Shown here one piece after another: positions 1 through 43,782 of a stretch of 43,782 nucleotides of DNA. Each line of letters opens with the position of its first letter. Position 1 is the first letter of the stretch. The translations under genes and the position numbers were made by a program. Below the pieces are notes generated by a model that was not told the DNA's origin, did not search any database, and saw only the letters and a program-made list of their open reading frames with translations. Source of the DNA: Archaeoglobaceae archaeon (GTDB lineage Archaea > Halobacteriota > Archaeoglobi > Archaeoglobales > Archaeoglobaceae); NCBI GenBank assembly GCA_015520485.1, contig WAPX01000007.1:1-43782 (forward strand), written 5' to 3'.

Positions 1-30
1 GATAAAATCAGACCATAGTGGGATTGAAAG
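1..30 (+). CRISPR. Single CRISPR-type repeat at window edge (array end)
   Basis: The first 30 bases begin GATAAAATCAGACC and end GTGGGATTGAAAG. The ATTGAAAG 3' end is typical of archaeal type I/III repeats. From memory, the unit matches the 30-nt A. fulgidus repeat at about 26 of 30 positions. No second copy follows in the next several hundred bases, so this is probably the distal, slightly degenerate last repeat of an array lying left of the window. Array, leader and cas genes cannot be seen here. Confidence 0.6.
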
Positions 31-78
31 AATAGTAACACAATAGTTTGTGGTGATAGCTGATTAAATGAAAACGAC

Positions 79-93
79 AGCCTGTTACAGGCT
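79..93. other. Short perfect dyad
   Basis: AGCCTG-TTA-CAGGCT forms a 6-bp stem with a 3-nt loop. It lies between the CRISPR-type repeat and the rpl15e promoter. It could be a transcript-ending hairpin for the array or a binding site; nothing else supports either use. Confidence 0.3.
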
Positions 94-133
94 TTGAGCA
101 AAAAGCAAAACCAAAATAAAGTACAGCGATACG

Positions 134-141
134 TTTATATA
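134..141 (+). promoter_or_regulatory. TATA box of rpl15e
   Basis: TTTATATA lies about 40 nt before the chosen ATG at 181. A start site near 163-166 would leave a short leader that carries the GGTGAT ribosome-binding site at 171-176. Confidence 0.6.
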
Positions 142-180
142 CGCTCCCCCAGAGCGAAGTAATCGTTCAAGGTGATGTTG

Positions 181-756
181 ATGAAGTCAGTTTACGCGTA
201 CATCAGGGAGGCATGGAAGAACCCGTGGGAGGGTTTTGTTGGAGAGCTCATGTGGGAGAGGTTGCAGCAGTGGAGAAGAGAGCCCTCTGTGGTCAGAATA
301 GAGAGACCCACAAGAGTTGACAGAGCAAGGTCTCTCGGTTATAAAGCCAAGAAGGGTATAATCGTCGTGAGGGTTAGAGTTAGAAGGGGTGGCAGGAGAG
401 CAACGAGACCGAACAAGGGCAGGAAGACGAAGAATCTGATGGTCAACAGAAAGACACCGAAGAAAAGTCTTCAGAGAATTGCAGAGGAGAGGGCGGCGAG
501 GAAGTATCCGAACATGGAAGTTCTTAACTCCTACTGGGTTGGAGAGGATGGAAAGTATAAGTGGTTCGAAGTAATACTGGTTGACAGAGCACATCCCGCA
601 ATAGTCAACGACCCCCAGCTCAGCTGGATATGCAGTAAAAAAGGCAGGGCTTTCAGAGGTCTGACATCAGCCGGCAAGAAGGGAAGAGGTCTCAGAAGAA
701 GGGGAAGAGGAGCTGAAAAAGTCAGACCGAGTTTAAGAGCTAACCTCAGGAATTGA
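181..756 (+). CDS. rpl15e: 50S ribosomal protein L15e
   Basis: This is the archaeal/eukaryotic large-subunit protein L15e, an rRNA-binding ribosomal protein of about 190 residues; here it is 191. The N-terminus [15 protein letters not shown], the basic [15 protein letters not shown] stretch and the Arg/Lys-rich tail are characteristic of the family. I chose ATG 181 because GGTGAT at 171-176 is well placed as a ribosome-binding site. The in-frame GTG 172 and ATG 175 would sit inside that site. The gene has its own TATA box and is transcribed alone, away from the minus-strand cobalamin cluster that ends at 913. A remnant or end of a CRISPR array lies just upstream. The identification is secure; only the exact start is a choice. 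Confidence 0.96.
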
Positions 757-912
757 AAAAACAAATTTGATTTATATTTTGGAGTTATAACTAAATTGAA
801 ATTATTTGTAATTCCGTAAAATCTCAATTTTAATGGCCGTAACCTGCACACACAGCAGTAACTAAGAGTGTGAGAGTAGAGAATAAACCGGAAATCACGT
901 TTTTTAAATCTC

Positions 913-1326
913 TTAAAGACCAAGCTCGTTCTTCGCAGATATAACCCTGTTCAGTATGGCGTGAGTTACGAGCTCGTCTTTTCCCACCGGCTCGCAGAGA
1001 ACGACCTTTTTTCCATCCATCTCAAGTTCAACTGCTCCCTCCTTAAACTCAAATCCGAGGAGTTCCGGTAGCTCTTCAGCGGTGTGAACGCCGTAAGCCA
1101 TGAAGAGCGGAACGAGGTAAATTTCGCTGCTCTCCATCTTTTTGACGACTTCATCGACCGTGGGCTTTCTGCCGTGAGCGGCAAAAGCGAGCTCCACTTC
1201 GTCGAAAAATCCGGCTTTCAGAATTCTTTCCCTGTGGAATTCCATAACTTCTCTGTAGTAGTGCAGCTTGCTCCCGTGCCCCACTATGACGAGTCCTTTT
1301 TTTCCACCTTTATTTGCACTTTCCAC
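913..1326 (-). CDS. cbiX: Sirohydrochlorin cobaltochelatase, small type (CbiX-S / CfbA family)
   Basis: CbiX-S inserts Co2+ (in methanogens the CfbA form can insert Ni2+) into sirohydrochlorin, the first dedicated step of anaerobic cobalamin synthesis. The 137-residue length fits the small homodimeric archaeal type. Two metal-ligating His are visible: His17 in VGHGSK and His81 in GVHTAEEL, with the spacing expected of the family. The start is GTG at 1326, supported by a strong GGAGGTG five bases upstream; no ATG is as well placed. It is the last gene of the minus-strand cbi cluster, 32 bp after cbiE. The window has no coenzyme F430 genes, so cobalt is the likely metal, but this is context and not proof. 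Confidence 0.9.
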   Translation of the reverse strand: MESANKGGKKGLVIVGHGSKLHYYREVMEFHRERILKAGFFDEVELAFAAHGRKPTVDEVVKKMESSEIYLVPLFMAYGVHTAEELPELLGFEFKEGAVELEMDGKKVVLCEPVGKDELVTHAILNRVISAKNELGL

Positions 1327-1358
1327 GAAAACACCTCCATGTACAGTTTTCTTGTTAT

Positions 1359-2027
1359 TTAATCAAGATTATTTAATCTTTCTGCTGAAGTTGCGGATTT
1401 TGTGTTTTTAATCTCCAGGTATAAAATCGCGTTGCTCGAACTCAAACTAAAATTCTCCAGTTTTTCCAGACTTTCAACTTCAAATATCCTCTCGTTTCCG
1501 CACAGCTCCTCGAGCACGACAGCTCTTACCTCTCCACTTCCAAATTTTTTGAGTTTTTTTGATATCTCCCCTGAGAGCTCTTTAAAGTCGAAATCCCGTG
1601 TAATGAGGGAAAGAACAGGTCTGAAGTCGAGAAATCTAATAATTTCGTTTAAACAATCTCTGGCATGGCATTTCACCACCACCACATCGCACAGATCCGT
1701 TCTAAGTCTCGAAAGGGCAACTAAAACGCTGCTTATCCCCGGTTCCACTACGTCTGCGTTGAGCTTCGTTCCCATACCAGAAACCATCGGATCTCCAGTG
1801 GAAAGCACGACGACGTTCCTGTTCTTCGCCTCCTCCTCTATTTCTTCATAAGTTTTCCTGCTGAAACTTTCTATAATCACGCTTTTGCTTCCCGCAATTT
1901 CATCAACTAAGCTCAGAGCCTTCCTGCTTCCGTAAACGACGTCCGCCGTTTCTATGAGTTTCTTTCCCCGCTCCGTTAGGTGACCTCTTGCAATGCCCAC
2001 ACCTACAACTGCAAGCACTTCCCTCAC
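1359..2027 (-). CDS. cbiE: Cobalt-precorrin-7 C5-methyltransferase
   Basis: CbiE methylates C5 of the corrin ring with S-adenosylmethionine, working with CbiT, which methylates C15 and decarboxylates. The protein (222 residues) has the tetrapyrrole methyltransferase fold: an N-terminal VVGVGIARGHLT strand-loop, STGDPMVSGMG near residues 76-86 and VEPGISSV near 94-101. The last two are standard for this family. It starts with GTG at 2027, 16 bp after the end of the cbiH-cbiC fusion, so the two are probably co-translated. CbiE and CbiT are fused as CobL in aerobic bacteria; here they are separate and at opposite ends of the cluster. Confidence 0.88.
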   Translation of the reverse strand: MREVLAVVGVGIARGHLTERGKKLIETADVVYGSRKALSLVDEIAGSKSVIIESFSRKTYEEIEEEAKNRNVVVLSTGDPMVSGMGTKLNADVVEPGISSVLVALSRLRTDLCDVVVVKCHARDCLNEIIRFLDFRPVLSLITRDFDFKELSGEISKKLKKFGSGEVRAVVLEELCGNERIFEVESLEKLENFSLSSSNAILYLEIKNTKSATSAERLNNLD

Positions 2028-2043
2028 CCGCCTTACCTTTGCT

Positions 2044-3453
2044 TCATTTTAGTCCCGAAAGGGCTGCGACAGCGTTTACGATTGCAACGCAGAGTGTGGA
2101 TCCTCCTCTAACGCCCTCCACGACTACCCACGGAACGTCTTTTTTCATCAGCTCCTCCTTGGCTCCTGCAGCGTTGGTGAATCCGACGGGTGTTGCCACC
2201 ACAGCTCCGGGTTTCACGCCCTCATCAATTATTCTGCAGAGCTCTTTGAGGGCTGAGGGTGCGTTTCCTACAGCTACGAAAGAGTCGTTTATGCAGTCTT
2301 TCAGTTTTCTAATTCCCGACGAGACAACGGTCTTTCCTCCACCGCCGAGCTTTGACGCCACCAGAATTTCCCTGTACACCCTGTTTTCTATTCCGGCTTT
2401 TACCATTTCCACGTCAACCACCACTTTTTCACAGCTATCCATTGCCTTTACAACGTCCTCCGTTCTGTTAAACCTGAGCAGGGCTGAAATCGACGGGTCT
2501 GCTGTTGCCGTTATGCACCTCTCAGCAATGAACCTCTCCAGTTCGCCAAACCTCGCCCGGCTCAATAACATTTTAGCGACTCCAGCACTTTTTTCGGCAA
2601 TCCTCAGCCCCTCATTCGTCCTCGCTCCGGACACTTCCTCAAGCAATTTCAGTGAATTTTCAGCTGAACTTCTTCTCGGCTCGTGCAGCTCGTGCAGTTC
2701 GTACTTCGAGGAATAGCCTCTCGGCGTGAGCATTCTTTTTCCATCGAATACTGTTTCGGATGACGGAATGAACAGTATCGTGTGCATATCTATCCTGTTC
2801 TTCCCCTTTTCCAGTTCCTCCACAACCTCTGAGGGCTTTGTTATCCACACCTCTGTCTTCTCCCTCTCCGCATTTTTCACGCAACCTACTGGTACGTCGC
2901 CTTTAAACCTGAGAACGATTTCCATAGCCCTTTTCAGGTTTTTTGCTCTCCTCCTGCTGGAGGGATTGTAAACGACAACAACAAAGTCTCCAAGCAGAGC
3001 CGAAATCAACCTCCTCTCCACGACATCCCAAGGAACGAGGAGGTCGCTCAGGCTTATCACGCAGTGATCTCCACTCACCGGACATCCCAGCAGAGGAGAC
3101 GCTGAACTCATCGCGGTGATGCCGGGAACGACCTCAAAACTGACGTTGATTTCGTTCGCCATGATGTACTCAAGCACGAGAGACGTCATTCCGTAAATCC
3201 CCGGATCTCCTCCGCTAACAAGGCAAACCCGCCTGTCTTTCGAAAGTTTAACAGCCAGTTTTACCCTTTCAAGCTCCTTTCCCATTTTGCTCTCAATTAC
3301 TTCCGCTTCCGGATTTAAAACGTCCATTACTCTCCTCACATACGTTCTGTGGCCTAAAACGACTTCAGCCTCTTCCAGCACTTTTTTAGCCCTTAAGGTC
3401 AGCAAGTCGCTCTTTCCCGGACCAATTCCAACGATGTAGAGCTTTCCCGGCAT
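2044..3453 (-). CDS. cbiHC: Fusion: precorrin-3B C17-methyltransferase (CbiH) + precorrin-8 methylmutase (CbiC)
   Basis: Residues 1 to about 245 are CbiH, the ring-contracting C17 methyltransferase. Its motifs are VGIGPGKSDLLTLRAKK, SGGDPGIYGM (80-89) and VVPGITAMSSASPLLG. After a His/Glu/Arg-rich linker (about 246-270), residues 271-469 are CbiC, which moves the methyl group from C11 to C12. The CbiC motifs VVDVEMVKAGI, VGNAPSAL, TPVGFTNAAGAKEEL and RGGST are well kept. The oddity is in the motif that usually reads I-H-A-T-x-D: here it is ITATADP, so the catalytic His of CbiC is Thr315 (codon at 2509-2511). Either this half has lost methylmutase activity, another residue has taken over, or a second CbiC exists elsewhere. 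The gene begins 22 bp after cbiG. Confidence 0.9.
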   Translation of the reverse strand: MPGKLYIVGIGPGKSDLLTLRAKKVLEEAEVVLGHRTYVRRVMDVLNPEAEVIESKMGKELERVKLAVKLSKDRRVCLVSGGDPGIYGMTSLVLEYIMANEINVSFEVVPGITAMSSASPLLGCPVSGDHCVISLSDLLVPWDVVERRLISALLGDFVVVVYNPSSRRRAKNLKRAMEIVLRFKGDVPVGCVKNAEREKTEVWITKPSEVVEELEKGKNRIDMHTILFIPSSETVFDGKRMLTPRGYSSKYELHELHEPRRSSAENSLKLLEEVSGARTNEGLRIAEKSAGVAKMLLSRARFGELERFIAERCITATADPSISALLRFNRTEDVVKAMDSCEKVVVDVEMVKAGIENRVYREILVASKLGGGGKTVVSSGIRKLKDCINDSFVAVGNAPSALKELCRIIDEGVKPGAVVATPVGFTNAAGAKEELMKKDVPWVVVEGVRGGSTLCVAIVNAVAALSGLK

Positions 3454-3475
3454 GATAAAATCCCCACAATCCCCG

Positions 3476-4177
3476 CTAACGTGCTACAGCAACTGTAACA
3501 CCTCTGTAAACTCTCTTGGGCATTATCAGTACTTTCTCCCTGGAGAAGTATATTGCGCAGCCTTCAGCCACGCTCCTCAGACCAACTCTCTTTGCCTCGC
3601 TGTCGCTCGGAACGTCTATGGAGTTGAGGGTCTCTGAATCCAGAAACATGAGAGGTTTCTTGAGCCTGCTGGCTGCTTCCACTAAGCCTTTTTCGTTTCT
3701 CTTTACTTCTGCCGTTGACAGAACCCTCACATCCTTAAGAGAGTAACCGAGTTCCGCAAGAGCGGCCTTAATTGCGTAAATCACGTCTTCCGGACTAACT
3801 CCTTTCCTGCACCCGATGCCTATGCTCAGACCCTCTGAATACTCCATAGCAGTTGTTATAACCGCCTTCAAACCGAACTTCTCCAGCTCCTCAGCAATCT
3901 CGTTTCCTCCGTGGTGTCCGCCGATAATCGGTATTGCGTACCTCATGGCTTTGTCCACGACGACTACGGCCGGATCAACCCACTTGTTTCTCAGGTACGG
4001 GCATATACCTCTGACAACGACTCCGCAGGGCATGTACGCAACCACAGCGTCGTACTCTCTCTCAAACAGCTCTTTCCACATACCCTGTCTGTAGAGCACT
4101 ATGTCTGCCGAGAGCCACTCAGAAAGCCTTCTGAGCTGTTTTATGTCCTTTCCAAATCCAACAACAGCTATCCGTAT
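3476..4177 (-). CDS. cbiG: Cobalt-precorrin-5A hydrolase, compact form, probable non-canonical start
   Basis: CbiG opens the delta-lactone of cobalt-precorrin-5A and releases acetaldehyde. The protein shows the N-terminal domain (AYMPCGVVVRGICPYL, IIGGHHGGNE) joined directly to the C-terminal domain (GIGCRKGVSPEDVI). The middle domain of long bacterial CbiG is absent. The only standard start in frame, GTG 4099, would remove the first beta-strand region. The open frame continues upstream with IRIAVVGFGKDIKQLRRLS, a credible CbiG N-terminus, and reaches a stop near 4213 without ATG, GTG or TTG. GGAGGT at 4185-4190 lies seven bases before ATA at 4177, so I give an AUA start, overlapping the end of cbiF. 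The alternatives are a start at GTG 4099, a frameshift from cbiF, or a sequence error. Confidence 0.8.
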   Translation of the reverse strand: MRIAVVGFGKDIKQLRRLSEWLSADIVLYRQGMWKELFEREYDAVVAYMPCGVVVRGICPYLRNKWVDPAVVVVDKAMRYAIPIIGGHHGGNEIAEELEKFGLKAVITTAMEYSEGLSIGIGCRKGVSPEDVIYAIKAALAELGYSLKDVRVLSTAEVKRNEKGLVEAASRLKKPLMFLDSETLNSIDVPSDSEAKRVGLRSVAEGCAIYFSREKVLIMPKRVYRGVTVAVAR

Positions 4178-4911
4178 AGGACAGACCTCCTTCCCCTGTT
4201 CTCGAGAATTTTACCTATTACTATCGTTGCGGTTCTCTTTATTTCGGCTTTTTTAACTTTCTCCGCTATATCCCTCAACGTCCCTTTTATCACTGCTTCG
4301 TCCTTTCTCGACGCGTGGTAAACGACAGCTACCGGCTCGCTCCATCCCCTTACCTCAGCCACTGTTTCAGCCACGTAGTCTATTTTATCGATTCCGAGCA
4401 GCAGAACTATCGTGCACGGTATGGATGCGACCTCTCTGAGGTAATCTCTTTCGAGCGTTTTACCTGCTGGCCTTCCCACGAAAACGAACTCCGAAACGCC
4501 GGGTGAGGTGAGTTCGGTTTTCAGTGCAGAGGCAGATGCAAAAATGCTGCTGACACCCGGAATAACCTCGCACTTAATTCCTCTCTTCTCCAGCTCGTCT
4601 ATCTGCTCGTTTATGGCAGAGTATATTGACGGGTCTCCACTCTGAACCCTCACGACCAGCTTTCCTGACTTTGCTTCTCTCTCCATCAAAGAAACTATTT
4701 CTTCGAGTTTCATTCCGTGACTGTTAACCTTCACACCTCTGTAGGCTGACAGAGTGTCATCAGGAAGTATTGACCCCGCGTAAACTATGACGTCAGCCTC
4801 GCACAGCAACCTGTGAGCTTTTAAAGTCAGAAGCTCGGGGTCTCCCGGCCCTCCTCCAATAAAATAGACTTTTGGCCTGCTACGTTTTTTGCAGCTCGTG
4901 TTACGCCTCAT
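4168..4911 (-). CDS. cbiF: Cobalt-precorrin-4 C11-methyltransferase
   Basis: CbiF methylates C11 of cobalt-precorrin-4 using S-adenosylmethionine. The 247-residue protein has the family motifs in order: VYFIGGGPGDPELLTLKA (15-32), VYAGSILP (43-50), RVQSGDPSIYSAINEQ (about 88-103) and VIPGVSSIFASASALKTELT. VYAGS-lP separates CbiF/CobM from the other methyltransferases of the pathway. A 13-residue basic N-terminal extension precedes the usual start of the fold. The stop overlaps the likely start of cbiG, so translation is probably coupled. An AATTAATA element at 4938-4945 may give the gene its own promoter in addition to read-through from cbiL. Confidence 0.93.
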   Translation of the reverse strand: MRRNTSCKKRSRPKVYFIGGGPGDPELLTLKAHRLLCEADVIVYAGSILPDDTLSAYRGVKVNSHGMKLEEIVSLMEREAKSGKLVVRVQSGDPSIYSAINEQIDELEKRGIKCEVIPGVSSIFASASALKTELTSPGVSEFVFVGRPAGKTLERDYLREVASIPCTIVLLLGIDKIDYVAETVAEVRGWSEPVAVVYHASRKDEAVIKGTLRDIAEKVKKAEIKRTATIVIGKILENRGRRSVLYG

Positions 4912-4984
4912 GCCTCTGCCCTGTTCTGAAGTCGGGCTTATTAATTTTGACTGTCGGGTTTAACATCTTTAACCTTTAATCCCT

Positions 4985-5608
4985 TTAATCCCGTTTCCTG
5001 AGTATCACGACCGTGAAGTAGTCCTCGAACTCCGGGATTTTGCCGTTATTTCTGTTAACGAAAACTTCCTCACCCTCCATGAACATCCTTCTCACCACAG
5101 CCTCTACCGCATAGCCCCACTCTTCCGCAAGTCTTGCAACCTCTTTTGGCTTTGTTGCTTTCAGTACAGCTAAATACTCGAAATCCGAATTGATGTTTTT
5201 CAAATCCTTTGCCGTTACAACTCCTAAAGGCCTGTCGCAGAAAATCTGAGAAACGCTGAAAGCACATGTAAAGCTTGGAACTCCGGGAACGCACTCAACT
5301 TTTCCTCCAAGCTCTTTTACCCTTCTCGCAACGTGCATGAAGGTGGAGTAGAACATAACATCCCCCAGAGCAACGAAAGCTATGTCCTCCTCAACGCACC
5401 TCTCCGCCAGTTCTCTGGATAGGTTTTCTATTACCTCTTCACTTCTTCCCATTGGAAATTCAACGATCCTTGGCTTTCTTATCTTTTCAACCACGTCTGC
5501 TGCAAGTTTTCCGGGAGCTATAACTTCGTCAGCTTCTTCTATTGTTCTCAGAGCTTTCAGAGTTAAGAGTTCAACGTCCCCCGGGCCAAGGCTGACTCCG
5601 TAAAGCAT
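4985..5608 (-). CDS. cbiL: Cobalt-precorrin-2 C20-methyltransferase
   Basis: CbiL adds the C20 methyl group to cobalt-precorrin-2, the first methylation after cobalt insertion. The 207-residue sequence begins MLYGVSLGPGDVELLTLKAL, with the GPGD loop. It also has VALGDVMFYSTFMHVARRV and CVPGVPSFTCAFSVSQ, which are characteristic of CbiL/CobI. The size fits the family's shorter archaeal members. TTATAAAA at 5629-5636 lies 24-25 nt before the ATG, so cbiL can start its own leaderless transcript. The cbi cluster may therefore be several overlapping transcription units. Confidence 0.92.
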   Translation of the reverse strand: MLYGVSLGPGDVELLTLKALRTIEEADEVIAPGKLAADVVEKIRKPRIVEFPMGRSEEVIENLSRELAERCVEEDIAFVALGDVMFYSTFMHVARRVKELGGKVECVPGVPSFTCAFSVSQIFCDRPLGVVTAKDLKNINSDFEYLAVLKATKPKEVARLAEEWGYAVEAVVRRMFMEGEEVFVNRNNGKIPEFEDYFTVVILRKRD

Positions 5609-5628
5609 GGAAATCCTGACCTTCCGGG

Positions 5629-5636
5629 TTTTATAA
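5629..5636 (-). promoter_or_regulatory. TATA box of cbiL
   Basis: On the minus strand this reads TTATAAAA. Its centre is about 24 nt before the cbiL ATG at 5608, which suits a leaderless transcript. Confidence 0.5.
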
Positions 5637-5720
5637 CGATTTTTTAAAATTATTTTTAAAATTAAAGCAATCGTAAAGCAGTCTCAACCCGTCAGCTCGC
5701 AAATTGCCGGAATTCAAATC

Positions 5721-6224
5721 CTAACGACTGCCAAAAACCAGAAAAACTGGATTTATCGGTTTAAAGGCCGTGTAACCGGCCAGCTTGTAACTCCTCCAGA
5801 TGTTTACAGCTACTATCTCGTCAAAAATTCCAGCACTCTCCATGGCGTTCTTCGCTTTCACGGCAACCTCAATTCTCGCAGCGCTGACGCAGAACTTCCT
5901 GACGTTTGCCTCGTAGGCCAGTTCAATCATCTCTTCAATTCTGTCAGTTCCACCAAAAAAGACGAGACTTACGCCTCTTTTCTCTTTAAAGAACTCAACA
6001 CCGTGAGATTTCACCAGTTCAACGTTTTTGCACCTTTTTAACAGCTTTAAATCCACGTTGCTCAAATCGATGTCGACTGCGTAAACCTTTTTCACGTAGG
6101 GGCTGAAAAAGGCGGAAACCTTGCAGGAGTGACACCCTACGTCTGCCAGAACGTCAGACCTTTCAGGCCTGAATTTCGAGAAAACGACTCCAATGACTTC
6201 GTCCTTAGTCCTTTTCCCCCCCAT
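5721..6224 (-). CDS. cbiT: Cobalt-precorrin-6B C15-methyltransferase (decarboxylating), divergent CbiT
   Basis: CbiT methylates C15 and removes the C12 acetate carboxyl of the corrin ring. The 167-residue protein aligns in outline with archaeal CbiT: TKDEVIGVVFSKFRPERSD at the start, then a Rossmann motif followed by VYAVDID and LVFFGGTDRIEEMI. The motif that normally reads D-V-G-C-G-T-G is DVGCHSCK here (residues 28-35). The glycine-rich SAM loop is therefore lost and a Cys-x2-Cys pair is gained. The partner cbiE is five genes downstream in the same direction. The assignment rests on cluster position plus the partial motifs. It may be an altered enzyme or one that has lost activity. Confidence 0.75.
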   Translation of the reverse strand: MGGKRTKDEVIGVVFSKFRPERSDVLADVGCHSCKVSAFFSPYVKKVYAVDIDLSNVDLKLLKRCKNVELVKSHGVEFFKEKRGVSLVFFGGTDRIEEMIELAYEANVRKFCVSAARIEVAVKAKNAMESAGIFDEIVAVNIWRSYKLAGYTAFKPINPVFLVFGSR

Positions 6225-6387
6225 GCCTACAAACTCTTTTAAACGATTTAAAAGGTTGTTTTAACGCATTTCACAATCGAGGGCAACGGAGATCCACACT
6301 AAAAATTCAGTTATCTTGACATACTTTGGTGTGCAAAATATTCGCATCAGAAAAACAAATAACCATTCAACGTTTTCTGCCATGAGC
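6225..6387. other. Divergent intergenic region cbiT / RLI
   Basis: This 163-bp spacer holds the upstream regions of both the minus-strand cbi cluster and the plus-strand RLI gene. TTTAAA-type elements at 6238-6253 on the minus strand are possible promoter elements for cbiT. I see no riboswitch-like cobalamin element, nor would one be expected in archaea. Confidence 0.4.
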
Positions 6388-8145
6388 ATGAGGTTAGCAG
6401 TTGTTGATGCCAAGAGATGCAAGCCCAAGAGGTGCAGCTTGGAATGCGTAAAGTACTGTCCCAAAGTCAGAACTGGCGCTGAAGCGATAAAGGTTAACGA
6501 TATTGCCACCATCTCAGAAGAACTCTGCGTTGGATGTGGAATATGCGTAAAAAAGTGTCCTTTTAAAGCCATATCAATCGTAAACCTGCCGGAGAGATTT
6601 GAGGGAAAGGTAGTCCACAGATACGATAAAAACGGTTTCGTTCTCTACAACCTGCCAATACCGAAAAAAGGTCATGTGGTCGGGCTTCTTGGAGCTAACG
6701 GTACGGGAAAGACGACGGCAGTAAAAATACTTTCAGGACAGTTAAAGCCAAATCTCGGAAAAAGTGAAGACATAAGCTGGGAAGAGATATTCGAGAGATT
6801 TTCGGGAACTGAACTGCTTGACTACCTGAAGGATATATCGGAGGGAAAAATAAGGACTTCCGTTAAACCCCAGTACATTGAAGCGATACCAAGAGTTTAT
6901 AGGGGAAAAACGGCAGAGCTGCTGGAAAAAGCTGACGAACTCGGAAAAGCTGATGAGTACGTGGAAAGGCTTGGACTTGAGAATTCTGTTAAAAAAGAGA
7001 TTTCCGAGCTGAGCGGGGGGGAATTGCAGAGAATTGCTATAGTTGCGTGCCTGTCCAAGGATGCTGACTTCTACTTCCTTGACGAAATCACCTCTTACTT
7101 GGACATCCACCAGAGAATAGCTGCTGCCAGCCTGATTAAAGAGGTGGCTGAAAAGAAACCGGTATTAATTGTGGAACACGACGTGGCCATACTCGATCTG
7201 CTTGCAGACCTCGTGCACATAAGCTACGGAGAACCGGGCGTTTACGGCATAATAACAAATCCAAAGAGCGTTAGAGTTGGAATAAACCAGTACCTGAAGG
7301 GATACCTGCCCGAAGAGAATGTTCAGATCAGGTACAAGCCCATAGAATTCGACCTGTTTCAGCCAAGAGAGAGCGAGTGTGAAAAGGTACTGCTGGAGTA
7401 TCCTGCCTTCACAAAAACGTATCCGGGCTTCAGGCTGGAGGCGAGCGGTGGGGACATAAGAGTTGGAGAAGTTCTTGGAATTATTGGTGCAAATGCCACA
7501 GGTAAATCGACTTTCGTCAAGGTTCTTGCCGGAGTTGAGAAGGATGACGAGAACAAACTGAAGCTCAACCTCAAAGTCTCCTACAAACCGCAGTACGTAA
7601 GGGCGGACAGTTCTGCAAGAGTTCAGGATTTTCTGAGGTCAATAAATCCAGCAGTCGAAACTTCTTACTACATAACTGAGTTCATCAAACCTCTGCGCAT
7701 AGACAGAATTCTGGACAAAAAGCTCAATGAACTGAGCGGAGGGGAGCTGCAGAGAGTTGCCATAGTTGCGTGTCTGCTCAGAGAGGCTGAACTGTACCTG
7801 CTCGATGAGCCTTCAGCCCACCTCGATGTTGAGCAGAGGACTGAAGCGGCGAGAATGATAAGGAGGTTTGCAATGAACATGGAAAAAAGCGTGCTCGTCG
7901 TGGATCACGACATATACCTCATAGACATGATAAGTGACAGGCTGCTCGTTTTTGAAGGAGAGCCGGGAAAAAGAGGTTTTGCAAGCAAACCAATGGGAAT
8001 GAGAGAGGGTATGAACAGGTTTCTCTCCAAACTCGAGATTACGTTCAGAAGGGACGAGGAGACGAAGAGACCGAGAATTAACAAGCCCGGATCAAGGCTT
8101 GACAGAGAACAAAAAGCAAGGGGGGAGTACTACTACTGTACCTGA
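6388..8145 (+). CDS. rli: Ribosome-recycling ATPase ABCE1 / RNase L inhibitor homologue
   Basis: ABCE1 splits terminated ribosomes with Pelota and the release factor. The 585-residue protein has an N-terminal pair of 4Fe-4S sites: Cys11, 16, 20, 24 (CKPKRCSLECVKYC) and Cys47, 50, 53, 57 (CVGCGICVKKC). Two ABC ATPase domains follow. Each has a P-loop (GANGTGKTT at 103-111; GANATGKST in the second), the LSGGELQRIAIVA/LSGGELQRVAIVA signature and a Walker B (LDEITSYLD, LDEPSAHLD). I chose ATG 6388 because RLI proteins begin MRxAVxDxxxCKPKxC; ATG 6382 is two codons upstream and the open frame reaches 6316. It stands alone, divergent from the cbi cluster. Confidence 0.97.
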   Translation: MRLAVVDAKRCKPKRCSLECVKYCPKVRTGAEAIKVNDIATISEELCVGCGICVKKCPFKAISIVNLPERFEGKVVHRYDKNGFVLYNLPIPKKGHVVGLLGANGTGKTTAVKILSGQLKPNLGKSEDISWEEIFERFSGTELLDYLKDISEGKIRTSVKPQYIEAIPRVYRGKTAELLEKADELGKADEYVERLGLENSVKKEISELSGGELQRIAIVACLSKDADFYFLDEITSYLDIHQRIAAASLIKEVAEKKPVLIVEHDVAILDLLADLVHISYGEPGVYGIITNPKSVRVGINQYLKGYLPEENVQIRYKPIEFDLFQPRESECEKVLLEYPAFTKTYPGFRLEASGGDIRVGEVLGIIGANATGKSTFVKVLAGVEKDDENKLKLNLKVSYKPQYVRADSSARVQDFLRSINPAVETSYYITEFIKPLRIDRILDKKLNELSGGELQRVAIVACLLREAELYLLDEPSAHLDVEQRTEAARMIRRFAMNMEKSVLVVDHDIYLIDMISDRLLVFEGEPGKRGFASKPMGMREGMNRFLSKLEITFRRDEETKRPRINKPGSRLDREQKARGEYYYCT

Positions 8146-8241
8146 ACCCACTGTTTGGTTATATTTATTATAACAAATATTAATTAAAAAGAAAAAAAAT
8201 TTGAACCTAAAAAACAAGAAGCAAATCACCGGTAGCCTGAA

Positions 8242-8248
8242 TTTATAT
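8242..8248 (+). promoter_or_regulatory. TATA box of the ArsA-type ATPase gene
   Basis: TTTATAT is centred 26 nt before ATG 8271. An upstream in-frame ATG at 8247 overlaps this box, so it cannot be the start on the same transcript. Confidence 0.6.
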
Positions 8249-8270
8249 GCAGCCTGACACAACTCGGGTT

Positions 8271-9422
8271 ATGACGAGAATAATACTGTTCACGGGCAAG
8301 GGTGGTGTTGGAAAAACCACCGTAGCAGCTGCAACTGCCATAAAAAGTGCAGAACTCGGAAATAAAACCCTCGTAATCTCCACCGATCCCGCTCACAGTC
8401 TATCAGATTCGTTCGGTGTGAGGCTCAATCCATTTCCGACGAAGGTTACCGAAAACCTCGAGGGCATGGAGGTTAACGTTGAATACGAGCTGGAAAGACA
8501 CTGGAGCACGATAAAGGAGTATTTATCCCTGTTCTTTCGTTCTCAGGGTATAGAGGATGTGGTCGCTGAAGAGCTTGCAATCTTTCCGGGTTTTGATGAA
8601 CTTGCAAGCCTTTTACACCTGCTCAAATTTTATAAAAGTGGAGAATACGACGCAATAGTCCTCGACTGCGCTCCCACCGGTGAAACTTTAAGGCTGCTCA
8701 GCGTTCCGGAAGTTGCCAAGTGGTACATGAACAGGTTTTTTGGTATAGAAAAAAAGGTGCTCAGGATAATTAAACCAATAGCTGAGCCTCTGATGGATGT
8801 GCCCCTGCCAAGCGACGAGGTGCTGGACAAAATACAGGAGCTGTACACGAAAATAAGCGAGCTAAAGGACATACTCGAAAGTAAGGATACAAGTGTCAGA
8901 ATAGTCATGAACCCTGAGAAAATGGTGATAAGAGAATCTGAAAGAGCCTTTACATACCTCAACCTGTTCGGGTACAGAGTGGACTGCATAATCGTCAACA
9001 AGATTTTTCCGGAAAAGGCTGGAGAGTACTTCTCCGAGTGGATGAAAATTCAGAGGGAGTACCTGAAAGAAATCGAAGAAAAGTTCCCGCTTCCGGTAAT
9101 GAAAGTTGAGTTCAAATCAACGGAAGTAACGGGAGGCCTGCTCAGGGACATAGCTGAAGAGATGTACGGAGACAGAGACCCCATAGAAATCTTCCACGAA
9201 GGCAAACCCATTGTAATAGAAAAAGAAGGAGATGACTTTGTTTTAAGAATAAAAGCACCGTTTGTTGAAAAACAGGACATCAAGCTGTTCAAGAGAGGAG
9301 AAGAGCTTGTAATAATTGCCGGTCAGTGGAAAAGAATAGTGTTCCTTCCCCAGAGCTTAGCTATAAGGGAACCGCACAGTGCAAGGTTCGGCGAAGGAGA
9401 GCTTAAAATAATCTTCAGGTAA
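8271..9422 (+). CDS. arsA: ArsA/Get3-type anion-transporting ATPase with C-terminal HSP20-like domain
   Basis: This is an ArsA/Get3-family P-loop ATPase of 383 residues, with the deviant Walker A FTGKGGVGKTT (7-17), STDPAHSLSDSFG (switch I), LDCAPTGETLRLL (switch II) and IVNKI. The last 80 or so residues (from about DPIEIFHEGKP to KIIFR) form a beta-rich ArsA_HSP20-like domain, as in several archaeal and phototroph ArsA proteins. No arsR, arsB or arsC is nearby, and the Cys residues needed for arsenite sensing are not evident. A role in membrane-protein targeting, or an unknown one, is as likely as arsenic export. The start is set by the TATA box at 8242-8248, implying a leaderless mRNA. The next gene is ahbC, 44 bp downstream. 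Confidence 0.88.
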   Translation: MTRIILFTGKGGVGKTTVAAATAIKSAELGNKTLVISTDPAHSLSDSFGVRLNPFPTKVTENLEGMEVNVEYELERHWSTIKEYLSLFFRSQGIEDVVAEELAIFPGFDELASLLHLLKFYKSGEYDAIVLDCAPTGETLRLLSVPEVAKWYMNRFFGIEKKVLRIIKPIAEPLMDVPLPSDEVLDKIQELYTKISELKDILESKDTSVRIVMNPEKMVIRESERAFTYLNLFGYRVDCIIVNKIFPEKAGEYFSEWMKIQREYLKEIEEKFPLPVMKVEFKSTEVTGGLLRDIAEEMYGDRDPIEIFHEGKPIVIEKEGDDFVLRIKAPFVEKQDIKLFKRGEELVIIAGQWKRIVFLPQSLAIREPHSARFGEGELKIIFR

Positions 9423-9434
9423 TTCTACTTGATA

Positions 9435-9446
9435 GATTAATAATAT
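9435..9446 (+). promoter_or_regulatory. TATA-like element of ahbC
   Basis: ATTAATAATATC is centred about 26 nt before the ahbC ATG at 9467. It suggests the gene is not solely dependent on read-through from the ArsA gene. Confidence 0.45.
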
Positions 9447-9466
9447 CATCTCGGAGAGCTGAGAGC

Positions 9467-10627
9467 ATGATTGCGATCACGAAAATGCTTACCGGAAAGG
9501 CAACCGTCTCCAGACACCTGACGTATAAAGGTGAAGACGTATCCCGCGAATTTGTGGAAATCAGCCAGAAACCAATACCCGTCGTCGTGTGGAACTCAAC
9601 CCTGAAGTGCAATCTGAAGTGCATTCACTGCTACGCCAACGCCGGGAAAATCGTTAACGAGCTGAGCACGGAAGAGGCAAAGGAGATGATAGACGACTTC
9701 GCGAAAATGAAGGTTCCAGTTCTTCTGTTCAGCGGTGGAGAGCCTCTGTTAAGAGAGGACATGTTCGAGCTTGTGGATTACGCAGTAAAGAAAGGTGTTC
9801 CCTGCTCGCTTTCCACGAATGGCACTCTGATAACCGAAAAAGTGGCTGAAGAGCTGAAGGAGGCGGGCATAAGCTATGTTGGCGTCAGCATTGACGGTTT
9901 AAAAGAGACCAACGACAGATTTAGAGGCGTTAAGGGCGCTTTTGATAAAGCCCTGAACGGATTGATAAACGCAAAGAATGCCGGAATAATGACAGGCATA
10001 AGGTTTACCGTTACGAGGTACAACCTGAAGGACGTTTCTGCCGTAATAGACATCCTCGCCGAAAACGACATACCGAGATTCTGTTTGTACCACCTAGTGC
10101 CATCGGGAAGAGCTGGATTCGAACAGGACATAAACAACGTGGAGAGGAGAGAGCTGATAGACTGGCTGATAGAAAAAGCTTTGGAGCTTCACGAAAATGG
10201 ATACGCTACCGAAATCCTGACAGTAGATAACCCGGCAGATGGAGTTTATCTGCACTTAAAGCTCAAAGAGATGGGTGAGGATAAAAAAGCTGAGGAAGCT
10301 CTGGAGTTCTTAAGGCTGAGAGGAGGAGATAATAGCGGAAAAAGGATTGCATGCATAGATGCTGAAGGCTACATACATCCGAACCAGTTCTGGTGGGATT
10401 ACAGCTGCGGTAACGTTAGAGATGAGCCGCTCAGCGAGGTCTGGCTCAACCCCAAGGATGAGTTGCTTTTAAAGCTGAGAAACAAGGTCAAATACCTCAG
10501 AGGAAGGTGTGGTGCCTGCAAATTCAGGGAGTGGTGTGGAGGTTTCAGGCTTAGAGCTCTTAGGGCGGGAGACCTCTGGGGAGACGATCCGAGCTGCTAC
10601 CTAAGAGATGAAGAAATACTGTGTTAA
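9467..10627 (+). CDS. ahbC: 12,18-didecarboxysiroheme deacetylase (AhbC), radical SAM/SPASM
   Basis: AhbC removes the two acetate side chains of 12,18-didecarboxysiroheme to give Fe-coproporphyrin III in the siroheme-dependent heme pathway. The radical-SAM motif is CNLKCIHC (Cys48, 52, 55), followed by LLFSGGEPLLREDM. A C-terminal SPASM-like set, CGACKFREWCGG, precedes a DLWGDDPSCYLRDEEI tail. The leading PVVVWNSTLKCNLKC and the DPSCYL-DEEI tail favour AhbC over the related AhbD decarboxylase, but paralogues are close, so the substrate should be read as probable. AhbA, AhbB and AhbD are not in the window. Heme O synthase lies 4 kb downstream and CbiX, which competes for sirohydrochlorin, lies upstream. 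Confidence 0.85.
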   Translation: MIAITKMLTGKATVSRHLTYKGEDVSREFVEISQKPIPVVVWNSTLKCNLKCIHCYANAGKIVNELSTEEAKEMIDDFAKMKVPVLLFSGGEPLLREDMFELVDYAVKKGVPCSLSTNGTLITEKVAEELKEAGISYVGVSIDGLKETNDRFRGVKGAFDKALNGLINAKNAGIMTGIRFTVTRYNLKDVSAVIDILAENDIPRFCLYHLVPSGRAGFEQDINNVERRELIDWLIEKALELHENGYATEILTVDNPADGVYLHLKLKEMGEDKKAEEALEFLRLRGGDNSGKRIACIDAEGYIHPNQFWWDYSCGNVRDEPLSEVWLNPKDELLLKLRNKVKYLRGRCGACKFREWCGGFRLRALRAGDLWGDDPSCYLRDEEILC

Positions 10628-10781
10628 CGAAATTTTTAACATCTGATTTACAATTTTTTAGTTTCTATATTTCGTATTCTCAAGTGATAGTAGAAACGTA
10701 TGTGTTAAAATAACTAGAATATAGTATGCACCTGCATTGAACTCTGACAGAGTGAGGGTGTCAAGAATAGGGATAAAAAAT

Positions 10782-10801
10782 AAATAAACTGAAATAAACT
10801 G
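10782..10801 (+). repeat. 10-bp tandem duplication
   Basis: AAATAAACTG is repeated perfectly twice and followed by a partial third unit (AATAAA). It lies exactly where the 5' end of the degenerate BREX-type ATPase gene fades out. Confidence 0.7.
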
Positions 10802-11850
10802 AATAAAAGATATGCAACCCACGCTAAGGCAGTTAGTGGACTGAGGGAGTTCACCGTTGGTCGGGAAAACGAGCTAAGCAGGGTAAAGGCTTGGTTAAAC
10901 GATTCACACGCTGGTACACTTCGAATTGTCGGAGAATATGGGACGGGGAAGACTCACCTTTTGAACTGCATTTATCTGCTTGCTTTAAGGGAAGGCTGGG
11001 CTGTATCATATGTAGAACTGGACCACATGGAGAACCCACCTTATAGACCAAGAAGTGTGTACGGAAGTATAATAAGCTCCTTTAGGTTTGAGGGGGGAGA
11101 AGGAGATTTTAGAAAGTTTCTGCAGAAAATTGCTATGAGCAAGAACACGCATGAAATTTTAGAACATCCATTACTCGGAAAAATAATAAGAAAAATCAAG
11201 GAGGATGAAGTTGATGAGGACGACTGGGAGTGGATGGAGGGGAAACTAAAGATATCTAAAAATACAATCATTCTACGTCGGCAAGTATATACTGCAATAT
11301 TCTAAATGGCATGGGCTGGGCAGCGAAAAAGTTGGAGTTAAAAGGATTCTTAGTACTTTTTGATGAAGCTGAGAATGTAGACTTGGTTCAGTATCGTAAT
11401 CAGTTCAAAAAAGGGTGGAACTTCCATAGTGGGCTAGTCCTTCTTTCAAATAACACCAAATCTTTGCTTTGGGAGGAGTTTCCCTACACTACCAGTGGAT
11501 ATATTGGTAAAGAAACTGGACTACAATACTACGGCTTTAGAACGGACATCAGGTTTGCTTGGAGAATCCTCTCAAACTTGAAACACGTTTTTGCATTCAC
11601 GCCAGGAGACTTAGTAAATGAGCCGCCATTTGATTCTGTTAAGAGAATCGAGCTCGAACATCTAAGAGCACATCACTTCAACAAACTCTTAGAGAAGATA
11701 AAGACAATTTACAAAGAAGCATACGACTTCGAAGTAGCAAACGAGGACTTACGCAACTTCGAGTTCCCACCACACACTCGTAGTTTTATTAAAGCATGTG
11801 TCGAAGCCATGGACATTCTTCCGCCTCGGAGGTACGCGATGAGTTCTTGA
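10793..11850 (+). pseudogene. BREX-type ATPase (BrxC/BrxD, DUF2791 family), 5'-truncated and frameshifted
   Basis: The family is a P-loop ATPase found in BREX and related defence or DNA-processing loci. The first fragment has FTVGRENELSRV, then Walker A GEYGTGKTHLL, then PPYRPRSVYGSII. The second has SIYCNILNGMGWAAKKLEL followed by Walker B FLVLFDEAENVD. The two lie in different frames; a shift near 11255-11265 separates them, since the second frame reads back cleanly to a stop at 11257. The 5' end has no ATG, GTG or TTG in frame before the conserved region, so the first residues are missing. The 3' end stops at 11850, inside sequence that runs straight into another broken gene. No helicase, methylase or other BREX partner is present. 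It is a dead remnant of a transferred module. Confidence 0.82.
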
Positions 11851-12276
11851 AGAGAGAGTTAACCGCCTTGTTGAAGCCTTTGGAATTGAAAACTACATGG
11901 ATCAGTTTATCGGAACGCTGAACTTTGGCACGAAGCAGAAAGTCTCGGTTATCTCAGCCCTCCTGCACAATCCACGCGTTCTGATACTCGATGAATCCAT
12001 GAACGGTCTGGATGCGAAGAGTGCAAGAATTTTCAGAGAATTTCTAGTCGAATTCAAAAAAGAGGGGAAAAGCATAATTTTTTCAACCCACATACTTCCC
12101 CTTGCCGAAATGATTTGCGACAGAATCGGCGTTATCTACCGGGGAAAGCTGGTAGCTGAAGGAAGCGTTGAGGAGCTAAAGGAGAGAGCACACGAAGAAA
12201 GTTTGGAAGAAGTGTTTTAAAACTGACAGAGAGTAAAGAAGAGGTTTTTGAGATTATTCAGGCTTTAAAGCTGTAG
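11843..12276 (+). pseudogene. ABC transporter ATP-binding subunit, N-terminal half missing, frameshifted
   Basis: The open frame begins immediately after a TGA, with no start codon, at a point equal to the middle of an ABC ATPase. It contains the degenerate signature LNFGTKQKVSVISALL, Walker B VLILDESMNGLD and the H-loop STHILPLAEMICDRI. Walker A and the Q-loop are absent. The frame stops at 12220 (EEVF), but one extra T in the run at 12215-12218 would continue it as LKLTESKEEVFEIIQALKL to a TAG at 12274-12276. The gene is therefore damaged at both ends. It would have powered the permease encoded next. Its 5' break abuts the BREX-type ATPase remnant, so a deletion joined the two. Confidence 0.85.
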
Positions 12277-12292
12277 AGCTGTAGGGATTGGC

Positions 12293-13689
12293 ATGTCTGA
12301 AGTGCTCAGAATCCTTTACAGAGAAATGCACTACCAGATGCTCAAAAGGAATCCTGTGATGAACGACGAAAAGATCGTCAAAGGACTGAGAAAGCTCAGC
12401 ATAAAGTCCTTTTTCTATACCCTGTTCGGCTGTTTCATTGCCGGAATCGCTCTCACGAACAATAAAGCCGTAATCGCGTCTCTGGCCGTTACTCTCCACG
12501 ATTTCCTTCATCTTAGCACTGTACATAACAGCCGTCAACTCCCACTACATTTTTTCTCTTGGAATTTTTGAGCCTTTAAAAGCTCTGCCGGTGAAAGTTG
12601 GAGCTTACTACCTGAGCGAGCTACTGTTACTGGACACCGTAACGTGCGCAGTAATAGCGATTCCGACGTCATTGTTCTGGCGATCAGGCATTCTGCTGTG
12701 GGTTTTAACGGGCATTCTGATCGGCCACATAATCGATTTACTCATTTTCTCGTTCTTTGGGCTGAGGATAAGCTACAGAAAGACAAAAGGACAGTTTTTG
12801 AGAGACATCGCCAATTTGGCTACTTTCAGAGCTACCTGACGACTACCTGACGAGGTACAGCGAAAAATTTGCTGAGATTTTTGGAAAATACGCAATTGCT
12901 TATCCATTCTCAGCTGCATCGGTATTTGACCCGGTCGAAAGCTTAGCGTTATTGGCTATCCATTCAGCTGTGTTTATCCCGCTTTACCGCTACACAGTCA
13001 ACAGAGTCTGGAGAGATTTGCTAGAACCCAGGATAGTTTTCGAAAGGGGAAATTCCAGAGGCTTTACAGCAGGTTCTGGCGGAGCAATCTTGGCTCTGGT
13101 TATCAAGGACTTAAGGCTCGTATTCAGAAAGGCGTCCATGGCCGTTGAGTTTCTCATACCCCTCTACGTAATCCTGCCTCAGGTCAAAAGTGGACACTTT
13201 TCAAAGGAACTAGTCATCAGTTTGATTGCCATTATCTCGTTTTTCTCAACGCTTGATGCGGACACTATTTTGAGAGCTGAAGGAAAGGAGATAGACTTCC
13301 TCAGGACATTGCCGGTAACAAAGGCTCAATTTGTTCTGAGCAAATCACTCTCAGCATCTGTGGTGTCGGTCATCTCCTCTACAGCTATCGTTTGTCTGGG
13401 TACCTATTCCGATAGAGCAAACGTACTTTTCCTGTCCCACGCCTTCCTGCTGCCAGTTGAAGTATCTCTGCTCACGATGCTGTTTCTGTTTAACTACGAG
13501 GGTGAGGAGATTTGGATACCTGAAAAGGATTTAATAAGGTCGATTGCTCTCTTTATCATCAACGGAATTCTTCTTGGCATTATACTCGCTCCAGCGTTTC
13601 TGATTTCCTTTCCAGAGGGGGTAGCTGTCAGTTACGTTACTGCGTTAATCGCACTTTTACTGATGCTGAGAAAGGTAAAATACGTTTAA
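12293..13689 (+). pseudogene. ABC-2 type transporter permease, broken by several frameshifts
   Basis: Three frames together give one hydrophobic protein of about 465 residues. The first piece starts at ATG 12293 (MSEVLRILYREMHYQMLKR). Near 12490 the reading moves to another frame (ISFILALYITAVNSHYIF, then GAYYLSELLLLDTV). It shifts again near 12815 (QFGYFQSYLT) and once more through an 11-bp tandem duplication at 12832-12853. The last piece (12952-13689) reads cleanly with FLRTLPVTKAQFVLSKSL, a motif common in these permeases, and several membrane spans. It follows the broken ATP-binding subunit, as in a normal two-gene exporter. The substrate is unknown. The last piece could be translated alone but is unlikely to work. 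Confidence 0.85.
12832..12853 (+). repeat. 11-bp perfect tandem duplication inside the permease pseudogene
   Basis: CTACCTGACGA occurs twice back to back. Removing one copy restores the reading SYLTRYSEKFAEIFGKYAI, which shows the duplication itself is one of the inactivating lesions. Confidence 0.9.
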
Positions 13690-13755
13690 AAGTTACGATT
13701 CTAAAACGTTTGGACAATTTGTGATCCGCAAAAACAGAATTGTAAACAGAATTCG

Positions 13756-14193
13756 CTACGATTGAAAAGCCAGTTTCGGAACAAACTCTTTAACAGCATC
13801 CTCAAATCTTCGAGGCAACGCAACTATTCCGCCCGCCCGGTTAACGAGATACAGCATTTCACCGTCAGCAAAATAACCCCTGTAGTTCTTCCAGCGATGC
13901 AATTGACCGTCGATTATTAATCCCCTTAACGAAGTTTTGTACGTCTTCGGCTTTAACCTGCCGATTAGAAGCAGAGCAGTTAGAAGGAACGGATACAGTA
14001 TCCAGAAAACTGCCAGAAGATAATAATGTTTCTGAACGTTGTGGATAACCAGCACAGCAGCCAGCACCACCATCAGGGGGAAAAGAGTGTAAACGAGTGT
14101 CTTGATTTTTCTGGGCGAATATTTCCAGGACCTGATGAATGCTCTGGCTTCGAACCTCCAGTCACTTCTGAACGCAATTTCGTAGCTTTTCAT
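13756..14193 (-). CDS. Small membrane protein, YcxB-like, function unknown
   Basis: The 145-residue product starts with a short soluble piece (MKSYEIAFRSDWRFEARAFI). Two hydrophobic spans follow (about residues 37-53 and 59-80), then a soluble tail of 65 residues with LVNRAGGIVALPRRF. This layout resembles the YcxB family of two-span membrane proteins, but I rely on the pattern and not on a clear motif. I chose ATG 14193 because GGTGGTGA lies just upstream and a TATA-like AATTTAAA (14217-14224) lies 27 nt away. It is intact although both plus-strand neighbours are pseudogenes, so it may still be under selection or may have been spared by chance. Confidence 0.6.
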   Translation of the reverse strand: MKSYEIAFRSDWRFEARAFIRSWKYSPRKIKTLVYTLFPLMVVLAAVLVIHNVQKHYYLLAVFWILYPFLLTALLLIGRLKPKTYKTSLRGLIIDGQLHRWKNYRGYFADGEMLYLVNRAGGIVALPRRFEDAVKEFVPKLAFQS

Positions 14194-14202
14194 GTTCACC
14201 AC

Positions 14203-14633
14203 CCAGCTTTTCGAGCTTTAAATTGGCCTCGTGTGGGGCGCATTCGAAACATCGTAATACACAAGGCTTTTAACATTTTAGAATATATTTATACATCCAA
14301 TTTCTCCAATTTCTAACTGAACCTGACACGAGACAACCTTACTATTCTCGACTTCTTTTAACCTCTTTTTCTTCAACCTCTTTTTCCACTAAGCTCAAAC
14401 TTACCCTGAGGAACCATAATTATTCGAATTTTTCAACCTGACGGCTTTCCCGGACGAACTACGAGACTCCACCCAATAATCCTGCTGATACGTTTCTGCA
14501 GCGTTCTGGCTGAAATTGAGAGAAGAAACTACAGCGTTGCAAGATCTGAAATACTTTAAAATAGACGTCAAAGGCCGTAACAAAACACCAAACACCGAAA
14601 CTTTGAAGTAGCAACTGTATTCGCATTAAAAAC
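14203..14633. other. 431-bp stretch without a supported gene
   Basis: A strong AT element at 14284-14293 (TATATTTATA, symmetrical enough to serve either strand) precedes about 340 bases with no intact gene. Pieces of open frame near 14500-14610, such as AEIERRNYSVARSEIL and LKYFKIDVKGRNK on the plus strand, look protein-like but are short and interrupted. They are probably remains of another gene in the decaying tract. Pyrimidine-rich imperfect repeats (AACCTCTTTTT twice) lie at 14360-14392. Confidence 0.5.
14217..14224 (-). promoter_or_regulatory. TATA-like element of the YcxB-like gene
   Basis: On the minus strand this reads TTTAAATT inside CCAATTTAAAG, centred about 27 nt before ATG 14193. 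Confidence 0.4.
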
Positions 14634-15500
14634 ATGCCCGATGCAAAGGCCTTTGTTGAAGTCATAAAACCCAAGCAAACCACGCTTTTAATGGTTACAT
14701 GCGTCGTAGCATACTTCATAGCTCTCAAGCTGCACAACAAACCTTTCTCACCTGAAAGTTTCACATTAATGTTTATGGCTACAGTTCTCGCTGTGGCGGG
14801 AACCACAGCTTTAAACATGTGGCTTGACGGAGATATAGACGCGCTCATGTGCAGAACGCGTAAAAGACCCGTCCCCTCTGGCAGGCTTTCAAATAAAGGG
14901 TGCGCCGCTTACGGAGCTTTTCTGTTCGGGCTTGGTTTAATTCTTGGACTGCTTGTCGGTGTAAGTTTTTCAGCAGTCCTGTTTCTGGGTCTGTTTTTCG
15001 ACATCATCGTCTATACAGTGATGCTGAAAAGAAGAAGCCCGTATTCGATAGTGCTTGGAGGCCTTGCAGGAGCCATGCCCTGCCTCGCTGGATGGACTGC
15101 TGCTGCTGGAAGAATAGAAATCGCCGGCTTACTTGCCGCTGCAATAATCCTCCTCTGGATTCCCGCTCACATATGGTATCTGTCGATGTACTACGAGGAG
15201 GACTACAGAAACGCCAGAATACCCATGCTTCCGCTGGTTGTGGGTATGGAAAAAGCTTCATGGGCGATAGTCGTGAGCGTTGCCTTTATGCTGGTGGTGG
15301 TGGCCGTTCTGTTCTTCGTTGCACCTCTCGGAGTTGTTTACCTCGCTGTGTCTGCCAGTACGGTCAGCATCCTGTTAATTAAAGCCATCAGATTTGCTAT
15401 ATCTCCGAGCAGAGAGAAGGCAAGAAAGATGTACAAACTTGCGAGCATAACACTTGGAGTTGTTTACATAGCGATGTTTGTTGGAGCTTTTATTGGCTGA
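14634..15500 (+). CDS. ctaB: Heme O synthase (protoheme IX farnesyltransferase)
   Basis: CtaB transfers a farnesyl group to heme b, giving heme O for heme-copper oxidases or for conversion to heme A. The 288-residue UbiA-family membrane protein carries the diagnostic NMWLDGDIDALMCRTRKRP at 61-79: Asn61, Asp65, Asp69 and the RT-RP signature separate CtaB from menaquinone prenyltransferases. About eight hydrophobic spans are visible. The second Asp-rich region is YYEEDYRNARIPMLP. It is intact although the genes on either side are decayed. AhbC, an earlier heme enzyme, is 4 kb upstream. No oxidase subunit is in the window, so its end use here is unknown. Confidence 0.9.
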   Translation: MPDAKAFVEVIKPKQTTLLMVTCVVAYFIALKLHNKPFSPESFTLMFMATVLAVAGTTALNMWLDGDIDALMCRTRKRPVPSGRLSNKGCAAYGAFLFGLGLILGLLVGVSFSAVLFLGLFFDIIVYTVMLKRRSPYSIVLGGLAGAMPCLAGWTAAAGRIEIAGLLAAAIILLWIPAHIWYLSMYYEEDYRNARIPMLPLVVGMEKASWAIVVSVAFMLVVVAVLFFVAPLGVVYLAVSASTVSILLIKAIRFAISPSREKARKMYKLASITLGVVYIAMFVGAFIG

Positions 15501-15600
15501 TTTGCTGAAAACTGTCTCTGTTCAACGGAGATTGAGGTTTACAGGTTACAGGCAAAATAAATATAAATTGAGAAGATTTGTCTGCTGGCGGTGAGAAAGC

Positions 15601-16651
15601 ATGTCAACAGCTTTAATTTTAATTTTGATCAGTACCTTAACCGTTACTACCGTGTTCACACCTAAAGGCTGGCGAAAGTGGTAATACACGAGTTTCCGGG
15701 CGATAGAGATTACGCAGTTATTGTACTCGAAAAATTTAACAAAAAATGACGTTATAGACGTGTTCAAGTCTGCCGGATTGCCCGTGAAGTATGTTGAAAA
15801 TTACCGCAAGGAATGGATGCAGAGTTTTTATGATCCACACGTCAATCGGGAAGAAGACTGGAATTTTCAGAAGTATAGACGGTAAATTCTGGCCAGGCTG
15901 TTCAGACTGGGTGAGGTTTACATCTACATAAACAGGGGGCTACACCGTTAAAGGAGATGTTCAGCTCGTTAAGAGGGGAGACATTCAGAACCTCTACAGA
16001 GTTACGGGTTACGGGAATTTAACCTACGAAGTTCAGGGTAGTGTTCTGGCGGAACTGCTGGCAGTTTTCCTCGCAGTACCTGCCTCTTCGTTTCTCTTTT
16101 CGAGGTACTACGCCAGAAAGGTATTTTCATCTAATTTAAGCAGAGAGGAGAAACTTTACAGAATCAGAAGACTGGCAGTATTCATTTCCATACCTATAGC
16201 GCTGGTTCTGGTATTTTCCATGATCCTGCTGAATGTCATGACCGTTTACGACATAGTCGTCAGCTACTTCACTGAATACAGCGAAACCGTATTCGTAATT
16301 GGCTTTCTCGGAATCTGGATGCTGATATACGCCTGACGTTAAAGTTCTCGGAAACTTTTGCCGTCTGGATTTACGTTTCAAATCTGATAAATCCATTCAG
16401 CTTGAGTTTTTACGCTTACACAACAATCCTGCTCGCTGTAATGTCAGTGCTCTTTTTGACATTTGGCAGGATAACGGTTTATCTGGAGCACAGAGCGGAC
16501 AGGTTCACAGCAAAAACAGTAGGAAGAGATCCGTACGCCAGAGTTCTGACCAAACTGGCAGAAATAAACGTTATGAAACGAAAAAATAGGTAAACTGTTC
16601 AGTATATTTACTCTACACCCCTCGATAGAAGAGAGAATTGAGAATCTTTAA
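15601..16651 (+). pseudogene. M48-like membrane metallopeptidase, heavily degraded
   Basis: A start at ATG 15601 gives a signal-like MSTALILILISTLTVTTVF, and the frame then breaks after 27 codons. Further pieces in other frames continue it: AKVVIHEFPGDRDYAVIVLEK, DVIDVFKSAGLPVKYVE, YTVKGDVQLVKRGDI, then membrane spans (LAELLAVFLAVPASSFLF, LVLVFSMILLNVMT). The end has YLEHRADRFTAKTVG, the E-x3-D zinc-ligand helix of M48 peptidases, and after one more shift HPSIEERIENL, their usual C-terminus. The HExxH helix that should precede the Glu motif is not found in any frame. At least four lesions are needed to join the pieces, so the gene is dead. Confidence 0.78.
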
Positions 16652-16744
16652 CGTCATTTACACTTTTCTTTAACCACCGGTTTCAAGAAAAGTTTCAGCT
16701 TACTCTGCATTCCTTAAGGGCAAAAGCAAACGGAAGGTAAAACG

Positions 16745-16750
16745 TTTATA
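16745..16750 (+). promoter_or_regulatory. TATA box of trm5
   Basis: TTTATA is centred 27 nt before ATG 16775, and no ribosome-binding site lies between. This indicates a leaderless mRNA. Confidence 0.5.
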
Positions 16751-16774
16751 GAACACGTGTTAAGGTAAAATAAA

Positions 16775-17599
16775 ATGTCACTCAGAAAAATACTGAGGGA
16801 AAAATACAGCATAGGTGAAAAAGAGCTGTCTGCTGTGAGAAGGAGCTTTGAAATCATTGGAAACGTGGTTGTAATAGACATACCGGATGAAGTATACCAC
16901 CTCAAAGACGAAATCGTAAAGGCAATACTCGAAAAGCACAAACACGTCAAGACCGTGCTGAGGAAGGTTGGCGAGGTCAGCGGAGACTACAGGGTTGCCA
17001 GCTACGAGGTAATTTACGGTGGGGAAACGGAGACAGTGGTGAAGGAGCACGGATGCAGGTTTTTGCTCGACCCAACGAAGGTCTACTACTCGGTAAAGCT
17101 TTCCGGAGAAAGGGAAAGAATATTCAGGCTCGTAAAACCGGGAGAGAGAGTTCTCGTTATGTTTGCAGGAGTTGGCCCTTTCGCGATAACAATTGCAAAA
17201 AACGCTGAGCCGGGAGAGGTCGTTGGTGTTGAACTGAATCCGAAAGCCGTCGAGTACTTCAGAAAAAACGTGAAACTGAACAGGGTGGAGGATGTGGTAA
17301 AGGTTTACGAGGGAGACGTAAGAGAAGTTGTACCGAAACTTGAAGGGAAGTTTGACAGAATTCTCATGCCTTCCCCAAACAACGCTCAGGATTTTGCAGA
17401 TGTCGCAGCCTTAAAGGCGAAAAAGGGAAGTTACATCCACTACTACACCTTCGCCGGAGTGGAAGAGGAAAAAGACCTGCCGGGCAGAGTTGAAAGCCTT
17501 TTCTCACCCTACATAAAGTGCAGAGTTGTTTTCGTAAGGAGGTGCGGCAATTTCGCTCCTTACGTGCACAGGTACGTCGTTGACTTGCTTGTCGAATAG
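16775..17599 (+). CDS. trm5: tRNA (guanine37-N1)-methyltransferase Trm5
   Basis: Trm5 methylates N1 of G37 next to the anticodon, preventing frameshifts, and in archaea also starts wyosine synthesis. The 274-residue protein has an N-terminal domain with VVVIDIPDEVYHLKDEI and a Rossmann methyltransferase domain with VLVMFAGVGPFAITIAKN (127-144), VVGVELNPKAVEYFRKNVKLN and DRILMPSPNNAQDF as the catalytic loop region. YIHYYTF follows. The MPSPNNAQDF loop resembles the archaeal Trm5a/Trm5b forms; I cannot choose between subtypes. It ends one base before the stop of the convergent epimerase gene, with no spacer. Confidence 0.88.
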   Translation: MSLRKILREKYSIGEKELSAVRRSFEIIGNVVVIDIPDEVYHLKDEIVKAILEKHKHVKTVLRKVGEVSGDYRVASYEVIYGGETETVVKEHGCRFLLDPTKVYYSVKLSGERERIFRLVKPGERVLVMFAGVGPFAITIAKNAEPGEVVGVELNPKAVEYFRKNVKLNRVEDVVKVYEGDVREVVPKLEGKFDRILMPSPNNAQDFADVAALKAKKGSYIHYYTFAGVEEEKDLPGRVESLFSPYIKCRVVFVRRCGNFAPYVHRYVVDLLVE

Positions 17600-18520
17600 C
17601 TACTTCATGGACTCGAGCAGGTCTCTAACAGCCATTCTGACAGCCTGCTCAGAACTGTACTTGGGCTTCCAGCCCGTGGCTTTTAGCTTTTCGATTGACA
17701 GAAGCATAACCGGAACGTCTCCTTTCCAGCCCCTGTCACCTCCCGTAAACCTGAATTTCGGACTCAATCCCATCTCCTCGCAAACTATTTCGGCTATTCT
17801 TTTAACTTTAATCTGATCCTCGCTTCCTATGTTGAATATGTTCACCCTGCCGTCAGCTTTCAGGCCAAAAAACATTGCTTCAATGCAGTCGGAGATGTAT
17901 ATGTACGACTTGTTCTGCTCTCCGTTTCCAAGAATTTCAAGCTCATCGGGATTTCTGCGGAGTTTCATTATGAAGTCGTATATCACGCCGTGGTTGCTCC
18001 TCTTACCTATAACGTTGGCAAACCTGTAAATCCAAGCTTTCATGTCGAAGGTATGGCAGTAAGATGATATCAGAGCCTCACAGGCCAATTTCGAAGCACC
18101 GTATATGGAGATCGGCACTGTGGGGTAGTCCTCGGGCGTGGGAATTACCTCGGCTTCGCCGTAAACGGTAGAAGTTGAAGTAAAAATTATTTTATCAACA
18201 TTATTTTTTCTCATTACCTCGAGAAGGTTGTACGTCGCGAGGATGTTGTTTCTGTATATTTCATCCGGATTTTCACTCCCAATTCTGACATCAGGATTTG
18301 CGGCTATATGCCACACTTCGCTGAAGTTCCTTTTTCTGAACACATCTTCAATTTCTGACCTGCTGGCGAGATCCACTTTTATAAACTCCGCGTCAGGATT
18401 GAGGAAAGACACACCGGATGAAAGGTTATCCAGTATTACGACCTCTTTTCCCTCTTCAACGAGTCTGTCAACCAGATGCGAACCTATAAACCCAGCACCA
18501 CCTGTTACAAGGATTGCCAT
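17600..18520 (-). CDS. NAD-dependent sugar-nucleotide epimerase/dehydratase (GalE-like)
   Basis: The 306-residue extended short-chain dehydrogenase has VTGGAGFIGSHLVDRL at 5-20 for NAD binding, TSTSTVYGE (114-122) and the catalytic pair Tyr140/Lys144 in YGASK. VIGKRSNHGVIYDF marks the substrate side. It probably acts on a UDP- or other NDP-hexose for surface glycans or sugar precursors; the exact substrate cannot be read. The TATA box TATATATA at 18542-18549 lies 25-26 nt before ATG 18520. This rules out the longer frame that opens at 18562 inside the promoter. ManC, another sugar-nucleotide enzyme, is 22 kb away. Confidence 0.85.
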   Translation of the reverse strand: MAILVTGGAGFIGSHLVDRLVEEGKEVVILDNLSSGVSFLNPDAEFIKVDLASRSEIEDVFRKRNFSEVWHIAANPDVRIGSENPDEIYRNNILATYNLLEVMRKNNVDKIIFTSTSTVYGEAEVIPTPEDYPTVPISIYGASKLACEALISSYCHTFDMKAWIYRFANVIGKRSNHGVIYDFIMKLRRNPDELEILGNGEQNKSYIYISDCIEAMFFGLKADGRVNIFNIGSEDQIKVKRIAEIVCEEMGLSPKFRFTGGDRGWKGDVPVMLLSIEKLKATGWKPKYSSEQAVRMAVRDLLESMK

Positions 18521-18541
18521 TGGCATGGCTTTAGCAGAAGG

Positions 18542-18549
18542 TATATATA
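18542..18549 (-). promoter_or_regulatory. TATA box of the epimerase gene
   Basis: TATATATA is centred 25-26 nt before ATG 18520, which decides the start of the minus-strand epimerase gene. The promoter is back to back with that of the Sm protein gene. Confidence 0.65.
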
Positions 18550-18592
18550 CGGTTTTTGACATCTTTTAACTTGCTAAAGGGGTGAAAGAATC

Positions 18593-18820
18593 ATGCTTCC
18601 AAATCAGATGGTCAGGTCGCTCATCGGAAAGGTCATAAAAGTGGAAATGAAGGGAGAGGAGAGCGAACTCGTTGGAAAGCTCGAAAGTGTTGACGATTAC
18701 ATGAACATACACATAAGCAATGCCGTGGAGTACAGGAACAACGAAAAAATAAGGAATCTCGGCACGCTCGTTCTGAGGGGTAACAACGTCATACTCATAC
18801 AGCCCTACGAGGAACAGTAA
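18593..18820 (+). CDS. Sm-like RNA-binding protein (archaeal Lsm, Sm2-like)
   Basis: Archaeal Sm proteins form seven- or six-membered rings that bind U-rich RNA. The 75-residue product shows Sm1 (VIKVEMKGEESELVGKLESVDDYMN) and Sm2 (LGTLVLRGNNVILIQP) motifs with the Asp-Tyr-Met-Asn and Arg-Gly-Asn RNA-binding loops. The start MLPNQMVRSLIGK is nearly the same as my recollection of A. fulgidus Sm2. AAGGGGTG ends 11 bases before the ATG and CTTTTAAC (18563-18570) is a possible TATA box. A regulator gene follows 30 bp later in the same direction. Confidence 0.95.
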   Translation: MLPNQMVRSLIGKVIKVEMKGEESELVGKLESVDDYMNIHISNAVEYRNNEKIRNLGTLVLRGNNVILIQPYEEQ

Positions 18821-18850
18821 CTAAATTTTTAAGTTTCTGTTAAAGGTATT

Positions 18851-19219
18851 ATGATGGATACGAGAGATGAGGTACTCCGCATTCTTGAGGAGAGAGGCAG
18901 CATTCTGCAGAAAGACCTGTGGAAGGAGCTTAACATAGACAGCAGCAAGTGTTCCAGAATTCTGAGAAAGCTCGAAAAAGAGGGGCTGATAAGAAGAGTT
19001 GAAATCGTTGTTGATGGTGTTAAGACTTTTAAGATTGTTCCAGCCGGAGCTGAGGAGGAAGAGGAGAAAGAAGACGAGTTCAGCCTGCAGGCGATAATGG
19101 AGAGAATGGAAAATGTTTCCGGACTACCTCCGTGTTTTGGCTGTCTCGAAAAAGATTGTGAGGTTACCGCCTGTTTAAAACTCGAAGTCTGGTTTCTGAG
19201 GAAGTCTCTTGGAAAGTAA
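18851..19219 (+). CDS. Winged-helix transcription regulator with C-terminal four-Cys site
   Basis: Residues 1-66 form a winged helix-turn-helix of the Lrp/MarR-like class (EVLRILEERGSILQKDLWKE, then SKCSRILRKLEKEGLIRRVE). An acidic linker of seven Glu and Asp follows. The C-terminus has Cys95, 98, 103 and 108 in the pattern C-x2-C-x4-C-x4-C, suited to a 4Fe-4S cluster or zinc, so it may sense redox state, oxygen or iron. The start may be ATG 18851 or the adjacent ATG 18854, which is 25 nt from a TTTTTAAG element. It follows the Sm gene. Three GCATTAAC repeats lie just downstream (19224-19250) and may be its own or a neighbour's operator. The target genes are unknown. Confidence 0.8.
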   Translation: MMDTRDEVLRILEERGSILQKDLWKELNIDSSKCSRILRKLEKEGLIRRVEIVVDGVKTFKIVPAGAEEEEEKEDEFSLQAIMERMENVSGLPPCFGCLEKDCEVTACLKLEVWFLRKSLGK

Positions 19220-19223
19220 ATGC

Positions 19224-19250
19224 GCATTAACGTGCATTAACTGCATTAAC
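19224..19250 (+). repeat. Three direct repeats of GCATTAAC
   Basis: Copies lie at 19224-19231, 19234-19241 and 19243-19250, spaced 10 and 9 bp, i.e. on one face of the helix. They sit between the four-Cys regulator and aroE, about 40 bp upstream of the aroE TATA box. They suit an operator array. Confidence 0.6.
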
Positions 19251-19273
19251 AGTTTTAAATAAGCAGTTTTAAA
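19251..19273 (+). repeat. Paired AGTTTTAAA elements
   Basis: AGTTTTAAA occurs at 19251-19259 and 19265-19273, directly after the GCATTAAC repeats. These may be extra promoter elements or regulator half-sites upstream of aroE. Confidence 0.45.
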
Positions 19274-19284
19274 CGGCAGTCAAC

Positions 19285-19293
19285 TATTAAATA
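19285..19293 (+). promoter_or_regulatory. TATA box of aroE
   Basis: TATTAAATA is centred 25 nt before the ATG at 19314. No ribosome-binding site is present, so a leaderless mRNA is likely. Confidence 0.55.
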
Positions 19294-19313
19294 CTTTCCA
19301 GCAGAAGCAGTTT

Positions 19314-20129
19314 ATGGACTGCTATGGCGTAATCGGACACCCGGTAAAACACTCGGTATCTCCTGCGATGCACAACGCGGCATTCAGGGCTATGAAGATA
19401 GATGCCGTTTACGCATCCTTCGACGTGAAACCCGAAGACCTGAAAAAAGCGATAGAGGGGGCAAAAGCCCTTGGAATTAAAGGTTTGAACGTAACAATTC
19501 CGCACAAAGAAGAGGTGTTAAAGCTCGCAAAGCCAGACGAGCTTGCTCTGAGAATTGGTGCAGCAAATACGCTGAAATTTGACGAAGAAGTACTTGCCTA
19601 CAACACAGACGCCTATGGTGCTCTAAAAGCCCTCGAAAACGCTGGAGTTGGCGTCTCCGGAAAAACGGTGCTGATAATTGGGGCTGGAGGGGCTGCGAGA
19701 GCTATTGCCTTCGCCCTTGTGGGGGAGGGGGCGACAGTGGTTGTTACAAACAGAACCGAGCAGAGGGGATTAAAGCTCGTTCAGGACGTCAGAAAGTACG
19801 GCGAGTGCGTGTTTGTTCCGATGAGTGAGCTCGAAAAACTCAGGTTTGATATCCTGATAAATGCAACGCCTGTGGGAATGAGTGGCTACATGCCGGGAAA
19901 ACTACCGGTTGACAGCAAGCTCATAAAAGAGGGGATAGTCGTCTTTGACACCGTTTACAATCCGATGGAGACAGCTCTGATAAAACTCGCAAAAATGAGA
20001 GGGTGCAAGGTCGTTTACGGAATTGACATGCTCGTACATCAGGGAGCGAGAGCCTTCGAGATATGGACGGGTTTGAGTCCTCCGTTTGACGTGATGAAAA
20101 AGGCTGCACTCAATGCTCTGGAACGCTAA
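19314..20129 (+). CDS. aroE: Shikimate dehydrogenase
   Basis: AroE reduces 3-dehydroshikimate to shikimate with NADPH, the fourth step from DAHP to chorismate. The 271-residue protein has VIGHPVKHSVSPAMHN for substrate binding, catalytic Lys65 in NVTIPHKEEV and Asp99 in AYNTDAYG. The nucleotide-binding loop is LIIGAGGAARA (120-130), followed by VTNRT, whose Arg after Asn-Thr indicates NADPH. The length matches the family. No other aromatic amino-acid genes are adjacent; aroE stands alone with its own promoter. Confidence 0.96.
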   Translation: MDCYGVIGHPVKHSVSPAMHNAAFRAMKIDAVYASFDVKPEDLKKAIEGAKALGIKGLNVTIPHKEEVLKLAKPDELALRIGAANTLKFDEEVLAYNTDAYGALKALENAGVGVSGKTVLIIGAGGAARAIAFALVGEGATVVVTNRTEQRGLKLVQDVRKYGECVFVPMSELEKLRFDILINATPVGMSGYMPGKLPVDSKLIKEGIVVFDTVYNPMETALIKLAKMRGCKVVYGIDMLVHQGARAFEIWTGLSPPFDVMKKAALNALER

Positions 20130-20139
20130 ACTCGTTAAG

Positions 20140-20147
20140 CTTAATAC
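20140..20147 (+). promoter_or_regulatory. TATA-like element of the IMPase gene
   Basis: CTTAATAC is centred 25-26 nt before ATG 20169, with no ribosome-binding site. Confidence 0.45.
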
Positions 20148-20168
20148 TCTTTAACCTCATGTTAAAGT

Positions 20169-20951
20169 ATGGATGCTTCTCTTGCTCTCAAAATTTCGAG
20201 AGAGGTTGCAAAAGCTGTAAGAGATGCAGTTCTTCCAGTCGCCGGAAGTAAATACGCTGGAGAGAACGTGGGAATGGGAAAAGACGGGACACCAACGAAA
20301 AGAATTGACAGAATAGCTGAGGACGCTGCTGTTGAAGTTTTGAAGGACTGGGACGTTAGAATTGTAACGGAGGAGTCCGGGATCATTGGGGATGGCAGTA
20401 CAGTCGTTGCCCTGGATCCGATTGATGGGACTTTCAATGCTGCCAGAGGTATTCCAATATATTCTGTTTCCCTGTGTTTTGCAAAATCAAACGGCGGTAA
20501 CGCAAAGTTTGAAGGCGCTTTTTTTGGATACGTGTACAATATAGCCACCGAAGACGAATACTATGCTGATGAGCTGGCTTACAAAAACGGTGAAGTAATA
20601 AAAACGTCCGAAACCGACAGAATAAACGAAACAAACGCAATAATGTACTATCCAACCAGAAACTATGGATTTAAAAGGGTGCGAATATTCGGTGCTGCGT
20701 CTCTCGAAATCTGCTTTGTTGCGGATGGCAGTGTGGACTGCTTCATAGACGTGAGAAAGGGAGCCGGTAAGGGTATGCTGAGAGTTTACGACGTTGCTGC
20801 GGGGCTCTACATCGCAAAGAGGGCTGGAGCAGAAGTTACAACACCGGAAGGCAGGTCGCTGAACGATAAAGAGTTTACAATGGAAGAAAGGTTCAGAGTT
20901 CTAGTTGCCAATAAAAGACTTCACGGAGAACTACTGAAACTGGAGCTGTAA
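20169..20951 (+). CDS. suhB: Inositol-1-monophosphatase / fructose-1,6-bisphosphatase (archaeal dual type)
   Basis: Archaeal IMPases hydrolyse both inositol-1-phosphate and fructose-1,6-bisphosphate with Mg2+. The 260-residue protein has the metal-binding sites TEESG (67-71) and LDPIDGTFN (82-90), and a late site RVYDVAAG after GAASLEICFVADGSVDCFIDVR. The next gene is NAD kinase, the same pairing as AF2372/AF2373 in A. fulgidus (from memory). Inositol phosphate is the precursor of archaeal lipid headgroups and of the heat-stress solute di-myo-inositol phosphate, so either the lipid/solute or the gluconeogenic role is possible. Confidence 0.92.
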   Translation: MDASLALKISREVAKAVRDAVLPVAGSKYAGENVGMGKDGTPTKRIDRIAEDAAVEVLKDWDVRIVTEESGIIGDGSTVVALDPIDGTFNAARGIPIYSVSLCFAKSNGGNAKFEGAFFGYVYNIATEDEYYADELAYKNGEVIKTSETDRINETNAIMYYPTRNYGFKRVRIFGAASLEICFVADGSVDCFIDVRKGAGKGMLRVYDVAAGLYIAKRAGAEVTTPEGRSLNDKEFTMEERFRVLVANKRLHGELLKLEL

Positions 20952-21024
20952 CAGTTCGAAGCAGTACTAAACTAGGTTCAAAATTTTCAGAATTTAATTT
21001 TCAAGATTTTCAGAAAAACTTTAG

Positions 21025-21032
21025 ATTAAATA
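21025..21032 (+). promoter_or_regulatory. TATA box of NAD kinase
   Basis: ATTAAATA lies 24-25 nt before ATG 21053. GAGGGGAGA between them may also act as a ribosome-binding site. Confidence 0.5.
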
Positions 21033-21052
21033 AGACATGCGAGGGGAGATTG

Positions 21053-21805
21053 ATGAAAGGTGCAATCATCTGCAAGCCGGGATCAGAAAAGACGGCTAGA
21101 GAGGTGCTGAGTTTCCTCGAAAACGTGGGTATCCCGGCTGACATTGTGGAGAACTGTTCTGAGTGTGAGACATACGATTTTGTCGTTACCGTTGGAGGAG
21201 ACGGAACCATTCTGAGAGCTCTTCAACAGATCAGGAGATGTCCTCCAATTTTTGGAATAAACACAGGCAAAGTCGGACTGTTGACTCACGCAACCCCAAA
21301 AAATTTTAGAGAAAAACTCAGTGCAGCTCTCGAAAAAATGGAAGTTGAGGAATTTATGAGGATAGAGTGCGAGGACCTGATAGCTTTAAACGAGATTGCG
21401 CTTTTAACGGCAATGCCCGCAAGGCTTGTGGAGTTTTCAATTTTCGTTGATGGAGTGGAAATAGAGCGGTTGAGAAGTGACGGCTTGCTAATCTCCACGC
21501 CAATAGGCTCAACTGCCTACGCTCTCTCGACAGGAGGGCCGATAATAGACCCGAGAATTGAGTGCACGCTGATAGTCCCGGTAGCTCCCTTCAAGCTTGG
21601 ATGGAAACCGTGGGTAGTCGGAAAGCACAGAAAGGTTGAAGTTAAGGTAATCAGCAGACAGTGTCTGGCAATAGCTGATGGACACACAACTCTGCAGATA
21701 GAGCCTGATACGACCCTCTTGTTCAGAAAATCGAGATTTCCAGCTAGATTTTTTAAAATGGAAAACAGAGTAGCCAGAATAGTCAGCATGCTGAAAAACA
21801 TGTAG
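21053..21805 (+). CDS. nadK: NAD kinase
   Basis: NadK phosphorylates NAD+ (and possibly NADH) to NADP(H). The 250-residue sequence has the GGDGT motif at 48-52, GINTGKVGLLT, the NE motif in ALNEIALL and SDGLLISTPIGSTAYALSTGGPI. These are all canonical for the family. ATG 21053 is chosen over the preceding in-frame TTG 21050 because GAGGGGAGA is well placed for it. It follows the IMPase gene in the same direction with a 100-bp gap and its own TATA box. A perfect palindrome TTAATGCATTAA (21807-21818) follows the stop. Confidence 0.95.
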   Translation: MKGAIICKPGSEKTAREVLSFLENVGIPADIVENCSECETYDFVVTVGGDGTILRALQQIRRCPPIFGINTGKVGLLTHATPKNFREKLSAALEKMEVEEFMRIECEDLIALNEIALLTAMPARLVEFSIFVDGVEIERLRSDGLLISTPIGSTAYALSTGGPIIDPRIECTLIVPVAPFKLGWKPWVVGKHRKVEVKVISRQCLAIADGHTTLQIEPDTTLLFRKSRFPARFFKMENRVARIVSMLKNM

Positions 21806-21806
21806 T

Positions 21807-21818
21807 TTAATGCATTAA
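21807..21818. other. Perfect 12-bp palindrome
   Basis: TTAATGCATTAA lies between the convergent nadK and PhoU/TrkA_C genes. It shares GCATTAA with the repeats upstream of aroE. It may be a bidirectional end signal or a protein site; a chance match is also possible in AT-rich DNA. Confidence 0.35.
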
Positions 21819-21842
21819 TGCGACCTCGAAGCTAACTGACTG

Positions 21843-23009
21843 TCACTTTGAACAGAGATTTCTCAGGATTTTTTCTCCCTCCCTCGTTCCCTTCACTATA
21901 AGCTTGTCTCCTGCGAGTATTTTTGTTGACGCTGACGGATTGGTTATCCACCTGTTACCCCTCTTCACGGCTATGACATGCATACCCGTGTTCGTTTCCA
22001 CTTTTGCCACCCCAAGCGTCTTCCCGTCAAGACTTGAATTTTCCATGACCTCTATCATCGTGATTATCTCATCAGCCTCCTTCATCGCCTCAGAAAATAT
22101 AGGATGTATTTCCCTGCCCTCAACGATTATCTGTGCTATTTCCTTCGCCGAATCCGCTATGCGCTCACTTGCGTGAGTTAACTCCAGAACCGCAAGCAGC
22201 ATGTTGAGGTCTTCATCGGGGTTATTTCTCAGGCTCTTCAAAACCAGAAGCTGTACCCTGTACTTAAGGTTGTCAACTTTCTCTTCGATGTAGCTGGCTT
22301 CCTGAGCCGTTTTTTCATCTCTATAAAGTAAAGACAGATAACTCAAATCAACAGCGAGTTCTGACAGGTTTTTCATCTCAATAAGCAATTCAACTGCTTT
22401 TTCAAGGTTTTCTTCGAGTTTTGGTTCAAATTCTTCAATCGTCTTTTCCCTGCCTGTAACGAGTCTGTAGAACTTGGGTATTCCAGAAATGTCTCCTTTC
22501 GCAAACAGTACGTCACCTATGTAGAGTTTTGTATCTTTTTCCGGATCAAATATCCACTCGTACCCCCTTTTTATTGCTATAACCTTCATTCCTGTAACTG
22601 TGTGCAGTTTAACCTCCTCAAGCGTCTTTCCGGCCACTTCAGAGTCTTCGCTAACTTTAGCTTTCGCTACGGTTTCCTCACTCTTTATTAATGCTATTCT
22701 GACCATGTCTGGAGAGAGTTTCAAACCCCTCAACACGAGTTCAGCAATGTCTCCTGCAGCCTGACATATCTTCTGACTTGCGTTTGCCACCTGAAGTATT
22801 GTTGAGACCGATTCCGCCTCATCAACGCTCCTGGCAGCAAGTATTGAAACTATGCGTATCTGCTTCAACAAATCGTTTATCTTGTTTTCAAGTTCCACAA
22901 CTTCTTCAGCTATGTCTTCAATGTTAAAGAGGATTGCAGAATAGGCAAGGTCAACAATCACCTCAGAAGTATCCTTTATTTCGACCAGCAAATCCTTAAC
23001 TGTGCGCAT
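21843..23009 (-). CDS. Duplicated PhoU-TrkA_C domain protein
   Basis: The 388-residue protein is an internal duplication. Each half has a PhoU-like helical part (TSEVIVDLAYSAILFNIEDI in the first, LSELAVDLSYLSLLYRDEK in the second). Each helical part is followed by an RCK-C (TrkA_C) ligand-binding part with the near-identical phrase TGMKVIAIKRGYEWI or TGMHVIAVKRGNRWI, and closing L-GD-L-KG. This layout matches the archaeal family COG3273. It probably controls an ion or phosphate transporter by binding a nucleotide, but no transporter gene is adjacent. It is convergent with nadK and lies head to tail, 27 bp, behind an M20 peptidase gene. Confidence 0.8.
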   Translation of the reverse strand: MRTVKDLLVEIKDTSEVIVDLAYSAILFNIEDIAEEVVELENKINDLLKQIRIVSILAARSVDEAESVSTILQVANASQKICQAAGDIAELVLRGLKLSPDMVRIALIKSEETVAKAKVSEDSEVAGKTLEEVKLHTVTGMKVIAIKRGYEWIFDPEKDTKLYIGDVLFAKGDISGIPKFYRLVTGREKTIEEFEPKLEENLEKAVELLIEMKNLSELAVDLSYLSLLYRDEKTAQEASYIEEKVDNLKYRVQLLVLKSLRNNPDEDLNMLLAVLELTHASERIADSAKEIAQIIVEGREIHPIFSEAMKEADEIITMIEVMENSSLDGKTLGVAKVETNTGMHVIAVKRGNRWITNPSASTKILAGDKLIVKGTREGEKILRNLCSK

Positions 23010-23036
23010 TTTTTAAAATTTTTTAGAGAATCTTAT

Positions 23037-24053
23037 TTAAGGATTTCGTATTTGAGATTTTGCTTTGCCCAGATTCTTTAAGACTTCAGCAGCCTTGACG
23101 ACCTCCTGAATGCTGACTCTTTCGTGCGGAGTGTGGCACAGCTCGAGTTTTCCCGGACCAAAAACGACTGTATCCCACCCCGCATTGTGCAAATTCACGG
23201 CATCAGTCCACGAAGGCATGTAGCTCCTTTCGACCTTCAGCCCCGCACTGAAAATAGCATTTTCAAGGATTTTCGCTACCTCTCCCGAAATGAACACGTC
23301 CGAAACCTCTAAGATTTCTGCTTTTCCATACTTTTCCAGCACATCGAGCAATTCGAACAGAATGCTGGACTTGTCTGGCAGCAGACACTCTGCCTTTAAA
23401 TAACAGATATGGGGTACTACATAAACGTCCTCGGGTAAGGATTTTATCTGAAGCAGGTTAAACACTGCACCGTACTTTTTTCCAATTTCCTTGAGCTGAT
23501 CAATCAGGGAGAGCGTTTTTTCAACAGCGTTTATTCCAGCCCACGGCGTTGCTGCATGAGCTGGTTTTCCTTCCACTGTGACTGAGAATTCAACAACGCC
23601 CCAGTGTTCTGAACAGATTTTAAGCTCTGTAGGCTCCATAACAATTGCTCTACCTGCATCTCTTTTTTCAGCAAAGTACTGAGAACCAAGACCGGTTTCC
23701 TCCTCATCAACAAAAAAAGCACAGTTAAAAGGTTTGCCATCTGTTAGTTCCAAGGCTAAAAGTATGGAAGCTATGCTCGCCTTATCGTCAGCAACTCCTG
23801 TCCCATAGCAGAATTCACCATCAAAACTGAAGCTTAAGAGCCCTTTCACGGTATCCATGTGAGCGGTTACCCACAAATCAGCCCCCAAGTCGAGAATGAT
23901 ATTTTTTACACTATCAATTTCTGGAGAGAAACCGATATTTTCGAGGTAATTTACGATGAATTCCATTAATTCATCTTCTTTACCAGACGGACTCGGAATT
24001 TCAACAAGTTTTTTCAACAGCTCCACTGCCTTTGAAGCGATTTCATGAGTCAT
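23037..24053 (-). CDS. M20-family metallopeptidase / deacylase (ArgE-DapE-LysK type)
   Basis: M20 enzymes remove acyl or amino-acid groups using two zinc ions. The 338-residue protein has TAHMDTV (His65, Asp67), GTGVADDKAS around the bridging Asp, VDEEETGLGS with the catalytic Glu pair (117-118), MEPTE, and a late His in LCHTPHERV. The lid/dimerisation domain (VVEFSVTVEGKPAHAATPW) is present. The length suits acetyl-ornithine or acetyl-lysine deacetylases, but no arg or lys genes are near, so the substrate is open. It probably shares a transcript with the downstream PhoU/TrkA_C gene. Confidence 0.82.
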   Translation of the reverse strand: MTHEIASKAVELLKKLVEIPSPSGKEDELMEFIVNYLENIGFSPEIDSVKNIILDLGADLWVTAHMDTVKGLLSFSFDGEFCYGTGVADDKASIASILLALELTDGKPFNCAFFVDEEETGLGSQYFAEKRDAGRAIVMEPTELKICSEHWGVVEFSVTVEGKPAHAATPWAGINAVEKTLSLIDQLKEIGKKYGAVFNLLQIKSLPEDVYVVPHICYLKAECLLPDKSSILFELLDVLEKYGKAEILEVSDVFISGEVAKILENAIFSAGLKVERSYMPSWTDAVNLHNAGWDTVVFGPGKLELCHTPHERVSIQEVVKAAEVLKNLGKAKSQIRNP

Positions 24054-24081
24054 CGTATATTTTTAAACCGAGAAACAATAA

Positions 24082-24597
24082 ATGTTTACTGTGCTAAAGA
24101 TAAAGATCAGAAACGCCAATTCTGACGACACTGAAAGGTTCGTAAACTGCTACCTGAGAGCGTACAGAGGATTGGAGAGTTACGCATTCAGCTCAAAGAG
24201 AGACGTAAAAAGCTATTTTCGCTGGTTAATGAAGAGAGATCCAAAAGGCGTCTACTCCGCAGACGTTATGATAAAACCTCGGGGATTTGACTGGTCGGAA
24301 CTGAGAGGTGCTGGTTTTGTCGCATGCGATTCGAACTGGTTCAGCAAGTACGAAGGGAAAGAAGTCTGTGAAATTCACGAGATAGTCGTTGACCCGGAGT
24401 GGAGAGGTATGGGTATAGGCAGCATGCTTATGAAGGAGGCCATTAGCTATTCGTTAAAAATGGGGAGAGAAGTACTGGAGCTCTGGGTTGGAGAGAGAAA
24501 CTATAGGGCAATGAAGTTTTACAGAAAGTTCGGATTCAGCAGCAGAGAGAAGAACGGATACTGGATAAGAATGGTTAAAACTTTGAACGTCAAATAA
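24082..24597 (+). CDS. GNAT-family N-acetyltransferase
   Basis: The 171-residue protein is a GNAT acyltransferase. The acetyl-CoA site is EIVVDPEWRGMGIGSMLMKEA (the R-G-x-G-x-G/A loop) and the C-terminal YRAMKFYRKFGF is the usual end of the fold. An insertion with RDPKGVYSADVMIKPRGFDW separates the N-terminal helices from the core. The substrate is not evident; RimI-type protein acetylation is one possibility. The start could be ATG 24082 or GTG 24091 (MLKIKIRNA), which is nearer the usual distance from TTTTTAAA at 24060-24067. It is divergent from the M20 gene. Confidence 0.82.
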   Translation: MFTVLKIKIRNANSDDTERFVNCYLRAYRGLESYAFSSKRDVKSYFRWLMKRDPKGVYSADVMIKPRGFDWSELRGAGFVACDSNWFSKYEGKEVCEIHEIVVDPEWRGMGIGSMLMKEAISYSLKMGREVLELWVGERNYRAMKFYRKFGFSSREKNGYWIRMVKTLNVK

Positions 24598-24607
24598 AAA
24601 ATATGTT

Positions 24608-25276
24608 TTAGGCTGCTGCCTCGGCAGCTTCAGCAGCTTTTGCTTCCTCTTCTTTCTGAGCCATCTTGGACTTTATCTTCTTCAACCTTATTATGTTCTC
24701 TCTGTCCTGCTCCTCAAGCTTGAAGGTTATGTACTTTGCAGCTTCTTTCATGTTCGGGATAACTCTGTATTCGAGGGCATTGACTCTTCTCTTGGTTCTC
24801 TCTATTTCCTCAATGAGTCTTTTCACAGTCGTTTCAATTTCGGCGACTTCGAGTATTGCATCCACAAGCTCTTCATAAGCTGCGACAGCCTCATCTATCC
24901 TCGCAGTTGTGGCGATAACTCCGTACTCTCTTTCGGTAACCTTTCTCCTTATTTTCTCCCTCTTAACCACAGGGACAACAACACCCATTATGTTCTTTTT
25001 CTTAATCGTAAAGGTTGGTTCACACTGACAGGATATGGCAACTGATTTCACAGCAAGAACACCATCAACGGCTTTGGCGAGAGTGATTTTTTCATTTGCC
25101 TTGTTGTACTTCTCCACCATTCCACCAATCACTTCCTTAGCTTCCTCGAGAATCTCTCTGAATTCCATGATCAGGCCGTCTCTTTTCATCTTCAGAAGTG
25201 CGTGACCTCTTGTAGCCATCTTTATTCTTCTCTTGAGCTTTATCAGTTCCATTCTCGTTGGTTTTATATCTGTCAT
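24608..25276 (-). CDS. atpD: A-type ATP synthase subunit D (central stalk)
   Basis: Subunit D is the long coiled-coil rotor shaft inside the A3B3 head. The protein (222 residues) begins MTDIKPTRMELIKLKRRIK, the conserved start of the family, with long helices at both ends. It ends with an Ala/Glu tail, [21 protein letters not shown] sits just before the ATG as a strong ribosome-binding site. It is the last gene of the operon, 54 bp after atpB. No subunit G gene follows, unlike Methanosarcina. Confidence 0.95.
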   Translation of the reverse strand: MTDIKPTRMELIKLKRRIKMATRGHALLKMKRDGLIMEFREILEEAKEVIGGMVEKYNKANEKITLAKAVDGVLAVKSVAISCQCEPTFTIKKKNIMGVVVPVVKREKIRRKVTEREYGVIATTARIDEAVAAYEELVDAILEVAEIETTVKRLIEEIERTKRRVNALEYRVIPNMKEAAKYITFKLEEQDRENIIRLKKIKSKMAQKEEEAKAAEAAEAAA

Positions 25277-25330
25277 TGGCAGCCCCTCCTTTTTCTCTCT
25301 TTTTTAAGGCCTCCTATAAAAAGTGGAAAG

Positions 25331-26746
25331 TTATGCTGCTGCTTCAGCAGCCTCAGCCTTGCTCTCACCCTTCTTCTTTCTATAAGCTGGGTGGTACTTT
25401 TCGATATACTTTCTTTCGATCTTGGTCAGCTCGCTTTCAGGCAACATAGCCAGTAGCTCCCATCCAAGATCAAGGGTGTATTCGATATCCCTATCTTCAT
25501 ATTTGCCCTGCTGGACAAACCTTTTCTCGAATTCATCAGCAAATCTAAGGAACTTTCTGTCTCTCTCAGACAGAGCTTCTTCACCAACAATTGCAACGAG
25601 ACCTCTTAGATCAACACCCTCTGCGTAAGCAGCGTACATCTGGTCGTTCCACTGGACATGGTCGTCTCTCGTCATGCCCTCTCCAATACCTTCTTTCATC
25701 AGCCTGCTCAGAGAAGGCAGGACATCTATTGGAGGATAGATACCCTTTGCGTGGAGTTCTCTGCTCAGCACTATCTGACCTTCTGTTATGTATCCCGTAA
25801 GGTCAGGAATCGGATGCGTTATGTCGTCACCGGGCATTGTAAGAATTGGCATCTGCGTAATCGTTCCTTTTCTTCCTCTAATTCTTCCAGCCCTCTCGTA
25901 TATCGTGGCGAGGTCTGTGTACATGTAACCCGGATAACCTCTTCTACCGGGAACCTCTTCTCTTGCAGCCGACATCTCTCTGAGAGCTTCACAGTAGTTC
26001 GTCATGTCTGTGAGAATAACAAGGACGTGCAGGTCATATTCATATGCCAAGAATTCTGCTGCCGTTAAGGCCATTCTCGGAGTGAGAATCCTCTCTATGG
26101 CCGGGTCATCAGCAAGGTTCAGGAAAACTACTGCCCTCTCCAGAGCACCGGTTCTTTCGAACTCCTTCATGAACTGGTAGGCCTCTTCATGAGTTATACC
26201 CATAGCAGCGAATATGACTGCGAACTCCTCGCCCCCTCCTCTAACCTTGGCCTGTCTCGCTATCTGCAGAGCTATGTCGTTGTGCGGTAAACCAGAACCA
26301 CTGAATATTGGCAGTTTCTGACCTCTGACGAGTGTGTTCATCCCGTCTATTGCGGAAATACCAGTCTGAATGAATTCTCTCGGATACTGCCTCGCGTAAG
26401 GGTTGATAGCGGCACCTATGATTTCTCTCCTTTCCTCAGGCACTATTTTGGGACCTCCATCTATTGGATCACCACTTCCAGAAAGAACTCTTCCAAGCAT
26501 GTCCTTTGAACATGGTAGTCTAACGATGTCTCCCGTAAACCTGACCGTAGATGAGGAGTCAATACCTCTTGTACCCTCGAAAACCTGAACGACAACCACA
26601 TCTTTTGATGTATCGAGAACCTGTCCTCTTTTTACACTTCCGTCCGGTAGAGTAATTGTAACCAGCTCACCGAAACCCACGGGTTCCGTCTTTTCAACAA
26701 ATATTAAAGGTCCAGCAACCTTACTTATCGTTTTATATTCTTTCAT
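25331..26746 (-). CDS. atpB: A-type ATP synthase subunit B
   Basis: Subunit B is the non-catalytic nucleotide-binding partner in the A3B3 hexamer. The protein is 471 residues. It starts [20 protein letters not shown] and has [20 protein letters not shown] in place of a full P-loop, as expected for B, then [20 protein letters not shown] and [22 protein letters not shown]. The C-terminal tail KAEAAEAAA nearly repeats that of subunit D. ATG 26746 is chosen because GGTGGTG directly precedes it; the in-frame GTG codons upstream are part of that site. Confidence 0.97.
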
Positions 26747-26790
26747 TTTCACCACCTTTATTACACTAAGTAAAATTTTAAAAATTAAAA

Positions 26791-28536
26791 TTATTCACCA
26801 AACAGTGCAGATTTTATCTTGTTCATCGCGTTCTCCAGTGCAGTCTTGTAGTCTTCTTCGAATTTGGCTCTGGCGAATTCTTCTTTACCCGGTACGTTGA
26901 TTATCTCGTCAACAAGCTTGCCCTGTTCAAGTGCCTTGTAGAACCAGTCGTTAAGAGTTTTTATTGCTTTGAGCAGGTCGTACTGCTTCTGCGGCGAACA
27001 GTAGGAGTCCACCGGGTGGTACGCGTACTGCTGCAGGAATACCTCTCTTATCAGCCTTGCAACTTCAAGCAGGATTCTCTGAGATTCCGGTAGAGCATCG
27101 CTGCCTACAAGCTGAACTATCTCCTGCAGATTGGCCTCTTCCTGCAGAACTTCCATGGCCCACCTTCTGAGTTCACCCCAGTCTGGAGCGACATTTTCCT
27201 CGTACCACGCCCTGAGGGTATCAACGTAAAGGCTGTAGCTCTGCAACCAGTTTATGGCCGGGAAGTGTCTTCTTGCAGCGAGCTTTGCGTCTAAAGCCCA
27301 GAAAACTTTTACTATTCTGAGTGTATTCTGAGTAACAGGCTCACTGAAGTCTCCACCCGGTGGTGAAACCGCTCCCACTACCGTGACACTTCCTATCTCT
27401 CCACAAAGAGTTTTAACTCTGCCTGCTCTCTCGTAGAACTCTGCAATTCTCGAAGCGAGGTAAGCCGGATAACCTTCTTCTCCGGGCATCTCCTCAAGTC
27501 TTCCAGATATTTCTCTCATTGCCTCTGCCCATCTGCTCGTGGAGTCAGCCATTATACTCACGTCATAACCCATATCTCTGAAGTACTCGGCAATGGTAAT
27601 TCCTGTGTAAACTGATGCTTCTCTCGCTGCAACAGGCATGTTTGATGTGTTTGCTATGAGCACAGTTCTTTCCATTAGAGGTTTACCGCTTCTCGGGTCT
27701 ATTAGCTCCGGGAACTCCTCGAGAACCTCTGTCATCTCATTTCCTCTTTCACCGCACCCTATGTAAACGACTATACGAGCATCACTCCATTTTGCAAGCT
27801 GGTGCTGGGTAACAGTCTTACCGGAACCGAAAGGTCCGGGAATTGCAGCAGTTCCCCCCTTGGCAACGGGGAACATAGTATCGAGAATTCTCTGCCCCGT
27901 TATGAGCGGTATTACTGGCGGAAGCTTCTCCTGATAAGGTCTAGCCTCTCTGACAGGCCATTTGTGGTACATCTTCAGCTCAGTTCCGTCGTCGAGAACT
28001 GCTATCGTGTCCTCCACTGTAAAGCTTCCGTCGTATATTTCGGTTATTGTTCTTTCACCAATCTTCGGTGGAACGAGTATTTTGTGTTCAACGAGCTCGG
28101 ATTCCTTTACAACGCCGATTATGTCTCCACCCTTAACTTTGTCCCCTTTCTTCACTATCGGCTTGAAGTCCCACTTCTTGTTTCTGTCAAGCCCGGGAAC
28201 GTGAATACCCCTGCTTATAAAGTCTCCACTCGCCTCTTTCAGAGCTGGAAGCGGCCTCTGAACTCCATCGTAGAAGGACTTTATCAGTCCCGGTCCGAGT
28301 TCGACGCTGAGGGGCATTCCTGTGTTTTCGACCCTGTCTCCGGGTTTTATACCGGAGGTGTCCTCGTAAACCTGCACAAGCGTTTTGTTTCCTACTATTC
28401 CTACTACCTCCCCCATCAGACCTTCTTCTCCAACGTAGCAGACGTCGTACATCCTTGGAGATATTCCTTCAGCTACTACGAGAGGTCCTGAAACTCTATA
28501 AACTTCACCAACTCTACCTGATGTTTTTACTTCCAT
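26791..28536 (-). CDS. atpA: A-type ATP synthase catalytic subunit A
   Basis: Subunit A hydrolyses or makes ATP at the A/B interface. The 581-residue protein has the beta-barrel start ([18 protein letters not shown]), the A-type 'non-homologous' insert (about 110-200) and the P-loop GPFGSGKT at 234-241. [41 protein letters not shown] and the Arg-containing [17 protein letters not shown] region are also present. No intein is present at the P-loop, where some archaeal A subunits carry one. The start overlaps the end of atpF by ten bases. Confidence 0.98.
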
Positions 28537-28826
28537 AAGTCAACACCTATCGCCCTTCTTATTTTCTCCCTTAACTCCTCTACACCTGCTTCTCCACCAA
28601 CCCTAACAAAGGTCGGTTCCAGACTTTCCTCAACCTTAATTTTTGTATGTATTGGAAGGTTCTTATAAAAATCATACTTTATAACTACCACACCCTCCTT
28701 ACCGAGTAACCCTTCAACTATTTCAGGCAGCTTGCTCTCATCTTCAACATCTATGATATCTCTTATTCCAACAAGCCTGAAACCAAGATTGAAATCCGGA
28801 TCCCCAATCACAGTTATGTGGCTCAT
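28527..28826 (-). CDS. atpF: A-type ATP synthase subunit F
   Basis: Subunit F is the small regulatory stalk protein that binds subunits B and D. It has 99 residues and begins [20 protein letters not shown], with [15 protein letters not shown] and a C-terminal helix. This CheY-like layout is typical. The ATG overlaps the stop of atpC by four bases (ATGA) and the end overlaps atpA, so the three genes are translationally coupled. Confidence 0.93.
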
Positions 28827-29836
28827 ACCATCACCAGCTGCTCCTCTATTGCCTCATTTGGCAGACCTTCCCACTTGCCCCATCCAATAACTCTCAGGTT
28901 ATCGGCTTCGAGTTTCTTCAGGCACATGTAGTGCAGCACTGGCAGTATCGAGAGCGGGTAGTGGTTTGCCCTCCTTGAAAGCTCCCGCATCCACATACTG
29001 TCAAGCTTGATTTCCACTCTTGAAAAACTGTCCTCTATTTCTATGTCTTTCCAGAACCAGTAGCCTTCAAGAGATTTGACGAGCTCATCTATGCTCATAG
29101 CTGCAAGCTTTCTTGCCTCGTCAATGTCAAGCTGATATCCTCCAGGAATTATTCTTTCCATTATTGTCTCTGGTGGAACCTCGTCCATCTTCAGCCTGAG
29201 TATTGTTTTAATATTTTTTAAGTCTATCTCTTTTCTTATGAAGTCCACAAAGAGCTTTAGTGCCTGCTCAGCCGGTCTCATACCGACTATCCTCGAGTAG
29301 TATATTTTGTAAAGTTCATCTTCAATTTCACTAAGCGGCGCCTGTCCAACTCTGGACAACACTTCATAGTACGGAGTTCTGTCAAAAGCTTTGACGATCT
29401 CGTCTATGTCCTTCGCTACAAGGGACTTGTACATGTCGTAGCTGAATTCACCCACTGGCACCAGCGTTTCTTCAATCTCTTCGGGTGGAACATTGGCAAG
29501 CTTGCCCCTGAGTATGTTTATTATGTTCCACACATCCCACCTTTTGAGGTATTCAAGTATCAGTTCCTTTGCAGTTCCAAAGGATACATCGAGAATTCTT
29601 TTGTACCTCCTGAAGAGATGTAGTGAAAGTGTATAATCGAGGAGTCTCGGACCTGTGTATCTGTGGGAGAGTTCATCAATCTCCTTTTTGTATTCCGTTT
29701 CTTCTATATATCTGATTATTTCGTGGAAGTCCATGTTTAGAAACTTCCTGAACTCCTCTTGCGGAATCAGGCTTCGCTTCATCACTCGAACTCTTGCAAC
29801 TATATATGCCCACTGTGCGTTCTTACCGAACAGCAT
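28823..29836 (-). CDS. atpC: A-type ATP synthase subunit C
   Basis: Subunit C is the all-helical socket (V-ATPase d homologue) linking the K ring to the central stalk. The 337-residue protein has three repeats of a helical module with the recurring NLKNI-lR-K-x3-P-E-xI pattern (for example WNIINILRGKLANVPPEEIEE and IKTILRLKMDEVPPETIMER). It begins six bases after the stop of atpE. Confidence 0.94.
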   Translation of the reverse strand: MLFGKNAQWAYIVARVRVMKRSLIPQEEFRKFLNMDFHEIIRYIEETEYKKEIDELSHRYTGPRLLDYTLSLHLFRRYKRILDVSFGTAKELILEYLKRWDVWNIINILRGKLANVPPEEIEETLVPVGEFSYDMYKSLVAKDIDEIVKAFDRTPYYEVLSRVGQAPLSEIEDELYKIYYSRIVGMRPAEQALKLFVDFIRKEIDLKNIKTILRLKMDEVPPETIMERIIPGGYQLDIDEARKLAAMSIDELVKSLEGYWFWKDIEIEDSFSRVEIKLDSMWMRELSRRANHYPLSILPVLHYMCLKKLEADNLRVIGWGKWEGLPNEAIEEQLVMV

Positions 29837-29842
29837 TTGCCC

Positions 29843-30409
29843 TCACTCCCCGAAGAGTATCTTTGAAATTTCACTCATCTTGCTCTCGTAAACCTGAGCG
29901 AGGAGGTCATCAAAAGTCAGGTTTATCCTCACCTCCCCATCTGTGCTCTCGAGAATTACTCCACCCAAACAGTCTATGTGTCCACCGTATCTGTACCCTT
30001 TCTTACTGGATATTATCTCTCTAACTATGCTTTCGTCATCCTTATTTGAGTATACCACTGCTTCTTCGAGCTCACAGCTGTTTATGAGCTTTTCAAGGAG
30101 CTTTTTCTTCTCTTCTGGGTCCATTTTCCTGATTCTATCCTCCACAAGCTTAAAAACTTCTTCAAGAACTTCTTTCCTCTTGTTGAGCATCAGTCTTTTC
30201 ATTTCGAGGTTAACACTCGAAATTTCCTGTCTTCTCAACATCTCCGACTCTTTTTCTGCGTCTTCTCTTGCTTTTTTAATTATCTCTTCTGCTTTTTCTT
30301 TAGCCTCTGCTATTATTCGCTCTGCTTCTTTCTCTGCTTCAGCCCTGATTTTCCTGACTTCTTCTTCCCCTTTTTTGTTTATCTCTTCGATCAAGACTTC
30401 CAGCGCCAT
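29843..30409 (-). CDS. atpE: A-type ATP synthase subunit E (peripheral stalk)
   Basis: Subunit E pairs with H to form the peripheral stalk that stops the head from turning. The 188-residue protein starts with about 70 residues of charged right-handed coiled coil (KKGEEEVRKIRAEAEKEAER and similar 11-residue repeats). It ends with a folded domain, GGHIDCLGGVILESTDGEVRI. It lies 20 bp after atpK and 6 bp before atpC. Confidence 0.94.
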   Translation of the reverse strand: MALEVLIEEINKKGEEEVRKIRAEAEKEAERIIAEAKEKAEEIIKKAREDAEKESEMLRRQEISSVNLEMKRLMLNKRKEVLEEVFKLVEDRIRKMDPEEKKKLLEKLINSCELEEAVVYSNKDDESIVREIISSKKGYRYGGHIDCLGGVILESTDGEVRINLTFDDLLAQVYESKMSEISKILFGE

Positions 30410-30429
30410 CGCTATCCCTCAGGGAGATT

Positions 30430-30681
30430 TTACACACCGTATGCGAACATCAGTATGAACGATATAACCAGCCCGAAGATGACTATGGTTTCTGGGATGA
30501 CCGTGAACAGCAGACCGAGACCGAGAAAACCTCTGTCCTCTGCAATCGCCCCGACAGCAGCAGCACCAATACCACTTTCACCGGCTCCAGCACCAATTCC
30601 TGCCAGTCCTACTGCCAGTCCAGCACCAACAGCTGCACATCCTTTTACGAACGCCGCACTACTTATCAAAGGTCCAGCCAT
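30430..30681 (-). CDS. atpK: A-type ATP synthase proteolipid subunit K (c ring)
   Basis: Subunit K forms the membrane rotor ring. The 83-residue protein has two membrane helices; the second carries the ion-binding Glu in VIPETIVIFGLV. The first is Gly-rich (VGAGLAVGLAGIGAGAGESG). No second hairpin is present, so this is the two-helix type, unlike the multi-hairpin proteolipids of some methanogens. ATG 30681 is chosen because GAGGAGGTG lies seven bases upstream. An in-frame ATG at 30702 would overlap atpI and lacks such a site. Confidence 0.95.
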   Translation of the reverse strand: MAGPLISSAAFVKGCAAVGAGLAVGLAGIGAGAGESGIGAAAVGAIAEDRGFLGLGLLFTVIPETIVIFGLVISFILMFAYGV

Positions 30682-30694
30682 TTTTTTCACCTCC

Positions 30695-32788
30695 TCACTC
30701 ATCTTCCAAAAATACTTTCTTCCTGCCAAACGGCTTGAATATTCTTCCGCCCCCCTCCAAGAACTTCGTGAAGAACTCTACATAGTGCAATCGAAGTGAC
30801 TGCAACCCTGGGTCAAGAATACCAAGTATCAGGTTGACTGCGTGCCCCAGCACCATTATTACAATCGCCAGCGGCAGTATAGCCATGCCTGGTGGCCGTG
30901 CAATTTTCAGACCGAGGTAATTTATGACATATGCTATGTAAACTGAAGAAAGACCTATGGCAAGCAGTCGAGCGTAGCTCAGTATCTGACCAAACCATGT
31001 TAACAGTTCCAGAGCCATCACTACACCCATACCCCCCATCTTTGGGATCTCCGCTTTCAGGAAGAGTATGAACCAGATTATCAGCAGCGGTAAGGCAGCA
31101 ACGTAGAACACATTAACACCCTGCTGCCAGCCGTGCACGATTCCCGGTATGGGCAGGGGAACAGATGCAGCGTCTTTTGTTGTGTACGGACCAAGCACGT
31201 AAAGGTTGTTAGGTAACAGCATTCCATATCCTTTTGGTACTGGAGATGAGAATATTCCAAGATTGTATGTGAAACCGAAGATCATGCACGTCAGCGCCAG
31301 TACACCCAGGAACCATGAACCTTTTTCAAGAATTGCCTCCTTGATTCCGTGTTCGACAGCAACATTTCTGAAACCGAGTGCAAAACCGAAGAGGATCTTA
31401 AATGCACCAATAGCCAGCGTTAAGAACAGAAGGGCTTTCACACCGAAAGCTGCCGCCCTGTCGAAGATAGGATGATGGCCGTTAAAGGCGTAGAACGAGT
31501 ACAGTATCCCTCCCAAGAAGTGTGCCTGCGTTGGTTTTACACCCTCTATTAGGAATGGGCCAAAACACTCACCGTAGATGAACCCAAAGAAGACCGCCAC
31601 AAGGCCGGAATACAGTGCAACGTTTAAGAGCTTCTGCCAGCCCTCTGATTTGAATTTCGTTTTTAAGTACAGTGCTATCAGAGCAATCAGTGCGCCGTAG
31701 CCTATATCACCAAGCATCATTCCGAAGAATATCGGGAAGAATATAGACATGAAAAACGTGGGATCGATTTCATGGTATTTTGGAACTCCAAAAGTCGTCG
31801 TTAGCAGCTCAAAGTCTCTGACACCGGGTGGGTTTTTGAGCAGTGTTGGCGGGTTAAACTCTTTATCTTCAACCTGTTCCACCATAACTTTTCCGTTCGT
31901 TTTTGATTCAACTTCTCTCCTAACTCTATCGAATTCCTTTGCTGGAACGTAGCCAACGATCATAAAAGCGTACTTGGAAACAAGAGTTCTCAGGGGTAAT
32001 TCTGCTTTCTCGAGCTCTATGCTCAGGTATTCTTCCATAGCAAGCATAAACTCTACTTCCTTGGCCTTTATGTCCTCGAGTTCTTTCTCAATTTTCTCTT
32101 TTTCGTCCTGTATTCTGGCCTTCTCGTCGAGCAATTCCTTTATTCTTTCGTCAACACTGTCAACATCAGGAACCGGAAGTTCGACAAATGAGAATTCCTG
32201 CAGAGCGGCGTAAACTTCCTCTTCAACTGTTTTTCTAACAAAAATGGCTGCAACGTATTCCTTGTTGTACTCCTTTATAAATATCTCAAAATCAGAGGTT
32301 ATTTCCTTTATCTTATCTGTCGGGTCTTTTCTGAGTAAACCGACGAAACACCTTACGTGTTTGTAGCCTTTCAAAAGTCTCAGTGAAATTCCAAGCTCCT
32401 TCAGAGGTTCAAGAGCTTTTAATTCGTCTTCTATAGCTTTCAACCTGTCAGAGAGAGTTTTCAACTTGTCTATTCTCTCCCCGATCTCCTTCTGAAACTC
32501 GTCGAGTTTCTGCTGTATTTGAGCTTCAATCTCACTTGGTTTATATTTTCTTTTCGGAAAAATACTCTGCGGATCTATTTTGAGATGAGAAATGTAGCTT
32601 CTTAGTAGCACCAAGTACTTTGAAGTTGTTGACGCCTTTTCGAGTGGTTCGCCGAGCTTAAAGTATTCGTCCTCAACAGGATCCTCTATGTGTAAGGCAT
32701 AGGCTCTGTGAAGAGTCTCAGAGGCAATAGCCAGATACTCTTTGGGCCCCACTACCGAGACCTTAACCATTTTTACTGGCTTAAGCAT
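30695..32788 (-). CDS. atpI: A-type ATP synthase subunit I (a subunit)
   Basis: Subunit I is the stator channel next to the K ring. The 697-residue protein has a large soluble half with two coiled-coil stretches (about 80-130 and 205-250) and a membrane half with roughly seven or eight spans. FFPIFFGMMLGDIGYG opens the membrane half, and LLTWFGQILSYARLLAIGLSS contains the essential Arg that faces the K-ring Glu. The ATG overlaps the end of atpH by eight bases. Confidence 0.96.
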   Translation of the reverse strand: MLKPVKMVKVSVVGPKEYLAIASETLHRAYALHIEDPVEDEYFKLGEPLEKASTTSKYLVLLRSYISHLKIDPQSIFPKRKYKPSEIEAQIQQKLDEFQKEIGERIDKLKTLSDRLKAIEDELKALEPLKELGISLRLLKGYKHVRCFVGLLRKDPTDKIKEITSDFEIFIKEYNKEYVAAIFVRKTVEEEVYAALQEFSFVELPVPDVDSVDERIKELLDEKARIQDEKEKIEKELEDIKAKEVEFMLAMEEYLSIELEKAELPLRTLVSKYAFMIVGYVPAKEFDRVRREVESKTNGKVMVEQVEDKEFNPPTLLKNPPGVRDFELLTTTFGVPKYHEIDPTFFMSIFFPIFFGMMLGDIGYGALIALIALYLKTKFKSEGWQKLLNVALYSGLVAVFFGFIYGECFGPFLIEGVKPTQAHFLGGILYSFYAFNGHHPIFDRAAAFGVKALLFLTLAIGAFKILFGFALGFRNVAVEHGIKEAILEKGSWFLGVLALTCMIFGFTYNLGIFSSPVPKGYGMLLPNNLYVLGPYTTKDAASVPLPIPGIVHGWQQGVNVFYVAALPLLIIWFILFLKAEIPKMGGMGVVMALELLTWFGQILSYARLLAIGLSSVYIAYVINYLGLKIARPPGMAILPLAIVIMVLGHAVNLILGILDPGLQSLRLHYVEFFTKFLEGGGRIFKPFGRKKVFLEDE

Positions 32789-33110
32789 GTTCCACCATCC
32801 CTACAAATTCGTTGTAAAGGAATTCAGCAGCATTCCAAGCATTATCCTTAGCTTTTTTCTCAAGTGCGGATATCTCCTGCATCCACTGCTCTTTAATTTT
32901 GGCTTTTTCCTGTTCCACCTCTGCTTTTGTTTTCTCGAGTACCTCAGTCTTTATTTTTTCAGCTTCCTGTTCAGCCTCCTCAATTATCTTTCTCGCTTCT
33001 TCCTTGGCCTTTAGAGTTATCTGCTTAGCCTCCTCTCTGGCTCTTTCGATATCCTGTTCAACCTTTAGTTCTGCCTCTTTAATTCTTTCAAGAATCTCTG
33101 TTTTCTCCAT
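32781..33110 (-). CDS. atpH: A-type ATP synthase subunit H (peripheral stalk)
   Basis: Subunit H is the coiled-coil partner of E. The 109-residue protein is almost entirely helical with charged 11-residue repeats (IERAREEAKQITLKAKEEAR, IIEEAEQEAEKIKTEV). It opens the operon. ATG 33110 is chosen over GTG 33119 because GGGTGAT lies just before it and the TATA box is correctly placed. Confidence 0.92.
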   Translation of the reverse strand: MEKTEILERIKEAELKVEQDIERAREEAKQITLKAKEEARKIIEEAEQEAEKIKTEVLEKTKAEVEQEKAKIKEQWMQEISALEKKAKDNAWNAAEFLYNEFVGMVEHA

Positions 33111-33129
33111 AGCAATCACCCTTAGTCGT

Positions 33130-33137
33130 TTTTATAA
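33130..33137 (-). promoter_or_regulatory. TATA box of the ATP synthase operon
   Basis: On the minus strand this reads TTATAAAA, centred about 23-24 nt before ATG 33110. It is the only clear promoter upstream of the nine-gene operon. Confidence 0.6.
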
Positions 33138-33309
33138 CTTCTCAAGTAGCCGAGTCTCGAAAATATTTAAAGTTTGCCATTTTTTGCTTTGGTATATTCA
33201 GATTATTCGTTCCCGGTTGAGATTCCGTCTAAAAGGGAGATAACCAATTTTTAAAAGCAGTAAAAGTTCTGGAAAAATTTACAAAATAGAGATTTACATA
33301 AAAAACTGC

Positions 33310-34371
33310 TTACAGAAACATTCCCCTCGGTGGAGTTTTTGAGAAGCTCTTCTTCGTCGACCTTACCAGATCTTCAGTCGTTACGTAACCCCTTCCTTCA
33401 GCTATAGCTCTGTGTAAAGCCGATTTTAACACTTTTTCAACAAGATCTCTACCCGAAAAACCTTCAGTAACTCTCGCAACCTCTCCCAGTTTGGCTCTCA
33501 CCTCAAGTGGAAACTCCTTCAGGTTCTTTTTCATTATTTCAAGTCTTTCCTCGTAATCCGGTAAGGAGAATTCGATTTCTTCTTCAAACCTGCTCCTTAT
33601 AGAGGGATCTATCATTTCCGCTCTGTTAGTAGCTGCTATCGTACATATACCGTCTCTGCTCTCTATTCCGTCGAGCTCCGTGAGCAACGCGTTCACAACT
33701 TCCGAAACGTCTCCCCTCAACTCCTGATAAGACCTGTCTAAAGCTACGGCATCGAATTCGTCGAGAAAGACTATACATGGAGCCAACTGAGAAGCTCTTT
33801 CGTAAAGCTCGTGAATCTTCCTCGCTCCATCTCCCACGTGTTCGCCTATCAGTTTCGTCGATTTTATTGAGAGAAACGGCACTCCCGCTTCGCTGGCAAG
33901 GGCTTTGGCAGTCATCGTTTTTCCCGTCCCCGGAGGTCCGTAGAAGAGAACGTTTCTTGGAGACCACTTACCGAACTTCTCCGGATTTTTCAGGTACTCC
34001 AGAATGACTCTGACCTTTCTCTTCGCGTCCTCCTGCCCGACAACGTCGCTTAACCTCACGTTCGTAGCTATCTCAGTCTCTATTTCTCTGTTGGCTGGCT
34101 CTACGAGAATTATCGTCGATTCGGATATTACACCGTACTCCGGCTCGGTGCTTTCCACTTCAAAAGCGAAATCCGGAAACATCCTCATGTCGAAGAGCAG
34201 AGTTCCCTTGGCAACTGCTTCTCCCTTCCACTGATCCTTGGCGTATCTCTCAAACACTTTTGGATTGTCTATCACCGGATACTCGTGGTAACTCGCTTTG
34301 AGCGGGTAGCCAAGAGGGCGAAGTATGAGGTACTTGAGCTCTCCAATTCTCTTCGAGTTCCTTTCTGCCAT
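33310..34371 (-). CDS. AAA+ ATPase, probable AMA family
   Basis: The 353-residue protein has an N-terminal beta-rich domain (about 1-100) and one AAA+ module. The module has Walker A GPPGTGKT (145-152), Walker B IVFLDEFDAVA, sensor 1 CTIAATNRAEM and SIRSRFEEE with the arginine finger. The domain layout and host fit AMA, an AAA protein described from Archaeoglobus and methanogens that forms hexamers and may work with the proteasome. The C-terminus (PPRGMFL) lacks a clear HbYX proteasome-docking tail. ATG 34371 is chosen because ATATTTA (34396-34402) is about 28 nt upstream and a longer frame would start with TTG. The gene is divergent from thpR. Confidence 0.8.
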   Translation of the reverse strand: MAERNSKRIGELKYLILRPLGYPLKASYHEYPVIDNPKVFERYAKDQWKGEAVAKGTLLFDMRMFPDFAFEVESTEPEYGVISESTIILVEPANREIETEIATNVRLSDVVGQEDAKRKVRVILEYLKNPEKFGKWSPRNVLFYGPPGTGKTMTAKALASEAGVPFLSIKSTKLIGEHVGDGARKIHELYERASQLAPCIVFLDEFDAVALDRSYQELRGDVSEVVNALLTELDGIESRDGICTIAATNRAEMIDPSIRSRFEEEIEFSLPDYEERLEIMKKNLKEFPLEVRAKLGEVARVTEGFSGRDLVEKVLKSALHRAIAEGRGYVTTEDLVRSTKKSFSKTPPRGMFL

Positions 34372-34412
34372 TTGACACAAACGTTTTCAACCTGCTAAAT
34401 ATCCTTTACCCT

Positions 34413-34958
34413 ATGAGACTGTTCATCGCTGTTGACATTGATGAAAGAGTAGTGGAGAAACTGAAACCGCTTTTAAAAACCCTGAGCAGTTACAGAGGTG
34501 TGAAAGCCGTGGAACCGGAAAACGTTCACATCACGCTTCAGTTTCTCGGAGAGGTTCCCGAAAGCAGGGTTGACGTGATATCGGACAGATTATCCAGAAT
34601 AACCGGAAATTTTGAACCATTCACGGTAAAACTGGAAAAAATCGGTTATTTTCCAAACAAAAGCAAAGTGAGGGTCGTGTGGGCTGGCGTCAGTGGTGAA
34701 ACGCTGAAAGAACTCGCAGGTGCCATCAGAAACGAAATGAAAAAGCTCGGATTCAGAGAAGATAAGGAGTTCGTAGCTCACGCAACTCTCGCGAGGATAA
34801 AGAGGATAAGCCCGTCGGACAGAGAAAGGTTGCTGAAGGATTTGGAGAATTTCAGCGTAGGAGGAGAATGGGTAGTAAGGGACATCAGGCTCAAACAAAG
34901 CAGGCTGACTCCAAAAGGCCCGATTTACAGTGATGTGTCTATTCACAAACTGGGGTAG
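34413..34958 (+). CDS. thpR: RNA 2',3'-cyclic phosphodiesterase / 2'-5' RNA ligase ThpR
   Basis: ThpR opens 2',3'-cyclic phosphates or joins 2'-5' RNA ends in vitro. The 181-residue protein carries both H-x-T-x motifs, HITL (39-42) and HATL (123-126), in the symmetric two-lobe fold. It starts MRLFIAVDID, as in the family. The cca gene follows 9 bp later, a common archaeal pairing that suggests a role in tRNA 3'-end repair or maturation. Confidence 0.94.
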   Translation: MRLFIAVDIDERVVEKLKPLLKTLSSYRGVKAVEPENVHITLQFLGEVPESRVDVISDRLSRITGNFEPFTVKLEKIGYFPNKSKVRVVWAGVSGETLKELAGAIRNEMKKLGFREDKEFVAHATLARIKRISPSDRERLLKDLENFSVGGEWVVRDIRLKQSRLTPKGPIYSDVSIHKLG

Positions 34959-34967
34959 GGTGTTCAG

Positions 34968-36338
34968 ATGTCAGAGAGAACGGAGGATGGTGCAATCAGC
35001 GTAGTAAAAAAAGCCCTGGAGATCGTCGTTCCGGACAGAGAAGAAGTTGAAAAAGGGAGAAAAGCAGAGAAAATTCTAAAAGAGAGGCTCAGCAGAGCTC
35101 TGAAAAGAGGCGACGTAGAGTACGAGTTCGTCGGCAGTTACGCGAGAAATACGTGGCTTAGGAGAAATCTGGAAATAGACGTCTTTCTGCTCTTTCCGGA
35201 AAAATACGAAATCAGCGAACTTGAAGAAATGGGACTGAAAATTGGGAAAGCTGTTGTTGACAGGTTCGAACTCAGGTACGCTGCCCACCCCTATGTTCAT
35301 GGCTGGGTTGAAGGAGTTGAAGTAGACGTAGTTCCCTGCTACAAACTGAAAAGCCCAGAAAAAATAAAAACGGCAGTTGACAGAACGCCTTTTCACCACC
35401 GGTGGCTGAAAGATAAGGTAAAAGGTAGGGAGAACGAAGTCAGGCTTCTGAAAGGTTTCCTGAAAGCTGGAGGTTTGTACGGAGCTGAATACAGAGTCAG
35501 GGGATTCTCAGGCTACCTGTGCGAGCTGCTTGTTATCTTTTACGGGTCTTTTCTGGAAGTTATCAAAGCGGGCAGGAATTTCAGGAGGAACACAGTTATC
35601 GACATTGAAAGCGGGAGAGTTTTGAAGGGCGAAAGGTTCACAGTCGTCGATCCCGTCGATCCGAAGAGGAACGTGGCTGCGAATCTGAGCTTAGACAACC
35701 TCGCAAGGTTCGTGCAGAGGTGCAGAGAATTCCTGAACTCACCGGACATCTCCTACTTCGTAAAGCAGTCTTACAGCAACCCGGATAAAGTCGCCGAGGA
35801 ACTCGGCAGGAGATACGTTTACTGCCTGACCACGCAGAAACCGGAAATAGTTGAGGATAACCTCTACACTCAGCTTGAGAGAGGAAGCAAAAAGCTGTTT
35901 GAGCATCTCTCGAGACTTGGCTTCAAACCCATGAGGAGAGCTTACTTTGCCGACAGCGAAAAATGCTACATGCTCGTGGAAACGGAGGTAAAAAAGCTGT
36001 CCGTCGTGGAAAAAAGAATGGGGCCAGTTTTTGAGGACGAGAGAAACGTCAGGCGATTTCTCGAGAAGTGCAGAAGCAGGGGACAAAAACCGTTCGTGGA
36101 AGACGGGAGATTCTGGGTTTACACTGAAAGGAAAGTTAAAGATGTTGAAACGGCAATCAGGGAGTTCGCAGATAAGGAGTGGAGAGCTTTTGGAAAAGAC
36201 CTGGGGAAAGCCGTAAAAAACGGCTTCGACCTTGCGGCAGGAAAAGACATCTGTAACGTTATCGAATTACGTAACGATAGCTTGGAGAATATTGCAAGAT
36301 TTCTGGGTTTGATTCCGGATACAGGATTCGTAGAGTGA
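34968..36338 (+). CDS. cca: CCA-adding tRNA nucleotidyltransferase, archaeal class I
   Basis: Class I CCA enzymes build or repair the tRNA 3' CCA without a template. The 456-residue protein has GSYARNTWL (57-65), catalytic acids Glu69 and Asp71 in NLEIDVFLLFP and Asp120 in EVDVVPCYKL, then FHHRWLKDK. Length and motif order match A. fulgidus CCA. The tRNA-Lys in this window does not encode CCA, so the enzyme is needed. GGGTG lies just before the ATG. Confidence 0.96.
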   Translation: MSERTEDGAISVVKKALEIVVPDREEVEKGRKAEKILKERLSRALKRGDVEYEFVGSYARNTWLRRNLEIDVFLLFPEKYEISELEEMGLKIGKAVVDRFELRYAAHPYVHGWVEGVEVDVVPCYKLKSPEKIKTAVDRTPFHHRWLKDKVKGRENEVRLLKGFLKAGGLYGAEYRVRGFSGYLCELLVIFYGSFLEVIKAGRNFRRNTVIDIESGRVLKGERFTVVDPVDPKRNVAANLSLDNLARFVQRCREFLNSPDISYFVKQSYSNPDKVAEELGRRYVYCLTTQKPEIVEDNLYTQLERGSKKLFEHLSRLGFKPMRRAYFADSEKCYMLVETEVKKLSVVEKRMGPVFEDERNVRRFLEKCRSRGQKPFVEDGRFWVYTERKVKDVETAIREFADKEWRAFGKDLGKAVKNGFDLAAGKDICNVIELRNDSLENIARFLGLIPDTGFVE

Positions 36339-36389
36339 ATTACGACTGTGAGTCCAGAAATCCGCAAGGTCTGAGTACAAACATCAACG

Positions 36390-36397
36390 ATTAAATA
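36390..36397 (+). promoter_or_regulatory. TATA box of fno
   Basis: ATTAAATA is centred 27 nt before ATG 36421, with no ribosome-binding site. Confidence 0.5.
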
Positions 36398-36420
36398 CTC
36401 AGCGTTTAAACCCACCAAGA

Positions 36421-37080
36421 ATGATGAAAGTAGCCATTCTCGGCGGTACAGGAAACATAGGTGTCGGTTTGAGCTTAAGACTCGCTGTCGCCAACTACAG
36501 CGTTGTTGTTGGATCGAGAAGCGAAGATAAAGCAAGAAAAAAAGTTGAAGAGTACAATTCAATTTTAAACAAACTTGGATGCGAAAACAGAATCGGCTTC
36601 GCTGACAACAGCACGGCTTCCAAAATCTGCGATATCACAATTCTCGCAATTCCGTACAAGCATGCATTTTCAACCGCTGAATCGCTCAGAGAAGAGCTGG
36701 AGGGCAAGATAGTAGTTTCACCAGTCGTGCCCATGAAGAAAGAAGGTAACACATTCGTATACGATCCTCCTGAAGAGGGTTCGGCTGCTGAAAAAATTGC
36801 TTCAATACTTGACTGCAGTAAAGTCGTGTCTGCGTTTCAAACTGTTCCGGCAAAGAAGTTTTCGAACATGAATTCCAAGTTTGACTGGGATGTTCCCGTT
36901 TGCGGAGACGATGAAAAGGCGAAGAAAACAGTTATGGACCTCGTGAATTCAATAGACGGGCTAAGAGCCCTTAACGCTGGTCCTCTGAAGTCTTCAAGGC
37001 TCGTAGAGAGTATTACACCACTGCTGATAAACTTGGCTATAAAGAATGGTATATACGATCTGAGCATTAAATTTGTCTGA
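36421..37080 (+). CDS. fno: F420H2:NADP oxidoreductase
   Basis: Fno moves hydride between the deazaflavin F420 and NADP. The 219-residue protein starts MMKVAILGGTGNIGVGLSLRL, with the NADP loop GGTGNIG. VVGSRSEDKARKK holds the Ser-Arg that binds the 2'-phosphate. PVVPMKKEGN and VSAFQTVPAKKFSN follow. Size and motifs match A. fulgidus Fno. The gene stands alone, 82 bp after cca with its own TATA box. It links this organism to F420-dependent metabolism. Confidence 0.95.
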   Translation: MMKVAILGGTGNIGVGLSLRLAVANYSVVVGSRSEDKARKKVEEYNSILNKLGCENRIGFADNSTASKICDITILAIPYKHAFSTAESLREELEGKIVVSPVVPMKKEGNTFVYDPPEEGSAAEKIASILDCSKVVSAFQTVPAKKFSNMNSKFDWDVPVCGDDEKAKKTVMDLVNSIDGLRALNAGPLKSSRLVESITPLLINLAIKNGIYDLSIKFV

Positions 37081-37180
37081 AAGTTTGATTGGATAGCCTG
37101 AAGACATCTATTTTTTTACAGCTATTTCAACATTCCAGCTAAGAGTAAAAGAAGGTTGCAGAGGCGTCATCAAACGAAAA

Positions 37181-37190
37181 TTATATATAT
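37181..37190 (+). promoter_or_regulatory. TATA box of the histone gene
   Basis: TTATATATAT lies about 35-40 nt before the start region. Unlike most genes here, the transcript would carry a short leader with GAGGTGGTGA at 37213-37222. Confidence 0.65.
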
Positions 37191-37222
37191 TTGAAAAGCC
37201 AGAAAATTGCTCGAGGTGGTGA

Positions 37223-37432
37223 ATGGATATGGGAGAGTTACCCATTGCGCCAATAGACAGAATTATTAGGAAAGCTGGAGCAGAAAGGGTTAGTGAGGAT
37301 GCAAGAGAAACAATGGCAGAAATCCTCGAGGAATGGGCAACCCAGGTTGCAAAGAGAGCAATAGAGGTTGCCAAACACGCTGGAAGAAAGACTGTTAAAG
37401 CTGAAGATATAAAACTTGCACTCAAGGCTTAA
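37223..37432 (+). CDS. Archaeal histone
   Basis: Archaeal histones wrap DNA as dimer stacks. The 69-residue protein is a bare histone fold: [20 protein letters not shown] (helix 1), the long helix [20 protein letters not shown] and [14 protein letters not shown] (loop 2 and helix 3, with the conserved RKTV-x2-DI). No tails are present. Starts at 37223 or 37229 (MGELPIAP) are both possible; GAGGTGGTGA fits either. It is single-copy in this window. Confidence 0.97.
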
Positions 37433-37446
37433 TTTTTTATTTTAGG
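37431..37446 (+). terminator. T-rich terminator after the histone gene
   Basis: The stop codon is followed at once by TTTTTTATTTTAG, the type of T tract used by archaeal RNA polymerase to stop. Confidence 0.45.
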
Positions 37447-37782
37447 TCTAAATATTATAATATGATAAAAAATTAAAAAAATATAATTAATAATTTTTAG
37501 AAAGTTTTCTTTCGCAAATGGATTAAATTACGTTTACCTCCAGCCAAAACAATTCAGTAACCTTGATGCACACCACTGTATCACTTTATCATCACTACAT
37601 TTTCAGAAACGCATTTATTGGTTTACTTAAGGAAAATAAGCAGAAGAAAACTGAATAAAATTAAAGGGGTCAGAATAAAGCTTTGTAAAGTTTAAAACTC
37701 GCGAATAAATTTTAATTAAGTATCGAAATAAAAAGAATGCATATATTTACTATAAAATAACACTTCATTCAGGTGATGCAAA
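37433..37782. other. 350-bp AT-rich gene-free region
   Basis: No open frame of note exists here. The first 70 bases are almost only A and T. The end holds the promoter of the secreted-protein gene: TATATTTA at 37742-37748 and GGTGAT at 37772-37777. The middle has no repeat or hairpin that I can support. The extent and richness in A/T are unusual for this gene-dense window and could host regulator or histone binding. Confidence 0.5.
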
Positions 37783-39201
37783 ATGAGAGGTGTGAAAGGT
37801 TTGGTTTGGCTGGTGCTTCTAACCCTTGTAGGCGCCAGCATTGGACTGACCATAGCAGCCCCACAGATGGGGACATTCCATCCTGCAGGAAACATGAAAC
37901 CAGTACACACAATACATAAAATGCAAAACGCGAGTAATAGACTGTGTAGCGGACCGTGTAATGCAACGAATGTGGCAAACACGACAAACATTGCGAATGT
38001 ACAGCCGCAGAGACATACTATACAGATGCAGAAGCACAGAAATATGAGTGCTAAGGGAGAAGTGTGGCACACTAATAGACAGAACAAGAGATTTGAAATC
38101 AAAATAAACGAGATCGAGATAAAGAAAAGAATAAAAAGAGAGGGTATTAATATTAGAATGTCCTACATGAAGGCAAAGGAGCGCTACTTTAGACTAAAAC
38201 AGGAATATAGATTACTGAAGAAAGAGGGTAAACTGGATTTCAAACACGAAAAGATTTTCTGCATGGCTGCAGGAGATCTTGTACTCAGGTGGTTCGACAG
38301 AGTTGAAGCTGCAATACTGAACTCCAACATCAACGAGAGTGTAAAGAACACCCTCATGACGAAGCTTGAACAGGAAAAGCTTGCTTTCGAGGAGAAGCTA
38401 AAGCTCGTAAACAGCACGGAAAACCCGCAGCAGTTCAGAGAGTACGTGAGACAGCTCAGGGAACAGTGGAGACAGGTCAGAATTACAGTTGATGAAGCAG
38501 TAATGGAAGTTGCAGTGGCAAAGCTCAACAGAACTGTAAATGTGGCTGAAAAGCTCGAGCTGAAGCTCTCAAGCATCGCATCAAACAGCACAGCTCTTGA
38601 AAGTTACTCCAGCAGGATTCAGATGGCAAAGAACTACATCGAGAGAGCAAAAGTTGATCTCAAGAACGGTAACGTAGCAGCTGCCAGAAAGTACATAGCC
38701 TACGCAATAAAATCGCTAAGAGAAGCATTCCTCGAAGCAAAACGGATAGTCAGAGCGCTCAACATGAGGGGTGGTGAGCTGATGGGCAGGATGGCCGGTA
38801 AAACTGGAATTACTGGAAACGGAACCATGAACGGTACTATGAACACAGCGAGGTTCGGACAGACAGGTCAGCTGAACGTAATGGGCAACGGGACTTTCAG
38901 CTTCAACGGAAGCGGAATCGTTGTGCTTCAGGCTGTAAACGCTACTGTGTCTTACACGGGCAACCTTTCAAACAGCACGGGGTTCGCGATTTCAGGTGGA
39001 GTACTCAGGGGTAGTGGAAGAGCAACGATTATCGGACAGAACGTGAGCGTTACAGTTACGGGAAGTAATGTGCACATGTTCGTTAAGGGGAAGGGTATAG
39101 CTCGCCTCAGTGGAACGGGAGTTTACTGGTACAACAACGTTACCCAGAGGCTCCAGCGTGAAACTCTGAACGGTAGCGTGAGCGTAACCCTCGGGAGGTG
39201 A
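37783..39201 (+). CDS. Secreted protein, helical stalk plus beta-rich C-terminal domain, function unknown
   Basis: I do not recognise this 472-residue protein. A signal peptide is clear (hydrophobic 8-24, probable cut after LTIAA). A Thr/Asn/Met-rich stretch (26-95) contains two Cys (CSGPC). Residues 95-345 are charged helices, likely a coiled coil, with a further Cys. Residues 365-472 are a Gly/Ser/Thr/Val beta-rich domain (VLRGSGRATIIGQNVSVTV, GKGIARLSGTGVYWY). Seventeen N-x-S/T sequons suggest heavy N-glycosylation. No membrane anchor is seen, so it may be free, or held by the lipoprotein encoded next. GGTGAT lies five bases before the ATG. It may be a cell-surface or filament-like structure protein; this is inference only. 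Confidence 0.75.
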   Translation: MRGVKGLVWLVLLTLVGASIGLTIAAPQMGTFHPAGNMKPVHTIHKMQNASNRLCSGPCNATNVANTTNIANVQPQRHTIQMQKHRNMSAKGEVWHTNRQNKRFEIKINEIEIKKRIKREGINIRMSYMKAKERYFRLKQEYRLLKKEGKLDFKHEKIFCMAAGDLVLRWFDRVEAAILNSNINESVKNTLMTKLEQEKLAFEEKLKLVNSTENPQQFREYVRQLREQWRQVRITVDEAVMEVAVAKLNRTVNVAEKLELKLSSIASNSTALESYSSRIQMAKNYIERAKVDLKNGNVAAARKYIAYAIKSLREAFLEAKRIVRALNMRGGELMGRMAGKTGITGNGTMNGTMNTARFGQTGQLNVMGNGTFSFNGSGIVVLQAVNATVSYTGNLSNSTGFAISGGVLRGSGRATIIGQNVSVTVTGSNVHMFVKGKGIARLSGTGVYWYNNVTQRLQRETLNGSVSVTLGR

Positions 39202-39206
39202 TGCAG

Positions 39207-39461
39207 GTGGGTCTGAAAACTAAGCTTGCACTGCTCCTAGCATTACTCGCAGTTGCCTCGCTGAGCATGGGATGCATGCAACAGAAAACAGCTCAAAATC
39301 TGAAGGCACCAAAGCCAGCAGCGACTTCAACGACTACATCCAAAACAACTTCAACAGCCAACGTTACACAGCTTGAAAAGGACATCAACGCAACGCTTAG
39401 CAACGTCAATCAGCTGCTGAATCAGCTCAATGACATAGAAAATATCAATTTTACAGTTTAA
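39207..39461 (+). CDS. Small lipoprotein, partner of the secreted protein
   Basis: The 84-residue product begins with a lipoprotein signal (KLALLLALLAVASLSMGC; lipobox LSMGC, Cys at about 23). A Pro/Ala/Thr/Ser-rich linker follows, then a short coiled coil (LEKDINATLSNVNQLLNQLN) with heptad Leu/Ile. Three N-x-S/T sequons are present. I chose GTG 39207 because GGGAGGTGAT (39193-39202) is an ideal site for it and the earlier GTG and ATG sit inside that site. It starts five bases after the secreted-protein gene, so both are surely co-expressed. It could anchor the larger protein to the membrane through helix pairing; function unknown. Confidence 0.75.
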   Translation: MGLKTKLALLLALLAVASLSMGCMQQKTAQNLKAPKPAATSTTTSKTTSTANVTQLEKDINATLSNVNQLLNQLNDIENINFTV

Positions 39462-39617
39462 ATTTTTTAACAATTTCTTAGTGATTTGTTATTCAAAAAG
39501 GAAAAACTTATTCGTTTTAGAAATACCAAGCTAAACAAAGTTACGTTTTTGTTTTTCGTAGATTGAAGTGTACAATAAGCACCCAGTAATTTTAAGCTGG
39601 AAATATATAATTAAACT

Positions 39618-40157
39618 TTAAACTTCAATTCTCTCATTTCCAGTCAGCAGTATGAGCAGGTAAATCAGGTAGCTCAGCCTGTTTAGCCACTGAACCAGAT
39701 CCAGACCAACTCTGTTTTTTCTGTAGAGAGATACTGCTCTCCTCTCAGCTCTTCTCACAGCCGTTCTCGCAACGTTGAGAAAAGCCGTTTCCTCTGAAGT
39801 TTCGAGTATCAGGAAAGAGTGCGGTATTTCGACATCTTTTTCTATTTCTCTAATTACCTCTTCCAATGACTCAAGCTCTTTTTTTCCTATCTTTTTTTCT
39901 CCGAGAGAGACCTCGCATCCGGCTTTAAACATGGTTCTCTGAAGGTTGAGCAGCAAATCTTTCACTCTGCTGTTAGAGAATACCCTTGCAAGCCCGAGAA
40001 AGGCATTTGCTTCGTCTATACTACCGATGCATTCGACGACGCTGGAATCCTTCCATTCTTCCCCGGAGAGAGTTGTCGTTTTTGCCGGATTTCTGTTTTT
40101 TCTTTTTTCTCTAATTCTGGGTTTTGAGCGTGTGATTTCGTCTGCGTTTTTTTCCAT
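39618..40157 (-). CDS. pduO: Cob(I)alamin adenosyltransferase, PduO type
   Basis: The enzyme transfers adenosyl from ATP to cob(I)alamin or cob(I)yrinic acid diamide. The 179-residue protein has SSVVECIGSIDEANAFLGLA (the V-E-x2-G-x2-D-E-x-N/A-x-F-L-G motif), LLLNLQRTMFKAGCEV and NVARTAVRRAERRAVSL, which is the A-R-T-x3-R-x-E-R signature. The N-terminal ATP loop (T-G-x-G-D-x-G-x-T) is weak here: NPAKTTTLSG after a 25-residue basic extension. It lies far from the cbi cluster and has its own promoter. It serves the late steps of adenosylcobalamin synthesis or salvage. Confidence 0.85.
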   Translation of the reverse strand: MEKNADEITRSKPRIREKRKNRNPAKTTTLSGEEWKDSSVVECIGSIDEANAFLGLARVFSNSRVKDLLLNLQRTMFKAGCEVSLGEKKIGKKELESLEEVIREIEKDVEIPHSFLILETSEETAFLNVARTAVRRAERRAVSLYRKNRVGLDLVQWLNRLSYLIYLLILLTGNERIEV

Positions 40158-40178
40158 GAAGTAAACACAACGCCGGAG

Positions 40179-40186
40179 TATTTATA
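40179..40186 (-). promoter_or_regulatory. TATA box of pduO
   Basis: On the minus strand this reads TATAAATA, centred 25 nt before ATG 40157, suiting a leaderless mRNA. Confidence 0.55.
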
Positions 40187-40342
40187 CCTGCACTGATACT
40201 GGTGGATATACAGCTAACACTGTGATTTCTGAAGATCGGATTCAGTATTAAATTTTAATTTTATTATATTTAAATATTTTTAAATGCTGTACATTCAGAA
40301 CCGACAGCAAATTTGCAAAAACGGCGCCAAAAATTCGGTTAA

Positions 40343-40350
40343 AATTATAT
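40343..40350 (+). promoter_or_regulatory. TATA box of manC
   Basis: AATTATAT is centred 26 nt before ATG 40373, with no ribosome-binding site. Confidence 0.5.
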
Positions 40351-40372
40351 TGGCCTACACCTAAGTTCGGTC

Positions 40373-41734
40373 ATGAAGACAGTTATTCTCGCCGGTGGCA
40401 GCGGTACAAGGCTCTGGCCTTTGAGCAGAGAGTACTACCCGAAACAGTTCATAAAGCTCGTTGACAGAAAAAAAACACTTTTTCAGCTAACCGTCGAAAG
40501 GGCGAGGCTGTTTTCTGCTCCATCCGACATATACATCGTAACCAACGAGCGACAGAAGTTTATGGCCATGGATCAAATCTCGGAGCTCGGCATTAAAATT
40601 CCAGAAAAAAACGTAATTGCCGAGCCAAGTCCCAGAAATACCCTTCCAGCGATATGCTACGCCGTCCTGCAAATAACTGAGAGTGAATCTACCAAGGTAG
40701 CCGTTCTGCCTTCAGACCACCTCGTTGAGGCAGGTAGTGCGTACAGAAAAGCGTTCAGGTGTGCATCTAGGCTTGCAGATGAATATCTTGTAACTTTCGG
40801 AATAAAGCCCACACGCCCGCATACAGGTTACGGGTACATAAAACCTGGAAATAAGATAGATGCGAGATGCGAAGCGTACAGGGTTGACAGGTTTGTTGAA
40901 AAGCCCGACGAGGAAAGGGCAAAAAAGTACATAGAGGAAGGATACATGTGGAACAGCGGAATGTTTCTCTTCTCCACTGACGAGTTCATAGAGGAGTGCG
41001 AGAAACACGCTCCGGACGTTATTGACGTTCTTCGAGAGGAGGGGCTGGAAGGTTATGGGGATGTAAGGGAGATTTCCATAGACCACGGGTTGATGGAGAA
41101 AACAGATAGAGCTGCTGTGGTAAGGCTCGACACACTCTGGAATGACGTTGGAAGCTTTGACGCACTTTACGAAGTTATGGACAAGGACTCAGCAGGAAAT
41201 GCGAAGAGTGGAGAGTGCATAACCGTCGATTCATCTAACAACCTCATATACAGCGAAAGGCTCGTTGCAGCAGTGGGTGTTGAAAACTCAATAATAGTTG
41301 ATACGAAGGATGCCCTTCTCATATGTTCCCGTGGCTTAACCCAGAAAGTAAAGGACGTCGTCAGAATACTGAAAGAGAAAGGGGATAGAAGGGCGGAGAT
41401 GCACCTCACCGTTTATCGACCATGGGGATCGCACACTCTGCTTGAGGAGAGTGACTTCTACAGGATTAAGAAGATGATCGTGCTTCCGGAAAGGGGACTT
41501 TCCATGAGGATGCACTACCACAGAAACGAACACTGGGTGGTTGTGAGAGGGATGGCAAAGGTGATCATGCAGGACAGGGAGTTTTACCTCAGAAGTGGAG
41601 AAAGCATGTTTGTGCCGGCTGGAACGAAGTATAAAATAGAAAATCCCGGAAAAATACCTCTGGATCTGCTTGAAGTGCAGATAGGAGAATACCTTGGTGA
41701 GGACGACATCGTTTACTTTGAGGAGCCGGATTAA
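40373..41734 (+). CDS. manC: Mannose-1-phosphate guanylyltransferase / mannose-6-phosphate isomerase
   Basis: The bifunctional enzyme makes GDP-mannose and interconverts mannose-6-P and fructose-6-P. Residues 1 to about 330 are the nucleotidyltransferase, with LAGGSGTRLWPLSREYYPKQF near the start and FVEKPDEERAKKYIEEG (the FVEKP active-site motif). The C-terminal 120 residues are a cupin isomerase domain beginning VYRPWGSH, with metal-binding His in MRMHYHRNEHW. The 453-residue length fits the fused class. GDP-mannose feeds N-glycans and mannosyl solutes, so it ties in with the sequon-rich secreted proteins encoded just upstream. Confidence 0.95.
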   Translation: MKTVILAGGSGTRLWPLSREYYPKQFIKLVDRKKTLFQLTVERARLFSAPSDIYIVTNERQKFMAMDQISELGIKIPEKNVIAEPSPRNTLPAICYAVLQITESESTKVAVLPSDHLVEAGSAYRKAFRCASRLADEYLVTFGIKPTRPHTGYGYIKPGNKIDARCEAYRVDRFVEKPDEERAKKYIEEGYMWNSGMFLFSTDEFIEECEKHAPDVIDVLREEGLEGYGDVREISIDHGLMEKTDRAAVVRLDTLWNDVGSFDALYEVMDKDSAGNAKSGECITVDSSNNLIYSERLVAAVGVENSIIVDTKDALLICSRGLTQKVKDVVRILKEKGDRRAEMHLTVYRPWGSHTLLEESDFYRIKKMIVLPERGLSMRMHYHRNEHWVVVRGMAKVIMQDREFYLRSGESMFVPAGTKYKIENPGKIPLDLLEVQIGEYLGEDDIVYFEEPD

Positions 41735-41786
41735 TACCTTTTCACGCATTTTTTCTTGAGTCCACATCAAAAGTAGTTATCGGGTA

Positions 41787-41810
41787 AAAGACCTGTAAAG
41801 CAGGTTTTTT
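41787..41810 (+). terminator. Hairpin with T tract after manC
   Basis: ACCTG-TAAAG-CAGGT followed by TTTTT forms a stem that extends with A-T and G-T pairs on both sides. It resembles a bacterial-type intrinsic terminator and lies between manC and tRNA-Lys. Confidence 0.5.
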
Positions 41811-41854
41811 AGCAAAATACTTTTAAACACTTGATGCAGATAATGAATCTGCTT

Positions 41855-41928
41855 GGGCTCGTAGCTCAGCCAGGCAGAGCAGCGGCCTTTTAAGCCGCTG
41901 GTCGCGGGTTCAAATCCCGTCGAGCCCG
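41855..41928 (+). tRNA. tRNA-Lys (anticodon UUU)
   Basis: A complete 74-nt cloverleaf is present. The acceptor stem is GGGCTCG/CGAGCCC, the D stem GCTC/GAGC and the anticodon stem GCGGC/GCCGC with loop CTTTTAA. The T arm is GCGGG-TTCAAAT-CCCGT with one G-T pair, and the discriminator is G. The anticodon TTT reads Lys AAA/AAG. There is no intron. The 3' CCA is not encoded (CC then T), so the CCA enzyme adds it. TTTTAAA at 41821-41827 is the probable TATA box. Confidence 0.97.
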
Positions 41929-42067
41929 CCTTATTCTGATGTTATTTTAGTATTCTGATACGCAGCAATTATACAGATTTTGAATGAAGATTGAGTGAAA
42001 ACAAAAAATACGTGAATGGAGTAAAAATAAATTTAAATTCTAAAATTAGATTATCTCAGATTTCAAG

Positions 42068-42892
42068 TTAACTGTTCTCCTTTTCCTTGATGATCATTAC
42101 AGATTGCTCGGAATGTCTCAGAACGCAATCGGTTACTCTGGTTACCTTGCGTTTCGGTGGTCTGAGGGCTATGCACGTGGCATTACACTCGTCTTCTGCA
42201 ATTCTGAGAATTTCTACAGGCGGACAGCCTATCCCCACAAACCCTTCTGCGTTTATTCCCTTTGATATTAAGTCCTTCTTAATTGATTCTATTACGCTTT
42301 CTGCTTTTCTGAGCTTTTCGTCAAACTCGTTTTTTGTTGACTCGGGAGGTAACATTGGTTCAACAACGTGAGTGACGTAAATCTTCTCGGCCACCCTACC
42401 CAGATCGTAGAGTATATCGGGAACCTTGCTGTCGAGCGGGTAATGAACGTAGAGCACTCTGTCGAAAACGTTGATACCATTTTTAACCGTTAAAACAGGT
42501 ATTTTCGAAATTCTTGCAATTCTCTCCGCAACGCTGCCAAGTAAAATCTTCCTGAGGGATCTACCCCTGCTGCCTATAGAAATTACATCTGCGTTCTCTT
42601 CTTCCGCAACTCTGGCAATTTCTTCAGCTGGATCCCCAACTGGAATGTAATGTTTTTCACATTTAATTCCGTAATCACTCAGAAAGTCGCGCAATTCCGT
42701 TATCTTCTCTTTTGCGTAAGCTGTTTCTTTTTCTATAATCTCTCTGACGTTGACAAAGGGAATGGAGACCCTGTGAATGTTTATTACCCTTACTACCACA
42801 ACTTCTTCAATCAATTTCCTGTACTTCATAAGAACGTTTAAAACCTTGTTCGCCTGATCCGAAAAATCAGTTGCATACACAACTTTCCACAT
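42068..42892 (-). CDS. Universal stress protein with two tandem Usp domains
   Basis: The 274-residue protein has two Usp (UspA-like) domains. The first (about 1-138) starts MWKVVYATDFSDQANKVLN and has the ATP-binding loop GSRGRSLRKILLGSVAERI (G-x2-G-x9-G-S). The second starts FDRVLYVHYPLDSKV and lacks that loop (ALRPPKRKVTRVTDCVLRHS), so it probably does not bind nucleotide. I chose ATG 42892 because GGTGAG lies four bases upstream; in-frame starts at 42904 and 42925 do not have this. The role is presumably in stress or persistence. No linked transporter is seen. Confidence 0.88.
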   Translation of the reverse strand: MWKVVYATDFSDQANKVLNVLMKYRKLIEEVVVVRVINIHRVSIPFVNVREIIEKETAYAKEKITELRDFLSDYGIKCEKHYIPVGDPAEEIARVAEEENADVISIGSRGRSLRKILLGSVAERIARISKIPVLTVKNGINVFDRVLYVHYPLDSKVPDILYDLGRVAEKIYVTHVVEPMLPPESTKNEFDEKLRKAESVIESIKKDLISKGINAEGFVGIGCPPVEILRIAEDECNATCIALRPPKRKVTRVTDCVLRHSEQSVMIIKEKENS

Positions 42893-42950
42893 TCTTCTCA
42901 CCATTAAAACCGTTTTTAACTGCATCTATATTAAGTTTTTTCTGGAGTTC

Positions 42951-43105
42951 TTAAAACCTAACAACCACTGCCAGAACGATTGCGTAACCCACCAGTATGC
43001 AGTCGTACTCGTCTATTTTAAAAACCGGTTTCAGTGACATTAGCATAAGCACGGCCAGCCAAAAAACGTAACCGCAGAACCCGGTACGTTCTGAATCTTG
43101 GACAT
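42951..43105 (-). pseudogene. Very small membrane protein, apparently frameshifted
   Basis: ATG 43105 follows GGGGGAT and starts MSKIQNVPGS. The hydrophobic continuation (FCGYVFWLAVLMLMSLKPVF, then DYDCILVGYAIVLAVVVRF-like spans) lies in another frame that ends at 42951-42953. A single base change in length near 43080-43088 would join them into a product of about 51 residues with two spans. It follows the 120-residue membrane protein gene by 20 bases. It may be a decayed member of that small operon, or a sequence error. Confidence 0.45.
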
Positions 43106-43125
43106 TTTATCCCCCGTGCTCGTGC

Positions 43126-43488
43126 TTATCCCTCGACCGAGCCCTCAGCAGGTCGTAGAAGAACAGTACCTCCGATATTACCACTCCTGTGTAATAGATA
43201 CAGAACACTCAGCAGACTTGTAAAGATGAGAATACCAATGCTCGTGTAGTACATGCTGAAATACGGTTTTGAACGTATAATGATCGTAATTACTGCAGAT
43301 GTCGCAACAAGTATCCACCACGCTATGAATGCTCTCACCGCTATAGTTCCGAGAATCTTTTTAGTGGTGGCTGCAAGCGAGAGTTTTTCAACTGCGAGTA
43401 TGCAGATTCCACTTATCGCGAGCGTTGATAACGCTCCAGCACCCAGAACTTTCTCCCACAGTGAAATTCCCTTCCTGAAGATTGCCAT
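43126..43488 (-). CDS. Four-span membrane protein, function unknown
   Basis: The 120-residue protein has four hydrophobic segments: VLGAGALSTLAISGICILAV, IAWWILVATSAVITIII, YYTSIGILIFTSLLSVLYLL and a first part around residues 50-60 of weaker character. It has no family motif that I know. I chose ATG 43488 because GGGTGAT lies four bases upstream. A possible small signal-bearing ORF precedes it and a frameshifted small membrane ORF follows, all in the same direction. Confidence 0.6.
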   Translation of the reverse strand: MAIFRKGISLWEKVLGAGALSTLAISGICILAVEKLSLAATTKKILGTIAVRAFIAWWILVATSAVITIIIRSKPYFSMYYTSIGILIFTSLLSVLYLLHRSGNIGGTVLLRPAEGSVEG

Positions 43489-43516
43489 TTTTATCACCCG
43501 AACGAAATAACAAACT

Positions 43517-43633
43517 TTAACCCAGATTTGATTTTGCAGTCTGAACGTTCGTAGCCAATGCTGGACTAACTACGCTCCCAAGCATCACCAAAACCAGCAA
43601 TAAACTAACGACTGATCCAATTACCAGTTTTAC
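43517..43633 (-). other. Possible short secreted peptide ORF without canonical start
   Basis: The frame gives a 38-residue peptide, VKLVIGSVVSLLLVLVMLG followed by SVVSPALATNVQTAKSNLG, which has the shape of a signal peptide with an ALA cleavage site and a 13-residue mature part. It opens after a TAG and the first codon is GTA. No ATG or GTG precedes the hydrophobic core, so it may be a remnant. It sits 28 bp before the four-span membrane gene. Confidence 0.3.
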
Positions 43634-43782
43634 CTAAATTAAACTCACCAATTCATTATTTAACATTATCGAAAATATTGCTAAATTGATAATTTGACCA
43701 AGTATATGATAATTATTTATTACAGGTAAATATACTGATGTAACTCACATTTTTCCCTCCGGTTTGTAGATTTAATGCTAAC
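43634..43782. other. AT-rich window edge
   Basis: The last 150 bases are AT-rich and contain no supported gene. CCGGAGGG on the minus strand (43755-43762) could be a ribosome-binding site for a gene starting at GTG 43750, but that frame is short. Confidence 0.3.

What the first reader, a model, noticed from the sequence alone, without database searches (positions are those of the whole stretch)
37783..39461. Unrecognised two-gene surface system: sequon-rich stalk protein plus coiled-coil lipoprotein
A signal-peptide protein of 472 residues combines a long charged helical region (95-345) with a Gly/Ser-rich beta domain (365-472) and 17 N-glycosylation sequons. It is followed five bases later by an 84-residue lipoprotein whose mature part is a linker plus heptad coiled coil. 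Neither matches a family I know. The tight coupling, shared sequon use and complementary helices suggest a lipoprotein-anchored glycosylated surface structure. The pair is preceded by a long AT-rich promoter region.
Basis: partly seen in the sequence, partly recalled or inferred. Interest (0 to 1): 0.7.

Follow-up and report, generated by a model that had tools for sequence, protein, structure and literature searches.

The report
Conserved archaeal stalk–lipoprotein surface gene pair
Two neighbouring genes encode a secreted, probably sugar-coated rod protein and a tiny lipid-anchored partner that always travels with it across many archaea; the family is in none of the protein libraries searched here, and the partner probably ties the rod to the cell membrane.

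Summary
A secreted 472-aa protein (disordered N-terminus, six-helix rod at 91-339, linker, Gly-rich beta domain at 362-470) is followed by an 84-aa lipoprotein. The guess of a coupled surface pair is borne out widely. In a 295-genome sample of the phylum, the helical domain is in 51 of 53 Archaeoglobales and all 41 genomes of a family identified by McrA as Methanosarcinaceae, plus scattered others. Of 102 full-length lipoprotein matches, 100 lie just downstream of a helical-domain gene; the other two are contig-end loci with the beta domain upstream. Among 101 distinct pairs, no stalk has a lipobox or convincing membrane anchor; nearly all small partners have a lipobox. Some pairs lack the beta domain but keep the lipoprotein, so the partner goes with the helices. 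N-glycosylation sequons are enriched 2.7-fold in both. No Pfam, NCBIfam, PHROGs or PADLOC family fits, and the confidently modelled beta domain (pLDDT 92) matches no solved fold at E<0.001. Most likely the lipoprotein's conserved C-terminal helix holds the secreted rod at the membrane under the S-layer. Pairing, sequons and architecture are shown; lipidation, glycosylation, binding and function are inferred.

The parts
37433..37782 (+). AT-rich (75%) upstream region between the histone gene and the stalk gene; presumed to hold the promoter
   Evidence: no Rfam family here; promoter function not tested
37783..39201 (+). stalk gene: secreted 472-aa protein, 18 N-x-S/T sequons
37783..37860 (+). 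signal peptide region (about residues 1-26, Ala-rich cleavage site without a lipobox)
   Evidence: sequence; absence of lipobox in all 101 stalks
37861..38052 (+). low-complexity N-terminal segment (residues 27-90), predicted disordered, sequons at 49, 60, 66, 87
38053..38799 (+). helical (H) domain, residues 91-339, helices 91-147, 153-179, 185-211, 215-265, 270-294, 298-339; nearly invariant Lys157 and Trp229
   Evidence: AlphaFold2 pLDDT mostly 83-95; profile A5; conservation
38800..38859 (+). linker, residues 340-359, Gly/Asn-rich with two sequons (346, 350)
38860..39195 (+). Gly-rich beta (B) domain, residues 360-471
   Evidence: AlphaFold2 pLDDT 91.7, pTM 0.85 as an isolated domain; profile A4
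39194..39202 (+). GGAGGTGAT Shine-Dalgarno sequence overlapping the stalk stop codon (TGA 39199-39201)
   Evidence: junction sequence
39207..39461 (+). lipoprotein (L) gene, 84 aa from GTG (in-frame alternative starts 39198 and 39201); lipobox LSMGC, Cys23; linker; C-terminal motif LLxxLxxIENINFTV-COOH

Best explanation
This is a two-gene envelope module. The first gene makes a secreted rod protein (H domain plus, usually, a Gly-rich B domain). It is probably N-glycosylated by the AglB oligosaccharyltransferase and has no membrane anchor. The second makes a short lipoprotein, presumably lipidated at Cys23. It has a flexible linker of about 30 residues and a conserved amphipathic C-terminal helix ending in N-hydrophobic-x-F-x-hydrophobic-COOH. 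The most likely mechanism is that this C-terminal helix docks on the H domain and tethers the rod to the outer face of the membrane, leaving the B domain and glycans to project into or through the space under the S-layer. The role is most likely structural (spacer, stalk or adhesin), because conservation is limited to core hydrophobics, glycines and charged helix positions, with no recognisable catalytic set. Shown here: gene architecture, pairing, signals, sequon enrichment, predicted folds. Inferred: lipidation, glycosylation, docking, location, structural role.
For: Pairing: 100 of 102 full-length lipoprotein matches in 295 genomes lie within 2 kb downstream, same strand, of an H-domain match. 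The other two (G036:C195, G127:C5) are contig-end loci with the B domain directly upstream. Of 101 distinct pairs, 44 overlap and 92 are at most 63 bases apart. Reach: 51 of 53 Archaeoglobales and 41 of 41 Methanosarcinaceae in the sample have the H domain (counted; f5 identified by McrA). Cross-clade homology by HHalign: H E=1e-27, B E=3e-15, lipoprotein C-terminus without signal peptide E=5e-6. Anchor logic: none of 101 stalks has a lipobox, only two windows exceed 1.6 mean hydropathy beyond residue 60 (neither a clear transmembrane helix), while 99 of 101 partners show a GC lipobox. L goes with H: stalks without a B domain keep the lipoprotein (L024, L027, L028, L036, L040, L041, L119, L123), and its C-terminal helix is strongly amphipathic (mean moment 1.02 against 0.62 shuffled). 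Glycosylation: 1001 sequons in stalks against 370 shuffled and 491 mirror motifs; 178 against 65 and 54 in lipoproteins; AglB/STT3 in the same genome. Faster divergence than neighbours: histone 98%, stalk 49-54%, lipoprotein 41-62% identity within the genus.
Against: No contact between the two proteins has been shown and the tools could not co-fold them. The paralogue-swap test for co-evolution was equivocal (8 of 13 comparisons concordant; in one genus paralogous pairs have nearly identical lipoproteins but diverged stalks). Some H proteins have no adjacent lipoprotein: acidic-tailed paralogues, the 582-aa G028 protein, f11, and the split-gene f17/f26 loci. The lipoprotein profile was built from paired loci, so a much diverged solitary lipoprotein would be missed.
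Confidence: 0.6

Rival explanations
1. Co-expressed but not complexed: the stalk is released or held in the S-layer by its glycans or B domain, and the lipoprotein is a chaperone or assembly factor that helps the stalk fold or pass through, not its permanent anchor.
For: Tight, often translationally coupled genes are typical of chaperone-client pairs as well. Stalk paralogues with nearly identical lipoproteins fit a common helper. H proteins without an adjacent lipoprotein in genomes that have a full pair elsewhere could share one.
Against: A dedicated lipoprotein in nearly every pair, of fairly constant length (mature median 65 aa), with conservation concentrated in a short C-terminal motif, is simple for an anchor and small for a chaperone.
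Confidence: 0.22
2. The stalk is an unrecognised S-layer subunit or S-layer pillar, a functional analogue of SlaB, with the lipoprotein as membrane foot.
For: Bicistronic stalk/lattice genes and glycosylated coiled-coil stalks are known in Sulfolobales (PMC5744192). No S-layer-domain protein was recognised in Archaeoglobus although its S-layer has been seen (PMC9012536). The H domain is near-universal in Archaeoglobales.
Against: Methanosarcinaceae carry the pair and also have a DUF1608 S-layer protein described as having its own C-terminal membrane helix (PMC12369344; PMC3361143). The stalk is small for a lattice protein and varies in B-domain content. No abundance data.
Confidence: 0.12
3. 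An extracytoplasmic binding or sensing pair (ligand, metal or surface sensing) rather than a structural one.
For: Helical secreted domains can bind ligands; weak non-significant similarity of the beta domain to cupin-like folds (TM up to 0.35).
Against: No conserved His/Cys/Asp ligand set; conserved positions are hydrophobic, Gly or helix-surface charges. No transporter or signal-transduction gene is next to it in the window among the neighbours identified.
Confidence: 0.05
4. A mobile or phage-derived pair, for example a spanin-like lysis pair (lipoprotein with coiled coil).
For: Weak PHROGs spanin match of the lipoprotein (E=8e-4), which reflects lipobox plus coil.
Against: Found at one or a few loci per genome throughout two lineages; no hit in phage or viral collections, and none in the plasmid collection with the Methanosarcinaceae homologue; flanked by housekeeping genes.
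Confidence: 0.01

Closest known systems
SlaB of Sulfolobales (stalk of the SlaA/SlaB S-layer) and tetrabrachion of Staphylothermus
   Same: Glycosylated secreted archaeal surface proteins combining helical stalk and beta domains; SlaA and SlaB come from a two-gene operon (PMC5744192).
   Different: SlaB is described as anchored by its own C-terminal transmembrane helix and has beta-sandwich domains plus a coiled coil. Here the beta domain is C-terminal, there is no transmembrane anchor, and a separate lipoprotein accompanies it. No SlaB or tetrabrachion family was reported in the Pfam or NCBIfam scans.
Methanosarcinales S-layer tile protein (DUF1608)
   Same: Secreted, glycosylated envelope protein in the same organisms (PMC12369344, PMC3361143).
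   Different: No DUF1608 match among reported Pfam families for the window protein, nor among the 25 commonest families over 34 members; DUF1608 proteins are described with their own C-terminal membrane helix.
DUF5667 (PF18915)
   Same: Secreted, mostly helical proteins; encoded beside the pair in some Methanosarcinaceae.
   Different: Not homologous: HHalign probability below 1% against the H domain.
T4 gp5 C-terminal beta-helix (needle)
   Same: Gly-spaced short beta repeats give a weak profile hit (E=2e-4).
   Different: No fold match in the PDB or viral libraries at E<0.001; composition-driven.
Archaeal lipobox proteins matured through AliA/AliB (Haloferax)
   Same: Lipobox signal peptide; [quoted passage not shown]
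   Different: This one is only about 60 aa when mature and is found only with the stalk; lipidation not tested.

Membership tests
DUF5667 | Sequence match to PF18915 or profile homology | tested here: not met
   No PF18915 hit for the window stalk and none among the 25 commonest families of its relatives; HHalign Prob 0.8%
Cytochrome b562 (PF07361) | Score above Pfam cut-off (30 bits) over the four-helix bundle | tested here: not met
   18.2 bits, E=0.004, not among the 25 commonest families for the relatives
SlaB-type S-layer stalk | C-terminal transmembrane anchor | tested here: not met
   No C-terminal membrane segment in 101 stalks
SlaB-type S-layer stalk | Oligomeric coiled-coil stalk | not testable with these tools
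   Single-chain model shows a multi-helix bundle; oligomer not modelled
SlaB-type S-layer stalk | Two-gene operon with a surface partner | tested here: met
   Conserved gene pair, but the partner is a lipoprotein, not a lattice protein
DUF1608 S-layer tile protein | DUF1608 domain | tested here: not met
   Not reported by Pfam scan of the window protein; absent from the 25 commonest families over 34 members
T4 gp5-like beta-helix needle | Matching fold | tested here: not met
   Confident single-chain domain model, no PDB or BFVD match at E<0.001
Archaeal lipoprotein | Signal peptide ending in a lipobox with Cys | tested here: met
   LSMGC in the window; G and C invariant in A6, 99 of 101 by pattern
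Archaeal lipoprotein | Cys lipidated in vivo | not testable with these tools
   needs mass spectrometry
AglB-type N-glycoprotein | Sequon enrichment and oligosaccharyltransferase in the genome | tested here: met
AglB-type N-glycoprotein | Glycans on the asparagines | not testable with these tools
   needs glycopeptide mass spectrometry
Phage spanin pair | Inner-membrane i-spanin partner and lysis gene context | tested here: not met
   Housekeeping context, no viral hits; weak composition hit only

The most novel reading that the evidence does not exclude
The pair is the missing pillar-and-foot of the Archaeoglobales cell envelope: a two-part, lipid-anchored S-layer support shared with Methanosarcinaceae, in which a dedicated small lipoprotein clamps an unanchored glycoprotein rod by a C-terminal peptide, with a B domain of unsolved fold as the S-layer or glycan-binding end.
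Probability: 0.15. Interest if true: 0.85.

Novelty: new variant of a known kind. Interest (0 to 1): 0.62.

Why it matters
It is a near-core envelope module of two archaeal lineages (51 of 53 Archaeoglobales, 41 of 41 Methanosarcinaceae sampled) that none of the curated libraries searched here recognises. If the anchoring model is right it is a two-component way of fixing a surface glycoprotein to an archaeal membrane. It would also give Archaeoglobales, whose S-layer has been seen but in which one analysis recognised no S-layer-domain protein (PMC9012536), concrete envelope genes to test. Methanosarcina, whose members carry the pair, offers a route to a knockout.

Tried and rejected
Known-family searches with the window proteins and the alignments (Pfam, NCBIfam, PHROGs, PADLOC) gave only sub-threshold coiled-coil noise. 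PDB profile search gave composition hits only. Fold searches of the full model against the PDB and of the isolated beta domain against the PDB and viral libraries gave nothing at E<0.001. Phage and viral collections, and plasmids with the Methanosarcinaceae homologue, gave no relatives. The viral search with the full alignment could not run. DUF5667, a neighbour in some methanogens, was tested and rejected as a homologue. The paralogue-swap co-evolution test was equivocal and is not used as support. I tried to link the methanogen members to experimentally glycosylated M. mazei proteins (MM0716 and others, PMC4350412), but locus tags could not be mapped to sequences here, so no claim is made. 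Distribution outside the phylum could not be tested: only one genome-contig scan, with single-sequence patterns, was available.

Full report
Observation. The first (37783-39201) gives 472 aa and the second 84 aa from GTG 39207, or up to 87 aa from in-frame upstream starts. The GTG at 39207 is preceded by GGAGGTGAT, which contains the first gene's TGA stop, so translation of the two genes is probably coupled. The region upstream is 75% A+T against 55% for the window.

Structure. Modelled alone, the beta domain reached pLDDT 91.7 and pTM 0.85. It matched no PDB or viral model at E<0.001 (best TM about 0.35). The fold may therefore be new or only unrecognised; a solved structure is needed.

Relatives. 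The window's genome has one copy. Homologues occur in most Archaeoglobaceae and in both genomes sampled from a second family of the order. The same downstream lipoprotein follows nearly all of them. Profiles of the helical (A5), beta (A4) and lipoprotein (A6) parts were then run on 295 genomes of the phylum. The helical domain is in 102 genomes: 51 of 53 Archaeoglobales, 41 of 41 genomes of family f5, and a few in f7, f11, f17, f26 and f31. HHalign confirms that the parts are homologous across the two lineages: H E=1e-27, B E=3e-15, lipoprotein C-terminus (no signal peptide) E=5e-6.

Pairing. Of 102 full-length lipoprotein matches, 100 lie within 2 kb downstream of an H-domain match on the same strand. 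The two others lie at contig ends with a beta domain directly upstream. I assembled 101 distinct pairs: 44 overlap, 28 of them by the ATGA-type 4-base overlap, and 92 are at most 63 bases apart (starts are those of the longest ORF, so some overlaps may be smaller). One apparent exception, G041, turned out to have a diverged lipoprotein.

Architecture. There are four arrangements: H-B plus L (79 of 101 pairs carry a detectable B); H plus L without B, in one Archaeoglobaceae genus and in Methanosarcina-like genomes; separate neighbouring genes for B and H in f17 and f26, without an adjacent L; and H-B paralogues with acidic tails and no L, found where a complete pair exists elsewhere in the same genome, with G287 (an 80%-complete assembly) not resolved. 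Because L is kept when B is absent, L's partner is most likely H.

Signals. No stalk has a lipobox and none has a convincing second membrane segment; 99 of 101 partners have a GC lipobox. Sequons are enriched: 1001 in stalks against 370 shuffled and 491 mirror motifs, 178 in lipoproteins against 65 and 54. AglB is present in the genome. The lipoprotein's C-terminal segment is strongly amphipathic (1.02 against 0.62 shuffled) and ends in a conserved motif. Within the genus the neighbouring histone is 98% identical, while the stalk (49-54%) and lipoprotein (41-62%) diverge as surface proteins often do.

Interpretation. The simplest reading is a secreted glycoprotein rod without its own anchor, tethered by a dedicated lipoprotein through its C-terminal helix. 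Conserved residues are structural (Trp229 96%, Lys157 81%, Leu, Ala, Gly), so an enzyme is unlikely. What remains inferred: lipidation, glycosylation, physical contact, exposure and role. A paralogue-swap test did not settle contact (8 of 13).

Known systems. SlaB and tetrabrachion work in a similar way as helical glycoprotein stalks (PMC5744192), but SlaB carries its own transmembrane anchor and neither family was reported for these proteins. DUF1608 S-layer proteins, DUF5667, cytochrome b562 and the T4 gp5 needle were tested or checked and not met. I therefore file it as an unrecognised family pair that works like an anchored archaeal surface stalk, not as a member of a known one. [quoted passage not shown]

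Noticed in passing
L118 / L193 (G061), L194 (G110), L124 / L195 (G140): Helical and beta domains are separate adjacent secreted genes in families f17 and f26 (several McrA-family genes present), without an adjacent lipoprotein.
   Followed up: partly
L034, L037, L039, L042: Paralogous H-B proteins with acidic C-terminal tails and no adjacent lipoprotein.
   Followed up: partly
L011 / L200 (G028): A 582-aa member with a second, partial copy of the helical domain and no downstream lipoprotein.
   Followed up: partly
L108, L181 (G076), L107, L189 (G068): Paralogous pairs with nearly identical lipoproteins but stalks 40-50% diverged by score, suggesting one lipoprotein type serves several stalks or gene conversion.
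   Followed up: partly
L196, L197 (G052, G090): Stand-alone secreted beta domain of 148 aa with conserved neighbours of 346-355 aa and 182 aa; function unknown.
   Followed up: no
L122:2584-3552, L198:3387-4352: DUF5667 proteins encoded beside the pair in some Methanosarcinaceae.
   Followed up: yes
L120, L121 (f11): Helical-domain-only secreted protein without a lipoprotein, in both loci upstream of a related 338-384 aa gene that looks like a tRNA methyltransferase (name from recall, not tested).
   Followed up: no
window 40373-41734: Mannose-1-phosphate guanylyltransferase / mannose-6-phosphate isomerase fusion gene close to the pair; a possible sugar-nucleotide supplier for glycosylation.
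   Followed up: no
window 37223-37432: Archaeal histone gene directly upstream, 98% identical in two relatives with the same gene order.
   Followed up: yes
window 41855-41928: tRNA gene (Rfam RF00005, 71 bits).
   Followed up: no
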